A stretch of 58,823 bases of DNA from Prevotella sp. (GTDB taxonomy: Bacteria; Bacteroidota; Bacteroidia; Bacteroidales; Bacteroidaceae): assembly GCA_017618275.1 (NCBI GenBank), contig JAFZUS010000033.1, positions 1 to 58,823 of the forward strand, in the 5' to 3' direction. Below are positions 1-58,823 of this stretch, one piece after another (position 1 is the stretch's first letter; each line of letters starts with the position of its first letter). The notes under the pieces are model-generated. The model had not been told where the DNA came from. It was given only the letters and a program-made list of their open reading frames with translations, and searched no databases. Made by a program: the position numbers and the translations under genes.

Positions 1-50
1 TCTGCCTTACAAGCAGAGGGTCGGGGGTTCGACTCCCTCATCTCCCACCA
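1..50 (+). tRNA. 3' half of tRNA-Val (anticodon TAC), attachment-site core
   Basis: The segment reads as anticodon stem TCTGC, loop CTTACAA (anticodon TAC, valine), stem GCAGA, variable GGGTC, T stem GGGGG/CCCTC with loop TTCGACT, acceptor strand ATCTCCC, discriminator A and an encoded CCA. The 5' half is absent because the window starts exactly at the anticodon stem. An integrase gene follows 160 bp downstream, so this is most likely the tRNA 3' end carried by the phage as the attachment core, which restores the host tRNA after integration. Whether it is attL of a prophage or attP of a circular genome cannot be told from this window. Confidence 0.9.
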
Positions 51-78
51 CTCGTAAAAAAGTGAAAATGTGAAACTC

Positions 79-117
79 AAACGCTCCTGCACCAGATTGT
101 AGGGGCGTTTTTGTTTG
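79..117 (+). terminator. Intrinsic terminator after tRNA-Val
   Basis: AAACGCTCCT (79-88) pairs with AGGGGCGTTT (101-110) over ten base pairs with one T-G wobble, loop of 12 nt, followed by TTGTTTG. It probably ends the tRNA transcript and insulates the integrase from it. Confidence 0.75.
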
Positions 118-126
118 CTTTCCCCC

Positions 127-156
127 TTTGGCATACTTTGGCACTATTTGGAACTT
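127..156 (+). repeat. Three tandem 10-bp TTTGG repeats upstream of int
   Basis: TTTGGCATAC, TTTGGCACTA and TTTGGAACTT follow one another without spacers between the attachment core and the integrase start. Placement and periodicity fit integrase arm-type sites or a regulator site overlapping the int promoter; which one is unknown. Confidence 0.45.
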
Positions 157-179
157 TGAGGGAGTTTTCAGTATCTTTG
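147..179 (+). promoter_or_regulatory. Bacteroidetes-type promoter for int
   Basis: TTTG at 147-150 and TATCTTTG (TAnnTTTG) at 172-179 with a 21-bp spacer, slightly longer than the usual 19. Transcription would start near 186, 28 bp before the integrase ATG. Confidence 0.5.
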
Positions 180-213
180 AGCAGAAAAAACCGCAGAAAA
201 ACCGCATCACATT

Positions 214-1470
214 ATGAAGACCAAGTTCTACCTTGACAGGAGGACGCAGCCGAAAGCACTCGTTCCTGACACCGCCGACATAGAGCCTTCCTTCCCCGTC
301 AAGGTCGCAATCCATCACGGAGGCAGTGCTTCGTACATCTCCACGGGCGTATCCGTTCCTGCCTCCCAATGGCTTTCCAAACCCTCGCCCGGTCAGGTAG
401 TCGGACACCCTCGCAAGGAAGCACTCAATATCAAGTTGTCGGAAAAGAAGTTGGAAGTTGACAAGGCGTTGGAGGAACTGCGTCTCGCAGGGGAGTTGAA
501 AGGTCTCTCCGTGTCGGAAATCAAGGCGAAGGTGGAACGGAGGCTTGAATGGAAGGCGTGGGGGACTGACGGGAAGGAGTGCCCCGTGCTTGTTTGCTTT
601 GAGAGATTCATCGCCACCAAGTCCCGTGCAGGCACAGTCAAGGTGTATCGTGAAACAGTGAAGAAGTTACAGGCGTATGAAGGATTCAGGGACGGGATGA
701 CTTTCTTTTCCATCACTCCCTCTTGGCTCTCCGCCTTTGACCGTTGGCTCTCCCTTACCTCTCCGAGTGCCAACGCAAGGGGCGTCTATCTGCGTTGCAT
801 ACGGGCTGTGTTCAACTATGCCCTGTCGGAAGAACTGACGGAAGCCCCTTACCCTTTCAAGAAATTCAAAATCAAGACAGACTTGACGAAGGACAGGAGC
901 CTTACGCCGGAAGAGATACGGGCATTGAGGGAAGCCCCGTGCAACCCTGCTAACGAGAAGTACAGAGACCTGTTCCTCCTTTCTTTCTGCCTATGTGGGA
1001 TGAACTTAGAAGATATCTTGGATGCCGTCCCGCCGAAAGGGGGAAGGATTGAGAAGCGGAGGATAAAGACGGGACAGCCCCTCTCCATAAGGATAGAGCC
1101 GGAAGCACAGGCAATCATAGACAAGTACAAGGGCAAGGACAGACTTGTAGATGTTCTCGGAAAGTGCGCCAACTACGACAACTTCAAGCACAGGGAGAAC
1201 AACGCCCTCAAAAAGATAGGGAGCACCTACAATGAAAGCACACGGGAGTGGGAGGGCGACCCTCTCTTCCCTGACCTCTCCTTCTACTATGCCCGTTACG
1301 CTTGGGCTACCATAGCCGCAGGGCTTGACATACCGGAAAGGACTATCGGTATGGCGATGGGGCACGGGACGGCACGGAGCGTCACTTCTATCTACATGAG
1401 GGTTGATATGAGGCGAAAGATAGACGAGGCGAACAGGAAAGTCCTTGACAAATGTTTCAAAAATTTGTAA
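214..1470 (+). CDS. int: Tyrosine recombinase, phage integrase
   Basis: A 418-residue site-specific recombinase that would insert and excise the phage at tRNA-Val. The N-terminal third is an arm-binding and SAM-like region; the catalytic domain fills the C-terminal half. Visible catalytic residues are Arg about 361 (in YYARYAWAT), His about 384 (in MAMGHG) and the nucleophile Tyr about 394 (in SIYM). The first catalytic arginine box reads CGMNLEDIL, with no arginine at the usual place; related Bacteroides integrases such as IntDOT also lack it. The start is preceded by GCATCACATT, the leader repeated before many genes here. The gene is alone between its own promoter and a terminator at 1527. 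Confidence 0.95.
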   Translation: MKTKFYLDRRTQPKALVPDTADIEPSFPVKVAIHHGGSASYISTGVSVPASQWLSKPSPGQVVGHPRKEALNIKLSEKKLEVDKALEELRLAGELKGLSVSEIKAKVERRLEWKAWGTDGKECPVLVCFERFIATKSRAGTVKVYRETVKKLQAYEGFRDGMTFFSITPSWLSAFDRWLSLTSPSANARGVYLRCIRAVFNYALSEELTEAPYPFKKFKIKTDLTKDRSLTPEEIRALREAPCNPANEKYRDLFLLSFCLCGMNLEDILDAVPPKGGRIEKRRIKTGQPLSIRIEPEAQAIIDKYKGKDRLVDVLGKCANYDNFKHRENNALKKIGSTYNESTREWEGDPLFPDLSFYYARYAWATIAAGLDIPERTIGMAMGHGTARSVTSIYMRVDMRRKIDEANRKVLDKCFKNL

Positions 1471-1494
1471 AAGAAAAATTAATGACTACCTTTG
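1464..1494 (+). promoter_or_regulatory. Consensus Bacteroidetes promoter at the end of int
   Basis: TTTG (1464-1467) and TACCTTTG (1487-1494) are separated by exactly 19 bp, the best promoter match in the window. It overlaps the last codons of int. Downstream there is only a hairpin (1527-1557), so the product would be a short RNA of about 60 nt unless the terminator is read through. Confidence 0.55.
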
Positions 1495-1526
1495 TAACGG
1501 CGTGAGCCAAAATGTGATGTATAAAT

Positions 1527-1566
1527 AGCGAGGTCTCCCTACATTTGGAGCCTCGCTTCTTTATTT
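1527..1566 (+). terminator. Terminator between int and the end of the late operon
   Basis: AGCGAGG-T-CTCC pairs with GGAGCCTCGCT (11 bp with one bulged T), loop ctacattt, followed by a T-rich tail TCTTTATTTAT. It would end int transcripts and, in the other direction, could help end the minus-strand late transcript. Confidence 0.75.
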
Positions 1567-1652
1567 ATCCGTTATAACTGATTGACTGTTAAGAGGTAAC
1601 GGGGGAAAGTAAAAATAAGCATATTTTAACCACCTTATTTTTTTCTCAAAAA

Positions 1653-2144
1653 TCAGTGGTTGAAATAGCCCCACGCCTTCTCGTTTCCGAAGGGGTTGTC
1701 AGGGTCGTCAAGCCAGTTGACAGTCATCTCTACCATCTTCGCATCCCTCTCTTCGTCATCCATTTCTGGAAACCACTTGTTCAGGAGGCACCAGTTGTCC
1801 GATGCCACCATGTTAAGTGCTACATAGAAGTCCCAGCAGTTGTAGTTCGGTATCTTGTTCTTCACATCCTCGTAGATGTTCAGAATGGTGTCCGTATCCC
1901 AGAAAGGGGCTCGGTGTTCGTTCCCTGCCTTGTCTATGTAATACATTCCGTCCACTGTCTCCATGGCGAACTCCTTTTCATAGTGTCCGCCTGAGAGCAT
2001 GGCGTAGATTTTCTTTTTGAGCCTGTCCCTCTCTTCGGGAGGCATACCTGATTCTACGGACTGGGAAACGACTGAGACTGTCTTCCACATCATGGTTTCG
2101 CCTTTCCCGTCTCCGTACTTCTTGAATAAGTCGTAAAGTGTCAT
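1653..2144 (-). CDS. Conserved Bacteroidales phage protein, unknown function
   Basis: A 163-residue acidic, soluble, mostly helical protein. It opens with MTLYDLFKKYGDGKGE and has the block MLSGGHYEKEFAMETVDGM, then a Trp/Asp-rich end (VNWLDDPDNP). Proteins with this opening are, from memory, frequent in Bacteroidales phages and prophages but have no known role. It is the last gene of the minus-strand late gene run, next to the integrase, and follows a small membrane protein gene by 17 bp. No enzyme motif is recognisable. Confidence 0.8.
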   Translation of the reverse strand: MTLYDLFKKYGDGKGETMMWKTVSVVSQSVESGMPPEERDRLKKKIYAMLSGGHYEKEFAMETVDGMYYIDKAGNEHRAPFWDTDTILNIYEDVKNKIPNYNCWDFYVALNMVASDNWCLLNKWFPEMDDEERDAKMVEMTVNWLDDPDNPFGNEKAWGYFNH

Positions 2145-2161
2145 AGTCTTTCTATCTGCAT

Positions 2162-2524
2162 TTAGGGCAACGCATCAGGGGTATCGGCTTCGCTACGCTG
2201 TTTATCGGAACGGGTGTCGGAGCCTTCGGCTTCTGCGGTGCTTTGGTTTCTTGTGATTTTTTCATATATCCAGTTGTATAACAGGGTGAGTATGTCAAGG
2301 GCGAGAGCCGCCCACAGGGCGATGTATGCCGTGATGAAGGAGACGGCTATGGAACGGATGACACCCTGCCCCGTAATCAGGTTGTAAGCCAGAACGGACC
2401 AGAATGTAAGACACTTGGGACAGGTAAGGATACGCAACCTGAACGGAATGTAGTCCTGTATCGCCTGTGCAAGTCCCATGCTCACGAAGAGTATGCAACT
2501 GAGTGCCACCATCGCCATTTCCAT
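2162..2524 (-). CDS. Small membrane protein with CxxC motif
   Basis: From the internal ATG at 2524 the product is 120 residues with three hydrophobic segments: VALSCILFVSMGLAQAI, a middle one around TFWSVLAYNLI, and SFITAYIALWAALALDIL. A cytoplasmic-looking CPKC precedes the second. The hydrophilic C-terminus is Ser/Glu/Asp-rich. I chose 2524 because GGGGGAGAAGG lies just before it and the start no longer overlaps the next gene; the upstream ATG at 2569 would overlap it by 22 bp. The CPKCLTFW motif is reminiscent of small integral membrane families of unknown function; a role in lysis or host envelope change is only a guess. Confidence 0.7.
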   Translation of the reverse strand: MEMAMVALSCILFVSMGLAQAIQDYIPFRLRILTCPKCLTFWSVLAYNLITGQGVIRSIAVSFITAYIALWAALALDILTLLYNWIYEKITRNQSTAEAEGSDTRSDKQRSEADTPDALP

Positions 2525-2547
2525 AGCCTTCTCCCCCTTTTCTCCTT

Positions 2548-3009
2548 TTATGCCGTCGCCAGATTGCAAGAGCAGACGAGGGACATGGCGTTAGTTACCG
2601 AGCAGCAGTCGCTCATCCCCGTAGGACTTGCAAGGACAGTCCCCGCCGTGAGGGTAGGAACGGTAGCACTTGCCACGGGAACGCTCACTATCGCCCAGAC
2701 ATTCTCGGTGACGGGGCAGTTGCAACCGCCTCCGCACTGATTCTGCCCGTATTTATACGGGAGATAGGTGACTGTTCCTGATATGAGGATGTCGCATACA
2801 TAGGAGTCGTTGCCTACGGCTCTGGGGGCGTTATATACCTGAAAGCCGAGGGAAGAAGTGAGGGGGAACGCACCGTTTGCACATATCTTCCTGTTGCCAC
2901 AGGTGTAGTGCGTGAGGTCGATGACATAGGTAGCATCCGTGGCGGTAGCACCGGGCACGGGGATGACGGTGTTCACATAAGTCCGTCCGTTGATTGAATT
3001 ACAAGCCAT
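2548..3009 (-). CDS. Cysteine-rich hypothetical protein
   Basis: A 153-residue Thr/Val/Ala-rich protein, probably beta-stranded, with an unusually high number of cysteines (about ten), several in clusters: CGGGCNCPV in the middle and SDCCSV, VCSCN near the end. No signal peptide is visible. It sits in a run of small late genes, and the neighbour at 3852 also ends in a Cys-rich tail (CNCPGCGCNG), suggesting related metal binding or disulfides. Function not recognised; a virion or host-surface protein is possible. Confidence 0.75.
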   Translation of the reverse strand: MACNSINGRTYVNTVIPVPGATATDATYVIDLTHYTCGNRKICANGAFPLTSSLGFQVYNAPRAVGNDSYVCDILISGTVTYLPYKYGQNQCGGGCNCPVTENVWAIVSVPVASATVPTLTAGTVLASPTGMSDCCSVTNAMSLVCSCNLATA

Positions 3010-3012
3010 AAT

Positions 3013-3252
3013 TTAAAGTATTTGAGATTCTGGCTCCCTGTTGTCTGCACCGGAGCCTTTCTGTGCTTCCGTTTTGAGTTTGATTATCGGCTCTTCCGTA
3101 TTGAAAGCCGAGAGGCGTGATTCAATGACTTCAAGCCTTGCGACTATCGCCTCCTGATTCTTCATCAGCCCGTAGGTCCTCTGCGCCGAGCAATAGACCT
3201 GTTGCTGGAACGAGCATTTCAGGCAGTCGCCCGTACATCTTTGTCCTTCCAT
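3013..3252 (-). CDS. Small protein with N-terminal Cys cluster and coiled coil
   Basis: A 79-residue product. The first 21 residues hold CTGDCLKCSF and YC, a four-cysteine pattern that could bind zinc or an iron-sulfur centre. It is followed by a short helical, heptad-like stretch (EAIVARLEVIESRLSAF) and a polar tail. Packed 3 bp after the Cys-rich gene upstream, so likely co-expressed with it. Function unknown. Confidence 0.7.
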   Translation of the reverse strand: MEGQRCTGDCLKCSFQQQVYCSAQRTYGLMKNQEAIVARLEVIESRLSAFNTEEPIIKLKTEAQKGSGADNREPESQIL

Positions 3253-3256
3253 AATA

Positions 3257-3445
3257 TCATTTCAAGTAGTTGTTCACCATGTAACTGTCCTTCCACCTTT
3301 CAACGGCTCTGAATATCTTGTCAGCCGTGACAGCCACGCCTTGCCTCGCCTTCCCGTCCACGAAGGAACGGAGTGCGTGTGAGGCCCTGTCTGCCTCTTC
3401 CTGCGTCTCCGCATAGACATTGAAACGGATTTCAAAACCTTTCAT
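3257..3445 (-). CDS. Small hypothetical protein
   Basis: A 62-residue protein with a predicted beta-alpha-beta pattern: strand FEIRFNVYAE, helix QEEADRASHALRSFVD, then a second helix ending WKDSYMVNNYLK. No motif identifies it. It is tightly spaced between the Cys-cluster protein and the 114-residue gene, in the late transcript direction. Confidence 0.65.
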   Translation of the reverse strand: MKGFEIRFNVYAETQEEADRASHALRSFVDGKARQGVAVTADKIFRAVERWKDSYMVNNYLK

Positions 3446-3452
3446 AAGGCGG

Positions 3453-3797
3453 TCATTCGTTTATGGGAGGAAGGGGAGAGGTAGCAGAAGCCCCCTTGCG
3501 GTTTATCAGCCCCTTAATCAAGTCCACTCCCTGTCCGAGCATATCCTGATTGTCCCTGAACCATCCGAGGACACCGCTTGCCTGTTCTCCGAAGTTCTGG
3601 ATGAAAGGCTTGGCGGCAGGCTCCACATCTGGTATGCCTTCCATGTCCCTTATGAGGAAGTCGTACATCTTCTCCGCCTTCGCTACATCAAGGTTGCACA
3701 GGTACAGGCACTCCCGTTTGAGTTCCGATTTGCTTGTCGGCTTTATCATACTGACGAGTTCTTTGAGCCGTTGTCGGCGTTTCTTTCCATAGAGCAT
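3453..3797 (-). CDS. Hypothetical helical protein
   Basis: A 114-residue protein: a basic N-terminus (MLYGKKRRQRLKELV), a helical core with KAEKMYDFLIRDM and a Gly/Gln-containing middle (NFGEQASGVLGWFRDN), then a Ser/Pro-rich end. Proteins with the KAEKMYDFL block are, as I recall, common in Bacteroidales phages and lack a known function. A terminator-like hairpin lies between it and the upstream gene at 3852, so it may be read through at lower level. Confidence 0.7.
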   Translation of the reverse strand: MLYGKKRRQRLKELVSMIKPTSKSELKRECLYLCNLDVAKAEKMYDFLIRDMEGIPDVEPAAKPFIQNFGEQASGVLGWFRDNQDMLGQGVDLIKGLINRKGASATSPLPPINE

Positions 3798-3800
3798 ATC

Positions 3801-3840
3801 CGAAAGGAAAAGGCAGGGAGAGGTAAGCCCCCGCCCTGCC
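3801..3840 (-). terminator. Minus-strand terminator between small late genes
   Basis: On the minus strand GGCAGGG (3840-3834) pairs with CCCTGCC (3818-3812) and is followed by TTTTCCTTT. It lies just after the gene ending at 3852. Confidence 0.65.
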
Positions 3841-3851
3841 GTGAACGGGAT

Positions 3852-4358
3852 TTAGCCGTTGCATCCGCATCCCGGGCAGTTGCACGGCTGGGGAGCCGAA
3901 TAGATTTGCACGGGAGTGGCATTGAGTGAGGAACGCCCTGTGATTGCATCGGAGAAGGTCTGTTGCATCACGGAGTTAACAGCGCTCAGTTCGGAAGCCT
4001 GCTGTGCTGTGAGAGTGCCCTGCTGGGAACCGCTAACTGTGTCGGTTACAGTCTGTGTCAAGGTTACTCCCTGAGCCACCCTTTCCGCCCTCTCGGCACC
4101 GAGAAGGTTAGCGAGAGTTGCTAACTGTGCGTTGTTAGCATCGTAACGGGCATTAGCGAGGTCACGCACTCCGTTTGCCTTTCCGTTAGCGAAGATAGGT
4201 GCGAAAATCCAAGAGCCCACGGCGAGGGCTGTGCCGACGGCACCGAGGACGATTCCTGTCACTGCCGAGCCGTTGGGACGGCGAGACGAAATCTCGTTCA
4301 GTTTCATTGACTCATAAGGAGAAAGCCCCCAATGAGACATCATTTCAGAATCTGCCAT
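3852..4358 (-). CDS. Membrane-associated protein with Gly/Ala segment and Cys-rich tail
   Basis: 168 residues from the ATG at 4358, which is preceded by TTCACATT, the phage's usual start leader; an upstream in-frame ATG at 4448 lacks it. Visible parts: polar N-terminus, a Gly/Ala hydrophobic segment (VTGIVLGAVGTALAVGSWIFAPIF) that looks membrane-inserting, an Ala/Thr/Gln-rich helical stretch, and a C-terminus CNCPGCGCNG with five cysteines in ten residues. The tail resembles the Cys-rich clusters of the 2548 gene. Possible virion or injected membrane protein; not recognised. Confidence 0.7.
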   Translation of the reverse strand: MADSEMMSHWGLSPYESMKLNEISSRRPNGSAVTGIVLGAVGTALAVGSWIFAPIFANGKANGVRDLANARYDANNAQLATLANLLGAERAERVAQGVTLTQTVTDTVSGSQQGTLTAQQASELSAVNSVMQQTFSDAITGRSSLNATPVQIYSAPQPCNCPGCGCNG

Positions 4359-4467
4359 AATGTGAAGAAGATTGTTAGTTGTTTCTGACAATATCGTCAT
4401 CACTAACAAAGTTCCCCACTTAGAAAGAAACGGAACAATGTATGACAAAAAAGAGAGTAAGAAAGTG

Positions 4468-4785
4468 CTAATCCTTTGTCCCAGTGCGTCTTATGTGCCA
4501 TCGTTTTGGCACGAAACGGCAGAAGGAAAGGAAGTCGTAATAGACCTTTCGGACAGGCTTCGGCATCATGTTCCTGTGGATTATGTGCCTTATGTTATCC
4601 TCCGTCTGTCCGTAGAAGCGTGACAGTTCGCGGACTGTCGCCTTGGGAGAACTGCACTCGGAGAACAGACGCATCACCGAATCCATTTCTTCAAGCGTCA
4701 TCGCTCCGTTGCGTACTTTGTATGCCAGAAAGTCAAACATTTCCGAGAGGGCTTCCCTTGCCACTTGTTCAAATTTCTCACTCAT
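4468..4785 (-). CDS. Small HTH-like DNA-binding protein
   Basis: A 105-residue basic protein. Residues about 50-75 (ATVRELSRFYGQTEDNIRHIIHRN) fit a helix-turn-helix of the kind where a first helix is followed by a turn at GQTED and a recognition helix NIRHIIHRN. The N-terminus is helical and acidic, the C-terminus strongly basic (RFVPKRWHIRRTGTKD). It could be a local regulator, for example of late genes or of the folded RNA region just upstream (4786-4980), but no family was recognised with certainty. Confidence 0.65.
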   Translation of the reverse strand: MSEKFEQVAREALSEMFDFLAYKVRNGAMTLEEMDSVMRLFSECSSPKATVRELSRFYGQTEDNIRHIIHRNMMPKPVRKVYYDFLSFCRFVPKRWHIRRTGTKD

Positions 4786-4825
4786 AATTTTCTCAGGTGT
4801 ACCATGTTTTGAAACAGAAAAGCCC

Positions 4826-4833
4826 TATATTTG
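4826..4833 (+). promoter_or_regulatory. -7 element (TATATTTG) before the folded RNA
   Basis: TATATTTG matches TAnnTTTG. The nearest TTTG (4808-4811) is only 14 bp upstream, shorter than usual, so the promoter is weakly supported. Its expected start point, about 4838, coincides with the first base of the long stem at 4837. Confidence 0.35.
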
Positions 4834-4836
4834 TTC

Positions 4837-4932
4837 TACCCCTATCTACATATAGAAAAACAGAGTACCGTAAAGGGCTTTCGCCCTCGGAAGCGGTAAC
4901 TCTGTTGTCGTTTTAGTATGTAGGTAGGGGTA
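4837..4932 (+). ncRNA. Candidate folded RNA, 96 nt, three nested stems
   Basis: Outer stem: TACCCCTATCTACATA (4837-4852) with TATGTAGGTAGGGGTA (4917-4932), 16 bp. Middle stem: AACAGAGT (4859-4866) with ACTCTGTT (4899-4906), continued by ACCG (4867-4870) with CGGT (4894-4897) around a bulged A. Inner hairpin: AGGGC TTTC GCCCT (4874-4887). The one non-Watson-Crick position in the outer stem is T4845-G, a wobble in plus-strand RNA but an A-C mismatch in minus-strand RNA, so the plus strand is the likelier transcript. No gene explains this 195-bp gap (4786-4980). Confidence 0.55.
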
Positions 4933-4980
4933 CTTTACATATTGAATCCGGGGGCTTTTTCTATGCCCCCTCTACCTCCG

Positions 4981-5481
4981 TCAGAGAGGCGGTTTCCTGC
5001 GATTGAAAGTATAGAGGTTATAAGACACTCCGACACCGATGTAAGGCGTCAGACCTTTCGTTGAAACGCCGTATCCAGCACTCACAGACAACGCCCACGG
5101 GCTTGGCTTGATAACCCTCTCGGTCTGGATAGTTACGATTCTCTCTTTTTGATATATCTCCAATTCTTCAAGGCGGGGATTGAAGCCTGAAACAACAGCC
5201 CGGTAAGAGGTGTCCCTGTACTCCACTTCCTCTCTCGGAAGATTGACGAAGGCCGTGTCATGGACTACCTTGTAATCCACTACTTCAACCGTCATCGTAT
5301 CCACTACCCGTTTCTCTATGATTTTAGGCGTTTCTACGCGGATTGTGTCATATCGGTATAAGGTATCAATCTGGACTTTGACAATGGTCTCTGGCTCTCT
5401 TTTGGCGGTTAAATTGCCTGTTATGAGCCCAGCTAAAAAAAGAACGATTGCAACAAGCAACCAAGTAATAATTTTGTTCAT
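4981..5481 (-). CDS. Membrane-anchored periplasmic protein, spanin-like
   Basis: 166 residues: one N-terminal transmembrane anchor (IITWLLVAIVLFLAGLITGN), a long polar, Val/Thr/Glu-rich middle likely to span the periplasm (TLYRYDTIRVE and repeats of Asp-Thr), and a C-terminal beta-rich end (WALSVSAGYGVSTKGL, PYIGVGVSYNLYTF) like an outer-membrane strand pair. It overlaps the endolysin gene by 4 bp (ATGA) and lies directly after it, the usual place of spanins, so a role in disrupting the outer membrane at lysis is likely. It also resembles short uncharacterised Bacteroidales phage families next to lysins. Confidence 0.7.
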   Translation of the reverse strand: MNKIITWLLVAIVLFLAGLITGNLTAKREPETIVKVQIDTLYRYDTIRVETPKIIEKRVVDTMTVEVVDYKVVHDTAFVNLPREEVEYRDTSYRAVVSGFNPRLEELEIYQKERIVTIQTERVIKPSPWALSVSAGYGVSTKGLTPYIGVGVSYNLYTFNRRKPPL

Positions 5482-6152
5482 CGGCAGTATATCTTCATGT
5501 AATCAGTTATTCCTTGAACATGGACATCAATACAGGCACCAAGCCCCTTGTCGGATTTGAGATAAGCGACATCATCCTTGTTGTCCTGAAAGAAGTTCTC
5601 GGTCAGGACGGCGGGGCAGTAGGTGTTCTTCAAGACATACAGAGGCTCTTCAAAGTCCCTTCCGACCTTCTTCTCCTGCGTGTACTTCCGTACTTTCAGG
5701 GGGGCTTTGAAAGTGGCTTCTGCGGCGTCATAGAGATACGATGCGAGGTAGTCCGACTTCGTCACTCCGACAGTAGTGTAAGCCGCCCAGCCCCGTGCCG
5801 TCAGCCACCGACTTCCGTCCCCTGCGGCGTTGTTGTGAACGGAGACCAACAGGACATTGTTCTTGCCATACTTGCGACAGTAGGCGTTAACCCTCTCCAC
5901 ACGCTCTTTCAGCGACACATCCCAGTCCTCCTTGACAAGAAGGAAGGCTGTCTCGCCGAGGGACTGCAACACATCGACTATGCCTCTTGCACACTGCCTC
6001 GTCCAGTCGTACTCCCTGAAATAGTAAGGCGAGTGCCATAGATTCTTCATAGCGTCAGGGCTTCGCTTTCCCGCCGTGTCGCTCCCGTGCCCGTTGTCAA
6101 TCAGAACGACAGGCAACTTGATTCTCTTGTCAACTGATAACTGGTAATACAT
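5478..6152 (-). CDS. N-acetylmuramoyl-L-alanine amidase (Amidase_3), endolysin
   Basis: 224 residues, one catalytic domain and no binding domain. The enzyme cuts the amide between N-acetylmuramic acid and L-alanine in peptidoglycan and would release progeny phage. Zinc ligands and catalytic residues of the Amidase_3 fold are all present: His22 (LIDNGHG), Glu47 (FREYDW), His106 (VSVHNNA) and Glu185 (LTENFF). There is no signal peptide, so it depends on the holin encoded upstream (10084-10578). The next gene, spanin-like, starts within its stop codon. Confidence 0.9.
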   Translation of the reverse strand: MYYQLSVDKRIKLPVVLIDNGHGSDTAGKRSPDAMKNLWHSPYYFREYDWTRQCARGIVDVLQSLGETAFLLVKEDWDVSLKERVERVNAYCRKYGKNNVLLVSVHNNAAGDGSRWLTARGWAAYTTVGVTKSDYLASYLYDAAEATFKAPLKVRKYTQEKKVGRDFEEPLYVLKNTYCPAVLTENFFQDNKDDVAYLKSDKGLGACIDVHVQGITDYMKIYCR

Positions 6153-6156
6153 AGTA

Positions 6157-9100
6157 TTAGAATGTTTCTTCTAAGTTCTTCCAAGAAGTACCTCCATTAT
6201 TCGTTTTCTTTATGCCTGATGAATTTACTCTCAGAGCATAACTTCCTGACTGAATAAGGAACTCTATGTTGTTCCCCGTCTTGACTGCTTGGAACATATC
6301 ACTTGAAGTGAACATCACCCTGAATCCGTTAGCACCAATCTCTGTCTTCTGTTCTGTGTAAGCCACATTCCAAGTATTGGAGTTAGAAGGGCAGTTGACT
6401 GTTACGGAAGCAGAATCTCCTGAAACCCTGCCACTACTTGCGATAGTTACAGTAGTAACGATACTTAGGATGTGCTGGGTGTTGGGAGAGAGAGAGCCGG
6501 AGTAACTCGGCAGGGTGAGTGTCTTTGAACTCATCCCGTTAGAGATGTCCACTCTCGCCGAAGAGACAGGAGTTCCGTCTATTGCGTAGGCCACCTCTAC
6601 TATACCTGTTGCCTCCCCTGCGGTGAAGTTGCCACCACAGTTCACTTCGATATTAGGCAGAGCAGGAAGGGTAAAGAGGTTGGATGCCGAGGCGATAGAG
6701 TGACTGCCACTTGCAGGGAAGGTGTAACAAGTCACCGTGTTAGAGGCAGAGTATCCGCTGTTCAACTGACCTCCAGAAATGCTTGACCAACTTCCTGAGA
6801 GAAAACCGCCTGAGAATACCACCGCACTGTCGTTCGTTCCGACTGCTCCGAGGTTGTCTGCCGAGATAGTCAGAAGGGCGTTCCCAGAAGCGTCGCACAT
6901 CTTCAACCAGTTGTTCTCGGCTTGAATATATCCGTGGTTTACATTGTTACTGTCAATGGAAGTAGTTTGTAGCCTTCGTATGACCGCCCTTTCAAATGTT
7001 CCCTCGACGGCTGCGATGAAGCCAGTCGCTATGCTGTCGTAGGACGCACCGAATCTCGCCCAATACTGAGTGTCAGCACTTGCATTAGGCGTAGCACCGC
7101 TTCCACTGAATGGGTTTCCGGCATCAGTCTGTGCTATGAAGTATTGATTGCCATAGTGAACGATATCCGTCCTCTTGGCAGTACCATAGTAACTGGCACT
7201 GCTACTCCACTCGCCTCTGAACGGGCTGTAAGGTGCATCGCTTCCCGATGTGCCATTATCACCTCTTCTCGCTACCGTGTAACTTACATCGGGAGAGCCT
7301 TCGGTGTAGTTTATCGTCATCCTTGTCCAGAGATAATACTGTGTATTACCCGGCGTAGGGAAGTGGTCTATATCGTACCAAGTTCCTGTGGGGACAGTCG
7401 TACCACTTGTTGAATACTGATAAACAGTATCTATTCCTGTAATTCCTATTCCGTCTGTTCCGTTAGTTCCATTAGTTCCGTTCTTTCCCTGTGCCAATAT
7501 CTGCCAGTAGGAAGTGTTGGAAGGTGCGTGTCCCTTGTCTCTGTTTGCATTGATGTAAGCGTATGTAGCCGTCACTCCATCATTTGTCCAACACACTTCA
7601 TCGCCCAGCGAATAGTATCTGTCCGAGTCATAGACGCCACAGAATACATTGAGCGGTTCTGTCCCTGCTCCCGACTGTACTAAGGTGCCATTCAGCACAA
7701 GCCCGTTAGACGGGTCAAACGAAAGATAGTTTCCAAGTCTGAACGCCTCGTTCACCATATCCCAGTAAGACTGACCGCTTGAAGAAACAATCTTCTCGGT
7801 GGTAATTCTGCCCGGCAGTATCTCCGTGAAGCCGTAGAGCGTTACAAAACTCCTGTCATCTTCGTTCTCTGAATTGAGTATACCGAGAAGCAAGTGATAG
7901 TAGCCTGACACGCTGTTCATAGGGATTGATGTCTCGCTCAGAACGAACTCTCCTGTCTGGTAGCCAGTCTGTCCAGATGTAGCCTTGGACACCTTCGCAT
8001 ACACATAGTAACTCTTTGAAGGGTCTGCGAGAGTTCCACTGTCGTATGCAGGTATCGCCCACCGCAGATAGTCGTTGTAGTCACCACTTGGAGGGGCGAT
8101 GTTATTCTCCCTGCCGAGCGTGTAATGTCTGATATAACTTGTCGCAGATGAAGTGAGTTTCTTTGTCGTAGGGTTGTAAGTCAAGGGGCAGTCCACGACA
8201 GTCATATTCGTCAGCGAAGTAACGAACTCGTATTGCAAACTCTCGTCTCCGACAAGGGCTTGCATCGTCTGGACTGTGATAGGGCTTATGGCACTTGAAA
8301 AGTTCGTGAGGGCGGCGTCAACGAGCATCTGTGCCGTCTCTTTCGCATCCCTGAATCCTCTCTTCGCATACCTTCCAGCCGACTTGATGGCACTTTCAAG
8401 CGTTGCCTCGTTGTTGTGCAAGGTCTGGATATGGCTTGACATCCCCACGCTTACCAGTTCGTTGCTTATCTCAACCTCCGGCGATTCTGGGTTGTTGACA
8501 TACTGCCTTATTCCTGTTATTCGTGCGGCTATCGGTGCAGGCTGTACCTGAGTATGAGAGAAAGAGATGTAAGAGCCCGGAATCAGCCTCGTCCCCAAGA
8601 CGCTCCAGTTCCTCTTCGCATACAGTCCGTCTATCGCACCCTTGTATGTCCTCTTTATATCCTTGTTCTCATACAGGAAAGTACAAGCCTCACGCATCGC
8701 ATCCCACTCCGCTCCGCTGTGTGTCGTGTCATCCCTGATATACGCATCTGGCATATAACAGTTATAGATGATATATTTGTCATTGGAGGCAGGGAGATAG
8801 TTCTTCGTAGGCATATCCACGCCGTCTATGTTGGTCTTGGACAACTCAAACCTGTTCGCAGGTTTCGTCACGGTCTGCGTCTGCCCTTCTACTGTCCTCG
8901 TCAGCGTCTCGCTCTCCTTTATGAAGGTAGCCTCAAACTCCCTTCCTGTCATATTTCCAGACTGGAAAGTGAGAGTGAGCGGCTGTCCCGTGTCAAGTTT
9001 GCAATCGTCATAGTTCAGAGCGTTCGGTATCGTAGAATCAAAGATGTCCACCTGTACCGAAAGCCAGTCGTCATCTGTAAGGCTCGGATATGCCGTATTC

Positions 9101-10059
9101 AGTTCGTCATAGGTGTAGTACCAACCAGCATAGGCAAAGCGGAGACCGCTAACTACTCCAACCCTCTTGGGGTAGATTGTAGAGAGGTCAAGGCTTCCTT
9201 CCGTTGCGTTTGACGGGGCGTTGTGCAATTTAACCGAGTAGCCCTGTGCGTCAGTATCTACTGTTATTGCGTTCCCAGAGGAATACCCTGACTCTCCTTG
9301 GAACTTCTTGTTTACTCCGTCAAAACTGACTGTTATCCCTGCGTTCTCTCCTACGGGAAGGTGTAGCACGGAGGCTCCGTACTCTTTCAGCGATATGTTC
9401 CTTTCGCCTCCCTGTATCCACACCTTCTGAATGGCACCAGAGGAAGACACCCTCTCCACGCCGGGCACGAATCCCTGATTCCTGCCATAGCCGAGTGCGA
9501 TAGGATTCGCCCTGTTGTATTCCACCTTCTTCAAGTTTATCAGGAAGGTGGATGCGCTCGGTCTGGTTATCTCCCACTCCGTGTTGCAGGCATCCGCCAA
9601 CTGGCTCAACGCATCCAAGCAGTAGGTATGATTATATCCTAAGTTGACCTGTTCCCCTGTTACATACTCGTTCACGGCCCACACTCCGCTTCCATCCCTT
9701 TCATTAAGGTTGTCCACTATCAGTTGTAAGTGTTCGTGGGGGTAGGCCACAAGGGAGAAATTCAGCCTCTTGTCCACGGGATTGTGAATGACATAGTTCT
9801 TTGCCCTCTCCATCGGCCCGTGGAAGGTAACGACATACTCATAGTCCCTGTTATGGACTATACGCACATTACTCTCATAGAGCAGGTCGTACCTCACTCC
9901 CTGAAATGTTATGTAACTGCCTATCGGTATCTCCGTGTGCTGTGTCAGGGCGAACTCCAAACGCACCTCGTCAGAAACCATAATGGAACGATAGGCATAA
10001 GAGGTGTCGTCCACCGTTATGTCGAGGTACGGAGTTCCATCTGATAAATATATAATCAT
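6157..10059 (-). CDS. Tail-tip / tail-associated protein with fibre-like C-terminus
   Basis: 1300 residues. The first about 550 residues resemble the hub part of tail-associated (Tal/gp44-like) proteins: an all-beta start with EVRLEFALTQHTEIPIGSYI, then YEYVVTFHGPMERAKNY. A middle helical linker (NNEATLESAIKSAGRYAKRGF) leads to carbohydrate-module-like repeats such as DSDRYYSLGDEVCWTN and GEWSSSASYYGTAKRTDIV, a short collagen-like run (GTNGTNGTDGIGITG), and a beta-rich end. It sits at the end of the tail gene block just before the endolysin. Expected role: tip of the tail, receptor contact and baseplate hub. The Trp/Gly-rich repeats suggest glycan binding. Confidence 0.8.
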   Translation of the reverse strand: MIIYLSDGTPYLDITVDDTSYAYRSIMVSDEVRLEFALTQHTEIPIGSYITFQGVRYDLLYESNVRIVHNRDYEYVVTFHGPMERAKNYVIHNPVDKRLNFSLVAYPHEHLQLIVDNLNERDGSGVWAVNEYVTGEQVNLGYNHTYCLDALSQLADACNTEWEITRPSASTFLINLKKVEYNRANPIALGYGRNQGFVPGVERVSSSGAIQKVWIQGGERNISLKEYGASVLHLPVGENAGITVSFDGVNKKFQGESGYSSGNAITVDTDAQGYSVKLHNAPSNATEGSLDLSTIYPKRVGVVSGLRFAYAGWYYTYDELNTAYPSLTDDDWLSVQVDIFDSTIPNALNYDDCKLDTGQPLTLTFQSGNMTGREFEATFIKESETLTRTVEGQTQTVTKPANRFELSKTNIDGVDMPTKNYLPASNDKYIIYNCYMPDAYIRDDTTHSGAEWDAMREACTFLYENKDIKRTYKGAIDGLYAKRNWSVLGTRLIPGSYISFSHTQVQPAPIAARITGIRQYVNNPESPEVEISNELVSVGMSSHIQTLHNNEATLESAIKSAGRYAKRGFRDAKETAQMLVDAALTNFSSAISPITVQTMQALVGDESLQYEFVTSLTNMTVVDCPLTYNPTTKKLTSSATSYIRHYTLGRENNIAPPSGDYNDYLRWAIPAYDSGTLADPSKSYYVYAKVSKATSGQTGYQTGEFVLSETSIPMNSVSGYYHLLLGILNSENEDDRSFVTLYGFTEILPGRITTEKIVSSSGQSYWDMVNEAFRLGNYLSFDPSNGLVLNGTLVQSGAGTEPLNVFCGVYDSDRYYSLGDEVCWTNDGVTATYAYINANRDKGHAPSNTSYWQILAQGKNGTNGTNGTDGIGITGIDTVYQYSTSGTTVPTGTWYDIDHFPTPGNTQYYLWTRMTINYTEGSPDVSYTVARRGDNGTSGSDAPYSPFRGEWSSSASYYGTAKRTDIVHYGNQYFIAQTDAGNPFSGSGATPNASADTQYWARFGASYDSIATGFIAAVEGTFERAVIRRLQTTSIDSNNVNHGYIQAENNWLKMCDASGNALLTISADNLGAVGTNDSAVVFSGGFLSGSWSSISGGQLNSGYSASNTVTCYTFPASGSHSIASASNLFTLPALPNIEVNCGGNFTAGEATGIVEVAYAIDGTPVSSARVDISNGMSSKTLTLPSYSGSLSPNTQHILSIVTTVTIASSGRVSGDSASVTVNCPSNSNTWNVAYTEQKTEIGANGFRVMFTSSDMFQAVKTGNNIEFLIQSGSYALRVNSSGIKKTNNGGTSWKNLEETF

Positions 10060-10083
10060 ACTCTTTTACGCTTGTTAAAACGG

Positions 10084-10578
10084 CTATTTTTCGGCTTTGT
10101 CGGCGTTCTTCTTCGCCTTCTTCTCAGGGATTTTCTCTACGGTCACTTCCGATGTGTCTATCCCTGCCTTCTCGCCTACTATCTTGAAGATGTTAAGCCC
10201 CTGAATCTTGTATCCGTGAATCTCAAAGTAGTTAGTGATAATGGAGAGCAATTCGTTCCCCATTACTATTCCGAGGACAATCCACTCTATCAACTGCGTG
10301 TTAAACGCAACGGACAGGGTGCTTGCCAGAATCACCCAGCAGACATACTCCACCGCCTTTCCTACTGTCCTTCTCAGTGCCCTTGAAGGTCTTATGCTTT
10401 CGCCACGCTTCTTAGCCGCCTTGATGCCGAAGTACAGGTCAACGATGATAAGTATTACGGCGATGAACAGGAAAGGTATCATATTCAGGATGGCTTCTTG
10501 CAGGAATATAACAGCAGTCGTAGCCACTCCGCCTTCGAGAATAATCTCCTTGGCACTGATGCTGTCACTGAAACTCAT
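10084..10578 (-). CDS. Phage holin (toxin secretion / phage lysis holin type)
   Basis: 164 residues with three or four membrane segments (PFLFIAVILIIVDLYFGI, VEYVCWVILASTLSVAF, LIEWIVLGIVMGNELLSI). The signature DLYFGIKAAKKRGESIRPSRALRRTVGKAVEY between the first two (given here only as recognised, Arg/Lys-rich with a conserved DxxxGI start) matches phage holin family 4. A Lys/Glu-rich cytoplasmic tail ends the protein. It would form the membrane lesion that lets the amidase out. It lies 25 bp upstream of the tail-tip gene. Confidence 0.85.
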   Translation of the reverse strand: MSFSDSISAKEIILEGGVATTAVIFLQEAILNMIPFLFIAVILIIVDLYFGIKAAKKRGESIRPSRALRRTVGKAVEYVCWVILASTLSVAFNTQLIEWIVLGIVMGNELLSIITNYFEIHGYKIQGLNIFKIVGEKAGIDTSEVTVEKIPEKKAKKNADKAEK

Positions 10579-10596
10579 AGTTCTGTCCTCCTTCCG

Positions 10597-10782
10597 CTAT
10601 TTGTCCTTTGGTGGAACGAGTATCTTCCAAGCCTCCTTGAATACAGGGAAGGCCATCACGCCGAGAGCCAACACTGACACTAACAGGGCGTACTGTTTCA
10701 GATAGATAGACCAGCCGATGCCAGCCACTACTCCGAAGATGTAAAGAATGAATGCCAAAAATGCAGTAAATCCGTTTTTCAT
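10597..10782 (-). CDS. Two-segment small membrane protein
   Basis: 61 residues, nearly all membrane: AFLAFILYIFGVVAGIGWSIYL and ALLVSVLALGVMAFPVF, with a short basic C-terminus (PPKDK). It is 18 bp before the holin gene and could be an antiholin or accessory holin. It follows a terminator-like element at 10821-10904, so it may start a separately controlled lysis segment. Confidence 0.65.
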   Translation of the reverse strand: MKNGFTAFLAFILYIFGVVAGIGWSIYLKQYALLVSVLALGVMAFPVFKEAWKILVPPKDK

Positions 10783-10820
10783 AGTTCGTTTGTTTTTATT
10801 GGTTAAACATAAAGTGATTC

Positions 10821-10904
10821 AAAACAAAGCCCTCCCACTCTATATGGCTAAACCCGAATTTTAACACTGATACTACTTAATAAATCTAATCCACGGGGAG
10901 GGCT
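10821..10904 (-). terminator. Terminator with 9-bp closing stem and long loop
   Basis: On the minus strand AGCCCTCCC (10904-10896) pairs with GGGAGGGCT (10836-10828), enclosing 59 nt, and is followed by TTGTTTT. It fills the 127-bp gap after the gene ending at 10910. The large loop holds no gene. Confidence 0.55.
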
Positions 10905-10909
10905 GTCTT

Positions 10910-11143
10910 TCAAAGTATCGCTATCACGATTCCGAGAGCCACGCCGAGAGCGTCTGCCAAGAGGTCTCCCTTGTCAATCACTCCGTCAAACAGTTCCTTC
11001 GCCACGCCAATCAGGAGGGCGGTTGCCGCTGCAATCGCAGGATGAATGAAATGTCCGAGGGCAAGGGCGAGGAAGGCACTTGCGAAGAAGTGTGCGAACT
11101 TGTCAATCCCAATCTTGGCGATGAGCCTCTGAATCCATTTCAT
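10910..11143 (-). CDS. Small membrane protein, YfiM/DUF2279-like
   Basis: 77 residues: amphipathic start, then DKFAHFFASAFLALALGHFI, a second segment IAAATALLIGVAKELFDG and a third DALGVALGIVIAIL. The pattern DK-x-H-F plus G-x-x-KE-x-x-D plus DxxAD-x-x-G resembles a small envelope protein family that includes YfiM; VanZ-like folds share parts of it. It overlaps the preceding gene by 4 bp (ATGA). Placed with the lysis genes, so a role in lysis or superinfection exclusion is possible. Confidence 0.65.
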   Translation of the reverse strand: MKWIQRLIAKIGIDKFAHFFASAFLALALGHFIHPAIAAATALLIGVAKELFDGVIDKGDLLADALGVALGIVIAIL

Positions 11144-11484
11144 ACCCTTTCCTCCTTGTAAACGGGCTCAGGGTCTGTGAAACGGAAGAAGTCGCCTACG
11201 CTGTACTCCACATTCGCTGTCTCCATCTCATACTTGCCGCCCCTCTTAACGAAGCGGTCAAAGACAATCTTCTTCTTCTGGATGTCCTTGACTACGGCTA
11301 TGGCGTGTCCGTCTCCGCTCTCAGGAGTGAGCATCATCCAACGCACCTGTCCCTTGCGGAGCATTTTCTTCTGGTCTCTCCAATAAAGGGGATTCTCCTT
11401 GTAGTTAAGCCATCCTACGACGGCGAATGCGAGGAACACCACTACGGGTGCCAAGCATATAAACCAAATAAGTCCTGTACTCAT
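11140..11484 (-). CDS. Membrane-anchored hypothetical protein
   Basis: 114 residues: N-terminal transmembrane helix (LIWFICLAPVVVFLAFAVVGWL) and a cytoplasmic, beta-rich domain with VRWMMLTPESGDGHAIAVVKD and VFDRFVKRGGKYEMETANVEY. The next gene begins in its stop (ATGA). Nothing identifies a function; position between fibre genes and holin suggests a lysis or entry-related accessory. Confidence 0.65.
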   Translation of the reverse strand: MSTGLIWFICLAPVVVFLAFAVVGWLNYKENPLYWRDQKKMLRKGQVRWMMLTPESGDGHAIAVVKDIQKKKIVFDRFVKRGGKYEMETANVEYSVGDFFRFTDPEPVYKEERV

Positions 11485-11511
11485 ATTCTTAAAATTTTTA
11501 AGTTATTGTGT

Positions 11512-12741
11512 CTATTCACTGTTTCCCGTCCATAGCCTTACACTTGTCCCATTGTGATAGTAAACAGGATGTCTGTATGAGAGTTCAAACTTCGTAGCCT
11601 CGGTCACTATTCCAAGATAGATGTAAATCTTCCCGTCGGCACTTGAAGGGAGCGAGAACACTATCGGCGTGTCGCTGTCCATTATCGCACTCCCGTTTGA
11701 CTGAGGGGCACATTTGAGATACACGGGATTCGGTGCCGTCATAGCCCACGCCGCACCCGTCCTGTTGAACGAGTAACCGAGAGTGATACCACCATACTGC
11801 TCCCACAGATAGGAAGCAGAAGCACACGCATCTGCGGCGATAGCCGTAGTCGTACTGTAATAGAGTATCAGACCAAACGGGTCGATAGGGTCTTGGTTGA
11901 CATCTCTCTTAGCCGTTGCGTTCGTGCTCGTTGAAGTGTTGGAAGGTATGAGTTTCTTCCCGTCAGGGCTTTGGAACATAAGCCTGTACCTGTATGTCTT
12001 CGCCTTGAAGGGCAACAGAGCCGATGCCGTTATCCTTAACTGGTATCCTATCGAGTTTGAATATGTGTAGTAGCCGTAGTACATATCCCAGCAACCGCCT
12101 TCAATCCTTTCGGCGTTGTACACAAAGAGCATCGCATAGTTGATGTTGAAGGTAGTTGTTATTGCCGAAGCCGCAGCCATTGAGTTGTACACAGGCTTCG
12201 CTCCCGTGCCGTTTACATCCAGCGTCCATCCACTCGCAGAAGTGACTACTCCGTTTCTTATGAAGGCACACACTCCGCTTGACAGGACGCTTGGGAAGTT
12301 GTCAACGGTGGCAGTCATCACCGTACTCGTTGAAGTGCCATCCACCGTTCCGAAAGGAATAGCAACTGCCTTGTTAGCGAAGCCTCCCTCTGTCGGAGAG
12401 CCAGCATACTGTGTCGGTATGGTAGGAGTGTTGTCTATCAGAGAATAGTCCAACTTGTGCTCTTCGTCTATGGTGTCCTGTTTGCCTGAGAGCGTCTGTG
12501 CGAGATTCTGTAACAATGTCTCTATGATGCCTCCGACTTCCTCTTTCGTGTAGGTGTCCTCTTTCAGATAGTAGTTCGTCAGGTCGTCAACAGTCTTCGT
12601 TATGAACTCCGACACATCCACCATCCCTGCTATCTGGCTCGGTGTTACATACTCGTTCTCGGAAACGACTATCTTCTCGCTTCCCAGTATTTCCTGTTTC
12701 TGACTGAGTTCGCTTATGTCCTTGTATGTAATGTCTGCCAT
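11512..12741 (-). CDS. Tail fibre protein
   Basis: 409 residues. N-terminal helical assembly part (ITYKDISELSQKQEILGSEKIVVSEN, recognised as the usual opening of Bacteroidales phage fibre proteins), a coiled-coil-like stretch with KEEVGGIIETLLQNLAQTL, then a long Ser/Thr/Ala/Tyr-rich beta domain ending in SYRHPVYYHNGTSVRLW. That ending recurs, as I recall, at the distal end of fibre proteins in these phages and probably forms the receptor-contacting tip. It is the last in a row of fibre genes. Confidence 0.75.
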   Translation of the reverse strand: MADITYKDISELSQKQEILGSEKIVVSENEYVTPSQIAGMVDVSEFITKTVDDLTNYYLKEDTYTKEEVGGIIETLLQNLAQTLSGKQDTIDEEHKLDYSLIDNTPTIPTQYAGSPTEGGFANKAVAIPFGTVDGTSTSTVMTATVDNFPSVLSSGVCAFIRNGVVTSASGWTLDVNGTGAKPVYNSMAAASAITTTFNINYAMLFVYNAERIEGGCWDMYYGYYTYSNSIGYQLRITASALLPFKAKTYRYRLMFQSPDGKKLIPSNTSTSTNATAKRDVNQDPIDPFGLILYYSTTTAIAADACASASYLWEQYGGITLGYSFNRTGAAWAMTAPNPVYLKCAPQSNGSAIMDSDTPIVFSLPSSADGKIYIYLGIVTEATKFELSYRHPVYYHNGTSVRLWTGNSE

Positions 12742-12746
12742 ATCCC

Positions 12747-13214
12747 TTAATCAGTATCCATAAATGCTATCACAATGCCGTTGTAGGCAATCCCGTATCC
12801 GTTCAGGCTTACTATCGTCATAGGAGGGTAAGGCTCAGGCAGTCCGCAGACGAAGGATGAAGAAACAAGCAGTCTCCCTTCCTTCTCGCTCCGTGTCGTC
12901 ATCTTCCCTTCCCTCACTGATTCCAACCCTATCAAGCCTTCTCTCACAGAAGAAAGAACTATCTTGCTCTCCCTCTCTGCCCCTGCCTCAATCTGCCCTT
13001 CTTTTTCTGACGCAAGTCCTATCTTCCCGTCCCTGTCGGAAGATATTTCTATCTCGCCGTTCTTTGCCGACTTTAAGGCGATTTCTCCGTCCTTGACCGA
13101 TTCGATATATAATTTATCATCTATCGCAGATACGACTGAGATACGCCCTTTCTTGTCGGAGGAAAGACCTATGGCGTTACGCTTCTCGCTTGATATGAGT
13201 ATGCACCTTGACAT
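12747..13214 (-). CDS. Decapeptide-repeat protein, probable beta-solenoid tail component
   Basis: 155 residues. From residue 8 to about 118 the sequence is eleven consecutive ten-residue units without gaps. The consensus is x-S-x-K/R-E/D-G-x-I-x-L/V/I, for example ESVKDGEIAL, SSDRDGKIGL, SSVREGLIGL and RSEKEGRLLV. A strict period of ten with alternating charged and hydrophobic positions suggests a beta-solenoid or an intertwined trimeric beta-helix. The last 35 residues (VCGLPEPYPPMTIVSLNGYGIAYNG, partly quoted) may be a cap. It lies between two fibre-module genes, so a stalk or tip role is likely. Confidence 0.7.
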   Translation of the reverse strand: MSRCILISSEKRNAIGLSSDKKGRISVVSAIDDKLYIESVKDGEIALKSAKNGEIEISSDRDGKIGLASEKEGQIEAGAERESKIVLSSVREGLIGLESVREGKMTTRSEKEGRLLVSSSFVCGLPEPYPPMTIVSLNGYGIAYNGIVIAFMDTD

Positions 13215-13220
13215 CCCTTC

Positions 13221-13577
13221 CTATACTATCACGACATTCGTAAGGCACTCGTCTATCTCAGTTCTCACGCCCGTCTCAGGGACATCATCGTCTGGTATCT
13301 CCGCTTCTACCCTCAGTTTCATCTGCCCCTTTCCGACAAGTGAAGTGTCAACTATCGCAAACCACTCCACCGTGGTCTTCTGCCCGACAGTGGTCTCCCT
13401 GCGTATGAGGTCAGACTTCATCAGCACGACCCCCTCCGTCTTGGAGATGGGGGAGAAGTAGGTCAGTTTTGCATAGTCGAGGTCATCAAGGGTAGTGCTT
13501 GTCCCCTGATAGGCGAAGTTCACCGCCATCTTGATTTGTGAGCCTAAAAGCACGGGCTCTGTTGCGTATGTTGCCAT
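13221..13577 (-). CDS. Beta-sandwich-like tail/fibre accessory protein
   Basis: 118 residues, nearly all beta by pattern (SQIKMAVNFAYQGTSTTLDD, VEWFAIVDTSLVGKGQMKLRV), with an acidic loop IPDDDVPETGVRTEI. Comparable proteins occur in the fibre or baseplate blocks of other phages as upper-baseplate-type domains; I infer the same here from position. 6 bp separate it from the decapeptide-repeat gene. Confidence 0.6.
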   Translation of the reverse strand: MATYATEPVLLGSQIKMAVNFAYQGTSTTLDDLDYAKLTYFSPISKTEGVVLMKSDLIRRETTVGQKTTVEWFAIVDTSLVGKGQMKLRVEAEIPDDDVPETGVRTEIDECLTNVVIV

Positions 13578-13598
13578 ATCCTATACTGTTTGTTCTTG

Positions 13599-13991
13599 TT
13601 AAATTTCTTCCCATCCAGCAGGGTACTGGTCTGGATTCCATACATTGTAGTCTATGAGTGAGATGTAATGCTTGCCCTTCCAAGTACCCTTCTGCCCTTT
13701 CATCCAAGCACTCTCTGCCGTGATGACCTCTGGTATCTCTGACCACTCTTCCAATGATACCTTCACGAACAATGCAGGCACCTTGTCGGGTGTCCAGTCC
13801 TCCTGCGAGGTGTGGGATTGCAAGGCTTGATACAACTTCCCTCCGAACTGATACCTCCTGTCCTTCACTATGAGGATGAAGGGCATCCACTTCGGAAAGA
13901 GGTCGATGCTTTCAAGTGCCTGCTCGTCACCCTGCGTCATAGCCGCCTGCTCTATCTTCTGGCGATATTTCAGTGCCTCACTCCGTTTCAT
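13599..13991 (-). CDS. Chitin-binding-type carbohydrate-binding module protein (CBM5/12-like)
   Basis: 130 residues. The C-terminal 90 residues carry the aromatic pattern of CBM5/12 modules: GKLYQALQSHTSQEDWTPDK, followed by ALFVKV, and a final part with GKHYISLIDYNVWNPDQYPA and GW. Such modules bind chitin or similar glycans through exposed Trp/Tyr. The N-terminus is helical (KRSEALKYRQKIEQAA) and reminiscent of fibre-assembly proteins. It overlaps the next gene by 4 bp. A small glycan-binding virion protein or fibre tip is the best guess. Confidence 0.7.
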   Translation of the reverse strand: MKRSEALKYRQKIEQAAMTQGDEQALESIDLFPKWMPFILIVKDRRYQFGGKLYQALQSHTSQEDWTPDKVPALFVKVSLEEWSEIPEVITAESAWMKGQKGTWKGKHYISLIDYNVWNPDQYPAGWEEI

Positions 13992-14278
13992 TGTTCCTGT
14001 CCAGTTATTATCCTCAAAGCCTCGTCATCTGGTATGTCCTCTTCCTCTGGCTCTGGGATGGTTTCCTCTTCTGGCTCTGGCTCGTCAATCTCGTCAAAGT
14101 CAGCCTGAGTGTCCAAGTGCGGAGGGTTTTGTAACACCCCTCCTATGTAGTATGAGTAGCCGAGCCACAGTTCCTTGCCGATAATCTCCCCAGACGCTAT
14201 CCTGCGGAGTACCTTGCCCTCGTCTGCGGTCAAGACCGTCACATTCCTTATTCCGTTGTTTCTCTGTTCTACTATCAT
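13988..14278 (-). CDS. Hypothetical fibre-associated protein with acidic tail
   Basis: 96 residues. A small folded start (MIVEQRNNGIRNVTVLTADEG, partly quoted) with GKELWLGYSYYIGG, then an extremely acidic Pro/Glu tail with the imperfect repeat EPEPEEETI / EPEEEDIP. Its short spacing to the giant fibre gene upstream (3 bp) and 4-bp overlap with the CBM gene suggest a chaperone or accessory of the giant fibre. Confidence 0.6.
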   Translation of the reverse strand: MIVEQRNNGIRNVTVLTADEGKVLRRIASGEIIGKELWLGYSYYIGGVLQNPPHLDTQADFDEIDEPEPEEETIPEPEEEDIPDDEALRIITGQEQ

Positions 14279-14281
14279 ATC

Positions 14282-17200
14282 CTATTCTGTCGGTATTGCT
14301 GAGATGATACTTGCGTAGGTACTCCAACCAGAAGCGGTTTTGTAAGCATTCACGCTGTCCGCAGGGACATAGATGTTTGACAGACTGCTTGCCCCGCTGA
14401 AAGCCGAAGAATCAAGAGTAGGCGGAGTAGCGGCGAGCACCGCCAAGGTTTCCAATGAGGTGCTATCCTTAAACATATTCTCTCCGATAGCCGTAATTCC
14501 TGCTGTCAGGTAACAGCCCTTCAATGCAGTTACTCCCCTGAATGTCCCACTCAAAGATGAGCCAGAAGGGGAGAAACGCAACAAGTGACTTCCAGCCGAA
14601 GCGAACAGATAGGAAGTTGCTGTTGTCTCGGAGGTGGCATCTACAAGCATAGTCTCTTCCAGCCCCGTGGTCTGATAAAGCACTGCCGTGGCGTTCTCTA
14701 TATCTGTTACATCATAGAGGGCGTTTACATAGCCGTTGTCGTAATCTGGAATGGGTTTGACCTTGCTTGCGTAAGTAATCCATCCTGTCGCCTCCTTATA
14801 CAAGCCCACGGACCACAGAGGGACAAGGATGTCTGTGAGAGCATTATCGCCAGTGAACACATTTGTACCGCTTAACGCAGGAGGGAGGTCGGCGTAGCAT
14901 TTCAGCACCTCCATAGCAGAGTTGTTCCTGAACGCCTGCCCTCCGATTGAGGTGAGCGTCTTCGGCAGATAGGCGAACTTGCTACGGGAGCATCCGTAGA
15001 AGGTGGCGTAGGTCTGGGAGGTGTTTCCGTTAATCGTGGTAAGTTTAGTCTCACTCAGGTCGATGCCCTCTATGTATGCACAGTTCTGGAATGCCTGATT
15101 GCTAATGGAAGTAAGGGCACTCCTTAATTTCAGCACTCCCTTCAAAGGGCAGGCATAAAAGGCGAATCCACTTATGGAGGTCAAGTTTACCAAATCCTCA
15201 AAATTCACCCGTTCAACAGCACTGCCTCTGAACTCTTCCGTGCCTGTTATGCTGGTAAGGGTTGCGGGCAACTTGATTCTTCGCAAAGAAGTACAACTCC
15301 TGAAACTTCCATATCCACCAGAGCCAGTAGTAGTTATGCTCGTGTTCTCAAAGTTTACGACACGCAGAGAAGAGGCGGAGCCACATATCTGCGTACCTGA
15401 GCCCCCTCCATAACTGGATGAGAAGTAGATGTGGGTAAGGTTAGTGGCAGACCTGAAAGTGCTTCCGTCTGCTCCCGTGATAGTAGAATTGAGATAGATT
15501 CGCTTGACAGCCGTTATGCCTTGCCAATAACCCCTCACCCTTCCTCTTCTCTTGAACTTCACCAAGTGTTCCCCCGTTGTAGCGAAGGTATAGGTAGTCG
15601 CCCTTGCGACTTCCTCTCCGTCTATCAGCATATTGCCACTGACATCATTGGTAAAGTAGCCAGCGAACAGAGTAGTTGCAGATTCCGTTGTGGTTATGTT
15701 GTAGAAGCACCATACATAGCCATCATCCACAAAGTTGTCACTTGACGGGTAGAGCGAGTCCACATCGTAGAGAATCGGAAGCCTCGTGCCGAAGGTGCTT
15801 ATCCACATCCTGTGAATGTAAGTACTTACTGTCTCGTCAAGGGAAACCGTAAGGGATGAAGGGAAAAACACAGCACCAAGGCTCTCCGAACAGTCAATGC
15901 CTCCCTCTATGTACGGAGTGCCGTCCACATTCCCGAAAGCCCCGTTCTCGTATGTAACCTTTCCGTCAAGGGCGGTCATCATAGCGAGAGAGTCAAAGAC
16001 TGTCATCTCGGCAGGGAAGTAGCCCTCCCAGATTGCCGTTGCGTATTGGAGAGAATAGTTCTCCGTCCTGATGATAGCCTCCAAGATTGTGAAGGCGTTT
16101 ATCCGTTTGCAGTTGCTTATGTACACCTGCTCTATCCCTGCGAGGTCTGGGAGCGTCAGACCGCTGTTCTCCAACAACGGAAGGGAAATGAGGGAGAGGA
16201 TGAGTGCCCCGCTTGGGAAGGATACCTCAGTAACCTTTGCTCCCACGGGCAGATACATACCAGTAGCACCGCTTCCCCCGAACAGAACTTTCCTCAATCG
16301 GGTACACTTACGCAAGTCCACTATGTTGCGGACAGTAGCCGTGTTCCTTGCGTCTATCTCCGTGATGGAGGGGGAGGTGATGGCAAGGTTGTCTGCGTTG
16401 AAGTCCACATTGTTCGCATCAGCATCCCCGACTTTCAGTTTCAGCAGTCTGGCACACTTGACGGAGAAGTTCTTGCTTCCACCGCCTCGTGCCGAGAGTG
16501 CCATATCGCAGAGGTCTCCGAGGTCTGCCAGCCAGTCACCGCCCTTGATGTAGTTGGTCGTCTCGCCGTCTCCCAGAACGGAGATGGGGTCTGATTCCTG
16601 CCCTGCCTCTGTCCTGCCCGAGTAACTGGTAGTAGAGCCAGACGAGGCGGCGGGGTATAGGTCAATGGCTGGAATGAAGGTAAAGGTGTATGATGAAGCG
16701 AGAGTGAAGGCTATCTCGTTGTAGCCCTCGGTAGCCCCATCAAATGCCCCTATGTGGTACTTGGAGAAGATGTATGCAATCCTCCTTTCCATCCACAGGC
16801 GTTCTCCCTGATACTGGTCGCCGAGTGCCTGAGTGAGAGGGAACACGCCGTTGTAGGTCTGCTCTGGATTGAGCAACCACGGCTCTATGTAAGCCCAACG
16901 CTTGTCGCTCTCATAGAGTGTCTGTGCGAAGTATTTGGCTGAGTGCTCCCAGCAGTAGTAGGAGGTCAGGTTGAACAGCGAGCCGTGCAACCCGTTTCCC
17001 GCTATTCCGAGGGAGGTGGCTTTGCTTGCGGCGGCGTTGGCTATGGACAGCATCATATCACGGATTTCAGTCTGGTAGTTGTCGTGAATGAGCCTCCAAA
17101 ACGATGAATTGTAGCCTTGGAATATCTGTACCCCCTCGTCAGTGGTGTCGCTTGGCTCTACTGAATATTTCTTCGTGTTGTTACCATTGTTGTCTGTCAT

Positions 17201-20200
17201 CAAGGCAGTGTCCATATCATCCTCTCGCCAGCCCCACCGCTTGCAGTATGTGCTTTCCCCCTCTGCCAGAGTCTCGGCGTAAGCCCTGAACTTGAAGGGG
17301 TATGTGTTCTTTGCGAAGTTGTCGGAGATTCCGAACAACTCGCAGAAGCAATAGTGATACAGACTCTGGTCTATGTCCCAGTAGGAGGGTGCGTCTGTCT
17401 TGAACTTGGCGGCTCTGGCTGTTATTATCTGTGCCGTAGTGGGCGTTCCTGTCAGTTCAAGGTAGGTCAGTATGTTATGAGAACTACTGCCTTCCACTGT
17501 TGTAAGATTCTCAAAGGCTTCGTTCTTCGTTCTGTAAAACCAGACATCATAATTGGCATCGTAGAAGGACAGGAGGTTGTTTGGGACACCGCCTGTGCTC
17601 TTTCGGAAAAAGTTTGTGATGTCAGCGTTCACGGCGGCTATGTCGGCGTATCCTCCTTCGGTCAGGGCATCGGAAAGACTTGCTATGTAAGGGGAACAGT
17701 GGTAAGCCAACTCGTATGCAGGCTTCCACTCGCTTGTGTACAGTGCAAGGATGGCATCCCAGTCCGCCTGAGTGCCCTTCGTGCTTGTCTCATACTTGAC
17801 ATAGTCGCAGTCCCAGCCTTCCTCGCCTCCGAAGCAAAGCGTCTCATCGTTGGGGCTGTATGTCACATCCACCCACGGATGGAGGAAACGAGTGCCCCTC
17901 GGAGTGTGATTCGGCCCTTCTATTGACAGAAGATTGGGGTAGTCATCCTTGCTGTAACCGAAAGTGACCTTCGAGCCCTTGTCTGGTCCGGCGGTATAGA
18001 TGCCTATGTACTCATAGTCTCCGTTGGAGTAGTAGCGGAAGCCCACGAAGGGGAACTGATAGACGGCTACCTGATAGGATGAACTTGGGATATGACTGCC
18101 AAGCCCGCACTGCTTGAAGAGGTCGTTGTACAAGCCCGTGAAGCCCATCTTGTGACCTTGCATAGAGGATGCGTAGTTCTTCTTTGCGGTTATCCTGTCT
18201 ACCTTGATATAGGAAGAATCATTGATGACACGACCTTTCTTTCCTGTATCGGAAGTGCCATCCCCGTAAGTCCAAGTGGTACTGTCGCCTGTCTTGGCAC
18301 GGAGATTCCAACGATAGTATTTCTTTGATGTCGTGCCCTGTCCGTCAAGCGAAACATTCTCGACAGTCACATTCTTGGATGGTGTGCCAGCGTACTCAAA
18401 ACGCAGGGAGCATCCGTCAAATGAAGCCTGATTCGTAAAGGAAGGGATGGCGTGGGCGTCATCATCCATAATGACGACCATAGTGTTGTATCCAGCCTGC
18501 TTGACAAGTTCATAGTTAATGTCACTTCCTGACAGGAGGTTGTTCCTCGCCGCCTCGGTGCTACGGGTAAACTCCACTCCGTCAATGATGCAGTTCAGGA
18601 AGTTGTTGAATACCGCCTGACTGTCAAGGGCTGTTCCGTACACTCTCATCTTATACAGATAGACATCCGTGTCCATCTGACCGAGGACAAGGGAGGCGGC
18701 TCCAAACGAGCCAGCGAAGGAGAAGTTGGAATTGCTGATGCCGTTCACATAGATGCTCACCAGATTCATACCGCTGTTGCCCTCATAGCCCTTGACAAAG
18801 GACACTACAAGATGCGTAATCTGATTCTCGCAGATGTTCACGCTCTGTGCAATCTCATCCTGCTCCGTAGAGCCTATCACTACTATCTTGGTAGGATAGA
18901 TGACAATACCTCTATTCGGATTCGCTTCCGTATCAAAGAGGGAGAGCACTGGCGTATCGTAGTCGGCAGGGTACTGGCTTCTCATCATTACCTCTATCGT
19001 CATACCCTCTGGGTAAGAGTTGAACACCGAGAGGGGATGGAAGTCCGCCACGGCAAGGGTGCATCCAGCAGGGATGACAAGTGCCCTGTGCCCTTCTGGG
19101 TCAGCATCCCAGCCGTCACCATCCCAACTGAAATTAGTCCACTCGGCTGAATAGGTGGCAGGGAAATTTGCACTCGCCCCCATCTCGTTCACTATGGTCT
19201 CTCTGTTGGACTGGCTATTCGCTCTTGTGGAAGCGTTCAGATAGAAAAGAGCCCCCGGAGTGGCGAGGTAGGAGTAGGTGTTGTCAAAGACTGTGCTGGC
19301 GGTGTCACTCTCGCCCGTTGTTGCCCCATAATAAGCCGTTCCTGACACATTAAGCGTTCCTGTGGTAGAACTATTTGCTCCCGTGTCAACCTCCATAGAA
19401 TAGGCAAATTCGTACTGAGTATTAGGAACAAGGTCTGTGGCTTCCACTCCCGTTGCGACTGTGTAGGTCTGTCCTCCGAGAGATGCCGTCAGGTCAAAGG
19501 AAGCCTTGTCAGCACCATAGACGGCGTAGCCGAATATCTTTCCAGAAGTCCAGTTGTAGGCTGTGGGCACTATCTCGTTTATGGCTATCAGAGGGGTGCT
19601 GTCTCCCGTTGCCACACAAAGGATGTTGAAGACTGACTCTGGGGTGCTCACTCCCTGAGCCGTCATCCAGAGTTTCACCCCGTAGGCATCGCTCCCGCTT
19701 CCTGCTGGGAACGCAGACGAAGGTATCGTGTAGGTAGTTGAAGTGGTGGAATAGTTCTGACTTGCCGAGTAGTCCACATAGCCTACTTCGTCCCATTCAG
19801 AGCCGTCCCATACGGCTATGTGAAGCCTCTTGGCAAGGTTGCCAGAGAAGCGTATGCCGTTTATCACATAGTCCTCGCCCTCGTTCCAAGCGGTCTGCCA
19901 AGCGTGGCTGACTGTAAGCCAGAGATTCGTAAGATTCGCCGAATAGACAATAGAAGAAACCTGTCCTGAGAGTTGTCCTGTGACTGTCACTCTGATATAG
20001 TTGTCGCCCTGACTGAGCCATCCCCTCACATCAAAGGAGACGCTGTCTCCTGCGGCGTGAGTGTAGTCGTCTATCTTCATCACATAACCGCTTCCCGTAT
20101 TCACGGAAATCTGGTAGTGGTATGTCTCTGGGTAAGGCGTTGAAGTAGACGAGCCGAACTGACTGACAGTAGTGGAAGGGGTGATAGTCATCACCTTGCT

Positions 20201-20464
20201 TGTCTCGTTGCCGAGGACATAGAACGCCTGTGGCAGATTGCAGGCTACGGTGATGTTGTACACATCGCCACTCAGGGAGATTGAACTGATTACATTACCT
20301 CCCTGCTCGTCATAGAATTTAAGAGTCGAGCCGTCAAGGGCTACATATCCTACCTTTCCTCCAAGGGAGGTAAGCATACCGCTTAACTGACTCTTCAACC
20401 AAGTCTCGACCTCCAAGCCAGTATGACCAGCCCAAGCCTCTGTTATGTCTGTTATAGCACTCAT
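14282..20464 (-). CDS. Giant tail fibre with lectin-like and BspA-type LRR domains
   Basis: 2060 residues. N-terminal fibre-assembly and Ig-like beta repeats (roughly 1-400), a concanavalin/laminin-G-like domain at about 420-620 (MTIEVMMRSQYPADY, LVSIYVNGISNSNF, LVLGQMDTDVYLYKMRVYG), a large central domain of about 700 residues with RWNLRAKTGDSTTW and MLSIANAAASKATSL, and a C-terminal region with BspA-like leucine-rich repeats at about 1650-1890 and again at about 1960-2060 (LTSISNQAFQNCAYIEGIDL, GQAFRNNSAMEVLKCYADLP). It is the largest gene of the window. Expected role: receptor recognition on surface glycans or proteins. The LRRs resemble those of host surface adhesins. Confidence 0.8.
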   Translation of the reverse strand: MSAITDITEAWAGHTGLEVETWLKSQLSGMLTSLGGKVGYVALDGSTLKFYDEQGGNVISSISLSGDVYNITVACNLPQAFYVLGNETSKVMTITPSTTVSQFGSSTSTPYPETYHYQISVNTGSGYVMKIDDYTHAAGDSVSFDVRGWLSQGDNYIRVTVTGQLSGQVSSIVYSANLTNLWLTVSHAWQTAWNEGEDYVINGIRFSGNLAKRLHIAVWDGSEWDEVGYVDYSASQNYSTTSTTYTIPSSAFPAGSGSDAYGVKLWMTAQGVSTPESVFNILCVATGDSTPLIAINEIVPTAYNWTSGKIFGYAVYGADKASFDLTASLGGQTYTVATGVEATDLVPNTQYEFAYSMEVDTGANSSTTGTLNVSGTAYYGATTGESDTASTVFDNTYSYLATPGALFYLNASTRANSQSNRETIVNEMGASANFPATYSAEWTNFSWDGDGWDADPEGHRALVIPAGCTLAVADFHPLSVFNSYPEGMTIEVMMRSQYPADYDTPVLSLFDTEANPNRGIVIYPTKIVVIGSTEQDEIAQSVNICENQITHLVVSFVKGYEGNSGMNLVSIYVNGISNSNFSFAGSFGAASLVLGQMDTDVYLYKMRVYGTALDSQAVFNNFLNCIIDGVEFTRSTEAARNNLLSGSDINYELVKQAGYNTMVVIMDDDAHAIPSFTNQASFDGCSLRFEYAGTPSKNVTVENVSLDGQGTTSKKYYRWNLRAKTGDSTTWTYGDGTSDTGKKGRVINDSSYIKVDRITAKKNYASSMQGHKMGFTGLYNDLFKQCGLGSHIPSSSYQVAVYQFPFVGFRYYSNGDYEYIGIYTAGPDKGSKVTFGYSKDDYPNLLSIEGPNHTPRGTRFLHPWVDVTYSPNDETLCFGGEEGWDCDYVKYETSTKGTQADWDAILALYTSEWKPAYELAYHCSPYIASLSDALTEGGYADIAAVNADITNFFRKSTGGVPNNLLSFYDANYDVWFYRTKNEAFENLTTVEGSSSHNILTYLELTGTPTTAQIITARAAKFKTDAPSYWDIDQSLYHYCFCELFGISDNFAKNTYPFKFRAYAETLAEGESTYCKRWGWREDDMDTALMTDNNGNNTKKYSVEPSDTTDEGVQIFQGYNSSFWRLIHDNYQTEIRDMMLSIANAAASKATSLGIAGNGLHGSLFNLTSYYCWEHSAKYFAQTLYESDKRWAYIEPWLLNPEQTYNGVFPLTQALGDQYQGERLWMERRIAYIFSKYHIGAFDGATEGYNEIAFTLASSYTFTFIPAIDLYPAASSGSTTSYSGRTEAGQESDPISVLGDGETTNYIKGGDWLADLGDLCDMALSARGGGSKNFSVKCARLLKLKVGDADANNVDFNADNLAITSPSITEIDARNTATVRNIVDLRKCTRLRKVLFGGSGATGMYLPVGAKVTEVSFPSGALILSLISLPLLENSGLTLPDLAGIEQVYISNCKRINAFTILEAIIRTENYSLQYATAIWEGYFPAEMTVFDSLAMMTALDGKVTYENGAFGNVDGTPYIEGGIDCSESLGAVFFPSSLTVSLDETVSTYIHRMWISTFGTRLPILYDVDSLYPSSDNFVDDGYVWCFYNITTTESATTLFAGYFTNDVSGNMLIDGEEVARATTYTFATTGEHLVKFKRRGRVRGYWQGITAVKRIYLNSTITGADGSTFRSATNLTHIYFSSSYGGGSGTQICGSASSLRVVNFENTSITTTGSGGYGSFRSCTSLRRIKLPATLTSITGTEEFRGSAVERVNFEDLVNLTSISGFAFYACPLKGVLKLRSALTSISNQAFQNCAYIEGIDLSETKLTTINGNTSQTYATFYGCSRSKFAYLPKTLTSIGGQAFRNNSAMEVLKCYADLPPALSGTNVFTGDNALTDILVPLWSVGLYKEATGWITYASKVKPIPDYDNGYVNALYDVTDIENATAVLYQTTGLEETMLVDATSETTATSYLFASAGSHLLRFSPSGSSLSGTFRGVTALKGCYLTAGITAIGENMFKDSTSLETLAVLAATPPTLDSSAFSGASSLSNIYVPADSVNAYKTASGWSTYASIISAIPTE

Positions 20465-20467
20465 TGT

Positions 20468-20674
20468 CTATCTGTTGTTTTTCCATTTGTCGTCATCCAG
20501 CCACGGCTTGTTCGGTAGCCATACTCCCGTGCCATAGCAGGAACTAATCCTTTTCCAAATAAGGTCTGCCCCGTTTTCCGTGCCTACATACACCGCAAGG
20601 AGGGAACGCATCTCGTCTCCTACTATGGTGTATATGTCCAAGGTCTCCGACCTCGTGCCCGGCTTGTATATCAT
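20468..20674 (-). CDS. Small fibre-region hypothetical protein
   Basis: 68 residues with beta strands and an aromatic end (LIWKRISSCYGTGVWLPNKPWL). The ending resembles short proteins that accompany fibre genes in Bacteroidales phages. Separated by 3 bp from the giant fibre gene and 2 bp from the fibre gene upstream, so certainly in the same transcript. Function unknown. Confidence 0.65.
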   Translation of the reverse strand: MIYKPGTRSETLDIYTIVGDEMRSLLAVYVGTENGADLIWKRISSCYGTGVWLPNKPWLDDDKWKNNR

Positions 20675-20676
20675 AT

Positions 20677-21219
20677 CTATTCTTCCTCTTCCTCATAGGT
20701 GCAATACAACTTCCCAAGGTCAAATGTCGTCAGTGCGTCAAACTCTTCCTGTGTCAAGAACACGAACTTGTCCTCTATCATTTCCTTCAAGACCTTTCCC
20801 TGCTCGGCTGACAGAGCCTTGTCCCTGCCTCCGTCTTCAAGGTTGTCCACTACCTCAAAGGCTATTGCCGTGCTTCCGAGAGCAAACCACACCCTCGTAT
20901 TGGAGGGGCTGAGACCAGACACATATCGGTCATAGTTGTTCCCGTTCTTTATCATATAGGTTATGCCGTCAGTGGAAGCACTGGGTGGCATAGTGCCTAT
21001 GTACTGTGTCCCGTTGTATGTCACGACCACGCCAGCAGGGATTCTGGAAACTACTGGGGTGGAAGCACCGTCCCAAGCAACTATGGCGGTCTTGCCTGAC
21101 AGGGCGGCGAGTTTTGCTTCAAGGGTCACGCCCTCAGAGTCACGCACATTCCTTTCGTGTGTGACTGGCAGAAGGTAGTTGCCGAACTTGTCTTGAAATA
21201 TTCTGCTGATTATTGACAT
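20677..21219 (-). CDS. Tail fibre / adaptor protein
   Basis: 180 residues. N-terminal assembly segment (IISRIFQDKFGNYLLPVTHERN), short helix (LEAKLAALSGKT), a beta middle (VVTYNGTQYIGTMPPSAS) and a helical end with GKVLKEMIEDKFVFLTQEEFDAL and a Glu-rich terminus. Modular make-up and position fit a small fibre or adaptor that joins larger fibres to the tail. Confidence 0.65.
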   Translation of the reverse strand: MSIISRIFQDKFGNYLLPVTHERNVRDSEGVTLEAKLAALSGKTAIVAWDGASTPVVSRIPAGVVVTYNGTQYIGTMPPSASTDGITYMIKNGNNYDRYVSGLSPSNTRVWFALGSTAIAFEVVDNLEDGGRDKALSAEQGKVLKEMIEDKFVFLTQEEFDALTTFDLGKLYCTYEEEEE

Positions 21220-21227
21220 TCTCTTCC

Positions 21228-22331
21228 TTAGTTAGTCCATAGTTTCTGAGCCACGCAAGCGGTCAGCATCCCTCCCCAAGAGTAGGAACTGCTACGCCCT
21301 CTCACATATACTGTTATCACATCGCCTGCTTCTACCGCTATGTCTTGGGAGTTGGTCTGGATGTAGGTGCTTGTCCACGAAGAGTTCTCCGTTCCTATTG
21401 CTGTCGTACTGCCACTCCTTGTACGATAGAGCCTTGAACTCCAAGTGTAGGAAGTGGAGTTGTTTCGTCTGAAAGCACACCACTTGAAGCGATATGTCCC
21501 AGACACTGGTATCGTTACTGATATGTTAGTAGAAGTGAGGTTGCTTCCTCCACCTCCGAGACCTCCGTTTCCAACGACAGGGTAGTCTCCAGCCGTAGGC
21601 GTGAGGGTAGAGCCCCCACCACCGCTTCCCTCATAAGTTCCCGTAACTCCGAGTATGGTTACATCCTTCTTGATGTTCCCTGCCGTGATATTGGCATCAA
21701 TGGCATTGGTGACAGCATTCACTGTTACCTGTGTGAGATACTTCCCGCTTGTCGGCGTGACTGTCTGCTGAGAGGTTGACGGAGTAGCCGATTTGGTTTC
21801 CGTCTGTATGGCATCAACCGTAACCTGTGTAAGATACTTGCCACTGGTAGGCGTTATCGTCTGTTGGGAGGTGGAAGGGGTTGCTGTCTTTGTTTCTGTC
21901 TGAATAGCACTGACGGTTACTTTTGACAGGAAACTTCCAGAGGTAGGAGTGATTTCCTGCTGGCTTGTTGAAGGCGTGGCGGTCTTTGTCTCGGTAGGAA
22001 CGGCACTTACTGTTACCTGTGTCAAGTATTTCCCAGAGGACGGAGTGATAGTTTGCTGACTTGCCGAGGGCGTGGCTGATTTCGTTTCAGTTTGAATCGC
22101 TCCAACGGTAATGGAACTAAGGCCATCATAGCCGCTGTCAGGGGACACGGTCTGCTGACTTGTGGTAGGGCTTACGCTCTTTGATTGCAAAGAAGGCGTA
22201 ATGCCACTGACAAGACTTGCGTAACCGTCCAACTTAGTGCTGGAAGGAACTGTTACGCCTTTGCCTTCGAGGGCGGTCTTGATAGCCGCCTTCGCATTGG
22301 TAAGTCTCGTTATCTCGCTTGATACACTCAT
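21228..22331 (-). CDS. Tail fibre with five tandem ~33-residue repeats
   Basis: 367 residues. After a helical start (SSEITRLTNAKAAIKTAL), residues about 50-210 consist of five or six copies of a 32-34-residue unit with the core TETKxATPSxSQQTITP and SGKYLTQVTVxAI. The unit looks like an extended beta/PPII stalk. A Gly-rich hinge (GSGGGGSTL) then leads to a C-terminal beta domain of about 120 residues ending MLTACVAQKLWTN, a probable lectin-like tip. Copy number of the repeats may vary among relatives. Confidence 0.75.
   Translation of the reverse strand: MSVSSEITRLTNAKAAIKTALEGKGVTVPSSTKLDGYASLVSGITPSLQSKSVSPTTSQQTVSPDSGYDGLSSITVGAIQTETKSATPSASQQTITPSSGKYLTQVTVSAVPTETKTATPSTSQQEITPTSGSFLSKVTVSAIQTETKTATPSTSQQTITPTSGKYLTQVTVDAIQTETKSATPSTSQQTVTPTSGKYLTQVTVNAVTNAIDANITAGNIKKDVTILGVTGTYEGSGGGGSTLTPTAGDYPVVGNGGLGGGGSNLTSTNISVTIPVSGTYRFKWCAFRRNNSTSYTWSSRLYRTRSGSTTAIGTENSSWTSTYIQTNSQDIAVEAGDVITVYVRGRSSSYSWGGMLTACVAQKLWTN
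21680..22190 (-). repeat. Tandem coding repeats (about 100 bp each) in a fibre gene
   Basis: The DNA encoding the 33-residue units repeats with moderate divergence (recurring CACTTACTGTTACCTGTG-type and CTGTCTGC-type blocks on the plus strand). Divergence between copies shows that they are not a very recent expansion. Confidence 0.6.
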
Positions 22332-22335
22332 TGTC

Positions 22336-23223
22336 CTATATCGCCGCTAAAAGGGTTTCAATGTTTCCGCATATATTATCCACATAGGTCTTGACTGCCT
22401 TCGGAGAGGCCGTCTTTGTGTCGGAGGTAGCGTCTGTGCTTATGTCCGTTGAAATCGTGGGGACAGTAGGTATCACTCCGCTCTCCAAATCCGATGCGGG
22501 AATGCCAGTGGAAGGCTTTGAATACTTCCCGTTCCAAGTGCTTTTCTCCGTGTCAGTAACGACCCTGTGGGTGGTATCTTCAATCAGGTCAGCGAGAGTT
22601 CCTGTCTTCGCTACCTTGTGCAACTTCACATTACCACTCAATGCCTCACTTGCGTTTGTGGTCTGTGCCGTCGTAGCCGTAGTGTCAAGCGTTCCAGCAC
22701 CCCCTCCTGCCTCTTGCAAGGCATCATACACGCACTTGGCACTTGGGTACTGGGTGTCCGTACTGTTCTCGTCTATCTCCGTTACCTTGTTAGTTGTCTC
22801 TTCGTAAGGAGGGATAGGGATGCTCAACGGCCCTTCATCTATTCCTATGTAAACGAGGTTGTCAAGGTCATCGGCAGAGTCTCCCTTCTCGCCTTTCAAG
22901 TGGTGGAAGGTAAGCGTCAGGGTGTCGTTGCTGATGGACGCTTCGGCTGTCGGAGTGCCCGGCGTATTATCTTCAAGGAGGACTACCACTTGGCTGAATC
23001 CAGCACCTCCGCCTCCTTGTCCTATCTCCGACACGGCTTCATTGATAGCCGCCACGATTGAGGACTTGTCGGAAGTAGTGAGAGCCGAGAGGTCTCCTAT
23101 CTGGCTGAGGATGTACAGGGGGACTTTCACGGAGTTCAAAGAGTTGTCCGTGCCAATCGTATAGAGATTGACATACGAGCCGACTAATGGCAGTTGCGAT
23201 ATTTTTATTCTCTCGTCACTCAT
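22336..23223 (-). CDS. Tail fibre protein
   Basis: 295 residues of mixed fibre modules: start MSDERIKISQLPLVGSYVNL, helix with LTTSDKSSIVAAINEAVSEI, Gly-rich hinges, a beta module (EASISNDTLTLTFHHLKGEKGD), the common fibre motif TDTQYPSAKCVYDAL, and near the end SPKAVKTYVDNICGNIETLL. Its ATG overlaps the stop codon of the frameshifted form of the upstream gene (ATGA at 23220-23223). Confidence 0.7.
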   Translation of the reverse strand: MSDERIKISQLPLVGSYVNLYTIGTDNSLNSVKVPLYILSQIGDLSALTTSDKSSIVAAINEAVSEIGQGGGGAGFSQVVVLLEDNTPGTPTAEASISNDTLTLTFHHLKGEKGDSADDLDNLVYIGIDEGPLSIPIPPYEETTNKVTEIDENSTDTQYPSAKCVYDALQEAGGGAGTLDTTATTAQTTNASEALSGNVKLHKVAKTGTLADLIEDTTHRVVTDTEKSTWNGKYSKPSTGIPASDLESGVIPTVPTISTDISTDATSDTKTASPKAVKTYVDNICGNIETLLAAI

Positions 23224-23302
23224 CGTATTCTGTATCCTTGTCCTATCAGTATCAGTTCTCCTGTCTCAGTGATGACAAACCCGTTGTCCTCACTCGCCAA
23301 TA
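23220..23302 (-). CDS. -1 frame C-terminal extension of the distal tail gene
   Basis: Directly behind the stop of the gene at 23303-24229 the -1 frame is open for 28 codons (from LVLASEDNG to GYRIR) and closes with TGA at 23222-23220, which overlaps the ATG of the next gene. The preceding eight T residues (complement of 23305-23312) form a T TTT TTT slippery site, so a ribosome slipping back one base on the last TTT would read on. Without the extension this is the only sizeable unexplained gap among the tail genes. The peptide is not recognised. A homopolymer length change in this genome copy could also explain it. Confidence 0.6.
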
Positions 23303-24229
23303 CTAAAAAAAACCTTCGCCGTCCTCCGAAAACAGCGTGAGAGTTAGGTCAAACTTAATCCAAACCGTAGTGCCGTCCGTCGTGAAGTCCGTCACCGTCT
23401 GCCCCTTGTAGAAACCCTTGAAAGAGTCGTTCAAGGGAGCAATCGTTATAGTCCTTGCCCCTGCGAGGGTGCTGTCCTCCGCTTCATCGTCTATCTTCGT
23501 GAGGTCATAGAGCAGGGCATCGTAGTTTCTCCACACGGCTGATGCCGTGCCCTCCATCTGGCATTTCAGGGTTATGTCCCTCGCCCTTACAGTTACCTCC
23601 GTATTGCTCTGCGTCTGGCTCCAATCCCCGTTTGAGTAAATTTTGGGATTCTCGTCATAGGTAGCACCATTCTCCGTTGATATGTTCCTTACAAGAAGAG
23701 GCTTCACATCAGCACCCCTTGACACTCCGGCGACAGTGCCTTTCAGCACCCTCACTCCGTAGGCTGAAATCGCCGTCCCGTCTATCTTGTAGTTGTTGTT
23801 CGCAGGAAGCGAACTTGACGGAGCAAGGTATTCGTAGTTCTCCAAAGGGGAGTCTGCGGCGAATCTCACCACTATCTCGTTGAAAGCAAGTGCGTGGGAA
23901 AGGGAAGGCATAGACACAACCCTTAGAGTGAGGCTTCTCCCTATGTCGGAGAAAGAGTATGACATCTTCGGCTTTGACAACAGGAAGAAGTAGAAAGCCC
24001 TCATACTCTCCACGCTTCCCTTGCATACGAACTTTATGTCCAAGTCCCTTGTGTCAAGGTGTATCTCCGACAGGTCAGGCTCATACCCGTCCATCTCCTG
24101 CCAGTCGTTCCCCTGTATCTGTTTGAGAGACGGCCACTGAACGAGGTCGTTGTATCCGCCCCGTGACACGAAGGTCTGGTAGGTGTTCCAGATGTTCGTT
24201 CCGTCAACTGTTACCGTCCCGTTTCTCAT
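23303..24229 (-). CDS. Distal tail protein (Dit-like)
   Basis: 308 residues, mostly beta. Features: DGTNIWNTYQTFVSRGGYND at the start, then MRAFYFFLLSKPKM, a middle with VRVLKGTVAGVSRG, and a C-terminal half with VTVRARDITLKCQMEG and IKFDLTLTLFSEDGEGFF. The gene follows the tape measure with a 4-bp overlap and precedes the fibres, the normal place of the distal tail protein that forms the tail-end ring. The stop codon is part of an 8-T run that may allow -1 frameshifting into a 28-residue extension. Confidence 0.7.
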   Translation of the reverse strand: MRNGTVTVDGTNIWNTYQTFVSRGGYNDLVQWPSLKQIQGNDWQEMDGYEPDLSEIHLDTRDLDIKFVCKGSVESMRAFYFFLLSKPKMSYSFSDIGRSLTLRVVSMPSLSHALAFNEIVVRFAADSPLENYEYLAPSSSLPANNNYKIDGTAISAYGVRVLKGTVAGVSRGADVKPLLVRNISTENGATYDENPKIYSNGDWSQTQSNTEVTVRARDITLKCQMEGTASAVWRNYDALLYDLTKIDDEAEDSTLAGARTITIAPLNDSFKGFYKGQTVTDFTTDGTTVWIKFDLTLTLFSEDGEGFF

Positions 24230-27200
24230 AGCATATTCACTCCCTTGTCCACTATCGTGCTTATGTCGCTCTTCATACGGACTGTGAGTTCGTTCGTACT
24301 CCTTGAAGAGCCTTCAATCTGCTGTGTGCTCTGTGCCACCGCAAGCATTCCGCTTTGCAAGTCTTCCAGCGTAGCCCCTATGGTGGCGAACTGAACTTCC
24401 GCCCTTGCGAGGGCGTTCCGTATCTCTGCTATGTCCTGTGAATAGTCCAAGCCGATACCTGCCGAATAAGCCCCGTTTGAGGCCGTTCCCGCCCCCATGA
24501 GCATCGCTTGGGTAAGTTTCCTTACATTCTCGTTTATTTCGTAAGTATGGCCCTGTATTGCGGTCAGCCTTCCGTTGCTTTCGTCTATGCTCTCCTGACT
24601 TGCTCCGAGGGAGGAACGGGTAGCGGCCTGCCTCTGGCTCTTGTTATTGAGGATGTCGTACCCTGCTGACCTCATATACTCCCTTGCGGCGGTCATCTGC
24701 TCGTCATACGCCTGTATTCCTTCCTGCCAGATGTCCGTGAAGGCCATGAGGTCGTCAACGAGATTCTGGTCGCCACCTGCTCCGAAGGAAGCCTCAAAAC
24801 TCTTTTGCAAATCGTCGAACATATCTCCGAACACGGCGCTGAATACCATCTGCTCAATGAGGCTTTCAATGGTGTCGGAGACCTTGTCGTGGAAGGAGTC
24901 AATCGCAGAGTTCAGCTTCCCGTTCTTGAAGGCTTCCGCAAGTGAATCGGAGAGGGAAGTGCCGAGGTCTCCCGCTATCTGCGAGAAGGTGTCCTTCATC
25001 GCCTGCTCCGCTTCAAGAGCCTTGTCCTTTATCTCTTCCCAGTTGTCAACTATCTGCTTGGTCTCGTCATCCAGCTTGTCATAGTTGGCAAGGAGTTCGT
25101 CGGAGAGGTTGTACTGGTCATCCCAGAGTTTTCCGTACTTGCTTGTCAGGTCCTCAAAGACAGGAACGACCTTCGTGGAGAGAAGTCCTGCGACAGCTCC
25201 CACAGCCGCACCAATCCCAGCCGTAGCCCAAGACAGGACACCGCCTCCGAGGGCGACTCCTGCCGCCGCACCTGCGGCTGCTCCCTTGCCGACATTTCCC
25301 CAGTCAATCGCCTTGCGAGTGCCCGTCTGCACCTTGCCCCCTGCGAGTTTGGCTTGCATCTTCTGGAGTTCGGACATCGCGGAGGAATATTGCAACGCCC
25401 CGTCAATGGCCTTCTTGTAAGGATTCTCCACGCCGAAGATGTTTCTCTGCTTGTAGTCAAGGGCTTCAAGTTTCAGCATACGCATCTTCTGCTCCGATGC
25501 CTCTATGCTCTTGTTCCAAGCGTCCTGTGCCTTCTTGTTATTTATGATAGCACTTGCTATCATTGACACGAGGGACAAGGCACCTGATATTCCCGCTGAA
25601 ATCTTGTCGCTCTCCGTTGCCGTCTTTGAGAAAATCGTCTGGAGGTTTCCTGCTTCACTTGCTATGGAACTGAACAAGGAGCCGATGTTGGCTATCTCGT
25701 CCCCTATTCCGTCAAACATCCCCTCGAACTGCCCCATGATGCTTCCGAGTTGGGAGAAGGCGGATGCGATTTCAGAAATGGAATCGGTTATGCCCCTTTC
25801 AAGGTCTTCCCTTAACTGACGAGCATCCTCACGGTACTTCTGTATCTCTTCCCTAAACTCTTCCTCTCCTTGCTCTGCGAGGTTGTCCGCTTCCAAGTCC
25901 CACAGGTCTGCGAGTTTCCTCTTTCCAAGGCTGTCGATAAGCCCCGAGAAGCCCCATTTGCGGGACCTGTCGCTCTGTACGGATAACTGGTTACGGAGAC
26001 GGTTATACAATTCAGATAACGCCTCTATGTTGCCATCGCTGGCGGCCTTGTCAATGGCTTCCTGTGTAAGTTCTATGGCACGGGAGAGTTGGGTGTCGGT
26101 CAGGCTCTTCGCATCTGCGAATATGAAGGAGAAAGCGTCGCTGTACTGCCTTTGCAACTCATACAACGCCTGTTCCTTCTCCTTGCCGAGCGTTTTCTTA
26201 GCGAACTCGTCCTCTTCATCCTCTATTGCCTTGTCATACTTCTCCGTGATTGCAAGTTCCTTCTCCCTGTAATCGCCGTACTTCTCCAAGTAAGCCCACC
26301 TGTTGGCGTTGCGGGAGTCAAGAATCTGCTTCTCCAGTTTGGCTGTCTCGTTCTCGTACCTCAGTTGCTCGTTCTCCGTAGCGGCGTTGTGCAGGTCATT
26401 GGCTTTCAGCACAAGCTCATCCTGCGTGTTGAACACGAAACCTGCGGTGGAGCCTCCGTGTGTAGCCTTGTATTGTTTCTTCTGGAAATCTTCAAGCTGT
26501 TCAAGCCTGTCCCTGTACTGCCTTTCAATCTCTGCCGACCTGACTTCGTGCTCATGTCGCATCTCGGCTCTTTCCTTTGCGAAGCCGTCCTTCATGGAAC
26601 TCAGTTTCAACGCCTGCCTCTCGGCTTCAAGGTCTGCTTCGGAGTCGGCAAAACTCTTCTCCAAGTCCTGCCTCTTCTCTTCAAACTCCAACGCCTGTTC
26701 CGACATACGGAGTGCGGCCTGATTGGAAGAGTTCTCAACACGGAGAGCCATACGCTTCGCACTCTCCCTCTGTGCCTCTATCTCAAGCACCTGCTTTTCA
26801 AGGTGTGCCTGTGCCTCCAACTGTTCAAGGGAAGAATCGGTGAGACCGTTGGAGGCTTCCATTATCTTGTATTCTTCCTTGGCGAACTCAATCTGCTTGT
26901 CGTACTTCTGATTGATGAGTTCCATCATCTTGGCACTCGCAGCATTTCTCTCTGCCTGAGTGCCTACATAGAGTTTGTTCCTCTGCTCGGCTATCTGCTT
27001 GTCAAGTTCGCCTTCCTCCTTCTCCCACGCCATCCTCTCTCGGCGTAGTTTGTCCCTGCGGACATTGAGGTCGGATTCTGCCTTGCCTATGGCGTGTATT
27101 CCCTCGACGGTATCTTCGACCTTGTCCAGAATAGAGCCTTCCTTGAACTCATCAAACGCCTGTCCGAAGAGTTCGCCTGCACCCTTGAAGTCCAACTTAA

Positions 27201-28014
27201 CAAGAGCCCCAAGAGCCTGAGTGAGCGTCTTGGAAGCCTGAATGATAGACTTGAAGCGGTCTATCACGAATTGCTTGATGGAGTTGCCAAAGTTCTTCAA
27301 CGCCTCTAAGGGATTGGTGAACGCATTATAGAGGGCTTTCCCTACATTGAACACGACCTGTTGCAACCCTGCCATCAATCCAGAAAGGTAACCTGTTATC
27401 TTTGCCAGTTTTTCCTGCCCTTCTGAGGTCTTTGAGAGCCAAGTGGTAATGGCCTTATAAGCGAGTATCAATGCGGCTAAAATCGCCCCTAATGGCGTTG
27501 CAATGAAGGCTTTGGCCGCACCTGTCATCTGATTCAGCCCCGTTACGGCGTTTTTAAGAGGACCGGGCAGTCCTGCTATTATCTTCTTGTAGTTTTCCGT
27601 GCCTCCAAGGAGTTTTATCATTACGCCCTCGCCCTTCTCTTCCTCTGCCGTCAACTCCGCAAGGTGTCCTCTCAACTGCTCCGTCTCGGTACTCACATCC
27701 TTTATCTGCTCTGCGAGGGCACTCATCTGGTCGCCGTATTCCTTGACTTTCTCCACATCCCCTGCGGCGGCGGCTTCCTCCTGCTTCTGTGCGAGTTCTG
27801 TTAGTTGGTCGGAGTAGCCTTTCAGCACTTCCTCGTTCCCTTCTATGGCTTTGTTAAGGGCTTTCACCGCCTCTTCCGTGTCGGAGAAGTCAAAGGACTG
27901 GGACAGGTTGTGCATATCGCCAGCCATCTGTTCCATCCGTGCCGTCGTATCCTGAATCACGGACACGATGTTGCTGTTGTCTCCCGTTATGTCAATGTGT
28001 ATTCCTCCTGCCAT
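24226..28014 (-). CDS. Tape measure protein
   Basis: 1262 residues, strongly helical and coiled coil over most of its length, with hydrophobic segments near residues 165-190 (AFIATPLGAILAALILAYKAITTW, partly quoted) and about 930-960 (Ala/Gly-rich AAGAAAGVALGGGVLSW). Long Glu/Lys/Gln heptads (residues 310-700) are typical. It sets tail length and is thought to be ejected with the DNA. At about 0.15 nm per residue the tail would be near 190 nm, which supports a long non-contractile tail; no sheath gene is present. Confidence 0.9.
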   Translation of the reverse strand: MAGGIHIDITGDNSNIVSVIQDTTARMEQMAGDMHNLSQSFDFSDTEEAVKALNKAIEGNEEVLKGYSDQLTELAQKQEEAAAAGDVEKVKEYGDQMSALAEQIKDVSTETEQLRGHLAELTAEEEKGEGVMIKLLGGTENYKKIIAGLPGPLKNAVTGLNQMTGAAKAFIATPLGAILAALILAYKAITTWLSKTSEGQEKLAKITGYLSGLMAGLQQVVFNVGKALYNAFTNPLEALKNFGNSIKQFVIDRFKSIIQASKTLTQALGALVKLDFKGAGELFGQAFDEFKEGSILDKVEDTVEGIHAIGKAESDLNVRRDKLRRERMAWEKEEGELDKQIAEQRNKLYVGTQAERNAASAKMMELINQKYDKQIEFAKEEYKIMEASNGLTDSSLEQLEAQAHLEKQVLEIEAQRESAKRMALRVENSSNQAALRMSEQALEFEEKRQDLEKSFADSEADLEAERQALKLSSMKDGFAKERAEMRHEHEVRSAEIERQYRDRLEQLEDFQKKQYKATHGGSTAGFVFNTQDELVLKANDLHNAATENEQLRYENETAKLEKQILDSRNANRWAYLEKYGDYREKELAITEKYDKAIEDEEDEFAKKTLGKEKEQALYELQRQYSDAFSFIFADAKSLTDTQLSRAIELTQEAIDKAASDGNIEALSELYNRLRNQLSVQSDRSRKWGFSGLIDSLGKRKLADLWDLEADNLAEQGEEEFREEIQKYREDARQLREDLERGITDSISEIASAFSQLGSIMGQFEGMFDGIGDEIANIGSLFSSIASEAGNLQTIFSKTATESDKISAGISGALSLVSMIASAIINNKKAQDAWNKSIEASEQKMRMLKLEALDYKQRNIFGVENPYKKAIDGALQYSSAMSELQKMQAKLAGGKVQTGTRKAIDWGNVGKGAAAGAAAGVALGGGVLSWATAGIGAAVGAVAGLLSTKVVPVFEDLTSKYGKLWDDQYNLSDELLANYDKLDDETKQIVDNWEEIKDKALEAEQAMKDTFSQIAGDLGTSLSDSLAEAFKNGKLNSAIDSFHDKVSDTIESLIEQMVFSAVFGDMFDDLQKSFEASFGAGGDQNLVDDLMAFTDIWQEGIQAYDEQMTAAREYMRSAGYDILNNKSQRQAATRSSLGASQESIDESNGRLTAIQGHTYEINENVRKLTQAMLMGAGTASNGAYSAGIGLDYSQDIAEIRNALARAEVQFATIGATLEDLQSGMLAVAQSTQQIEGSSRSTNELTVRMKSDISTIVDKGVNML

Positions 28015-28020
28015 GTCCTC

Positions 28021-28734
28021 TTACCTCCATTTCTGCGTTTTGATGAAGTCCTTGAATGAATCCTTACCGCTTACTTTCACGACCACATTATCGTTTGGAA
28101 TGCGTGCCTGCTTCCGTTCCTCGTCAGTCAGGAACACCGTCCTCACTTGGTCGGTCAGCATGAGCATAAGGTTGGAGTAACTGATGCCCCAAAGGACATA
28201 CTGATAAGACCACCCGTAGCGCTCACAGGCAGAGTCTATCAGTGAGCCCCAAATGGTCTTGCCTCCGAAGGTGAGGGAGTTCCTTGAATCCTTCTCCTTC
28301 ACCTTCATTATCTTGTTCATTTTCTCTGTTTCCTTGTTGATACCGAAATGCCTCATTATGTCATCAGTCCTGTCAAGCCTGAAAATCATAATGAGGATGG
28401 TAGCGATGTCTTCCGTCTCAAAGTCCTTGAACTCCTTTATACGCTTCGTAACCTTGCTCTCGTCAAGGCACTCGTCAGACGGAAGGGTGGCATAGGCAAC
28501 AAGACGGACGCACTCGTCCCTCTTCCCCTGTGCCGTCACATAACTGAAATAGTAAATGTCATCCGTCGGCTTGAAGTCGTTGAATCCAATCGTCTCCAAC
28601 AGACGGGACATAAGCTGAATCTTCCCCAGCGAGGGGCGGTACACTGCGTAATGCCTGCCCTTGATGGAGAAACTGATTGGCCGCTCTATCAAAACATCGG
28701 ATATGTCTGCCTTACTGATAATTTCTTTCTCCAT
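28021..28734 (-). CDS. Tail assembly chaperone
   Basis: 237 residues, soluble and helical, with IKGRHYAVYRPSLGKIQLMS near the start and GSLIDSACERYGWSYQYVLWG in the second half. The position between tail tube and tape measure is that of tail assembly chaperones, which coat the tape measure until the tube is polymerised. In many phages two products come from a frameshift; here a single open frame covers the space and I see no slippery site at its end (6 bp to the tape measure). Confidence 0.7.
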   Translation of the reverse strand: MEKEIISKADISDVLIERPISFSIKGRHYAVYRPSLGKIQLMSRLLETIGFNDFKPTDDIYYFSYVTAQGKRDECVRLVAYATLPSDECLDESKVTKRIKEFKDFETEDIATILIMIFRLDRTDDIMRHFGINKETEKMNKIMKVKEKDSRNSLTFGGKTIWGSLIDSACERYGWSYQYVLWGISYSNLMLMLTDQVRTVFLTDEERKQARIPNDNVVVKVSGKDSFKDFIKTQKWR

Positions 28735-28775
28735 GCCTCACCGGGGAAGAGTTCAAATGTCAAACAACTATCGTT

Positions 28776-28806
28776 AAAAAAAGCCCGTGAATTTCCCCTC
28801 ACGGGC
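28776..28806 (-). terminator. Strong intrinsic terminator after the tail tube gene
   Basis: On the minus strand GCCCGTGA (28806-28799) pairs with TCACGGGC (28790-28783), loop GGGGAAAT, followed by seven T. It lies between the tail tube gene and the chaperone gene and would lower expression of the downstream tail and lysis genes relative to head and tube genes. Confidence 0.85.
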
Positions 28807-28840
28807 GGAAGGGGTGACCAGATGAAAAAAGCATTTTTGA

Positions 28841-29302
28841 CTACTGACCGCTGCCAGAGCCAGAGCCGTGTGTCCAAGCAATCTGATTGCCACTTGCGGG
28901 CATGATGCTTTCAAAAGTGTAAATACGGCGTGCTCCGTCGTCAGCCGAGAACTCGTCCTCATAACGGGCTGAAGCCTCATTGATTGTCATGGTTGGCGCT
29001 CCGGTTTCCTCGGAAGTGACAACTATCTTGTAAGTGCCCGTAATTACGCCATCTGCGGACTTGTCTTCCAGAGGCATAGTCCTGTTCTTTGCGAAACGGA
29101 CGGCGAAAGTGAAGGTAAACGAGTTCTTGTCGTAACGGATAGCCTCGTAACCGCCTCCCTCGATATCAGCAGTGTGCTTGTCGCCAGACTCGGTAGAGAG
29201 CTGGGTGCTGTCAGCCACGGGTGTAGGGACAGTCAGGTTTGCACTTGAACCCGAAACGTTAGTGATTGTGATAGTGGGCTTACCCCAAAGTATGATTGCC
29301 AT
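28841..29302 (-). CDS. Major tail tube protein
   Basis: 153 residues, all-beta with Thr/Ser-rich strands (KPTITITNVSGSSANLTVPT, FTFTFAVRFAKNRTMPL, TYKIVVTSEETGAPTMTINE), an exposed loop with KHTADIEGGGYEAI, and a Gly/Ser tail. Size, composition and location (after the connector genes, followed by a strong terminator) fit the abundant protein that stacks in hexameric rings as the tail tube. Confidence 0.8.
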   Translation of the reverse strand: MAIILWGKPTITITNVSGSSANLTVPTPVADSTQLSTESGDKHTADIEGGGYEAIRYDKNSFTFTFAVRFAKNRTMPLEDKSADGVITGTYKIVVTSEETGAPTMTINEASARYEDEFSADDGARRIYTFESIMPASGNQIAWTHGSGSGSGQ

Positions 29303-29316
29303 AGTCTAAGTCGGTT

Positions 29317-29718
29317 TTATTCGTTGTTGTACCTTATTGAAATCTGATTGTTGATGATGTGCCAGTCGGCTCCATAGACCTTCATCACTTCCTGCGAGTC
29401 AAGTTCATAGATGGCGTCGCCGTCATGCTTGTAAGCGAAGAGGGAAGCGGCCTCGGTACAGAGTGCCCTCAGCCGTGCCGTATCCTCTATCGCCTCCCTG
29501 CCCCTTCTCTTGTCTGCCACATAGATGTTCACATTGGCCGTTGCCTGTTGCATCTGTGCTCCCGCCGTCCTCGCTATGACCGCTATGACTATGTCCTCCG
29601 CTTCGGAGTTCAGGGGGCGCTGGTCCTTATAGACACTGCCCGTAACCATAGTGGCGAGGTTGGATTGTGAAACCCAAGTCCAAAGTTCATCCTTTATGTC
29701 TATGTCCGTGTGTATCAT
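29317..29718 (-). CDS. Tail terminator / tail completion protein
   Basis: 133 residues, alpha/beta, with DIDIKDELWTWVSQSNLATM at the start and a central beta pair (DIVIAVIARTAGAQMQQATANVN, partly quoted), then helix REAIEDTARLRALCTEAASLF. The pattern and place, between the gp10-like protein and the tube, match tail-terminator proteins that cap the tail and join it to the head. It overlaps its upstream neighbour by 4 bp. Confidence 0.7.
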   Translation of the reverse strand: MIHTDIDIKDELWTWVSQSNLATMVTGSVYKDQRPLNSEAEDIVIAVIARTAGAQMQQATANVNIYVADKRRGREAIEDTARLRALCTEAASLFAYKHDGDAIYELDSQEVMKVYGADWHIINNQISIRYNNE

Positions 29719-30173
29719 AATCCTTTGGCGTTTTCGTACTTCTGTATCATTTCGGCTACCAACTGCTGTGCTACAAGTTTGGCTTGTGCGAGAACGGTCT
29801 TGTTCTCCTTCTTCTCCACATAGGCGGCGTACTCCATTCCTGCTACCACGATAAGGGCGATTCCTTTCGGATAGAGCGACACGAGGGATTGGGCGTAGGA
29901 TTTACCCATCTCGCTTCCATTCGGGTCTTCTGGCGTCCTTTTCGGCCCGTCAACGCGGGGGAAGGAACTCATCTCTATCGGCTCTCCGTCAAGCGATATG
30001 ATATACCCTATGGAAGAACGGAGGTTGCCCGTCTGGTCGTCCCAGTTGCTTATGAGGCTGTCCCTGATTTGGTTTACCACATCAAGGCCGACTTCATGAA
30101 GCATGGCGATTACCCTGTGAAGGTGCTTTTCCGATTCCTTCATGAGGTAGTCCCTGATGGCCTTTATGTCCAT
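29715..30173 (-). CDS. HK97 gp10-like neck protein
   Basis: 152 residues from the ATG at 30173, which follows GAGG; an in-frame ATG at 30191 would overlap the upstream gene by 10 bp. The sequence has the family pattern: N-terminal helix (IRDYLMKESEKHLHRVI), VVNQIRDSLI, TGNLRSSIGYIISLDG, and the strand YAAYVEKKENK. HK97 gp10-like proteins are head-tail connection components in siphophages. Confidence 0.75.
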   Translation of the reverse strand: MDIKAIRDYLMKESEKHLHRVIAMLHEVGLDVVNQIRDSLISNWDDQTGNLRSSIGYIISLDGEPIEMSSFPRVDGPKRTPEDPNGSEMGKSYAQSLVSLYPKGIALIVVAGMEYAAYVEKKENKTVLAQAKLVAQQLVAEMIQKYENAKGL

Positions 30174-30181
30174 CTGGACCT

Positions 30182-30511
30182 CTACACCCATACCTTCATG
30201 TCAAGCTGTCCCCTGTGGAAACCCATCACGGAGAACTCGCCCCTCACTATGCCGTCCTGCGAAGTCAACTCAATCACATCCCCGTAACGGAGAAGGAGGT
30301 TGGGATTGACATTGAGATAGACCGTGAAGGAATACTTGTAAACAGTCCCGTCAGGGAGGGTTATCGTCTGTGCCGAGCCGTTGGGCTCATAGCGACAGGG
30401 GATGTAGTCGGAATAGGTCGCCTGACCTTCCACCCAGTCCCCGTTCCCGTCGTAAGAGCCTTCGCCCTTGCGGACAATCCTCATTCTGTGCGGTCTGAAC
30501 GATACAAGCAT
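30182..30511 (-). CDS. Head-tail connector (stopper-like)
   Basis: 109 residues, beta-barrel-like, with RMRIVRKGEGSYDGNGDWV, YIPCRYEPNGSA and RYGDVIELTSQDG. The order of strands and the DGxGDW turn fit head-closure (stopper) proteins that plug the portal after packaging. It lies between the adaptor-like and gp10-like genes, the usual order. Confidence 0.7.
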   Translation of the reverse strand: MLVSFRPHRMRIVRKGEGSYDGNGDWVEGQATYSDYIPCRYEPNGSAQTITLPDGTVYKYSFTVYLNVNPNLLLRYGDVIELTSQDGIVRGEFSVMGFHRGQLDMKVWV

Positions 30512-30517
30512 CTCTCC

Positions 30518-30844
30518 TTACAGGTTTTCTCCCTTGTAGCCGTAGGTCGCTCCCGGTACGAGCCCGTCTTCCCCTGCGAGGTGTGCGAATCTCTTGGCGA
30601 GTGCAAGAAAAGCCTTCTTGTCCTCTGCGGTAAAAGATATGCTCACGCCTCCCTCGGATATGTTGGGCTGTGTCGCAAGACCGAAGTACAGCCTCGCCTT
30701 CAAGCGATTGAGGGTGGTAACATCAACGGTGCTTACATCAACGGCCTTGTCCGTCCCTACCTCCAGAGAGATAGAGTCAAGGAATGTATCCGCTACGGGG
30801 TAGGGGGACAGACCAGTGAGAAGTTCGCTAATTGTCATCGCCAA
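30518..30844 (-). CDS. Head-tail adaptor protein
   Basis: 108 residues, mainly helical: MTISELLTGLSPYPVADTFL, then TVDVTTLNRLKARLYFGLAT and an end helix KKAFLALAKRFAHLAGED. Helical adaptor proteins under the portal have this size and always lie between capsid and stopper genes. It resembles an uncharacterised Bacteroidales phage family (DUF6706-like, from memory). Confidence 0.7.
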   Translation of the reverse strand: MAMTISELLTGLSPYPVADTFLDSISLEVGTDKAVDVSTVDVTTLNRLKARLYFGLATQPNISEGGVSISFTAEDKKAFLALAKRFAHLAGEDGLVPGATYGYKGENL

Positions 30845-30861
30845 TCAGTATTGTCAAAGAT

Positions 30862-32226
30862 TTAGGCTGCTTGCTCGATGTCAACGGTAGCGGTGTTGCC
30901 CTCGCTGTCGGTGATAGTCAGAACGGTAGTCCTCTTAACTGCTCCAGAGCCGTTGTTGGCAGATACCTTTACGGTAATCTCGTTGCCAGCGGTAGTGATA
31001 GTGCACCAAGAGTCAGCCACAGGAACAGCGGCTGTCCAAGGAAGGTCAGCGTGAACGACTTTCACTTTCTTGCCAGTAGTATTGGCGGCGGCTGTGAATG
31101 TAACCTTGTCAACATCGGTGTCGATTACGCCTGTTCCGCTTGCGTGGAGTACATAGATGTGCTCTCCGTCGTCAATCACGGGCATAACGAGTGCCTGTGC
31201 AGCGGTGAACTCTTCAAGGCTCGGCTCATTGTGGCTATACTCTGATACGAGGATGAAGCCTGAGTTCTGGTAAGATACACCAGCAACCCTGTTCATGTCC
31301 TCTGCGAGTGTGCCATAGACCAGACGGCCTACGGTAGCGGAAGGAACTCCTACTACATTACCCTGCTCCCAAGGCTTGACAGGAGTCTGTGTGCCGTTCT
31401 TCGCCTCTACCATGTATGAGTTGTTCACGATATGGAAGGTAGCACCGAACTCGTCTCCGAGGGCTTCAAGTGTTTTCTGGCGGTTAGGCATAGGAAGGGT
31501 GGCGGCGCTGATGATTACCTGATTGTTTGCGGTAGCAACGAGTTCCTTCACATCCTGACATTTACGAGCGTAGTTGAAGTAGGCCTCTGACAGATAGACA
31601 TCGCTGATTGAGTCGGAGTTAGCGTCTGCGGCGTCAAACAACTGGCGAATGTCGTCCAGAGGGAGAGCGTGCTCGCTGTCGCTCCAAGCGGCGGCGATTG
31701 CGTGGAACTTGTTAGCGTCCTTGTAGCCGAAGTCAACACGGATGCCGAGGCCTTCCATATTGTCGTCAGCAATGAGAATCTGACCGGATGAAAGAGCCTG
31801 CTCGAACATAATCTCAACCCTTGTCTGGATTCCTCCGATGACCTTCGGAACATTGTTGAGAATACGCCTTGCGATGTCAGCCTCCTGCTGTCCCTTTGAC
31901 TCCATTACCATGATGTCGGAGATTTCCTTCTCCTTGAGGGACTTCTTGATGCCGAGTTTAGCAACTTCGCCTGATGCACGGGAGAGAGTGCCACGCCTCT
32001 TGAGAGGAAGCGGGGAGTCCATCGCCACTACATCGGCGGCTACGATGCTGTTGTTGAGTGAGGTTGAGTTCCAAGTCAGGTCGGGGGTGTACTCTTCCCT
32101 GAGCATGGTAGGATAGAGGTAGGTCGGCTGCTGTTTCTTGCCGTTCCAGTATTCGGTGAATCTGCCAACAAAGCCCTTGAAGAACTTATCGACATAAGCG
32201 GCGAAAATTGAAGTATTCTGTGCCAT
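30862..32226 (-). CDS. Major capsid protein with C-terminal BACON-like domain
   Basis: 454 residues. The first about 370 form the capsid protein: helical N-arm (KFFKGFVGRFTEYWNGK), a long helix (KGQQEADIARRILNNVPKVI), spine and loop regions with RVDFGYKDANKF. Residues about 375-454 are a separate beta domain with the marks of BACON/Ig-like modules: LPWTAAVPVADSWCTI, then NEITVKVSANNGSGAVKRTT and VLTITDSEGNTATVDIEQ. BACON domains of Bacteroidetes are linked to mucin or glycan binding. The domain would be displayed on every capsid subunit. Neighbours are decoration/fibre and scaffold genes. Confidence 0.85.
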   Translation of the reverse strand: MAQNTSIFAAYVDKFFKGFVGRFTEYWNGKKQQPTYLYPTMLREEYTPDLTWNSTSLNNSIVAADVVAMDSPLPLKRRGTLSRASGEVAKLGIKKSLKEKEISDIMVMESKGQQEADIARRILNNVPKVIGGIQTRVEIMFEQALSSGQILIADDNMEGLGIRVDFGYKDANKFHAIAAAWSDSEHALPLDDIRQLFDAADANSDSISDVYLSEAYFNYARKCQDVKELVATANNQVIISAATLPMPNRQKTLEALGDEFGATFHIVNNSYMVEAKNGTQTPVKPWEQGNVVGVPSATVGRLVYGTLAEDMNRVAGVSYQNSGFILVSEYSHNEPSLEEFTAAQALVMPVIDDGEHIYVLHASGTGVIDTDVDKVTFTAAANTTGKKVKVVHADLPWTAAVPVADSWCTITTAGNEITVKVSANNGSGAVKRTTVLTITDSEGNTATVDIEQAA

Positions 32227-32252
32227 AGTTTAAGTAAGTTTTTAAGGGTTTA

Positions 32253-32645
32253 TTAATAGAGGAACTTGATAGCCGGAAGACCAGCCTTGATGGTGTCGGT
32301 AACGGCGTAGGGAGAAGCGGCGGCGTTGATTTCGCCGATAGTCAGAACGCCTGCGAAGGGCTTGTCCTTCAGGATGGAGGCGATGAGTACTCCTGCGTAT
32401 TCCTCATTTCCTTCGAGGGATGCGTAGGTGTCGTTGTTACTGCCAGTTATTCCGAGAGGGGCGTATACACCAGTGCTGGTGTTGTGCTTGATGATGTGTC
32501 CTGCCTTGATGACATCAGGTGTCCAGCCGGTCATGTCAAGTGTGACGCCTCCGGGAATGGCAGCGAGGTTACGGATGACGACCTTTCCGTCATTTCCGTT
32601 GTCAACGAGATATGAATCTCTGTTAAGTGATGCGCTGATTGCCAT
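32253..32645 (-). CDS. Head decoration / head fibre protein
   Basis: 130 residues with a beta-tulip-like pattern: SYLVDNGNDGKVVIRNLAAI, KAGHIIKHNTSTGVYAPLGI, YAGVLIASILKDKPFAGVLT. Proteins with the KxGHVI and G-V-L elements decorate heads of several phage groups. It sits exactly between scaffold and major capsid genes. Confidence 0.75.
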   Translation of the reverse strand: MAISASLNRDSYLVDNGNDGKVVIRNLAAIPGGVTLDMTGWTPDVIKAGHIIKHNTSTGVYAPLGITGSNNDTYASLEGNEEYAGVLIASILKDKPFAGVLTIGEINAAASPYAVTDTIKAGLPAIKFLY

Positions 32646-32685
32646 AGTTTAAGTTGGTTTGTTTAAGTCTTGGTCAAGTAGCGAG

Positions 32686-33414
32686 TTAATTCATGTCAAA
32701 CTTACCCATCAGATTGTCCAGTTCTTCCTTGGTAGCCTCCTTCACAGGACCGGAAGGTATGTGCCTTCCTCCGAGTGCCGGACTTACCACTGCCCCAGAC
32801 GCTCTGTTCTCCGCTACGATGTCATTGACTTCTTCTTTCACTTCGGCGAGGAAGTTGTCAAATTCATCATCGGACATCTTTTCCACTTGGATACGGCCAT
32901 AAGGCCTTTTCTGGTAGTCTTTCAAGTCTTTCAGAAGTCCGTTGAGCTGTGCCTTGCGGTTTTCTGCGATTCTGCCGTTCCTCAAAGAGGCGAGGCCGTC
33001 GCTCAATTCCTTCATCTGCCTTGCAAACTCCTTTTGTTGTTCAGCAAGCGCTCCCTTGATAGCATCCATGAATTCTGCTGTCTTGTCGCCGCTTTCTCCG
33101 CCCTGCTGTGGTGCAGGCTTCACCTGTGGCTCTGCGGGTTTGTTGCTGTTGTCATCCTTCTCAGGAGATTTCTTTCTCTCTCCCTTTTCCAAGTTGTACT
33201 TCTCTTCGTACCTCTTGACTGCTTCATCAGCACTGAAATCGCTAACACTCTTCAAAACATCAGACCAAGCAATCGCCTCCACTGCGGCAGCCACTTCGTC
33301 ATCATTTGTTATTGCCTCGGACTTGGCGATTGCTCGCTCCGCAAGGCGTTTCGCGGTGTTATCATCAATGCCGACAAACTTAGCCTTAATGGCCTCGATA
33401 AGTTTTTTCTTCAT
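32686..33414 (-). CDS. Capsid scaffolding protein
   Basis: 242 residues, very charged and helical. N-terminal helices (IEAIKAKFVGIDDNTAKRL), a Lys/Pro/Glu-rich linker, coiled coil at about 115-165 (KGALAEQQKEFARQMKELSD), and a C-terminal part with KEELDNLMGKFDMN. No protease motif is visible. It is the first gene of the left minus-strand run, before decoration and capsid genes, which fits a scaffold that shapes the procapsid and is removed. Confidence 0.75.
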   Translation of the reverse strand: MKKKLIEAIKAKFVGIDDNTAKRLAERAIAKSEAITNDDEVAAAVEAIAWSDVLKSVSDFSADEAVKRYEEKYNLEKGERKKSPEKDDNSNKPAEPQVKPAPQQGGESGDKTAEFMDAIKGALAEQQKEFARQMKELSDGLASLRNGRIAENRKAQLNGLLKDLKDYQKRPYGRIQVEKMSDDEFDNFLAEVKEEVNDIVAENRASGAVVSPALGGRHIPSGPVKEATKEELDNLMGKFDMN

Positions 33415-33444
33415 ACTTGACGATAATTATTAAAAAAGTTTTGA

Positions 33445-33475
33445 TAAAAGTATAACAATAATTAAAGGTATCAAG
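33445..33475 (-). promoter_or_regulatory. Putative promoter of the left late operon
   Basis: On the minus strand CTTG (33475-33472) and TACTTTTA (33452-33445) are 19 bp apart, close to TTTG and TAnnTTTG. It would start about 25 bp before the scaffold ATG at 33414. The operator-like repeats lie directly upstream, where an activator would bind. Confidence 0.45.
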
Positions 33476-33478
33476 TTC

Positions 33479-33511
33479 GTTCAAATCAATTAGTTTGAAC
33501 GGAATTTGAAC
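33479..33511. promoter_or_regulatory. Operator-like inverted and direct repeats GTTCAAA/TTTGAAC
   Basis: GTTCAAA (33479-33485), 8 bp, TTTGAAC (33494-33500) form a perfect palindrome; a third TTTGAAC follows at 33505-33511, 11 bp after the second. They lie in the 197-bp divergent gap (33415-33611) between the left late operon and the plus-strand accessory genes and so are placed to control both. Confidence 0.5.
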
Positions 33512-33611
33512 AAGGAAAATTATGAAAACTTTAATTTTTCTTAAAAAAGGTATATTTTTTATGAAATTTTTATTAATTTTACCTCCGAAAACCAAAACAT
33601 CACATTTTATT

Positions 33612-33824
33612 ATGAAACGATTTATCAAATCTCTTGTGGCGATGCTCCTGTTAGGGTTCGCCTCCGTTTGCCTCTTTGAGGCTTCACCAGACCTCTCAGA
33701 AATGCTCGGTATCAACCACATCTGGCTTGACGCTGTGGCAGTCGCTCTCTTTATCGCTTCGGCTTGTTCCTCTATCTTTTTCGAAGAATCCATAAAGGAG
33801 TTGAGAAATGACAAGGTACGCTGA
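33612..33824 (+). CDS. Small membrane protein
   Basis: 70 residues with two membrane segments (LVAMLLLGFASVCLF and IWLDAVAVALFIASACSSIFF) and a charged C-terminus. The start at 33612 is preceded by ACATCACATT a few bases upstream, the leader common to uncoupled genes of this phage; an in-frame ATG at 33522 falls in AT-rich leader and is less likely. First gene of the plus-strand block. Function unknown. Confidence 0.65.
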   Translation: MKRFIKSLVAMLLLGFASVCLFEASPDLSEMLGINHIWLDAVAVALFIASACSSIFFEESIKELRNDKVR

Positions 33825-34002
33825 ATCGGACATCCCCGCCTATGTTCCTGAATACGACAAGGAACTCATACGCAAGGCTAACAACCAGTGCTGGGAAGAC
33901 ATTGAGCCGGATGACGCAATCTCCGAGCAGGGCAGAATAATCCTCCATGACATAGCCGTCTCCAAGTATCACAGGGACGAGTGTAGTTGTGGAATGGAAT
34001 AG
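33808..34002 (+). CDS. Small acidic hypothetical protein
   Basis: 64 residues, acidic, with three cysteines at positions 29, 59 and 61 (the last two in ECSCGME). It overlaps the preceding gene by 17 bp. No motif recognised. Confidence 0.55.
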   Translation: MTRYAESDIPAYVPEYDKELIRKANNQCWEDIEPDDAISEQGRIILHDIAVSKYHRDECSCGME

Positions 34003-34050
34003 ACATACACAGTCGGCCGATATTAAACAGTGTCAAATATGTGTGTTATT

Positions 34051-34092
34051 CGGGGCAGAAAGAGGTCCTAAACGGCCGGGGGCCTCTCCCCG
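34051..34092 (+). other. Hairpin in the leader of the gene at 34117
   Basis: CGGGG (34051-34055) pairs with CCCCG (34088-34092), and AGAGG (34061-34065) with CCTCT (34083-34087). A competing pairing AACGG (34071-34075) with CCGTT (34090-34094) cannot form at the same time. It fills most of the 114-bp gap between two genes and could act as a switch or processing site. Confidence 0.4.
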
Positions 34093-34116
34093 TTAAACCT
34101 TTAATCAGTAAGAAAA

Positions 34117-34371
34117 ATGAATTATATACAATCAATGCCAAAGGAAGAGGTGAGGGCTCTCATAGAAAGCGGAGTGCCTTGCTTCCACAAGTACGGGGCG
34201 TGGGAAACGCCTTACTTCAACGGAGAGATAAGCGCCCCCGGACAGATTTCAAAAGAGAAAGCTCTTGAACTGTTGCCTCATTACAGATTCGGAGGAATGT
34301 GGGCTATCATCATCCCCGAAGACAAGTCGTACATAAAATTCGTCGAACCCTCCCTCTCAGATTTAGATTAA
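34117..34371 (+). CDS. Hypothetical protein
   Basis: 84 residues: helix MPKEEVRALIESGVPC, aromatic middle (FHKYGAWETPYFNG), helix KEKALELLPHYRFG and strand MWAIIIPEDKSYIKFV. Its stop codon shares the A of the next ATG. No family recognised. Confidence 0.6.
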   Translation: MNYIQSMPKEEVRALIESGVPCFHKYGAWETPYFNGEISAPGQISKEKALELLPHYRFGGMWAIIIPEDKSYIKFVEPSLSDLD

Positions 34372-34727
34372 TGAAAGCAATAATTATTTGGCTCCTTATT
34401 TCAACTACGACGACTGCAACCGTTTACAACGCCGTTCCTGAGCAATGTAATAGTAATCCTACCATCACGGCTTCGGGTCGCAAAATTGACCTAAAAACGA
34501 TAAAAGAAGACCGAATCCTTGCTATGGAAAGAACGATGATGTATCGGTACGGCATCCACTACGGAGACACGGTGCTGGTTAAGGGTGCTGGCATCTACGA
34601 TGGCGAGTGGGTAGTGGAGGACACGATGCACCCACGATACGCAGGGCAGGACAAGGTAGACTTCCTCGTGCCATCTGATGTTAAGTTAGGGAAATGGGAA
34701 GGAGTGGAGATTTATAAAAAGAGATAG
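34371..34727 (+). CDS. Secreted 3D/RlpA-like double-psi barrel protein
   Basis: 118 residues from the ATG that overlaps the previous stop. The N-terminus is a signal-peptide-like stretch (AIIIWLLISTTTTATVYNA). The body has the elements of the 3D/RlpA-like double-psi barrel: TITASGRKID, then MYRYGIHYGDTVLVKGAGIY, DGEWVVEDTM and DKVDFLVPSD. Related domains act on or bind peptidoglycan. It would work in the periplasm, perhaps remodelling the wall or helping DNA entry. Conserved Asp residues of the fold are present, but activity is unproven. Confidence 0.7.
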   Translation: MKAIIIWLLISTTTTATVYNAVPEQCNSNPTITASGRKIDLKTIKEDRILAMERTMMYRYGIHYGDTVLVKGAGIYDGEWVVEDTMHPRYAGQDKVDFLVPSDVKLGKWEGVEIYKKR

Positions 34728-34728
34728 T

Positions 34729-34935
34729 ATGAAACATTTTGAACTTAACTACGACTCCCTTGCGGAGTGCTACGCACATTTGAGGGCAAGGCTTACGATA
34801 AGCGACCTCGGCAGGAAAGCCAGAGTGGTCGTGGACATAGACGAAACATCGCCCTTTGATGGAACTTGGATAGAAGTGCCAGAGTCGGAGGAAAGGGCGG
34901 ATGGTAAGGTCGTAAAACTGGAGAAAGAGATATGA
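34729..34935 (+). CDS. Small hypothetical protein
   Basis: 68 residues: N-terminal helix (LAECYAHLRARLTISDL), strand ARVVVDIDE and an acidic end. It begins 1 bp after the RlpA-like gene and overlaps the next by 4 bp (ATGA). Function unknown. Confidence 0.6.
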   Translation: MKHFELNYDSLAECYAHLRARLTISDLGRKARVVVDIDETSPFDGTWIEVPESEERADGKVVKLEKEI

Positions 34936-35228
34936 ACGCACTAATGATTCACCCCGACTACTGGATGAACAGCCAGTTGTCAATAGCCAGATTCTATGGG
35001 GGCTGTAACATTCAAGGGAGGTATTACTTCATCAACAAGGAGAGCAACTACTTGATAAGAGACGACCTCCGTATGTATGTGAATGACCTCGGATTCAAGA
35101 CTGTTGAGAAAGCGGTAAAGAGGCACGCAGACGAGAAAGAAGTCAAGGCAATATTAAGGAGACTGAGAAGCATTATTAAGGCTCGGAAACGGGCGGAAAA
35201 GAGGCAAGAAACCAAATTGTTTGAATAG
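34932..35228 (+). CDS. Hypothetical basic protein
   Basis: 98 residues. N-terminal beta part (SIARFYGGCNIQGRYYFINK) and strongly basic C-terminal helices (EVKAILRRLRSIIKARKRAEK), suggesting nucleic-acid contact. Coupled to the upstream gene by ATGA. Family not recognised, though similar short proteins are frequent in Bacteroidales prophages. Confidence 0.6.
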   Translation: MNALMIHPDYWMNSQLSIARFYGGCNIQGRYYFINKESNYLIRDDLRMYVNDLGFKTVEKAVKRHADEKEVKAILRRLRSIIKARKRAEKRQETKLFE

Positions 35229-35230
35229 TT

Positions 35231-36055
35231 ATGAACAAGAACGACAAACAAACCATCATAGCCGAGATAGAGAGGCTCATAAGCAACCCGCCTTTGGATG
35301 AGGAATACAACCCTGCGTATCAGTACGGACTGAGAACTATTCGCAACTTCATCTCCTCCCTCCCCACCGAGGACTACCCTATGCCGGAGGATACCGTGAT
35401 ATTCCAGAAAGGTGTCGCAGAGGGCAGAAGACTGGAGAGAGAGGAGCAGAAGCCTGATACAAGAACTACGGATGACTTGCAACTTCTTGGTTTCATCTAT
35501 GATTTACTTGTAAGTCTTGAATGGCGTGAGGACTATGCGATGAGCAAAGATGAATGTTTACGAAGGCTAAATGACTATCGCCCACAGAAGCCCGCAGAGT
35601 GGAGCGAGGAGGATATTAAGAGACTTTATTCTATTGGGACTCAGATAGGATTCTTGAAAGGTAAATATTCAGAATACCAAAAAGATATTGATTGGCTTTA
35701 TGCACTTGCAGATAAAATGGGATTCCACAAATGCAAAATAGGAGAGGTTGTTACAGAGTGGAAGAAAGAAGATATAGATGACAAAATGTTATCCAAACCA
35801 AAGGAAGAATGGAGTGAAGATGATGAGGATATAAGACAGAGTATTATCAAAGACATCAAATGGGAAAGAGCCAATACGCCAGTTACAGTAGACAAAGATA
35901 TTCGGAAGTATGACAAGCAAATCAACTGGCTCAAATCCCTCCGCCCTTCTTGGAAGCCCAGTGAGGAGCAGATGAAGGCACTTCAAAATGCAGTAGCACT
36001 AACGGCTTGCGACAAGGAATTGGTAAGGCTTTACAATCAATTAAAGAAACTATAA
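35231..36055 (+). CDS. Repeat-containing phage protein (WSEED / PSEEQMKAL type)
   Basis: 274 residues, acidic, helical. Two or three degenerate units begin with W-S-E-E/D-D (AEWSEEDIKRLYSIG, EEWSEDDEDIRQSII) and end with INWLKSLRPSWKPSEEQMKAL or similar. Proteins with W-x-PSEEQ-M-x-AL endings are common in gut Bacteroidales phages and prophages, with varying unit number; no function is known. Base composition becomes AT-rich in its second half and stays so through the next genes. A terminator with an embedded leader peptide follows. Confidence 0.65.
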   Translation: MNKNDKQTIIAEIERLISNPPLDEEYNPAYQYGLRTIRNFISSLPTEDYPMPEDTVIFQKGVAEGRRLEREEQKPDTRTTDDLQLLGFIYDLLVSLEWREDYAMSKDECLRRLNDYRPQKPAEWSEEDIKRLYSIGTQIGFLKGKYSEYQKDIDWLYALADKMGFHKCKIGEVVTEWKKEDIDDKMLSKPKEEWSEDDEDIRQSIIKDIKWERANTPVTVDKDIRKYDKQINWLKSLRPSWKPSEEQMKALQNAVALTACDKELVRLYNQLKKL

Positions 36056-36060
36056 ACCAT

Positions 36061-36123
36061 AGGGTGCATATTACACAAGGAGGTATGATGCTTTTATTGA
36101 TGCTCCTGTATGCACCCTTTTTT
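36061..36123 (+). terminator. Terminator with 10-bp stem enclosing a leader peptide
   Basis: AGGGTGCATA (36061-36070) pairs with TATGCACCCT (36109-36118) and is followed by six T. Inside, AGGAG (36078-36082) can pair with CTCCT (36103-36107). The loop holds AAGGAGGT and an ATG, so ribosomes loading there would open the structure. Confidence 0.65.
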
Positions 36124-36141
36124 AACTTGATTAAGATATGA
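36085..36141 (+). CDS. Leader peptide of 18 residues inside a terminator
   Basis: A hydrophobic peptide, MMLLLMLLYAPFFNLIKI, starting at the tandem ATG codons 36085/36088. The sequence AAGGAGGT just before is the only near-perfect Shine-Dalgarno I noticed in this block. Its TGA overlaps the ATG of the next gene (36138) as ATGA. Translation would melt the terminator stem and couple to the next gene, an arrangement like attenuation. It may instead be a tiny membrane peptide in its own right. Confidence 0.45.
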   Translation: MMLLLMLLYAPFFNLIKI

Positions 36142-36539
36142 CACAGGAAGAAAAACAATTACTATTGAAAGACCTTTGTGCAAGATTGCCGTATGGAGTT
36201 AAATGTGTATTTCATAGTAATAGAGGTGAAGTTGCATCTACTATTGTTAAAATTGATATAGACAATGAGACAGTATCACATAGACCCGATGGACAATCAC
36301 TTATCTATTTTCATTTTATTGTTTCAGGAGAAATTAAACCTTATCTCCGTCCAATATCAAGTATGACGGAAGAGGAAAAGGAGGATTTTGGCGTCCCATT
36401 TACCTCGGAGGGACTTGTTACGCTTGCTGACACTGTTGAGTGTATTGATTGGCTTAACAAACATCATTTTGACTATCGTGGTTTAATTGAAAAAGGACTT
36501 GCTCTTGAAGCACCTGAAGGAATATATAAAACTGAATAG
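36138..36539 (+). CDS. Conserved Bacteroidales phage protein
   Basis: 133 residues. The last 25 residues contain WLNKHHFDYRGLIEKGLALE, a block I recall from many Bacteroidales phage and prophage proteins of unknown role. The N-terminus (KDLCARLPYGVKCVFHSNRG) and middle (KPYLRPISSMTEEEKEDF) are also typical of that group. The gene is markedly more AT-rich than the head and tail genes, a sign of separate origin. Coupled to the leader peptide upstream. Confidence 0.7.
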   Translation: MTQEEKQLLLKDLCARLPYGVKCVFHSNRGEVASTIVKIDIDNETVSHRPDGQSLIYFHFIVSGEIKPYLRPISSMTEEEKEDFGVPFTSEGLVTLADTVECIDWLNKHHFDYRGLIEKGLALEAPEGIYKTE

Positions 36540-36542
36540 AAT

Positions 36543-36854
36543 ATGAAATACATTGACGCAGACCGCTTGAAAGCGGAGATTAAACGAATAATGAGCAGAG
36601 CGATGAATGAAGAAGGCCAGGATGTCTGCAATTATATCCTCTCCATTATAGATTCTTCCCAGAAATATAGCCTACCAGAATGGAAGGAACATCCGGAAGC
36701 CACCAATAATATTGCAATGGTATGGAACGCTGCTGTTACTCCCTGGCTGGATTGGCGAGGCCATAGAATAAGTGTTCGTAGTCTTGAAAAGTTACCTGGA
36801 TTTGACTCTCTCCAGCAGGAGCAATTCTCCGAGGACTTGGAGGAAGAGAAATGA
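36543..36854 (+). CDS. Hypothetical phage protein (MKYIDADRLKAEI type)
   Basis: 103 residues starting MKYIDADRLKAEIKR, an opening shared by many short Bacteroidales phage proteins of unknown role. Middle with DVCNYILSIIDSSQK, then Trp-rich stretch (VWNAAVTPWLDWRGH). The stop overlaps the ATG of the next gene. Confidence 0.65.
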   Translation: MKYIDADRLKAEIKRIMSRAMNEEGQDVCNYILSIIDSSQKYSLPEWKEHPEATNNIAMVWNAAVTPWLDWRGHRISVRSLEKLPGFDSLQQEQFSEDLEEEK

Positions 36855-37009
36855 GTAGCTGGGGTAAAACTTTTACGGCAATGGTATCTATCGCCATCTT
36901 AGGATTTGCAGCCTGGATATTCAAGGTTGACTTCCAACTAATGCTTCTATTCAGCATAGCATACGATTTAACTTACTTGAGAATTGATAAAGACAATGAG
37001 CAACATTGA
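36851..37009 (+). CDS. Very small membrane protein
   Basis: 52 residues with two hydrophobic segments (FTAMVSIAILGFAAWIF and FQLMLLFSIAYDLTYL). It overlaps its neighbours at both ends, by 4 bp upstream and 14 bp downstream, so it is part of a coupled run of genes. Function unknown. Confidence 0.6.
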   Translation: MSSWGKTFTAMVSIAILGFAAWIFKVDFQLMLLFSIAYDLTYLRIDKDNEQH

Positions 37010-37532
37010 TAAGATACGCAAAGAGATTGAAAGGTTAAAAGAGGCCTTACCAAGAGAGATTGGCAGAGGTGCTGGAACTATAACTACACAAGGTTATGGT
37101 ATGTTACTCGCCTATGATAACATCCTCGCCTTCCTTGACACCCTTGAACAGCCCCAACCCCCCTCCGATGTGGAAGAGGCGGCAATGGAATATATCCGCC
37201 CAAAACTCAGCAAGGACTATGTTGAGTATGGCGAGAGAAAGCAGATGCAACTCACTCGCTTTGACGGATATGATATTCTTGAAGCCATAGAGTTCGGAGC
37301 AGAGTGGCAGAAAGAGCAGATGATGACAAACGAGGAAATGAAGTGTGCTCTGCGAATGGAATATGAGAAAGGTGTTTTTGATACAAAGCAGCAGATGCTC
37401 AAGGATGCGGTGAAAGGCACGGTGTGTAAGGACAAGAAGTGTGTATGGATAGAGCTTATTCCTAATGCTCTGCCTGATTACGAGGACATAGAACCAGTTA
37501 AATGCGTTGTGATGAAGGAGGACAAGGAATGA
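36996..37532 (+). CDS. Hypothetical phage protein
   Basis: 178 residues from the ATG at 36996. N-terminal helix (KIRKEIERLKEALPREI), a second helical part with AYDNILAFLDTLEQ, then VEEAAMEYIRPKLSKDYVE and a motif EFGAEWQKEQMM, followed by two cysteines (TVCKDKKCVW). This layout recurs in Bacteroidales prophage proteins without assigned function. Overlaps both neighbours. Confidence 0.65.
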   Translation: MSNIDKIRKEIERLKEALPREIGRGAGTITTQGYGMLLAYDNILAFLDTLEQPQPPSDVEEAAMEYIRPKLSKDYVEYGERKQMQLTRFDGYDILEAIEFGAEWQKEQMMTNEEMKCALRMEYEKGVFDTKQQMLKDAVKGTVCKDKKCVWIELIPNALPDYEDIEPVKCVVMKEDKE

Positions 37533-37672
37533 AACTAAGAACAGTCAAGAAAGCCATCAAGGAATGCCTTATCAAAGGCAGGAAATCACCTCTCGCCAAG
37601 AAAGTGAGGCTGGACAACATCTCTGACTTTATGTATTTGAAAGATAAAAAAAATATAAGATATGACGCTTAA
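37529..37672 (+). CDS. Very small basic protein
   Basis: 47 residues, rich in Lys/Arg (MKLRTVKKAIKECLIKGRKS). The start overlaps the previous stop as ATGA and the end overlaps the next gene by 11 bp, which supports translation. Possibly nucleic-acid binding. Confidence 0.5.
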   Translation: MKLRTVKKAIKECLIKGRKSPLAKKVRLDNISDFMYLKDKKNIRYDA

Positions 37673-37841
37673 CGACCTACTACGAAAAGCCAACGATGTG
37701 GCTAAGATGTTCAACAGCGGAGAAATCAAACTGATGCACGGAGACCAAGAGGTATGGTTTGACTTGGATGTTAAAGCACCAAGAAGCATCACTGACAACT
37801 GGACTGTCAAGATAGTTAATTACAGGGAGGGAAGAGAATGA
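37662..37841 (+). CDS. Small hypothetical protein
   Basis: 59 residues: MTLNDLLRKANDVAKMF helix, then beta strands IKLMHGDQEVWFDLDV and WTVKIVNYREG. Overlaps the previous gene by 11 bp and the next by 4 bp (ATGA). Unknown role. Confidence 0.55.
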   Translation: MTLNDLLRKANDVAKMFNSGEIKLMHGDQEVWFDLDVKAPRSITDNWTVKIVNYREGRE

Positions 37842-37993
37842 TAGAGATTTCAAGGGCGTTAGCGTGGGTTTTAGGGTTATTCTCGGCGGTTGGACTACTA
37901 TCTAATATAATTATAATCCTCATACTTATAATCGTCAGAAACGGCGGTTTTTTCGCCATAGGATACAAGGAAGAGGAAGAGGAAACAGAATAG
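37838..37993 (+). CDS. Single-span membrane peptide
   Basis: 51 residues: one long hydrophobic helix (LAWVLGLFSAVGLLSNIIII continuing to IIV), a short polar loop and an acidic tail (KEEEEETE). Coupled to the gene before by ATGA. Last gene before the folded RNA and terminators at 38001-38126. Confidence 0.55.
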   Translation: MIEISRALAWVLGLFSAVGLLSNIIIILILIIVRNGGFFAIGYKEEEEETE

Positions 37994-38000
37994 ACGCATA

Positions 38001-38098
38001 GGCAGGGGGACTATGTCGTGAGACATAAGTGGGTTTCATAATAAATACGGTTGTAATCTTATCTGTTCTGGTTTGTATTCACCCCCTGCCTTTTCTTT
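38001..38098 (+). ncRNA. Candidate folded RNA closed by a terminator-type stem
   Basis: GGCAGGGGG (38001-38009) pairs with CCCCCTGCC (38082-38090), followed by TTTTCTTT. Inside is TATGTC (38012-38017) with GACATA (38022-38027) around the GNRA-type loop GTGA, and about 54 further nt without a gene. The outer stem plus T tract would end transcription, but a 72-nt interior with a GNRA hairpin is more than a terminator needs. It may be a stable 3'-end-derived RNA. Confidence 0.5.
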
Positions 38099-38101
38099 AC
38101 A

Positions 38102-38126
38102 GGCCGCCTCGCAAGGGCGGTCTTTT
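38102..38126 (+). terminator. Second terminator before the early block
   Basis: GGCCGCC (38102-38108) pairs with GGCGGTC (38116-38122) with one G-T wobble, 7-nt loop, followed by TTTT. With the preceding stem it isolates the early promoter at 38189. Confidence 0.7.
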
Positions 38127-38188
38127 CCGTTGTTTTTCGCCAAAATGTTAACTTTTATTAAATTTTCATTAAATTTTCCGTAAAATAT

Positions 38189-38219
38189 TTTTAAGTTTCA
38201 TTTCTTTTTATTAGATTTG
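38189..38219 (+). promoter_or_regulatory. Early promoter-leader copy 1
   Basis: TAGATTTG (38212-38219) fits TAnnTTTG; TTTT at 38189-38192 is 19 bp upstream. It is preceded by TTAAATTTTCATTAAA and followed by the leader GTAATTAATTAAACAAC and CAATTATGACAC, shared with copies at 42006 and 46057. Confidence 0.65.
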
Positions 38220-38249
38220 CCTTGTAATTAATTAAACAACATTTCAATT

Positions 38250-38801
38250 ATGACACATTTTACCTATAACCCAGCTGAACTCACAACGGAGCAACTTCAA
38301 GCCATAGAGTCAGCAAAGGCTCACTACAAAGAGACCATCGCCAACCTGAACAAGCAGGAAGACCAGAGGATGGAGAACTACTACAACTGTGTGGACGACT
38401 ACTCTTGGGGAGGTCTTTGCACACAGGCGAACATTCAGGCAAGGCACAGGGCTGAAAGAGACCTCAATGAGAGAATAGAAGAGATAGTCAGGGGAGGCTT
38501 CCTTGTACGCACCAGACGATTGAATATACTCAGGGACATAGCCTCTGGGGAGGTTGCCGCCTGCGGGACAAGAGAGGGACAGTATGGGCGTTATTTCCAT
38601 ACCTACGAGGCTTTTGGAGACAAGTTCATCTCTTGCGCCAAGAAGGTTTCCACCTACGAGAAGAAGGGCTTCCGCCCCTACATACAAGAGGTGACAGAGA
38701 AGGTGAAGAGGGTAGGACATTGGAGGAATGGAGACACACGCTATGAGTTTATTGACTACATCTCCATCACAGAGACGCTTTCAACTGAAATCTGCTATTA
38801 A
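38250..38801 (+). CDS. Hypothetical early protein
   Basis: 183 residues, helical first half (ELTTEQLQAIESAKAHYKET, ERDLNERIEEIVRGG), then a beta-rich part with ACGTREGQYGRYFHTYEAF and ISCAKKVSTYEKKGF. No known motif. First gene behind early promoter copy 1 and followed by small genes with the ACATCACATC start leader. Confidence 0.65.
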   Translation: MTHFTYNPAELTTEQLQAIESAKAHYKETIANLNKQEDQRMENYYNCVDDYSWGGLCTQANIQARHRAERDLNERIEEIVRGGFLVRTRRLNILRDIASGEVAACGTREGQYGRYFHTYEAFGDKFISCAKKVSTYEKKGFRPYIQEVTEKVKRVGHWRNGDTRYEFIDYISITETLSTEICY

Positions 38802-38820
38802 CTCTTTAACACATCACATC

Positions 38821-39108
38821 ATGGCAAAAACAAGCAACAGTTTTAACAACAACACTCCCGTAATAGACAGGGCCGCATATAAGGCTGGGGAGTTGAGAGT
38901 ACTCTGCGAACTCTGGAATGACCGTCATCACGAGGAACACTGGGTAGTAACGGTGGACGAAGGAGATAAATGGGTTCATGTAGTAGAAACACATTTCGCT
39001 AAATGGATAGACGGCGATTTTCTCTCACAAATAGCCAATCTCGCACAGATATACAAATGGTCTTGGTCACTTCGCCAGACAGACTTCGGAATTGAAATTG
39101 ATTTCTAA
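38821..39108 (+). CDS. Small hypothetical early protein
   Basis: 95 residues from ATG 38821, which directly follows ACACATCACATC; the longer in-frame start at 38728 would lie inside the upstream gene. Contains DRAAYKAGELRVLCELW and an aromatic end (YKWSWSLRQTDFGIEIDF). Unknown function. Confidence 0.6.
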   Translation: MAKTSNSFNNNTPVIDRAAYKAGELRVLCELWNDRHHEEHWVVTVDEGDKWVHVVETHFAKWIDGDFLSQIANLAQIYKWSWSLRQTDFGIEIDF

Positions 39109-39123
39109 CCATTACATCACATC

Positions 39124-39597
39124 ATGAAATACTTAGGACTTATAGAACTCACGACAGGCAGGGTTACCATTTCAGACCCCTGCTATGAGCCGGGAATCTG
39201 GTGCGCCAAATCCATCTCGGTAATGCCCGGCTCCTACCTTTGCTTCGCAGAGGAAAGGAACGGAAGAATTGAATCAATCCAAATCAGACACGCAGGGCAC
39301 ACGGAGATAGAGCCTGCAACGAGCATCGGAGCCGTAGCCGTTGACAGCGGTCAGTGTGGCTTCTTTGACGAGGCGTTCTACAACAAGAATCAGGGAGGCG
39401 AGTTTGACAACCTCAATTCCTTCTACGGGAAGGCCTGCCACATCACCCTTTCTGACGAACAGGCTGGCATCATTGACGGAAAAGGCTTCGTTTCTTCAAG
39501 CGGCTGGGGCGACGGAATGTATCAGGTGTTCGTAGGGGAGTGCAACTTCTTGGAGCATGAAGACCAGATAACAAGCGTCATGTTAGTATTCTTATAG
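39124..39597 (+). CDS. Hypothetical protein with DPCY motif
   Basis: 157 residues, beta-rich. VTISDPCYEPG near residue 20 and DSGQCGFFD in the middle are reminiscent of a family of phage and bacterial proteins (DUF4241-like) whose function is unknown. A final part with SSSGWGDGMYQVFV. The start follows ACATCACATC. Situated just before the glycan-related genes. Confidence 0.6.
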   Translation: MKYLGLIELTTGRVTISDPCYEPGIWCAKSISVMPGSYLCFAEERNGRIESIQIRHAGHTEIEPATSIGAVAVDSGQCGFFDEAFYNKNQGGEFDNLNSFYGKACHITLSDEQAGIIDGKGFVSSSGWGDGMYQVFVGECNFLEHEDQITSVMLVFL

Positions 39598-39618
39598 TAG
39601 AGAAATATACTTACTAAG

Positions 39619-40491
39619 ATGAAATTCGTTACACTCGCAGACCTCGCACATACAATAAGGTCTAATTTCCATAAAATTCCTCACGACATAGACTTCGTTA
39701 TGGGTATTCCCCGTAGCGGAGTCCTTGCGGCGAGTATCATAGCGGAGTTCCTGAATGCGCCCCTCATAGACCTTAACAGTTTCGTAGCAGGGGCAAATCC
39801 TTCGGGCGGGAACAGAGTACGCTTCCACAGAGGAACGGGATTGGCTAAACAAAGGGTGCTTATAGTGGATGACACTATTTTCCACGGAAGGAGCATGAGG
39901 GGGGCAAGGGAGAAATTGCAACCCTTCGCCAATAGGTTTGACTTTTTCTATATGGTCGTATATCAGGAAGGGCCTTGTATGGACATTGACCTTTCGCTGG
40001 AAGACTTGCGGGGATATACGGAGAGTTTTTCTTCCTTCGTCATATATGAGTGGAACATATTCCACCACATACCTGCATTTATGGACAAGTGCATCTGGGA
40101 CATAGACGGCGTTATGTGCGTTGAGCCTCCCGATGAAAGGACAGGACAGCCATACATAGACTATATCAGTCAGGCAACGCCTCTTTTTACGCCTACTGTA
40201 CGGGTGGGGGAGATAGTAACTTATCGCCTGTCCATTTACAGGAAGCAGACGGAGAAGTGGCTGAAAGAGCAGGGGATAGAATACAATGTCCTGACGATGT
40301 TCCACGCTGAGAGTTGGGAAGAGAGGGCGAAGTGGGAGTTGGAGCCTGCAAGATACAAGGCAAACATTTACAGCGATGCAACTTGGGCTAAACTTTTCGT
40401 GGAGTCGAGCGACAGGCAGGCGAGAGAGATATACAGAATAACCGGGAAACCCGTATACAGCGTGGAAGGCAATATATTATGCAGCAAATGA
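39619..40491 (+). CDS. Phosphoribosyltransferase - HAD-like fusion protein
   Basis: 290 residues in two domains. Residues 1-155 are a type I phosphoribosyltransferase: VMGIPRSGVLAASIIAEFL and the PRPP loop RVLIVDDTIFHGRS at about 79-92. Residues about 156-290 look like a HAD-type phosphatase: IWDIDGVMC (161-165 DIDGV), then YRLSIYRKQTEKWLKEQ with a LTM step, and a final KPVYSVEGN. Such fusions are found beside glycosyltransferases in surface-glycan clusters, where they probably make or clear a phosphoribosyl donor. The stop overlaps the start of the glycosyltransferase gene downstream. Confidence 0.75.
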   Translation: MKFVTLADLAHTIRSNFHKIPHDIDFVMGIPRSGVLAASIIAEFLNAPLIDLNSFVAGANPSGGNRVRFHRGTGLAKQRVLIVDDTIFHGRSMRGAREKLQPFANRFDFFYMVVYQEGPCMDIDLSLEDLRGYTESFSSFVIYEWNIFHHIPAFMDKCIWDIDGVMCVEPPDERTGQPYIDYISQATPLFTPTVRVGEIVTYRLSIYRKQTEKWLKEQGIEYNVLTMFHAESWEERAKWELEPARYKANIYSDATWAKLFVESSDRQAREIYRITGKPVYSVEGNILCSK

Positions 40492-41177
40492 ATATGATGA
40501 TGAAGAATGTGGCGATAGTCCATTATAATACTCCCGAACTGACGGTAGCAGGAATAAAGAGCCTTCGGAAGCATACGCCCGATGTTTGCATAACTGTCTT
40601 TGACAACTCAGACAGACGGCCTTTTCCTGAAATGGAAGGGGTTGAGATACTGAACAACACCAGAGGGGGGCTGATAAACTTCTGTGATATGCTTGACGCA
40701 TACCCTCGGAAGATACCGACCGCCTGTAACTGGGGAAGCGAGAAGCATATCGCAAGCGTGGACTACCTCTTTGACGAAATCCCCGAAGGGTTTGTCCTCA
40801 TGGACAGCGATGTGCTGATAAAGAAAGACATCAGCCCGTTCTTTGACGAGGCGGTTGCATGGGTCGGCTCAGTAGAGTACAAGCCTAAGTTCTGGTTTCA
40901 GGCGCAAAGGTGCTACCCTTTTCTCCTTTGGATAAATGTACCAATGTGTAGGAAGAATGGCATTCGCTTCTTCCATGAGGGGATGGTGTATAAAATGAGC
41001 CACAATGGGCCACCTTACTATGATACGGGCGGCTCTTTATACAAGGATTGCAATGACAAGGGGCTTCCTTACAAGGAAGTTGACATAAAGGAATACTCCG
41101 AACACTTAGGAGGGGCGAGTTGCTATCTTACAAAGTGGGAGGACTGGCTTGAACAACACAAATCATTATACTTATGA
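40488..41177 (+). CDS. Glycosyltransferase (GT-A-like)
   Basis: 229 residues from ATG 40488, which overlaps the previous stop as ATGA (earlier and later ATGs are possible). It has the GT-A opening NVAIVHYNTPELTVAGIKSL, and a DxD-type metal motif in FVLMDSDVLIKKD. The end (SEHLGGASCYLTKWEDWL) probably closes the acceptor site. It would transfer a sugar from a nucleotide donor in the cytoplasm; acceptor unknown. Part of a three-gene coupled unit with the PRTase-HAD and the next gene. Confidence 0.75.
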   Translation: MNMMMKNVAIVHYNTPELTVAGIKSLRKHTPDVCITVFDNSDRRPFPEMEGVEILNNTRGGLINFCDMLDAYPRKIPTACNWGSEKHIASVDYLFDEIPEGFVLMDSDVLIKKDISPFFDEAVAWVGSVEYKPKFWFQAQRCYPFLLWINVPMCRKNGIRFFHEGMVYKMSHNGPPYYDTGGSLYKDCNDKGLPYKEVDIKEYSEHLGGASCYLTKWEDWLEQHKSLYL

Positions 41178-41926
41178 AAAAGAACGAATATCTGGTAGTG
41201 ATACCATACCTTGCACGGGCGGCGCAGGGGAAAGAACTTGACTATGCCATAGCCGGTTGGCGTAGGCATTTCAAAGAGCAATTCCATATTGTAGTTATAG
41301 GCGAAGGTCTGCCCTCAATCACGGGAGGGGATGTGGACTTCATAGACTCTCCGAGGGTGCCTGAATCGGCCGGAAACTACCGCCAGCACCTTGACTATGT
41401 AAACTGCTTCAAGAGGGTGCATGAACTGTACCCTGAAACGGAAGGATTCATCTTCGTTGCTGACGACTGTTACGCCGTGAATGACTTTGACATAAGCGAT
41501 GTGAAGTTTATTAAAATGCTCGCTCCTGACTTCAACTGCGAGGCCGACACTCCCAATATGTGGAAGCAGGACAAACTGAAAACCAAGAGGGTGCTCACCG
41601 TAGGAGGGTGGCCGACAAGGAACTTCACCACGCACCTCCCTATATGGTTTGAGTGGGACAAGATAGAGGACTTATGGGAAGCCTATGGAATGGCTCACAA
41701 CAGCTTTGTAATAGAGGACCTGTATTTTAATATCTACTATCCGAAGAGGGTGCCTTTTCAATTAAATCAGGCGACCGACAACTTGAAGATGGGAGTTTAT
41801 ACCACTCGGCCAGATGTGTCGGAGATTCGCCGTGCTTTCAAGGAAAAGATTTGGATAACGAACAGCCCTGACGGGTGGGTGCCTGCATTGTATCAGGAGT
41901 TGGAAGAATACTACAACAAGCCGTGA
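41174..41926 (+). CDS. Glycosyltransferase-like protein
   Basis: 250 residues. NEYLVVIPYLARAAQGKEL and FHIVVIGEGLP form a Rossmann-like start, and FIFVADDCYAVNDFD provides an Asp-rich metal-binding-like motif. Similar to proteins of uncertain class found in polysaccharide clusters. Overlaps the previous gene by 4 bp. Together the three genes could modify a host or virion glycan. Confidence 0.65.
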   Translation: MKKNEYLVVIPYLARAAQGKELDYAIAGWRRHFKEQFHIVVIGEGLPSITGGDVDFIDSPRVPESAGNYRQHLDYVNCFKRVHELYPETEGFIFVADDCYAVNDFDISDVKFIKMLAPDFNCEADTPNMWKQDKLKTKRVLTVGGWPTRNFTTHLPIWFEWDKIEDLWEAYGMAHNSFVIEDLYFNIYYPKRVPFQLNQATDNLKMGVYTTRPDVSEIRRAFKEKIWITNSPDGWVPALYQELEEYYNKP

Positions 41927-41982
41927 AACTTCAACGGAAAGCGATAAATCTTAACTATTTGTTAAATTTTCGTTAAAAATAT

Positions 41983-42013
41983 TTTTATTTTTGAGAGGAA
42001 ATGTGTATATTTG
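41983..42013 (+). promoter_or_regulatory. Early promoter-leader copy 2
   Basis: TATATTTG (42006-42013) with TTTT 19 bp upstream. Preceded by GTTAAATTTTCGTTAAAAA, followed at 42018 by GTAATTATTAAACAAC and CAATTATGACAC. The leader start coincides with the predicted transcription start. It drives the genes 42040-45900. Confidence 0.7.
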
Positions 42014-42039
42014 CACTGTAATTATTAAACAACGCAATT

Positions 42040-42318
42040 ATGACACAGATTAAATTCGCAAGCCTCACACCTGAGCAGACCAGATTTATCCGCACCTATT
42101 CGCCGGAGAATCGCCATTTCACATCAAAAGAAGAAATGGACACTATCGCAGACCGCCTCTGTCTTGCTACCCTCTCAAAAATTGAACTTCAAGCCCTCCG
42201 TAATTCAGTAGTCAAGGACTACAACGACTTCTGCGGGGACGACAGGGATGCCCGTTGGTATCGCTCCGAGGCTATGATGTCCATCACCGCCGTTATTGAC
42301 CATTACATTTACTCATAA
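42040..42318 (+). CDS. Small early protein
   Basis: 92 residues, helical: TPEQTRFIRTYSPENRHF, then EEMDTIADRLCLATLSKIEL and a final helix SEAMMSITAVIDHY. First gene of the promoter copy 2 transcript. Function not recognised. Confidence 0.65.
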   Translation: MTQIKFASLTPEQTRFIRTYSPENRHFTSKEEMDTIADRLCLATLSKIELQALRNSVVKDYNDFCGDDRDARWYRSEAMMSITAVIDHYIYS

Positions 42319-42329
42319 CACATCACATT

Positions 42330-42608
42330 ATGGCACGTTATACCTACACAACCGTTCAGGAGATGACCGACGAGGTCAATCAACTCTATAACCTTCTGGC
42401 AGAGGCCAAGAAAATCTCCCTCAGCATCATCACGCAGAATTACCAGAACTGGTCTGCCATCCAAGGGAAGGCAGAAGAAGCCCTCGCAGAGAAACGCCCT
42501 CTCAGCATGGAAGAGAGGAAAGAAGAGGCCAAGAAATATATTGAAGTCTTCCATAACCTCGTGGACTTAGTGGGAGAGGCTGAAAAGCTTATTGGAGACA
42601 ACTATTAA
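42330..42608 (+). CDS. Small helical early protein
   Basis: 92 residues, almost fully helical (EMTDEVNQLYNLLAEAKKIS, KKYIEVFHNLVDLVGEAEKL), acidic. The ATG directly follows ACACATCACATT. Unknown function; a coiled-coil or DNA-mimic role is possible but unproven. Confidence 0.65.
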   Translation: MARYTYTTVQEMTDEVNQLYNLLAEAKKISLSIITQNYQNWSAIQGKAEEALAEKRPLSMEERKEEAKKYIEVFHNLVDLVGEAEKLIGDNY

Positions 42609-42619
42609 TACTACGCACT

Positions 42620-42985
42620 ATGACACGCAAGGAAGTTACTTCATTACAGAAGGCGATAGCGAGGTTGAACGCCGACCTCGCCGCCTTCGCCAAAGAGACC
42701 GAAGACTTTCAGGCAGTCCTGTATGAGGATGCCAATAGCCGTTTCTCTGTGGCTGAAATAGAACTCAGCTATTCAGGACGGGTACTCTCATACCTCTACG
42801 ACTACCTTGACGGGCATGGATTCGTAACCGAGAGGGAGCGAATCATAGACGCAGACGAGGTGAGGGAATACATCAAGTATTGGAAGTCTTGCCTCCGCAG
42901 GGCAAAGAGGTATTGGTCAATGGACACCGAGACTCTGGATGCCATACAGGACGGCGAAAGGGACGATATAGACGATGAAGATTAG
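42620..42985 (+). CDS. Helical acidic early protein
   Basis: 121 residues, coiled-coil-like N-terminus (EVTSLQKAIARLNADLAAF), a middle with YSGRVLSYLYDYLDGHGFV and a very acidic end (DGERDDIDDED). Function unknown; close spacing to the SSB gene suggests a replication or recombination accessory. Confidence 0.6.
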   Translation: MTRKEVTSLQKAIARLNADLAAFAKETEDFQAVLYEDANSRFSVAEIELSYSGRVLSYLYDYLDGHGFVTERERIIDADEVREYIKYWKSCLRRAKRYWSMDTETLDAIQDGERDDIDDED

Positions 42986-43014
42986 TTATTAACATATTCA
43001 TATTACATCACATT

Positions 43015-43338
43015 ATGGAACACATCAACAAAGTAGAATTACAGGGGATTGTCGGAAATGCGAAGGCATACCCTATGGCTGGCGGACTCAATGTAGTCCG
43101 CTTCAGCCTTGCGACTGACTACTGCTATCGCTCAAAAGACGGAATGGCAGTGATAGACACCACTTGGCACAGCATCTCAATGTTGGAGACAAAACCTAAC
43201 GAATTGGACTGGATTCAGAAGGGAACTGCACTTCATCTGACGGGACGACTCCGTTGTGTCAAGTTCTGCGACAGCAACGGGATTGATAGGTCTGTCACCG
43301 AGGTAGTGGCAGAGGACATTCACTCAATAAAGGCATAG
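43015..43338 (+). CDS. ssb: Single-stranded DNA-binding protein
   Basis: 107 residues, one OB fold. Recognisable elements: INKVELQGIVGNAKAYPMAG, VVRFSLATDYCYRSKDG, TTWHSISML and GTALHLTGRLRCVKF, in the order of SSB beta strands. It lacks the acidic C-terminal tail that recruits partners in the host SSB, so it is a short phage or PriB-like form. It protects single-stranded DNA in replication or recombination. Start follows ACATCACATT. Confidence 0.85.
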   Translation: MEHINKVELQGIVGNAKAYPMAGGLNVVRFSLATDYCYRSKDGMAVIDTTWHSISMLETKPNELDWIQKGTALHLTGRLRCVKFCDSNGIDRSVTEVVAEDIHSIKA

Positions 43339-43342
43339 GGCT

Positions 43343-43594
43343 ATGGAAAGGAGTGCTATCTACAACAAGTACCCTGAGTACTTAGTCAAACTGGCTTTCG
43401 AGAAATATCCCGTAGAAACCGAGATAGTCCTATGCGGGTACGCGGCTTGCTTGGACCACACGGGAGAATGTATGGATGACTACATGATAGACATTAACGA
43501 GAGCCCTCGCATCGCCTTTATGGAAGGCTTCTCGGAAGGTATGGGAAGGGCATTGGAAACAGCAAGGAACATTCACCATGAAAGCAACCGATAG
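43343..43594 (+). CDS. Small hypothetical protein
   Basis: 83 residues: KYPEYLVKLAFEKYPVETEI, three Cys around CGYAACLDHTGEC and a helix FMEGFSEGMGRALETARNI. Overlaps the PcfK-like gene by 17 bp. No family recognised. Confidence 0.6.
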   Translation: MERSAIYNKYPEYLVKLAFEKYPVETEIVLCGYAACLDHTGECMDDYMIDINESPRIAFMEGFSEGMGRALETARNIHHESNR

Positions 43595-44030
43595 ATTCAA
43601 GGAAACAATCAAGGCCTACCTTGACCGTAAGGCAGAGACGGATGAATACTTCGCCCTCAGTTACGAACAGCCCAACAAGTCGCTTGAAGAGTGCATCGAC
43701 TACATACTCACCACCGTCCAGAAGTCAGGTGCGGCAGGATTCGCCGATGAAGAGATTTACGGAATGGCAGTACACTACTATCAGGAGGACAACCCCGGCG
43801 AAATCAAGACACATCACGGAGGCACGGTAGTAGTCAACCACGCCGTTGAACTCACGGAAGAGGAAAAGGCACAGGCAAAGCAGAAGGCCATTGATGAAAT
43901 AGTCGCCAAAGAGAAACAGAAGATAGCGGAGCAAGAGAAGAAGGCGAGGGAGGCTGCCAAGGCGAAAGCGGAGGAAGCCAAGAAGAGAAACGAAGCCGAA
44001 GGGCTGTTGTCATTGTTTGGGGAGGACTGA
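43578..44030 (+). CDS. PcfK-like protein (AcrIIA9 family)
   Basis: 150 residues. The first about 95 residues match my memory of the PcfK/AcrIIA9 family: MKATDRFKETIKAYLDRKAE, LEECIDYILTTVQKSG, GFADEEIYGMAVHYY and VVVNHAVELTEEEKAQAK. The rest is a Lys/Glu/Ala coiled coil ending LLSLFGED. PcfK proteins are common on conjugative and phage elements of gut bacteria; at least one member, AcrIIA9, inhibits Cas9. The PcfJ-like gene lies three genes downstream. An anti-CRISPR role is possible but not every member has it. Confidence 0.75.
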   Translation: MKATDRFKETIKAYLDRKAETDEYFALSYEQPNKSLEECIDYILTTVQKSGAAGFADEEIYGMAVHYYQEDNPGEIKTHHGGTVVVNHAVELTEEEKAQAKQKAIDEIVAKEKQKIAEQEKKAREAAKAKAEEAKKRNEAEGLLSLFGED

Positions 44031-44032
44031 AC

Positions 44033-44275
44033 ATGAAAGGTTTTTTACTCATAACAGACACCTCTGGGGAAGACCACCTCATCAACATTTCCTATGTTAC
44101 AAGGATATATACAAGGAAAAATTATAGCCCGGCAGACAAGCAGTTCCTTCCCCGATTCAGCATAGATGTCGCAGGGGCTTGTTCCGAAGGGCTATCAAGT
44201 GGCGTTCGGATTGATATTACTGAACAGCAACTCAATTTACTGAAAGAGCAACTGCTAAACATAGGGGAGGACTGA
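44033..44275 (+). CDS. Small hypothetical protein
   Basis: 80 residues: beta start (FLLITDTSGEDHLINISYVT), middle RFSIDVAGACSEG, and helix EQQLNLLKEQLLNI. It starts 2 bp after the PcfK-like gene. Unknown function. Confidence 0.6.
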   Translation: MKGFLLITDTSGEDHLINISYVTRIYTRKNYSPADKQFLPRFSIDVAGACSEGLSSGVRIDITEQQLNLLKEQLLNIGED

Positions 44276-44277
44276 GT

Positions 44278-44508
44278 ATGTGGAGAAGCATTGACAGACG
44301 GCCTACGGAACAGGGCATATATGTAGTCGCAAGGTTTGAGGGCGACAAGATGGTTTCCTATGACACCAACTGGGCTCTCGCGGACGGCTATTTCGGCCCG
44401 AACAACATCGGTTGGCAGGAAAGGATAGAGGCCACTCATTGGATGCCTGTATCAGAATATAGGAAACTCCTTGAAAACGCCCCAAAAGAGGCGTTTTCTA
44501 AGGCGTAA
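44278..44508 (+). CDS. DUF551-like small protein
   Basis: 76 residues, Trp-rich: MWRSIDRRPTEQGIYVVARF, YFGPNNIGWQERIEATHWMP. The W..PVSEY/HWMP ending is typical of short DUF551-type proteins found in many phages, role unknown. A perfect 9-bp hairpin lies in its last codons (44473-44498). Confidence 0.65.
   Translation: MWRSIDRRPTEQGIYVVARFEGDKMVSYDTNWALADGYFGPNNIGWQERIEATHWMPVSEYRKLLENAPKEAFSKA
44473..44500 (+). terminator. Hairpin/terminator in the last codons of the gene at 44278
   Basis: GAAAACGCC (44473-44481) and GGCGTTTTC (44490-44498) form a perfect 9-bp stem, loop of 8. The T residues are part of the stem and followed by TA only, so termination would be partial; it may tune expression of PcfJ downstream. 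Confidence 0.55.
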
Positions 44509-44532
44509 AGGCAAGACTTAATAACTTATATT

Positions 44533-45900
44533 ATGAAGCCGAGAAACGCCAGAGAAAAGGAAGTTTTCGCCCTCTATCGGCGGCTTCCAGAATTGTCAGA
44601 CACGCAAGTCCTGTGGCTGAAGCAGGAGGTCATGGAGAGACGCATCTACACAAGCGGGAAGAAGTGCTGGTGTACCTATTGCGGAGGCGAGTGGGAAGAG
44701 AAGATTGAGAAGGAGGAGGGCGTGGCCCAACTCGCCGAATGTCCTCACTGCGGACACAAGGCAGTCGTTCATTGGGGGAGGAACAAGACCTTCCACGAGT
44801 TCGCCTATGCACAGTTCCTGCAAGTGTTCAAAGGGTGGCAGGTCATACGCTATGTGATGTTCGGATGGTGGTGCAAGGAAGGGCGTGAGCCTGAACTGAA
44901 AATCAAGGATGTCATACAGAAGTGGTGTCAGCCGGGCAGACCGATGATAACGCTCAGTTGCTACATAGGGATGTGCTCCTACTATCGGAGTTCTCCCTAT
45001 TCGTGGTATGACGAAGAACTGTCTGTCAAGCCTAACCACGGGCACTGGTACAGCGAGTGGATGAAGGTCAGCACCTATCCGAGAATGAGCATCCTACCTG
45101 TTTACAAGAAGCACATAGGCAGTCATCCCAACTTTGACGACCTTGACCTTTTCGCTCCCACCCTTCTCGGAGATGTCTTTGGCTGCCCCTACCTTGAAAG
45201 CCTGTGGAAAGAAGGGAAGTGGGGAGAGTTACAGGAGATGTGGCACTACACGGACGAGTTGAACAAATACTGGCCGAGCATAAAGATAGCATTGAGGCAC
45301 GGATTCAAGCCTGCACACTGGATTAGTTACTTTGACTACCTGAAGGCATTGAAGTTCCTCCATTATGATATGCACAGCCCCCGTTATGTCGCCCCTCCTG
45401 ACTGGCTTCAAATCCACGACCTCGTCATGAGGCAGTACAGGAACAGGATAGAGAAGATGGAGAGCAGGAGGAACGAGGCACAGAGACTACGCTGGGCCAT
45501 GGAAGAGGAAGAGAGGGCGAGGCAGAGGCAGGAAGATGCGAAGAAAAGTGCTACCGCTTTCTTGGAAAGAATCGCAAAATTCGTAGATTTGCGTATTGAG
45601 AGTGCTGACATAGAGATAATCCCTTTGAAGTCCGTGGAAGAGTTCTGGGCCGAAGGCGAGGCGATGCACCACTGCGTGTTCAACATGGGCTACTACAAGA
45701 AGCCGGAGAGCCTGATACTGAGTGCAAGGAATAAGGAGGACGGAGAGAGGGTGGAGACGATAGAGGTTGACCTGCAACAATGGGCCGTGAGGCAGTCGCA
45801 AGGCAAGTACAATGTTCCCTCGGAGAAGCACGAAGAGATAGTGAGCCTCGTCAAAGGGGCTATGCCAGAGATAAAGCGGTTGTCGGCGAGCCGTTCTTGA
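44533..45900 (+). CDS. PcfJ-like protein
   Basis: 455 residues. N-terminal zinc-ribbon-like CxxC pairs (CWCTYCGGEW and CPHCGHKAV), a long middle Trp/Tyr-rich region, a coiled coil (RRNEAQRLRWAMEEEERARQ), and the C-terminal PcfJ core: EFWAEGEAMHHCVFNMGYYK and LILSARNKED. PcfJ and PcfK travel together on many gut mobile elements; the biochemical role is unknown. Here the pair is separated by two small genes in the same transcript. A terminator and an inverted copy of the early leader follow. Confidence 0.8.
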   Translation: MKPRNAREKEVFALYRRLPELSDTQVLWLKQEVMERRIYTSGKKCWCTYCGGEWEEKIEKEEGVAQLAECPHCGHKAVVHWGRNKTFHEFAYAQFLQVFKGWQVIRYVMFGWWCKEGREPELKIKDVIQKWCQPGRPMITLSCYIGMCSYYRSSPYSWYDEELSVKPNHGHWYSEWMKVSTYPRMSILPVYKKHIGSHPNFDDLDLFAPTLLGDVFGCPYLESLWKEGKWGELQEMWHYTDELNKYWPSIKIALRHGFKPAHWISYFDYLKALKFLHYDMHSPRYVAPPDWLQIHDLVMRQYRNRIEKMESRRNEAQRLRWAMEEEERARQRQEDAKKSATAFLERIAKFVDLRIESADIEIIPLKSVEEFWAEGEAMHHCVFNMGYYKKPESLILSARNKEDGERVETIEVDLQQWAVRQSQGKYNVPSEKHEEIVSLVKGAMPEIKRLSASRS

Positions 45901-45909
45901 AGTCGCCGA

Positions 45910-45926
45910 GTTGTTTAATAATTACA
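45910..45926 (-). repeat. Inverted copy of the early leader (17 nt)
   Basis: GTTGTTTAATAATTACA (45910-45926) is the perfect reverse complement of TGTAATTATTAAACAAC at 42017-42033, the predicted 5' end of the same transcript. There is no promoter behind it on the minus strand. In the RNA the 5' and 3' ends could pair, or the 3' end could act as an antisense RNA on the early leaders. Confidence 0.6.
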
Positions 45927-45928
45927 AC

Positions 45929-45969
45929 GCCCCTGAGACGGTTGAGAAATCCTCTTCGGGGCATTTTTA
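45929..45969 (+). terminator. Terminator after pcfJ
   Basis: GCCCC (45929-45933) with GGGGC (45958-45962) and inner GAG/CTC pairs; followed by ATTTTTAT. Ends the promoter copy 2 transcript. Confidence 0.6.
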
Positions 45970-46033
45970 TATCTCCCCCATTAAACGGACTTAAACTTTT
46001 TTCAATTTTGTGTTAACTTTTTATTAAAAATAT

Positions 46034-46064
46034 TTTCAGATATCAAAAAATATTGTTAGTTTTG
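46034..46064 (+). promoter_or_regulatory. Early promoter-leader copy 3
   Basis: TAGTTTTG (46057-46064) fits TAnnTTTG; TTTC at 46034-46037 is 19 bp upstream. Preceded by GTTAACTTTTTATTAAAAA, followed by GTAATCATTAAACAAC and TTATTATGACAC. It drives the genes from 46093 onward. Confidence 0.65.
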
Positions 46065-46092
46065 TATCGTAATCATTAAACAACCGTTTATT

Positions 46093-46419
46093 ATGACACA
46101 CAAACACATTTCTTTCGGTGAACTTTGCAAGGCATTCTATCACCACAACGAGCAAAACAACATTACAAGTCAGTTTGAAGACAAGAACGCACTCGTAGGA
46201 GTGGCAGTGTTCAAGCAGGAGTCTTGGCCGAAGGCCACTGTCCAGTATTCTCTGGAGTCCCGTAGTTATAGATTTACCAGCGACAACAAGTACTTTATCT
46301 CAGGGATGGGAGGAAACAGTATTTTCGCTTCATCGCTTGACAAGAGCGACAGGGGCGTAAGGCTTGACTGGTATTTAGGTGAGTGGGAGTTGGACTACTG
46401 CTACATTGAAAATGAATAA
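46093..46419 (+). CDS. Hypothetical early protein
   Basis: 108 residues, mixed, with SFGELCKAFYHHNEQNN, beta strands VGVAVFKQESWPKATVQY and YFISGMGGNSIFAS, and an aromatic acidic end (LGEWELDYCYIENE). First gene of promoter copy 3. Not recognised. Confidence 0.65.
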   Translation: MTHKHISFGELCKAFYHHNEQNNITSQFEDKNALVGVAVFKQESWPKATVQYSLESRSYRFTSDNKYFISGMGGNSIFASSLDKSDRGVRLDWYLGEWELDYCYIENE

Positions 46420-46427
46420 TTAATCAC

Positions 46428-46445
46428 GGGGCGGGCAACCGCCCC
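46428..46445 (+). other. RNA hairpin with GCAA tetraloop before ardC
   Basis: GGGGCGG (46428-46434), GCAA, CCGCCCC (46439-46445): a 7-bp GC stem with a GNRA loop. No T tract follows, so it is more likely a processing or stability element than a terminator. ACATCACATT and the ArdC ATG follow 9 bp later. Confidence 0.5.
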
Positions 46446-46464
46446 ATTAAAAAGACATCACATT

Positions 46465-47364
46465 ATGGCACAGAACAATATTTATCAAATGGTCACCGAC
46501 CGAATCATAGAACAGATGGAAAAGGGCATCATTCCTTGGCAGAAGCCTTGGGTGGGCGGAACAGGAATGGCAATCTCCTACACTTCCCGTAAGCCCTATT
46601 CACTTCTCAATCAGTTCCTTCTCGGAAGGCCGGGCGAATGGCTCACTTGGAAGCAGATATATGGCATGGGCGGCAAGGTCAAGAAGGGAGCCAAGTCCCG
46701 TTTCGTGGTATTCTACTCTTGGATAGATGAAAAGGACGAGCAGGGCAATCCAATCGCAGACGAGAACGGACGCATCAAGCAATACCCTATCCTCCGTTGG
46801 TATCAGGTTTTCCACCTTTCCGATACGGAAGGCATTGATTCAAAGTTGGAGACGGTAGTTCCCAACCCGGACATCCAACCCATTGAGGTAGCTGACAAGG
46901 TCATCACCGATTATGTAGAAAGGGAAGGGAAGGCAACGGGCTTCCGCTTCTGTAACGACACCGAATCAGGCGAGGCTTACTATTCCCCTTCGGAGGACAA
47001 GGTAGTAGTTCCGATGCTCACCCAGTATGAGATACCCGAAGAATACTACTCAACCACCTTCCACGAACTCACCCACTCCACGATGCACGAGAAGAGGTGC
47101 GACAGAAAGGCCGAAAGCAAGACCTTCTCTTCAAGGGGTGAAAGTTACTCCCGTGAGGAACTGGTCGCCGAACTGGGAGCCGCTATGATATGCAACAGAA
47201 TCGGGATTGAGGCAGAAAAGGCCTTCAAGAACTCAGCCGCTTACATCCAGCACTGGATGAAAGCATTGAAGAATGACACTAAGATGATAGTTTGGGCTTC
47301 GGGCAAGGCCGAGAAGGCAGCGAAATACATCCTTAACGAATCTGATAGTAACGAAACCAATTAA
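46465..47364 (+). CDS. ardC: ArdC-type antirestriction protein
   Basis: 299 residues. N-terminal ArdC single-strand-DNA-binding domain: YQMVTDRIIEQMEKGIIPWQ, KPWVGG and LTWKQIYGMGGKVKKG. C-terminal zincin-like metallopeptidase domain: STTFHELTHSTMH (HELTH at 200-204) with the likely third ligand in SREELVAELGA. ArdC proteins of plasmids and phages protect incoming DNA from type I or other restriction enzymes. The gene follows a GC hairpin and the ACATCACATT start leader. Confidence 0.9.
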   Translation: MAQNNIYQMVTDRIIEQMEKGIIPWQKPWVGGTGMAISYTSRKPYSLLNQFLLGRPGEWLTWKQIYGMGGKVKKGAKSRFVVFYSWIDEKDEQGNPIADENGRIKQYPILRWYQVFHLSDTEGIDSKLETVVPNPDIQPIEVADKVITDYVEREGKATGFRFCNDTESGEAYYSPSEDKVVVPMLTQYEIPEEYYSTTFHELTHSTMHEKRCDRKAESKTFSSRGESYSREELVAELGAAMICNRIGIEAEKAFKNSAAYIQHWMKALKNDTKMIVWASGKAEKAAKYILNESDSNETN

Positions 47365-47375
47365 TCATATAATTT

Positions 47376-47645
47376 ATGCTACTCACAAAACTTAATCCAG
47401 AAAACGCCGAGAAATTGGCAAAGACCTTATCTCCTATTTCCTCCGACGCATCCATCTCCGGCTACCTCGTCGGGCTTGTCCAAGACACGAAGAGGTGCGT
47501 GGAAGTAAACCTCAAAGACCGCCCGGACAATGACGGGGGCGATGTCAGGCTCATCAATGAAATCCTCAATCAGTTGGATTTGGCAGAAGCCAACCTCTCC
47601 GTCATCCTCACCACGGACATCAGAAGAGGGACAGACAAGAAGTAA
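47376..47645 (+). CDS. Small hypothetical protein
   Basis: 89 residues, helical: ENAEKLAKTLSPISSDAS, then a loop DRPDNDGGDV and helix LINEILNQLDLAEANLSVIL. Unknown role. Followed by a GC hairpin. Confidence 0.6.
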   Translation: MLLTKLNPENAEKLAKTLSPISSDASISGYLVGLVQDTKRCVEVNLKDRPDNDGGDVRLINEILNQLDLAEANLSVILTTDIRRGTDKK

Positions 47646-47654
47646 GTTTAACAA

Positions 47655-47674
47655 GGGGCAGGGCTTCCTGCCCC
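47655..47674 (+). other. RNA hairpin before the DUF4314-like gene
   Basis: GGGGCAGG (47655-47662), GCTT, CCTGCCCC (47667-47674): an 8-bp GC stem. As at 46428 it is followed by ACATCACATT and ATG, without T tract. Confidence 0.5.
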
Positions 47675-47691
47675 GCAAAATACATCACATT

Positions 47692-47898
47692 ATGGCAAAC
47701 GCAATTAAGAACAACGCACAGGTCGGAGACACAATCCGCATCATCTCGCTTGATGACACCTACGACAACTCCTATAACGGGCGTGAGGGTGTCATTGAAC
47801 ACATTGACTCAATCGGTCAGTTACATGGAACTTGGGGAGGCCTCGCCATCATCCCCGAGGTTGACAGGTTCATCATTATTAGACGCAGGGAGGCGTAA
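47692..47898 (+). CDS. DUF4314-like protein
   Basis: 68 residues from the ATG after ACATCACATT. The pattern VGDTIRIISLDDTYDNSYNG, REGVIEHID, GTWGGLAIIPEVDRF matches short DUF4314-type proteins frequent in mobile elements; a small beta-barrel. Role unknown. Its stop shares a base with the next ATG. Confidence 0.7.
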   Translation: MANAIKNNAQVGDTIRIISLDDTYDNSYNGREGVIEHIDSIGQLHGTWGGLAIIPEVDRFIIIRRREA

Positions 47899-48140
47899 TG
47901 AGTATGGAACAAATAATACAATACCCCAAATACTTGGACGCCGTCAGATACGCCATAGACACCCATTACGGGGTGCTTGAAGGCAGGGGCAAGGTCACAG
48001 GCAAGAGATTCGCCAAGCTCATAAGGGAGAGGTACGACATGGCCAACCCCATCAACCAGAACGCCGCCGAACTCGCGGAGGCATACATTGACAACATTGA
48101 AGTAACGGAAGGAGGGACCACAAGATGGCAATTCAGATAG
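47898..48140 (+). CDS. Small hypothetical protein
   Basis: 80 residues: helices YPKYLDAVRYAIDTHYG and GKRFAKLIRERYDM, then AAELAEAYIDNIEV. Two ATG choices (47898, 47904). Overlaps the next gene by 16 bp. Not recognised. Confidence 0.6.
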   Translation: MSMEQIIQYPKYLDAVRYAIDTHYGVLEGRGKVTGKRFAKLIRERYDMANPINQNAAELAEAYIDNIEVTEGGTTRWQFR

Positions 48141-48496
48141 TAAAATGGAACATTGAGGAAGAGACGGGCTATAAGCCTATCACTACTTTCTGGCAGGATT
48201 TCAGCATCGCCGACAAGTTCGGTCTCCCTGCAATCCGTGACACCTTCGACAGAGCCTTCGCTGAGTGGAAGGGCAACTACAAGTACCTCACGGAACTCGT
48301 CATGGTGCTTAACCACAAGATTTGGCAGTTCTACAACATGAGCAAAAAGGCTCAGGAAGAGGGCAACGAAACTCTTGCGAAGAAGTACGAATCCTTCTCT
48401 CGCCTGTATGACGAACTCTGGAGAAGGGCAGATGGATATGCCTGTTATTACCTCAAAGGAGAGGAAGCGGTTTATTATTTCAATGTAACGGACTGA
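48125..48496 (+). CDS. Conserved mobile-element protein, unknown function
   Basis: 123 residues, aromatic and helical: PITTFWQDFSIADKFGLPAI, DTFDRAFAEWKGNYKYLTEL, VMVLNHKIWQFY and a C-terminal LYDELWRRADGYACYYL. Proteins of this pattern are, as I recall, widespread on Bacteroidales plasmids, conjugative elements and phages, without known function. Confidence 0.7.
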   Translation: MAIQIVKWNIEEETGYKPITTFWQDFSIADKFGLPAIRDTFDRAFAEWKGNYKYLTELVMVLNHKIWQFYNMSKKAQEEGNETLAKKYESFSRLYDELWRRADGYACYYLKGEEAVYYFNVTD

Positions 48497-48501
48497 GACC
48501 T

Positions 48502-48759
48502 ATGGCAACGAACGACACCAACAAACTCTGGACGGCAGTAGATGTCCTTTCGGAAAACCTCTTTGAATACTCTATCGTGGAAGCATTGAAACAGATTACT
48601 GAAAGCCCCCACTTTGACGATGACGATGTGGAGCATTTCATCAGATATGCCATTGATTGCAACGACAGAGGGGAGATACCCACCTTCCACGACTGGTTTT
48701 CAATCATAGCCCCTGAAAAGACGGGGGCTCCAAGTCCTAACAGAAATCACAAACTTTAA
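48502..48759 (+). CDS. Small hypothetical protein
   Basis: 85 residues: helix LFEYSIVEALKQITESP, acidic FDDDDVEHFIRYAIDC and a final FHDWFSII. Unknown role. The next gene begins after an ATCTCACATT leader. Confidence 0.6.
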   Translation: MATNDTNKLWTAVDVLSENLFEYSIVEALKQITESPHFDDDDVEHFIRYAIDCNDRGEIPTFHDWFSIIAPEKTGAPSPNRNHKL

Positions 48760-48773
48760 TTATATCTCACATT

Positions 48774-49610
48774 ATGACAAACGCAACACAAAACATCAGG
48801 TCAAGGGTTGAACATATCACCCCTGAGATGGCAAGGGAGTACCTTACCAGAAACAACCGAAACCGCCCAATCAACAAGACTACGGTGGAAGACTACGCCC
48901 GGCAGATAGAGCAAGGGCTTTGGAAACTCAACGGCGAGGCAATCATCATTTCCTCTAAGGGGAATGTCCTTGACGGACAGCACAGGCTCAAAGCCTGTTG
49001 CATGGCAGACCAGCCCATTGACAGCGTCATCATTGAAGGCGTTGACGAGGAACTTTTCTCAACCATCGACACGGGCAGGGCAAGGACCGCAGGGGACATC
49101 TTCGCCATAGACGGGATTAACAACCCCACGAGGAAGTCATCGGTCATCACCGCCTACTTCAACCTCCGAAGGAACGAGGCTACATACGCCCCATCCGAGA
49201 GCATAAGGAAGGTCAAGGTCTCCAAGCAGGAGATTCTGGACTTCTACCGGGAGAACGAGGAACTGGTTACACAGGTCACCTCGTATGCTTCCAGCAGTTA
49301 CGACCATGTCCGACTCCTTACCATTTCCACGATGGGGGCTTATATCCTCTATTTGATTCACGACAGGCACCACCCAGAACAGAAGGTGTACGATTTCTTC
49401 TGCGAACTCACGGGGGCTTCGGAGATAACCAACCAGACAGTCTCCCTCCTGCGTGACGCCCTCCTTCGGAACATAACCAAGCAGAGGGTGCTCACCATCT
49501 CCCAAAGAAACGCCTATATCATAAAGGCGTGGAACGCTTATATAACGGGCAAGGAGTTGAAGAACTTGTCATACAACAAATCACAAGAAGGACAGTTAAA
49601 AATGATATGA
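48774..49610 (+). CDS. ParB-like nuclease/DNA-binding domain protein
   Basis: 278 residues. The ParB/sulfiredoxin-type core is at residues 15-90: TPEMAREYLTRNNRNRPINK, WKLNGEAIIISSKGNVLDGQ and HRLKACCMA, including the GQHRLKA motif. The remainder is helical. In phages such proteins may regulate transcription, bind DNA or act as CTP-dependent clamps; no partner ParA is present, so partition is unlikely. Confidence 0.75.
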   Translation: MTNATQNIRSRVEHITPEMAREYLTRNNRNRPINKTTVEDYARQIEQGLWKLNGEAIIISSKGNVLDGQHRLKACCMADQPIDSVIIEGVDEELFSTIDTGRARTAGDIFAIDGINNPTRKSSVITAYFNLRRNEATYAPSESIRKVKVSKQEILDFYRENEELVTQVTSYASSSYDHVRLLTISTMGAYILYLIHDRHHPEQKVYDFFCELTGASEITNQTVSLLRDALLRNITKQRVLTISQRNAYIIKAWNAYITGKELKNLSYNKSQEGQLKMI

Positions 49611-49611
49611 T

Positions 49612-50205
49612 ATGGATACTTACGGATACATCTCACATTCAAGTCAGGACAAGCAGGATGGTTACGGCGCTTACGACCTCCCGAGAGTATGGAAGGCGTT
49701 GGAACTGGTCTATGACCTCTGTGGCACTAAACTTTTTCGCGGGGCGATGAGCCATTACGGAAATCTTACTTCCTATGTGGCAACGGCATTGAGAAAAAGG
49801 GGCATTGTTACCTACAATGGTAAGGCTTCGCATCCGGAATGGGCTTGGGTTGCCAATTCCAAGCCGACCAAGGAACTCGCACGGAATGTACTCATAGACA
49901 TCAGGGAGATGCTGGAAACCGCCCGTCTGAAAAAGAAGGAGAAGAAGGAGCGGATGCGGAACTCTCCTGAGAACATGGATGCCATGAGGGAGGCCATCAA
50001 CAAACTCCCTCCTATCCCCGTTGAAGATTCTACTAAGTACTTCGAGCCTGCCTCTTCATGCGACACGGAAGTAGAGGTAGGACTTACTAAATCAGATACG
50101 AAACTGCCTACCGAGATAGTCAAGAAACTTGGGGACAGGTTCTTAGTTCAAGTCCTTCGGAACAGGGGGTACAATGTCATTTGCACCAAGACGATAGAAC
50201 TGTAA
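49612..50205 (+). CDS. Hypothetical protein with winged-helix-like start
   Basis: 197 residues. The first 85 have a winged-helix pattern (VWKALELVYDLCG, NLTSYVATALRKRGIVTYNG, EWAWVAN). A Lys-rich helix (ARLKKKEKKERMRN) and acidic linker follow; the C-terminus TEIVKKLGDRFLVQVLRNRGYN resembles a small helical fold. Possibly a transcription or replication regulator. Starts 1 bp after the ParB-like gene. Confidence 0.6.
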   Translation: MDTYGYISHSSQDKQDGYGAYDLPRVWKALELVYDLCGTKLFRGAMSHYGNLTSYVATALRKRGIVTYNGKASHPEWAWVANSKPTKELARNVLIDIREMLETARLKKKEKKERMRNSPENMDAMREAINKLPPIPVEDSTKYFEPASSCDTEVEVGLTKSDTKLPTEIVKKLGDRFLVQVLRNRGYNVICTKTIEL

Positions 50206-50396
50206 TGGTTACTATTTCCAACGAGGACTACAAGAAGGCCGTAAGCCTGCTCACCCGCTTCTCCAACACCCCCTCAAGCACAACGAGGGGGAAGGAGTTG
50301 CGGAGGCAGGCGAAGGTCTTGCTACGGAAGTGGGAAAGGGCCGAGAAACGGCGTATTTCACGCCTTGACAGAGAAGATGATAAATTATACCGCTAA
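50205..50396 (+). CDS. Small basic helical protein
   Basis: 63 residues from the ATG that overlaps the previous stop. Helix DYKKAVSLLTRFSNT and a strongly basic C-terminus (ELRRQAKVLLRKWERAEKRR). Probably nucleic-acid binding. Last gene of the main plus-strand run. Confidence 0.6.
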   Translation: MVTISNEDYKKAVSLLTRFSNTPSSTTRGKELRRQAKVLLRKWERAEKRRISRLDREDDKLYR

Positions 50397-50410
50397 CAGG
50401 TTAAGGCGGC

Positions 50411-50463
50411 TAAAAACGGCTAAAAACTATATTTCTAAGACTGAGAGATTATTCTTATATTTG
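50411..50463 (+). promoter_or_regulatory. Promoter for the gene at 50468, with upstream repeats
   Basis: TATATTTG (50456-50463) with TTTC 20 bp upstream (50432-50435). The ATG is only 4 bp beyond, so the transcript would be leaderless or nearly so. GGCTAAAAAC occurs twice in tandem at about 50408-50427, possibly an operator. Confidence 0.6.
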
Positions 50464-50467
50464 CCTC

Positions 50468-50704
50468 ATGGAGAAAATCATACAAGACTATATCAAGAAA
50501 ACGGGAGCGAAGGGAGCCACGCTTCTTTCGGTCTCTGAAAAATACGGAGAGGTGTATGACCTGCAATACGGTGGCGAGGGTGATGACGGATTGCTCCTGC
50601 CTACGGGCCTCCCCGTCCTTGTTTATGTGAAAGGTGGGAAAGTGACGGTCCTCCCGGAAAAGGAAGCCTTCGCCTTATTGTCCCTTCTTGATGATGCGGC
50701 CTGA
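50468..50704 (+). CDS. Small acidic protein opposing the MuF-toxin gene; candidate immunity protein
   Basis: 78 residues, acidic, mixed fold: helix MEKIIQDYIKKTG, strands TLLSVSEKYGEVYDLQYGG and LPVLVYVKGGKVTVLPEKE, helix EAFALLSLLDDAA. It has its own promoter and nearly leaderless start, unlike its neighbours, and ends inside the 3' end of the convergent MuF-papain gene (30-bp overlap). Immunity proteins of MuF toxins are encoded next to the toxin end and must be made in lysogeny; the setting fits. There is no sequence proof. Confidence 0.6.
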   Translation: MEKIIQDYIKKTGAKGATLLSVSEKYGEVYDLQYGGEGDDGLLLPTGLPVLVYVKGGKVTVLPEKEAFALLSLLDDAA

Positions 50705-52378
50705 CACATCAGGGTTTATCTTCTTGTCATCTATACGGATGATGCTGATTTTACTCTTCTCTATAATATCCATAGGGAATACTCTTATCTTTCCCGTCTG
50801 AGGGTCAAAGTACCCGATTGTTCCGTCACTGCCAGCCTCGGCAAGGAAAACATGGGCGGTTTTACTTCCAGACCATTTGACATATATTTCATAGCGACCG
50901 GCACCGTTTATCTTCTCCGCTATGTACTCCTTCACCCTCTTCTCCGTCATGTTCTTGTACCCCTTGTCACGCATCCAAGCGTCAGGGTACTGGTGCTTCT
51001 CATAAGAGCCGTCCTCTCGGATATACCTCTTCTGCCAATCAAACTTCTTGAAGTAATCGGCATCGAAAGGTTCCGCTTCCACATCAAAGCCCCTGCGTCT
51101 CAGTTCGTGGACAACCGTACAGGTCTGGCAGTTGTTGTTGTATCCGTCATTCACTCCACTCTGCCAATGAGGATTCTCCTTGCCCGTATTGGCATCCTCC
51201 CAACTCATAGGAGCACCCTTCTTCACTCCGAGCGCTTTCTCTATGTCGGAGTCAATATCTTCCTTGTTCACAATATCCTCCCAAGTGTCCCTGTTGTCTT
51301 TCAGGAAGTAAGGAAGCGTGCCCCGTTCCTCGGCGGCCTGTATCCTGTCGGCGTTCCTCTCTACCCAGTCCGTGTAGTTCGGGGGCATTTCCGTTATCTT
51401 GCCACTTAACTCATAGGAAGACTCCCCGTTCTCGTCCATGTTGACGAGGTACTTGGCAAACTCGTCCTTGTCAGGGAGTATGGTAGTCACATAGCATCGG
51501 CAGTTAGGGTGCCATCCCGTGAACTTGAAATCCTTTGGATAGTCCCCTTGGAGTTCATCGCAGATGTCAAAGAAAGGCACTGGCTCTCCCTTTGAATTGA
51601 GGCAAGTGTGATTCTTTGAGAGGTTGATGCGTATTCCGAGGATGAAGTCAAGTTGCTGGTTGCGTTGGTAGTCGGCACTACGGTAAGCCATGTTCGTCTC
51701 CGTGGATGCAAGACGCTTGGCATTCTTGTAAGAGGAACGGTACACGCCCTGTCCGGGGTGGTAGTTGGATGCGCTCTTGGAGAGGCGAAGCACCCCTTTC
51801 TCATCCCTCACCCGCCTGTATAACCTGTCCGGCTCACGGAGGTAGCCACGCACCTGACGGGAGAGTTTGTCAGCACTCAGTCCCTCACCGAGCCCCAAGT
51901 CAAGTGCCAGTTCAAGGTCGCCCTTCATCCCTTTGGTGTAATCCCACACCTTGCTTGAAAGGCTCATTCCTCCTATCCTCCTGTCCTCAAAGGCTTCAAG
52001 TGCGGGGAGATTCTTCTGATTCCACCTTGCAATGGCTTCCGAAGGCACACGGCCTGCACCTATGCTCCTGACGAGGCGTGAGACCATGTCGTCATTCTTC
52101 ATATTGGATAAATCCCAAGACCATTCGATACCTGTCACTATGTTTCCGAACAGGGAGTTAGAAAGCCCTGCCAGAATCCCGTCCACCGCATTTGAGAGGG
52201 CTGGATAATTTTTGAAGAAGAAGTCTTCCTGTGCATTGAGATTGGAAACGGAGGAAAGGAGAAGGGTACGGCGGACTATCTGCCCGACGGAAGTGTCAAT
52301 AAGTTTGTCTATTGATTGCATCTGCCGGGCGAGATAAGCCGTAAGTCGCCGCTCGTATGGCTTGGGATTGTATCTCAT
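50675..52378 (-). CDS. MuF-type minor head protein with C-terminal papain-like toxin domain
   Basis: 567 residues. Residues 1-330 are the phage head morphogenesis (MuF/SPP1 gp7) part with RLASTETNMAYRSADYQRNQ and the Cys-rich GWHPNCRCYVTTIL. A linker leads to a C-terminal domain at about 400-545 with papain-like marks: NNNCQTC (Cys417 or 420), the typical VVHELRRRGFDVEAEPF, His509 in TAHVFLAE and Asp525 in YFDPQTG. Such Tox-PL-type domains occur in MuF polymorphic toxins of temperate phages. Expected: carried in the head and perhaps delivered with DNA. The next gene upstream is the portal. Confidence 0.8.
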   Translation of the reverse strand: MRYNPKPYERRLTAYLARQMQSIDKLIDTSVGQIVRRTLLLSSVSNLNAQEDFFFKNYPALSNAVDGILAGLSNSLFGNIVTGIEWSWDLSNMKNDDMVSRLVRSIGAGRVPSEAIARWNQKNLPALEAFEDRRIGGMSLSSKVWDYTKGMKGDLELALDLGLGEGLSADKLSRQVRGYLREPDRLYRRVRDEKGVLRLSKSASNYHPGQGVYRSSYKNAKRLASTETNMAYRSADYQRNQQLDFILGIRINLSKNHTCLNSKGEPVPFFDICDELQGDYPKDFKFTGWHPNCRCYVTTILPDKDEFAKYLVNMDENGESSYELSGKITEMPPNYTDWVERNADRIQAAEERGTLPYFLKDNRDTWEDIVNKEDIDSDIEKALGVKKGAPMSWEDANTGKENPHWQSGVNDGYNNNCQTCTVVHELRRRGFDVEAEPFDADYFKKFDWQKRYIREDGSYEKHQYPDAWMRDKGYKNMTEKRVKEYIAEKINGAGRYEIYVKWSGSKTAHVFLAEAGSDGTIGYFDPQTGKIRVFPMDIIEKSKISIIRIDDKKINPDVSGRIIKKGQ

Positions 52379-52390
52379 ATATCAGATTCG

Positions 52391-53842
52391 CTATTCTGCC
52401 ATGGCTCCCGCAAGGAGGTCTTGCATACCCTCGGCCTGAATCTTCTGTAACTCGTCGTCCACATCGTCCACCATTCCGAGTTTCTGGATAGCGGTGCTCT
52501 GGGACATCAGTTGCTTGCCTCCTGTGGCGTTTATGTAGATATTGAGGTCTTCCGCGTCGCTCTTGACGGTGTACGGGGTGATGACCTGCTCAACGGGGAG
52601 TGCGTCAATGTCGCTGGCGTAGTCCGAAGGGAGCATTATCTTCAAGTAGGCCTTGATGACATTGGTCTCCCTCTCAAAGAACTCAATCCACCTTCCGCTC
52701 TCATCCTTCACTTTCAGGTGGCAGTCTATGAAGAGTTGCTTCCTCGCCTCACCGCTCATGGGCGTGGTCTTCATGTTCTCATAGGACATATCTGGCAACT
52801 GTAACTGTGTGAAGAACATCTGACGGAGTTCGTTCACATAGTATTTGAGGTTGTCTATCGCCTGATTCCAAGTGACATACTGGAGCGAGGAGCCCTGCGG
52901 GTACTGTACCACATCCCTGAACGCCTTGTCGGTGGAAGGAGACTTGCCGAAAGCCATTTCCTCGTTCACGAAAGCGGCGAGGATAGGACGGCTGTTCTTG
53001 CGAAGGTAGTTTCCGTTCCTGCTGACCGCCCATTCCATTTCATACACAAGGCTTGAAGTGTTCTCCCATATAGGGACGGGGCGGTATATGTACACGGCTG
53101 GTATCTTGCCTATCTCAATGTCCTCGTCAAGGTCGAGCGTCATTGAAACGCTTTCCTCGTTGCTCCAACGGAGGTGCTTGTTGGAGGTGTAGGTGTCAAA
53201 GAAGGTCACATCCTTCTCTTCTACCTTGCGGGTGTACTTGACTGACAGGGCAACGAGGTCTCCGAGTTCGTCGAAGAGGGGATAGAGGGAGTCGCCCTGC
53301 ATAGGGGAGTAGGTGACACAGCGGAGTTTCAGTTTGCTGTTGAAGCCGTACACGCTGTTCTCTTCCGGGATGGCATACCATAGCGTCATGGTCTCACAGG
53401 AAGCGAAAAGTTTGCGTCCCCTGTCGTTGTTTACGGTATCAATGTGGTTACGCTGGTATATCTTTTCAATATACTGTGCAATCTCCTTCTGTCGGTCGTT
53501 CTCCGGCGAATAAATCCTCTTGACGGGGATTCCGAAGCACAGTTCGGTAGTCCTCTTGACAGCGAGGTCCTGTAAGGCGTAGGTCACGCGGCTCACTTTC
53601 TCCACGCCTGTCGCTACCTTCGTGATGACTGGCTCTCCGAACTCGTTTTTCATCGATTCCGATTCCCTCTCTTCATAGACCGTGATGTCGGGGTATTCGC
53701 TCTTGTCCATCACGGGGTGCAACATAGGGTCGTACTGCTTCACCAAGTCGCCCCAAGGGGGTACGGTGATGGACTTCTGCTGTAACTGTCCTATCACATT
53801 CTCCCCGTTCTCTGCTTTGCTGATAATTTCCTGAATATCCAT
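52391..53842 (-). CDS. Portal protein
   Basis: 483 residues of the SPP1-like portal family. Marks: early PPWGDLVKQYDPMLHPV, KRTTELCFGIPVKRIYSP, then SLYPLFDELGDLVALSVKY and an insertion of Tyr/Val strands, a central helix (NLKYYVNELRQMFFTQLQLP) leading to MKTTPMSGEARKQLF, and an acidic C-terminus. The dodecameric portal is the DNA entrance of the head and binds the terminase. It is placed between TerL and MuF as usual. Confidence 0.85.
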   Translation of the reverse strand: MDIQEIISKAENGENVIGQLQQKSITVPPWGDLVKQYDPMLHPVMDKSEYPDITVYEERESESMKNEFGEPVITKVATGVEKVSRVTYALQDLAVKRTTELCFGIPVKRIYSPENDRQKEIAQYIEKIYQRNHIDTVNNDRGRKLFASCETMTLWYAIPEENSVYGFNSKLKLRCVTYSPMQGDSLYPLFDELGDLVALSVKYTRKVEEKDVTFFDTYTSNKHLRWSNEESVSMTLDLDEDIEIGKIPAVYIYRPVPIWENTSSLVYEMEWAVSRNGNYLRKNSRPILAAFVNEEMAFGKSPSTDKAFRDVVQYPQGSSLQYVTWNQAIDNLKYYVNELRQMFFTQLQLPDMSYENMKTTPMSGEARKQLFIDCHLKVKDESGRWIEFFERETNVIKAYLKIMLPSDYASDIDALPVEQVITPYTVKSDAEDLNIYINATGGKQLMSQSTAIQKLGMVDDVDDELQKIQAEGMQDLLAGAMAE

Positions 53843-53898
53843 AGTCGTAAGTTTAGTTTAAGGTCGTATCATTTTTAAAGATGCAACTAGTCGCATTT

Positions 53899-56043
53899 TT
53901 AGTATGCTATGTTTGAAAGTCTTGTCAGGTCCACTGGCTTCGGTCTGCCCCCGAGTATCTTCATGAGCACGACATAACGGACGGCGTCGATGCAATTATG
54001 CACGACTATCCCGTTTGCTATGTACTCATGCTTTCCTTTTACGGTAAGGTCAAAGACCTCCGCATCAGGCATCTCCGTTGCGGCTATGTCTAATAGCACA
54101 GCTTCTTGAACAATGCCTCGTCCGTGAATACTTGTTGACGACAAACTCCTTTCCGCACCATTCGCATATCCTCGTTTCGTTGTCAATTCCTGAATTTGCT
54201 CTTGCCCTTGACTTGCATTTATTGGAACAGAACTTGGCATCCGGTTTTTTTGACCAGAATTCCGTTCCGCAATATTGGCAGATAAGTTTCTTTGGTTGAA
54301 GGTTTCTTGCGACCTCTTTCCCGTGTTCAGAATGCCATTTCCTTCCTTCTTCGCTTCCATGCCAGGCACTTGCTTTCTCTCGGACTCGTTTAAGATGGGC
54401 GATTTGCTCAGGACTGCTTGCCCTTGCTGATGTTCTTTCGTGGTGTCTCGCTTTGTGCTCTTTTTGAGTAAGGCACTCAAGGTTTGAAATGTCGTTGTTA
54501 AGGCTGTTGAAATCCTTGTGATGAATCTCATACCCTTGTGGGACTGGACCGTTGTAGTATTCCCACACGACGATGTGGAGCCGTTTATTCCCTTTTGAAT
54601 AATACCTTTCTCCTTTATGCTTGAAGTATGTCTCTCCGTTGAATTCAACCCTGTCTTGGCACTTTGATTTCCGGGTAGGATATACAGTATGTCTCCCGGT
54701 TGTAGGTTTCTTATTTCCTTCCATCCTTCCTTTGTTTTTATTTTATGGTCCGGCGTACACCTAACCTCGGTGATAAAATTATTAAAAAGAAGTCGGAACT
54801 TAAAATTTTTCTTTATGCCATTGTTGTGATTTTCAAGCACTTGCCTATAACCAACGGAAGTCAGCACAAGGTCGCCCCGCTTGACATTCTTGATGAATTT
54901 CCTCCCTCTATCAGTAACAACCTTTGTATTCCCTACAAAACAGTGATTAAACGCATCTATAGGTTGATTCATCCACTTGCCTTCCTTGTCCTGAGCCCAA
55001 GTGTAATTCTTGAACTCCTTGATGCAGTTCGCACTCCGCTTTGTTATCCGTATCTTGTATTCAAGCATCTTCGTGATGCCCGCCATCACCGAGCCGCCGT
55101 ACTTCACCACGGGCTTCACATTGCACCCGCCCCTGTATATTTCCTGTATCAGTCGTGGGTCAGCCGATTCCGTTATGGTCTCTATCGTCCCGTCATTCTC
55201 TTTGAGGACCTTAATGATGTCGGTTGAGAGCATGGCAGTGCTGTAACATATCTCTTCAAGATAGAGGGTACCGTCGTGAAAGTACACGTCCACTATGGCC
55301 GTTGGGTCGGCCGAATAGCCGAAGTCCATCCCACGCCAATGGTGCTTCTTGGCGTAGGGAGGTATCTCGTCTATGATTTCCACATTCGTGAAGATGAGCC
55401 CTTCGATGACCGCCTGCAATCCGAGGCCGTACACCTGCCACAAAGTATTGTTCTTGTACCGCAGGCTTTCAATCTCGTCTATGATTGTCTGCTCCAAGAA
55501 GGGATTGTCCTTGTAGGTGGTTATGAAGTGGTAGGTGCGGGGGTCGTGGTTTACGCTACAAAGCCAGTGGTCATCCGAGAAGGAAGGGTTGTAGTCTGCT
55601 ATCGTGAACATCGTGGTACGCATCTTTAACTGCTGCCATTCAAGGGCTGACAATTCGTTCGCCTCGTTCACATAGCAGATGTCCCTCTTTCGTCCGCGTA
55701 GTTTCTGTTCATCGTCGGTAGAGAAGAACTCTATCCAACTCCCGTTCGGAAATTCAAATGTGAACTCCGACTTGTTGAACGCCCTGTTTTTCCAGTTCCA
55801 CAGATTCATCTTGACGAGGACTTCCTTGAAGTCTATGAGTACCGAGCCCCTGAGTGCCGTCAGCGTCTTCCTCACCACCGACAACCTTATGTCAGGGTGA
55901 TTCATCAGATAGACACATAGCCAGATGACCGTGTTCCTTGTCTTTCCGCTACGGGAAGAGCCTTGTTCAGATATGGTGGTATATCCTGACCTGACGGCGT
56001 TGTCAAGTTCATAATATACTTTCGTAGTCTGAATCTTAGGCAT
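53899..56043 (-). CDS. terL: Terminase large subunit precursor interrupted by an intein
   Basis: 714 residues before splicing. ATPase part: Walker A GSSRSGKT (28-35) and Walker B DICYVNEANE (121-130). Nuclease part: WRGMDFGYSADPTAI with the first acidic residue and TESADPRLIQEI. Residues 368-683 are an intein, inserted between NH and CIDAVRY, the last conserved acidic motif of the nuclease. Removed, the mature protein would be 398 residues, short but normal for this family. The C-terminal part is 31 residues (684-714). Splicing would be needed for an active packaging motor. Confidence 0.9.
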   Translation of the reverse strand: MPKIQTTKVYYELDNAVRSGYTTISEQGSSRSGKTRNTVIWLCVYLMNHPDIRLSVVRKTLTALRGSVLIDFKEVLVKMNLWNWKNRAFNKSEFTFEFPNGSWIEFFSTDDEQKLRGRKRDICYVNEANELSALEWQQLKMRTTMFTIADYNPSFSDDHWLCSVNHDPRTYHFITTYKDNPFLEQTIIDEIESLRYKNNTLWQVYGLGLQAVIEGLIFTNVEIIDEIPPYAKKHHWRGMDFGYSADPTAIVDVYFHDGTLYLEEICYSTAMLSTDIIKVLKENDGTIETITESADPRLIQEIYRGGCNVKPVVKYGGSVMAGITKMLEYKIRITKRSANCIKEFKNYTWAQDKEGKWMNQPIDAFNHCFVGNTKVVTDRGRKFIKNVKRGDLVLTSVGYRQVLENHNNGIKKNFKFRLLFNNFITEVRCTPDHKIKTKEGWKEIRNLQPGDILYILPGNQSAKTGLNSTERHTSSIKEKGIIQKGINGSTSSCGNTTTVQSHKGMRFITRISTALTTTFQTLSALLKKSTKRDTTKEHQQGQAVLSKSPILNESERKQVPGMEAKKEGNGILNTGKRSQETFNQRNLSANIAERNSGQKNRMPSSVPINASQGQEQIQELTTKRGYANGAERSLSSTSIHGRGIVQEAVLLDIAATEMPDAEVFDLTVKGKHEYIANGIVVHNCIDAVRYVVLMKILGGRPKPVDLTRLSNIAY
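53995..54942 (-). other. Intein in TerL, with a foreign frame in its middle
   Basis: 316 residues (368-683 of the precursor). Block A: CFVGNTKVVTDRG with catalytic Cys368. Block B: TEVRCTPDHKIKTKEG, with the conserved Thr and His. Block F: AEVFDLTVKGKHEYIAN. Block G: GIVVHN followed by Cys684, so first Cys, penultimate His682, terminal Asn683 and the +1 Cys are all present. Between blocks B and F there is no LAGLIDADG or in-frame HNH domain, only a Ser/Thr/Gln/Lys-rich low-complexity run of about 200 residues, which is the out-of-frame reading of the HNH gene at 54065-54724. Confidence 0.9.
54065..54724 (-). CDS. HNH homing endonuclease, overprinted on the intein
   Basis: 219 residues, read in another frame than TerL. 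Its ATG overlaps the third base of codon 440 (block B) and its TGA falls in codon 660, just before block F. HNH core: GYEIHHKDFNSLNNDISNLE with CLTQKEHKARHH following, and Trp-rich start LHIVVWEYYNGPVPQGY. Two zinc knuckles follow: CQYCGTEF...CSNKC and CEWCGKEF...CSRSC. Upstream, TAAAATAAAAACAAAGGAAGG could load ribosomes. Codon frame of both proteins is open throughout. It would cut TerL alleles lacking the intein and start homing. Confidence 0.85.
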   Translation of the reverse strand: MEGNKKPTTGRHTVYPTRKSKCQDRVEFNGETYFKHKGERYYSKGNKRLHIVVWEYYNGPVPQGYEIHHKDFNSLNNDISNLECLTQKEHKARHHERTSARASSPEQIAHLKRVREKASAWHGSEEGRKWHSEHGKEVARNLQPKKLICQYCGTEFWSKKPDAKFCSNKCKSRARANSGIDNETRICEWCGKEFVVNKYSRTRHCSRSCAIRHSRNGDA

Positions 56044-56058
56044 CCTCTCTTTCCCCCT

Positions 56059-56349
56059 TTATTTCACCGCATCGACGGCTATGACTCCCGTAAGGTGTAC
56101 CTTTCCGTCTGCGTCCTTAGTCGTCTGAATGACCTTCTTATGGTCCAAGAAAAGCCTCATGGCGATAGACTCTATCACCGCCTTCTCAGCCTCGGTCACT
56201 GTCACTGTCTTGTGGCACACCCTGTTCTTCATTATGCCTTTCCCTGCGTAGGCGCAATGTATGTCCACCGTGTCAGTGAGCCTTGAATCTCCCTTGTCGT
56301 AAGTGCAGGTTATCCCTATGGGCTTCGCCCTGAAATTGAACTTGCTCAT
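56059..56349 (-). CDS. Hypothetical protein in the packaging operon
   Basis: 96 residues, beta-rich: FRAKPIGITCTYDKGDSRLT, HKTVTVTEAEKAVIESIAMR and TTKDADGKVHLTGVIAVDAV. Four cysteines in the first half (TCTY, HCAY, VCHK). Role unknown; lies between terL and the DnaA-like gene. Confidence 0.6.
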   Translation of the reverse strand: MSKFNFRAKPIGITCTYDKGDSRLTDTVDIHCAYAGKGIMKNRVCHKTVTVTEAEKAVIESIAMRLFLDHKKVIQTTKDADGKVHLTGVIAVDAVK

Positions 56350-56361
56350 ATCGTTCTTCTT

Positions 56362-56703
56362 TTATGATGACATTCCGGCTTCTTCTTGCTTGCTTGAATA
56401 GGCGTTCAGGTACGCTCCGTAAATAGAATCGTACATATCGGCGAAGTTCCTGTCAACCTTACGGAAATCCTTTGCCCTCGCAAGGGCGTGGTACACCGTT
56501 ATCCTGTCCCAGTCAAAGTCTATCCCTACCTGCTTGAAGGGCAGGTCCGCCTCCGTCTGGTAGATAGACCAGATTATTGAACGGAGGTCACTGTATATCC
56601 TCTGTCTGCTCTTTTTGCTGACTACCTCGTCATAGTTGTAGCCGCAGTAGTTCAAAGCACCCCGCAGGGCGTCGATGATTTTTCTTTTCCTTTCTGTCAT
56701 CAT
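56362..56703 (-). CDS. DnaA domain IV-like DNA-binding protein
   Basis: 113 residues. The core KKSRQRIYSDLRSIIWSIYQ, LPFKQVGIDFDWDRITVYHA and LARAKDF matches the C-terminal DNA-binding domain of DnaA: a helix, the R-x-x-x-x-x-Y-x-x-R-xx-I-x-x-x-I pattern, then the turn before the D-R-x-T-V-x-H-A recognition helix. No AAA+ part exists. Near the small terminase it might help recognise the packaging site or bind an origin. Confidence 0.7.
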   Translation of the reverse strand: MMTERKRKIIDALRGALNYCGYNYDEVVSKKSRQRIYSDLRSIIWSIYQTEADLPFKQVGIDFDWDRITVYHALARAKDFRKVDRNFADMYDSIYGAYLNAYSSKQEEAGMSS

Positions 56704-56723
56704 GCTTTTTTCGGTTTATGGTT

Positions 56724-57158
56724 TTACTGTTGTTCCTCTTCCTGTGCCTTCTCCACTTTATCCCTGTTGTCAATGACTTCCACTATCACGGGGTCAGGCT
56801 TGATACTCTCGCCCTTGCTCGTTATGTCAATAGCCTCTCCGTAGCCCTCTTTTCTGCCGAGGGTGCTGATGAAGTAGCGTAGCATGGAGCCGTCAGGAGG
56901 GGACACCCAGCCTTTCTTCAAGTCATTCGCATCCTTTGGTATTCCGAGGGCAAGTACCCTGCCGCTTCTCAAGCACTCGTCAAGGAACTTTCCCTTGTAG
57001 TTCTCCACCACGGCGTTGAAGCGTGGGTCTTTCGCACACCAGTTGTAAACGGTGCATCTGTCAACACCGAATGCTTCGGCCATCTTGCTTATTGTGCCCT
57101 TTGTCGCTTCCGCCACGGCCGTGAAATCTTCCAATGTCGGTTTCTTACCTCTTTTCAT
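56724..57158 (-). CDS. terS: Terminase small subunit
   Basis: 144 residues. N-terminal helix-turn-helix (LEDFTAVAEATKGTISKMAE, AFGVDRCTVYNWCAKDP) for DNA recognition, central helices with NYKGKFLDECLRSGRVLALG, and an acidic C-terminus. Size, domain order and the position in front of terL identify the packaging initiator. The Gly-Lys loop MLRYFISTLGRKEGYG is typical of terminase small subunits in these phages. Confidence 0.75.
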   Translation of the reverse strand: MKRGKKPTLEDFTAVAEATKGTISKMAEAFGVDRCTVYNWCAKDPRFNAVVENYKGKFLDECLRSGRVLALGIPKDANDLKKGWVSPPDGSMLRYFISTLGRKEGYGEAIDITSKGESIKPDPVIVEVIDNRDKVEKAQEEEQQ

Positions 57159-57173
57159 AGTCTCTTTTGTAGT

Positions 57174-58301
57174 TTAGGTCAGTTTTTCAAGTAGTTCCTT
57201 CACCATCTCCTTTGCCTTGACTATGGTGTCGTCCATGTCAAGGTACTGGAATAGTCCGAGCCGTCCCCCGAAATGCAGTGTCGCATCCTCCTTCGCCAAC
57301 TCTTTGTATGACTCATAAAGTGCGGCGTTCCTCTCGTCCACGATGGGGTAGTATGGCTCGTTCCCGTCCTTGTAGGGTATGGGATATTCAAGGGTGATGA
57401 CGGAAGACTCGTATTTCTTCCCCGTCCTGTCAAAGTGCATGTGCTCTATGGAACGGGTGTAACGGATGTTCCTGTCGGTCCAGTTCATCACGGCGCAACC
57501 CTGATGGTCTCCACGGAAGTACAGCGTCTCGAAGCGGAGCGACCTGTATTCAAGCCTTCCGAGCTTATAGCCGAAGAACTCGTCTATCGGTCCCGTGTAT
57601 ATGGTGTGCTTCGCCACCTCCGCGTATTTCTCCCTTTCTTTGAGGTAGTCCACTCCGAGGCGCACTTCAACCCCTTCAAGGAGTCTTTCAAAGAGGGGAG
57701 TCCATCCGCATGCAGGTATTCCTATGAATCGGTCGTTGTAGTAGGTGTTGTCATAGGTGAATCGCACGGGAAGGCGCTTTATGATTTCAGGGGGGAGTTC
57801 CGAGCATTTCTTCCCCCACTGCTTCTCCGTGTAGCCCTTTATGAGCCTTTCGAAGACCGTAGTCCCCACGAGGCTTATGGCCTGCTCTTCAAGGTTTCTC
57901 GGTGTCCCCTTGACTGCCTTCCTCTCGGCCTCTATCCTCTCCTTCGCCTCCGTAGGGGAGAATATCTTAAACAGTTGTGCGAAGGTGTTCATGTTGAAGG
58001 GGAGGTTGAAGGCCTCTCCTTGGCTGACCGCTATCGGAGTATAGTCCGGAGCCGGCTGGATTTGCACCTTTTCAGCCACATAGCGCCACACATCCTCGTC
58101 GTCTGTATGGAATATATGGGGGCCGTACTTATGGACCACCACGCCGTTCTCTTCGCCCGTGTAGCAGTTGCCCCCTATGGTGTCCCTCCTGTCTATGACG
58201 AGCACTCCAAATCCAGCGTCAGCGAGTTCCCTCGCACAGACAGCCCCATAGAGCCCTGCCCCTACTATCAAAAAGTCGTATGTCTTCTTGCTTTCCATCA
58301 T
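57174..58301 (-). CDS. glf: UDP-galactopyranose mutase
   Basis: 375 residues, normal length. FAD-binding start DFLIVGAGLYGAVCARELAD, then DRRDTIGGNCYTGEENG, the family signature VVHKYGPHIFHTDDEDVW, and EKQWGKKCSELPPEI with following RLPVRFTYDNTYYNDRF. The enzyme converts UDP-galactopyranose to UDP-galactofuranose, the donor for galactofuranose-containing glycans. It lies in the phage packaging operon between the partial gene and terS, an unusual place, coupled to the gene upstream by ATGA. Two glycosyltransferase genes lie 17 kb away. Likely acts in host glycan or virion modification. Confidence 0.85.
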   Translation of the reverse strand: MMESKKTYDFLIVGAGLYGAVCARELADAGFGVLVIDRRDTIGGNCYTGEENGVVVHKYGPHIFHTDDEDVWRYVAEKVQIQPAPDYTPIAVSQGEAFNLPFNMNTFAQLFKIFSPTEAKERIEAERKAVKGTPRNLEEQAISLVGTTVFERLIKGYTEKQWGKKCSELPPEIIKRLPVRFTYDNTYYNDRFIGIPACGWTPLFERLLEGVEVRLGVDYLKEREKYAEVAKHTIYTGPIDEFFGYKLGRLEYRSLRFETLYFRGDHQGCAVMNWTDRNIRYTRSIEHMHFDRTGKKYESSVITLEYPIPYKDGNEPYYPIVDERNAALYESYKELAKEDATLHFGGRLGLFQYLDMDDTIVKAKEMVKELLEKLT

Positions 58302-58823
58302 CTTTGGTATTTTTCGTGAACAATCTTAGCCGCAGGGTATGACATCCTTATATGTGGCTTCCTCTTCTCGTCAAAGCCCACCTTGCAACAGGCAGGCCCC
58401 ACGAGGTTTATGTACCCCGCCTTCCTGATATATCCCTCGGCGTTGTATAGGTCTGTGTTCCCTCCGCTTGCAGTCGCAGACTGAGCGTATGCGTAGCCAA
58501 ACCACTTCACGGACAACTGTATGCCCCTTGAAGTCCTCTCGGTGTCTATCGCCTGTACGAGGTCGTCAGCCATCCTTCCCCTCCAAGGGATGAAGGTGTC
58601 GTCGGAAGGGAGGTTATGGCATACGAAGACCTGCCTCGTTACCTTCCTCGCTTCCTCTCCGTTTAACCAAGTCGCTCCATCCACTCCTATGTCAGAGAAG
58701 CCGCATTCAAGACCGAATCTGGCCACTCTTTCCATAAGCCGATATAACTTATTGCCATCCTCTATCTTTACCTTCTTGCCGATGGAATCGTCCATTTCGT
58801 AGAAGGTGTAGATGTCATCGTCA
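58298..58823 (-). CDS. Unknown protein, N-terminus beyond the window
   Basis: At least 174 codons are open to the window edge; the first internal ATG is at 58795, but the frame stays open upstream (…DDDIYTFYE before it). The visible part has helical start (KLYRLMERVARFGLEC), strands with GATWLNGEEARKVTRQVFV and an end HIRMSYPAAKIVHEKYQR. No motif recognised. It overlaps glf by 4 bp. It could be a partner of the mutase, e.g. in glycan modification, but that is only from position. Confidence 0.6.
   Translation of the reverse strand, partial: DDDIYTFYEMDDSIGKKVKIEDGNKLYRLMERVARFGLECGFSDIGVDGATWLNGEEARKVTRQVFVCHNLPSDDTFIPWRGRMADDLVQAIDTERTSRGIQLSVKWFGYAYAQSATASGGNTDLYNAEGYIRKAGYINLVGPACCKVGFDEKRKPHIRMSYPAAKIVHEKYQR

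Follow-up and report, generated by a model that had tools for sequence, protein, structure and literature searches.

The terL intein and the gene that overlaps it

The window, by which we mean the whole stretch of 58,823 nucleotides that was analysed, carries on its minus strand a large terminase gene (terL) containing a complete intein of 316 residues, together with an HNH endonuclease gene that lies in a different frame across the slot between blocks B and F of the intein. The features are listed here with the evidence for each.

53899..56043, minus strand: terL with contiguous intein, 714 aa, no internal stop (Pfam and NCBIfam matches)
54943..56043, minus strand: N-extein, terL residues 1-367, ending ...DAFNH (Pfam; TerL nuclease motif by position)
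53995..54942, minus strand: intein, terL residues 368-683 (Cys1 to Asn316), followed by Cys+1 (Pfam, NCBIfam)
54673..54942, minus strand: N-terminal splicing half with blocks A and B, predicted Hint fold (AF2 block means 94-98, model residues 11-90)
54121..54657, minus strand: intein-frame linker above the HNH gene, predicted to be mostly disordered save one helix (AF2, model residues 101-279)
53995..54117, minus strand: C-terminal splicing half with blocks F and G, HN then Cys+1 (AF2 residues 281-320, means 93-98; intein_Cterm 4.4e-8)
53902..53994, minus strand: C-extein CIDAVRY..., terL residues 684-714 (translated sequence; host-site comparison with relatives)
54065..54724, minus strand: HNH endonuclease gene, 219 aa, in a frame different from terL (Pfam HNH_3, 3.7e-18)
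54452..54583, minus strand: HNH_3 catalytic domain, HNH residues 48-91 (Pfam, 3.7e-18)
54215..54280, minus strand: CxxC zinc-binding region 1, C149, C152, C166 and C170 (invariant in 17 nested rows)
54098..54166, minus strand: CxxC zinc-binding region 2, C187, C190, C205 and C209 (by eye, alignment)
54722..54733, minus strand: HNH start codon and purine run, AAAGGAAGG, read in the other frame as K-E-G-W of block B (sequence)

In the terL product, Pfam recognises Terminase_3 (residues 28-208), Terminase_3C (240-368) and Intein_splicing (2.9e-11), and NCBIfam recognises intein_Cterm at residues 662-684 (4.4e-8) and, under its cut-off, intein_Nterm from residue 368. Class-1 inteins have Cys, Ser or Thr at position 1, TxxH in block B, a block F, His-Asn in block G, and Cys, Ser or Thr at position +1. 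All of these residues are present in the window terL as Cys368, TPDH, HEYIANG, His682-Asn683 and Cys684, and columns C6, T68, H71 and N321 of the intein alignment are invariant. The end of the N-extein, ...DAFNH, we take from its position and motif to be the TerL nuclease motif. Neighbouring genes match a portal (phrog_64), a head-morphogenesis protein and, weakly, a terminase small subunit, with a tape-measure match further along, which places the element in a tailed phage or prophage within a draft genome of 3.6 Mb. When this genome was searched, the HNH gene turned up only once.

The initial annotation had described an intein in terL with blocks A, B, F and G, Cys368, His682-Asn683 and Cys684, and these residues are confirmed by Pfam, NCBIfam and the translation; the interval it gave, 53995-54942, is exactly the intein. 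Its description of a 219-residue HNH gene in another frame also holds. The ATG of this gene joins the third base of codon 440 (GGA) to bases one and two of codon 441 (TGG), its TGA spans codons 659-660, ahead of block F, and the 714-aa terL reads through the HNH gene with no stop. The host frame is thus continuous between the two splicing halves, unlike a split intein in a fractured gene. Residues H68, H69, N77, H90, C149, C152, C166 and C170 of the HNH protein are invariant in 17 aligned rows of nested relatives (HNH genes contained in an unbroken host frame), whose identity to it is 35-46%, and CxxC region 2, as judged from the alignment by eye, is missing from the shorter nested relatives.

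Structure prediction agrees with this division of the locus. In the AF2 model of the intein (328 residues, 40 alignment rows), two beta-rich blocks at about residues 11-90 and 281-320 are confident (block means 93-98), and the middle falls to 38-47 save for a helix at model residues 137-178 (block means 51-79). The intein is therefore confidently predicted to be a Hint fold whose two halves surround a mostly disordered linker. The best Foldseek match of the model is the gp41-1 intein, DnaB inteins are also found and a profile search agrees; the match to 6qaz has an E of 1.6e-7. The model of the HNH protein has a pLDDT of 88.9, with only residues 1-17, which overlie the end of the N-terminal splicing half, under 50. 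Foldseek returned nothing significant for it, the best match being I-HmuI (E 0.13). When solved structures were searched by sequence profile, only a zinc-finger chain was returned (E 0.0048).

Relatives of the HNH gene and their positions

To place the arrangement among its relatives, viral contigs were searched with three queries: the HNH protein, which gave 41 loci; an intein C-end alignment (A1; 80 of 316 confirmed matches used); and an alignment of nested HNHs (A2; 80 of 539 among the matches listed). Genome contigs (20 loci) and phage records (172 with an HNH match, 13 of these taken in) were searched also. An HNH was counted at a domain score of at least 70, as in 191 of 231 records (230 loci and the window), and this score removed at least 7 low-score partial matches from the raw nested count of 161. 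Dereplication at 95% identity gave 132 representative HNH genes, the window included.

The HNH lies nested inside an unbroken host frame with an intein C-half in 98 of the 132 representatives. One more, L204, seems to be nested too, with both halves recognised by eye and its C-half missed by the A1 profile. A further 13 have a separate intein C-half ORF downstream of the HNH, preceded in 12 (the exception is L143) by a terL-IntN ORF upstream, and the remaining 20 are free-standing. Among the 80 loci picked by the intein C-end, 72 are nested, a share biased upward because A1 was itself made from nested loci; six have an intein signal without HNH, one has a separate C-half and one has an HNH under the score limit. 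Every called overlap between an HNH and a C-half ORF is in the same phase, and an in-frame HNH, sought with the A1 and A2 profiles, was found in 0 of 231 records. The initial annotation had proposed a search for out-of-frame HNH genes in other inteins and had named in-frame homologues and a sequencing error as possible objections. The search yields 98 of 132 dereplicated genes, all in one phase; the in-frame homologues did not appear with either profile, and a sequencing error does not fit, as the same phase recurs in independent records. The out-of-frame HNH in a terL intein is a widespread, phase-locked architecture and no isolated event.

Nested cases include Tetrasphaera phage TJE1, Acinetobacter phage Highwayman, Rhodobacteraceae phage LS06-2018-MD07 and Bacteriophage sp. 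MT838676, and another (L231) lies in a genome of the window's own family, in which 20 of 399 genomes, that of the window included, have a terL match. In the records of Highwayman, TJE1 and LS06-2018-MD07 a single terL CDS is annotated over the overlapping pair.

An iterative profile found the host gene to be homologous to the window terL in 92 of the 98 nested cases. The six unmatched hosts comprise a truncated record (L017) and five without a match (L160, L170, L174, L194 and L208), which are presumably TerL, to judge by their motifs. There are several insertion places, close to one another, in or beside what we assume from position and motif to be the TerL nuclease motif; for example, NH|CIDAxRY (the window), DHA|CDALRY and NHYIDA|CRYA, among others. 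Across the nested set, Cys1 is conserved in 97 of 98, TxxH in 96 and [HS]N in 95, and all 98 have HH..N and at least one CxxC in the HNH frame.

The same HNH family occurs at one terL motif as a free-standing neighbour, in split inteins and in overprinted inteins, and mini-inteins that lack the HNH stand beside these. Mini-inteins of 133 aa without HNH occupy the same terL site in L059, L068 and L075, passing directly from block B to block F, and an ATG or GTG across the Trp codon is kept in two of these three; L058 matches L059 over the intein, and L078 is a further mini-intein. Free-standing relatives lie beside terL or terS in seven phage records (PAE1, SN1, FBPa53, EauM-23, Shemara, BP10 and Poludnitsa), with an eighth, unannotated, in L048. 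In Lactobacillus phage CL2 the HNH lies between the IntN and IntC halves, and in Exiguobacterium phage EauM-23 (L047) terL is apparently broken at the same site.

The seven records with free-standing genes next to terminase genes could also indicate that the HNH is a packaging accessory lodged in terL rather than a homing enzyme, in the manner of the HNH beside the terminase of HK97, which acts with the terminase at cos according to PMC10448857. We regard this as improbable, although it is the best placed of the alternatives, given that 99 of the 132 representatives carry the HNH within an intein and 12 carry it flanked by intein halves, that mini-inteins without HNH occupy the same site, and that in one clear case an intein is shared between diverged terL genes. 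In this pair, L063 and L076, the intein is 93-96% identical in nucleotides, over both splicing halves and the overprinted middle, and the terL extein is 67% identical. In addition, when the terL protein was compared with phage records, only 2 of the 40 matches listed (of 905) run beyond residue 369 through the intein, which suggests that related terL genes do without it.

The pattern in L063 and L076 fits lateral movement of the whole element, short of proof of active homing. Among 172 pairs, which are non-independent, 139 have an overprinted middle whose identity is higher than that of the extein by 10 points or more. Recent transfer is not seen everywhere: in L055/L061 and L010/L019 the pattern is reversed, with the overprinted middle more diverged than terL. 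On a quick tree, the nested state has to be gained or lost 11 times or more, and 4 of these changes are forced by starred branches. A single origin of nesting was accordingly rejected, but with 27 of 129 inner branches starred and 57 forks open, the number of origins is uncertain.

Translation, conservation and openness of the two frames

A start codon was found in 97 of the 98 nested HNH genes, the first candidate being ATG in 85, GTG in 8 and TTG in 4. Upstream of this start, the HNH frame is open for at most 6 nt in 32 of 97 genes and for at most 18 nt in 73 of 97; only 4 of 97 have a canonical slippery heptamer in the correct register. The short upstream overlap and the rarity of the heptamer favour internal initiation over frameshifting. 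Relative to the host, the HNH gene is in the -1 frame, and in the window this frame opens 18 nt before the ATG, as might be expected if programmed -1 frameshifting from the intein frame made a TerL-IntN-HNH fusion and no separate HNH protein; against the counts above, we judge this slightly less probable even than a role in packaging.

A start overlaps a host TGG codon in 82 of the 98 nested genes (35 as GGATGG), and in the window's clade this TGG encodes the near-invariant Trp of block B. A start at a Trp codon was considered as a rule and not adopted, because outside the GW clade it could stem simply from a G at the beginning of the second codon. Around the start the sequence is rich in A, with purines, but lacks a clean Shine-Dalgarno sequence at ideal spacing; an explanation by such a sequence was likewise set aside, as the purine-rich run upstream in the window is not uniform among relatives.

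The two frames are not conserved alike. Differences and identities were counted in 25 pairs that share no representative and whose HNH identity is 55-97%. The amino-acid identity of the HNH frame exceeds that of the intein frame in all 25, and differences per codon at HNH positions 1, 2 and 3 are 0.24, 0.20 and 0.40. Position 3 of the HNH codon is position 2 of the intein codon, so that the commonest changes alter the intein-frame residue. This suggests that the intein frame has been kept open and its sequence has not been kept. Hence the earlier proposal that selection kept both frames stands as regards openness and fails as regards the protein.

Openness itself was assessed by shuffling synonymous codons within each gene and counting stops per frame. 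The 98 nested genes, window included, have 0 stops in the intein frame against 232.0 expected, and in the third frame, which serves as control, 1878 against 1881.9. The 33 non-nested genes (20 free-standing and 13 with a separate C-half, L204 being left out) have 201 against 198.9 in the used phase and 575 against 595.4 in the third frame. The observed 0 is partly circular, since the nested class was defined as stop-free, so we place the weight on the third-frame control and on the bimodal distribution of stops: among 111 HNH genes with an intein C-half on the same strand, 98 have 0 host-frame stops and 13 have 3-11, never 1 or 2. Within the profile match, 0 host-phase stops also occur in 2 of the 33 non-nested genes (L046 and L054), and 0 third-frame stops in L045. 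The stop-free constraint reaches the HNH protein sequence. Met followed by a codon starting with A, which gives TGA in the intein frame, occurs at 0 of 195 Met in nested genes, as must follow from a stop-free class, and at 44 of 98 Met in non-nested genes, which shows what the constraint costs. On average a non-nested gene has about 6 stops in the phase that is used (201 in 33 genes) and about 17 in the alternative phase (575); to judge by these free-standing and split relatives, only one of the two out-of-frame phases would be easily tolerated, which can explain the single phase seen.

For the window gene alone the case is less striking. When its HNH was re-coded randomly with the codon usage of the window, 0.07% of 20,000 draws left the intein frame open, with 5.4 stops on average, and none of the 20,000 left the third frame open, with 16.9 on average; within-gene codon permutation gave P0 = 0.41, which is not significant. 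This could mean that the gene has already adapted its codon use. The chance of 1e-4 to 1e-5 that the initial annotation had given for the open frame is too strong for this gene, and the strong evidence for stop avoidance is comparative, namely the 0 against 232.0 stops over 98 genes. The same P0 of 0.41 would be in keeping with neutral debris, in which the HNH or the intein is dead and the frame is open by chance. This is very unlikely in the face of the missing 232.0 stops over the 98 genes with their matched third-frame control, the HNH residues that are invariant in 17 rows at only 35-46% identity to the window, and the splicing residues kept in 95-97 of 98 nested genes.

A self-splicing intron in place of an intein, which the frequency of HNH genes in group I introns might suggest (see also PMC11855218), can be dismissed almost outright given the predicted intact Hint fold, the splice residues and the unbroken frame. 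An Rfam search of 53800-56200 found no intron, its sole match being a sub-threshold sRNA, though Rfam may miss divergent phage introns; across 20 loci of relatives there were 0 gathering matches for a group I intron, and a more permissive search of four of these loci gave 7 weak matches and no intron.

Interpretation and comparison with known systems

Read from the sequences, the architecture, its phase, stop avoidance, HNH-frame conservation, the intact splicing and HNH residues and the mini-intein and split counterparts are present. Taken together, they make it likely that the TerL intein, of class-1 type, holds an overlapping gene for an HNH homing endonuclease that is separately translated, and that the intein frame is only kept free of stops. 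Splicing, separate translation, cleavage, homing and the order of evolution we infer as follows. A class-1 type intein in the TerL nuclease motif would carry its HNH homing endonuclease as an overlapping gene and not as an in-frame domain. The ribosome making TerL would pass through the HNH gene in the intein frame, producing a mostly disordered linker that joins the Hint halves, and the intein would then excise itself from the TerL precursor. A second initiation, at the ATG within the Gly-Trp codons of block B (GGA TGG), would yield the separate 219-aa HNH protein. This protein would cut intein-less terL alleles, and repair would copy the whole intein. Selection would keep the HNH frame as a protein and the intein frame merely free of stops.

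The initial annotation had further proposed that a free-standing HNH gene entered a mini-intein. The intein frame as a linker is in keeping with this and both mini-inteins and free-standing relatives exist, but that order, as opposed to loss of the HNH, is only plausible. Tentatively, and with slightly more doubt than conviction, we suggest that out-of-frame entry may be a general route by which endonuclease genes colonise inteins, with a start codon in block B and one tolerable phase. If so, one could trace directly how collaborative homing works with inteins and how homing inteins and split inteins arose. In textbook homing inteins nuclease and splicing domain are fused. At this locus overlapping frames seem to encode them as two proteins, which would let splicing and homing differ in amount and evolve apart. 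The locus also offers a natural series at one conserved TerL motif, from free-standing HNH beside an intein-less terL through mini-intein and split to overprinted forms, and it adds an extensive example of gene overlap in phages whose statistics are clean.

We found no paper on an out-of-frame HNH inside an intein in a search that covered subscription papers and preprints thinly, and we do not claim that there is none. A 2025 preprint by Gosselin et al. reportedly deals with actinobacteriophage inteins of non-canonical architecture and may include overlapping arrangements.

In fractured genes, reportedly described by Dassa et al. in 2009, the two parts of a split intein are separated by a free endonuclease gene. 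They resemble the present family, in which the endonuclease would likewise be translated apart from the intein, and 12 relatives here have just the order terL-IntN, HNH, IntC-terL. The window differs in its uninterrupted intein frame, from which splicing would proceed in cis. Full-length homing inteins carry the endonuclease domain in frame. The window shares with them a Hint domain whose slot between blocks B and F holds an endonuclease, but here the endonuclease has a start and a stop of its own in another frame, and in this the window departs from the canonical homing intein. The introduction of PMC11855218 likewise describes full-length inteins with an in-frame endonuclease domain.

The nearest published case that we found is the ShiLan domain (PMC11855218), where an HNH lies in the 'third frame' of a methylase, out of frame in its host gene as in the window. 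That text reports no intein splicing domain, and its authors propose that the insert stays in the methylase; in contrast, the window HNH lies inside a complete Hint intein, in TerL, an arrangement found in many phages. Another methylase with an out-of-frame HNH is reported in PMC12613952. Inteins in the large terminase are known from mycobacteriophages (Kelley et al. 2016, PMC5050341), and the window intein resembles them in its host gene but interrupts the C-terminal nuclease part. Lastly, collaborative homing has been described for introns in PMC2988022 and PMC10448857. There, as may be true here, a free-standing endonuclease beside a gene joins a splicing element at its cut site, but the partner here is an intein and the final state is overprinted. 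Fractured genes and collaborative homing correspond to other states of this HNH family.

Divergence between two nested loci

At the DNA level, the nested loci L010 and L019 are 99-100% identical in their splicing halves and 88% identical in the overprinted middle, the intein segment covered by the HNH gene. The two sequences thus compare as if the HNH segment had been exchanged, or were faster evolving.

Terminase sites and a split intein in other loci

An intein-like junction lies at the P-loop (THN|SGKS) of the large-terminase gene, terL, in locus L243 (genome G177); its nuclease motif is without an intein, whereas the related terL of L231, a nested case from the window's own family, has one there. 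In L047 (Exiguobacterium phage vB_EauM-23), a free HNH gene adjoins terL, which is apparently broken at the same nuclease motif, and L155 and L189 perhaps present the same arrangement. At the apparent break in L047 (perhaps also in L155 and L189), no intein was recognisable and Rfam returned no intron.

Loci L031 and L032 carry split intein halves in a gene other than terL, whose C part appears SNF2-like by eye. The ORF separating these halves in L031 has a DUF559 match.

Gene context of the window

Other genes in the window include:

46465-47364 (+), ArdC-like antirestriction protein, polyvalent-protein metallopeptidase domain
50675-52378 (-), head-morphogenesis protein, C-terminal domain at aa 415-530 of the Gln_amidase papain-fold toxin 1 type (1.9e-12)
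57174-58301 (-), UDP-galactopyranose mutase (PF03275)

The head-morphogenesis protein further matches PHROG 16625, and the terminase genes lie directly downstream of the mutase gene. At the contig start there is:

214-1470 (+), phage-integrase-like protein (Phage_int_SAM_5)

Adjoining this gene, positions 1-60 resemble a tRNA 3' end by eye; ARAGORN found no complete tRNA at the contig start. Together, the integrase-like gene and the tRNA-like sequence suggest a prophage at a tRNA.
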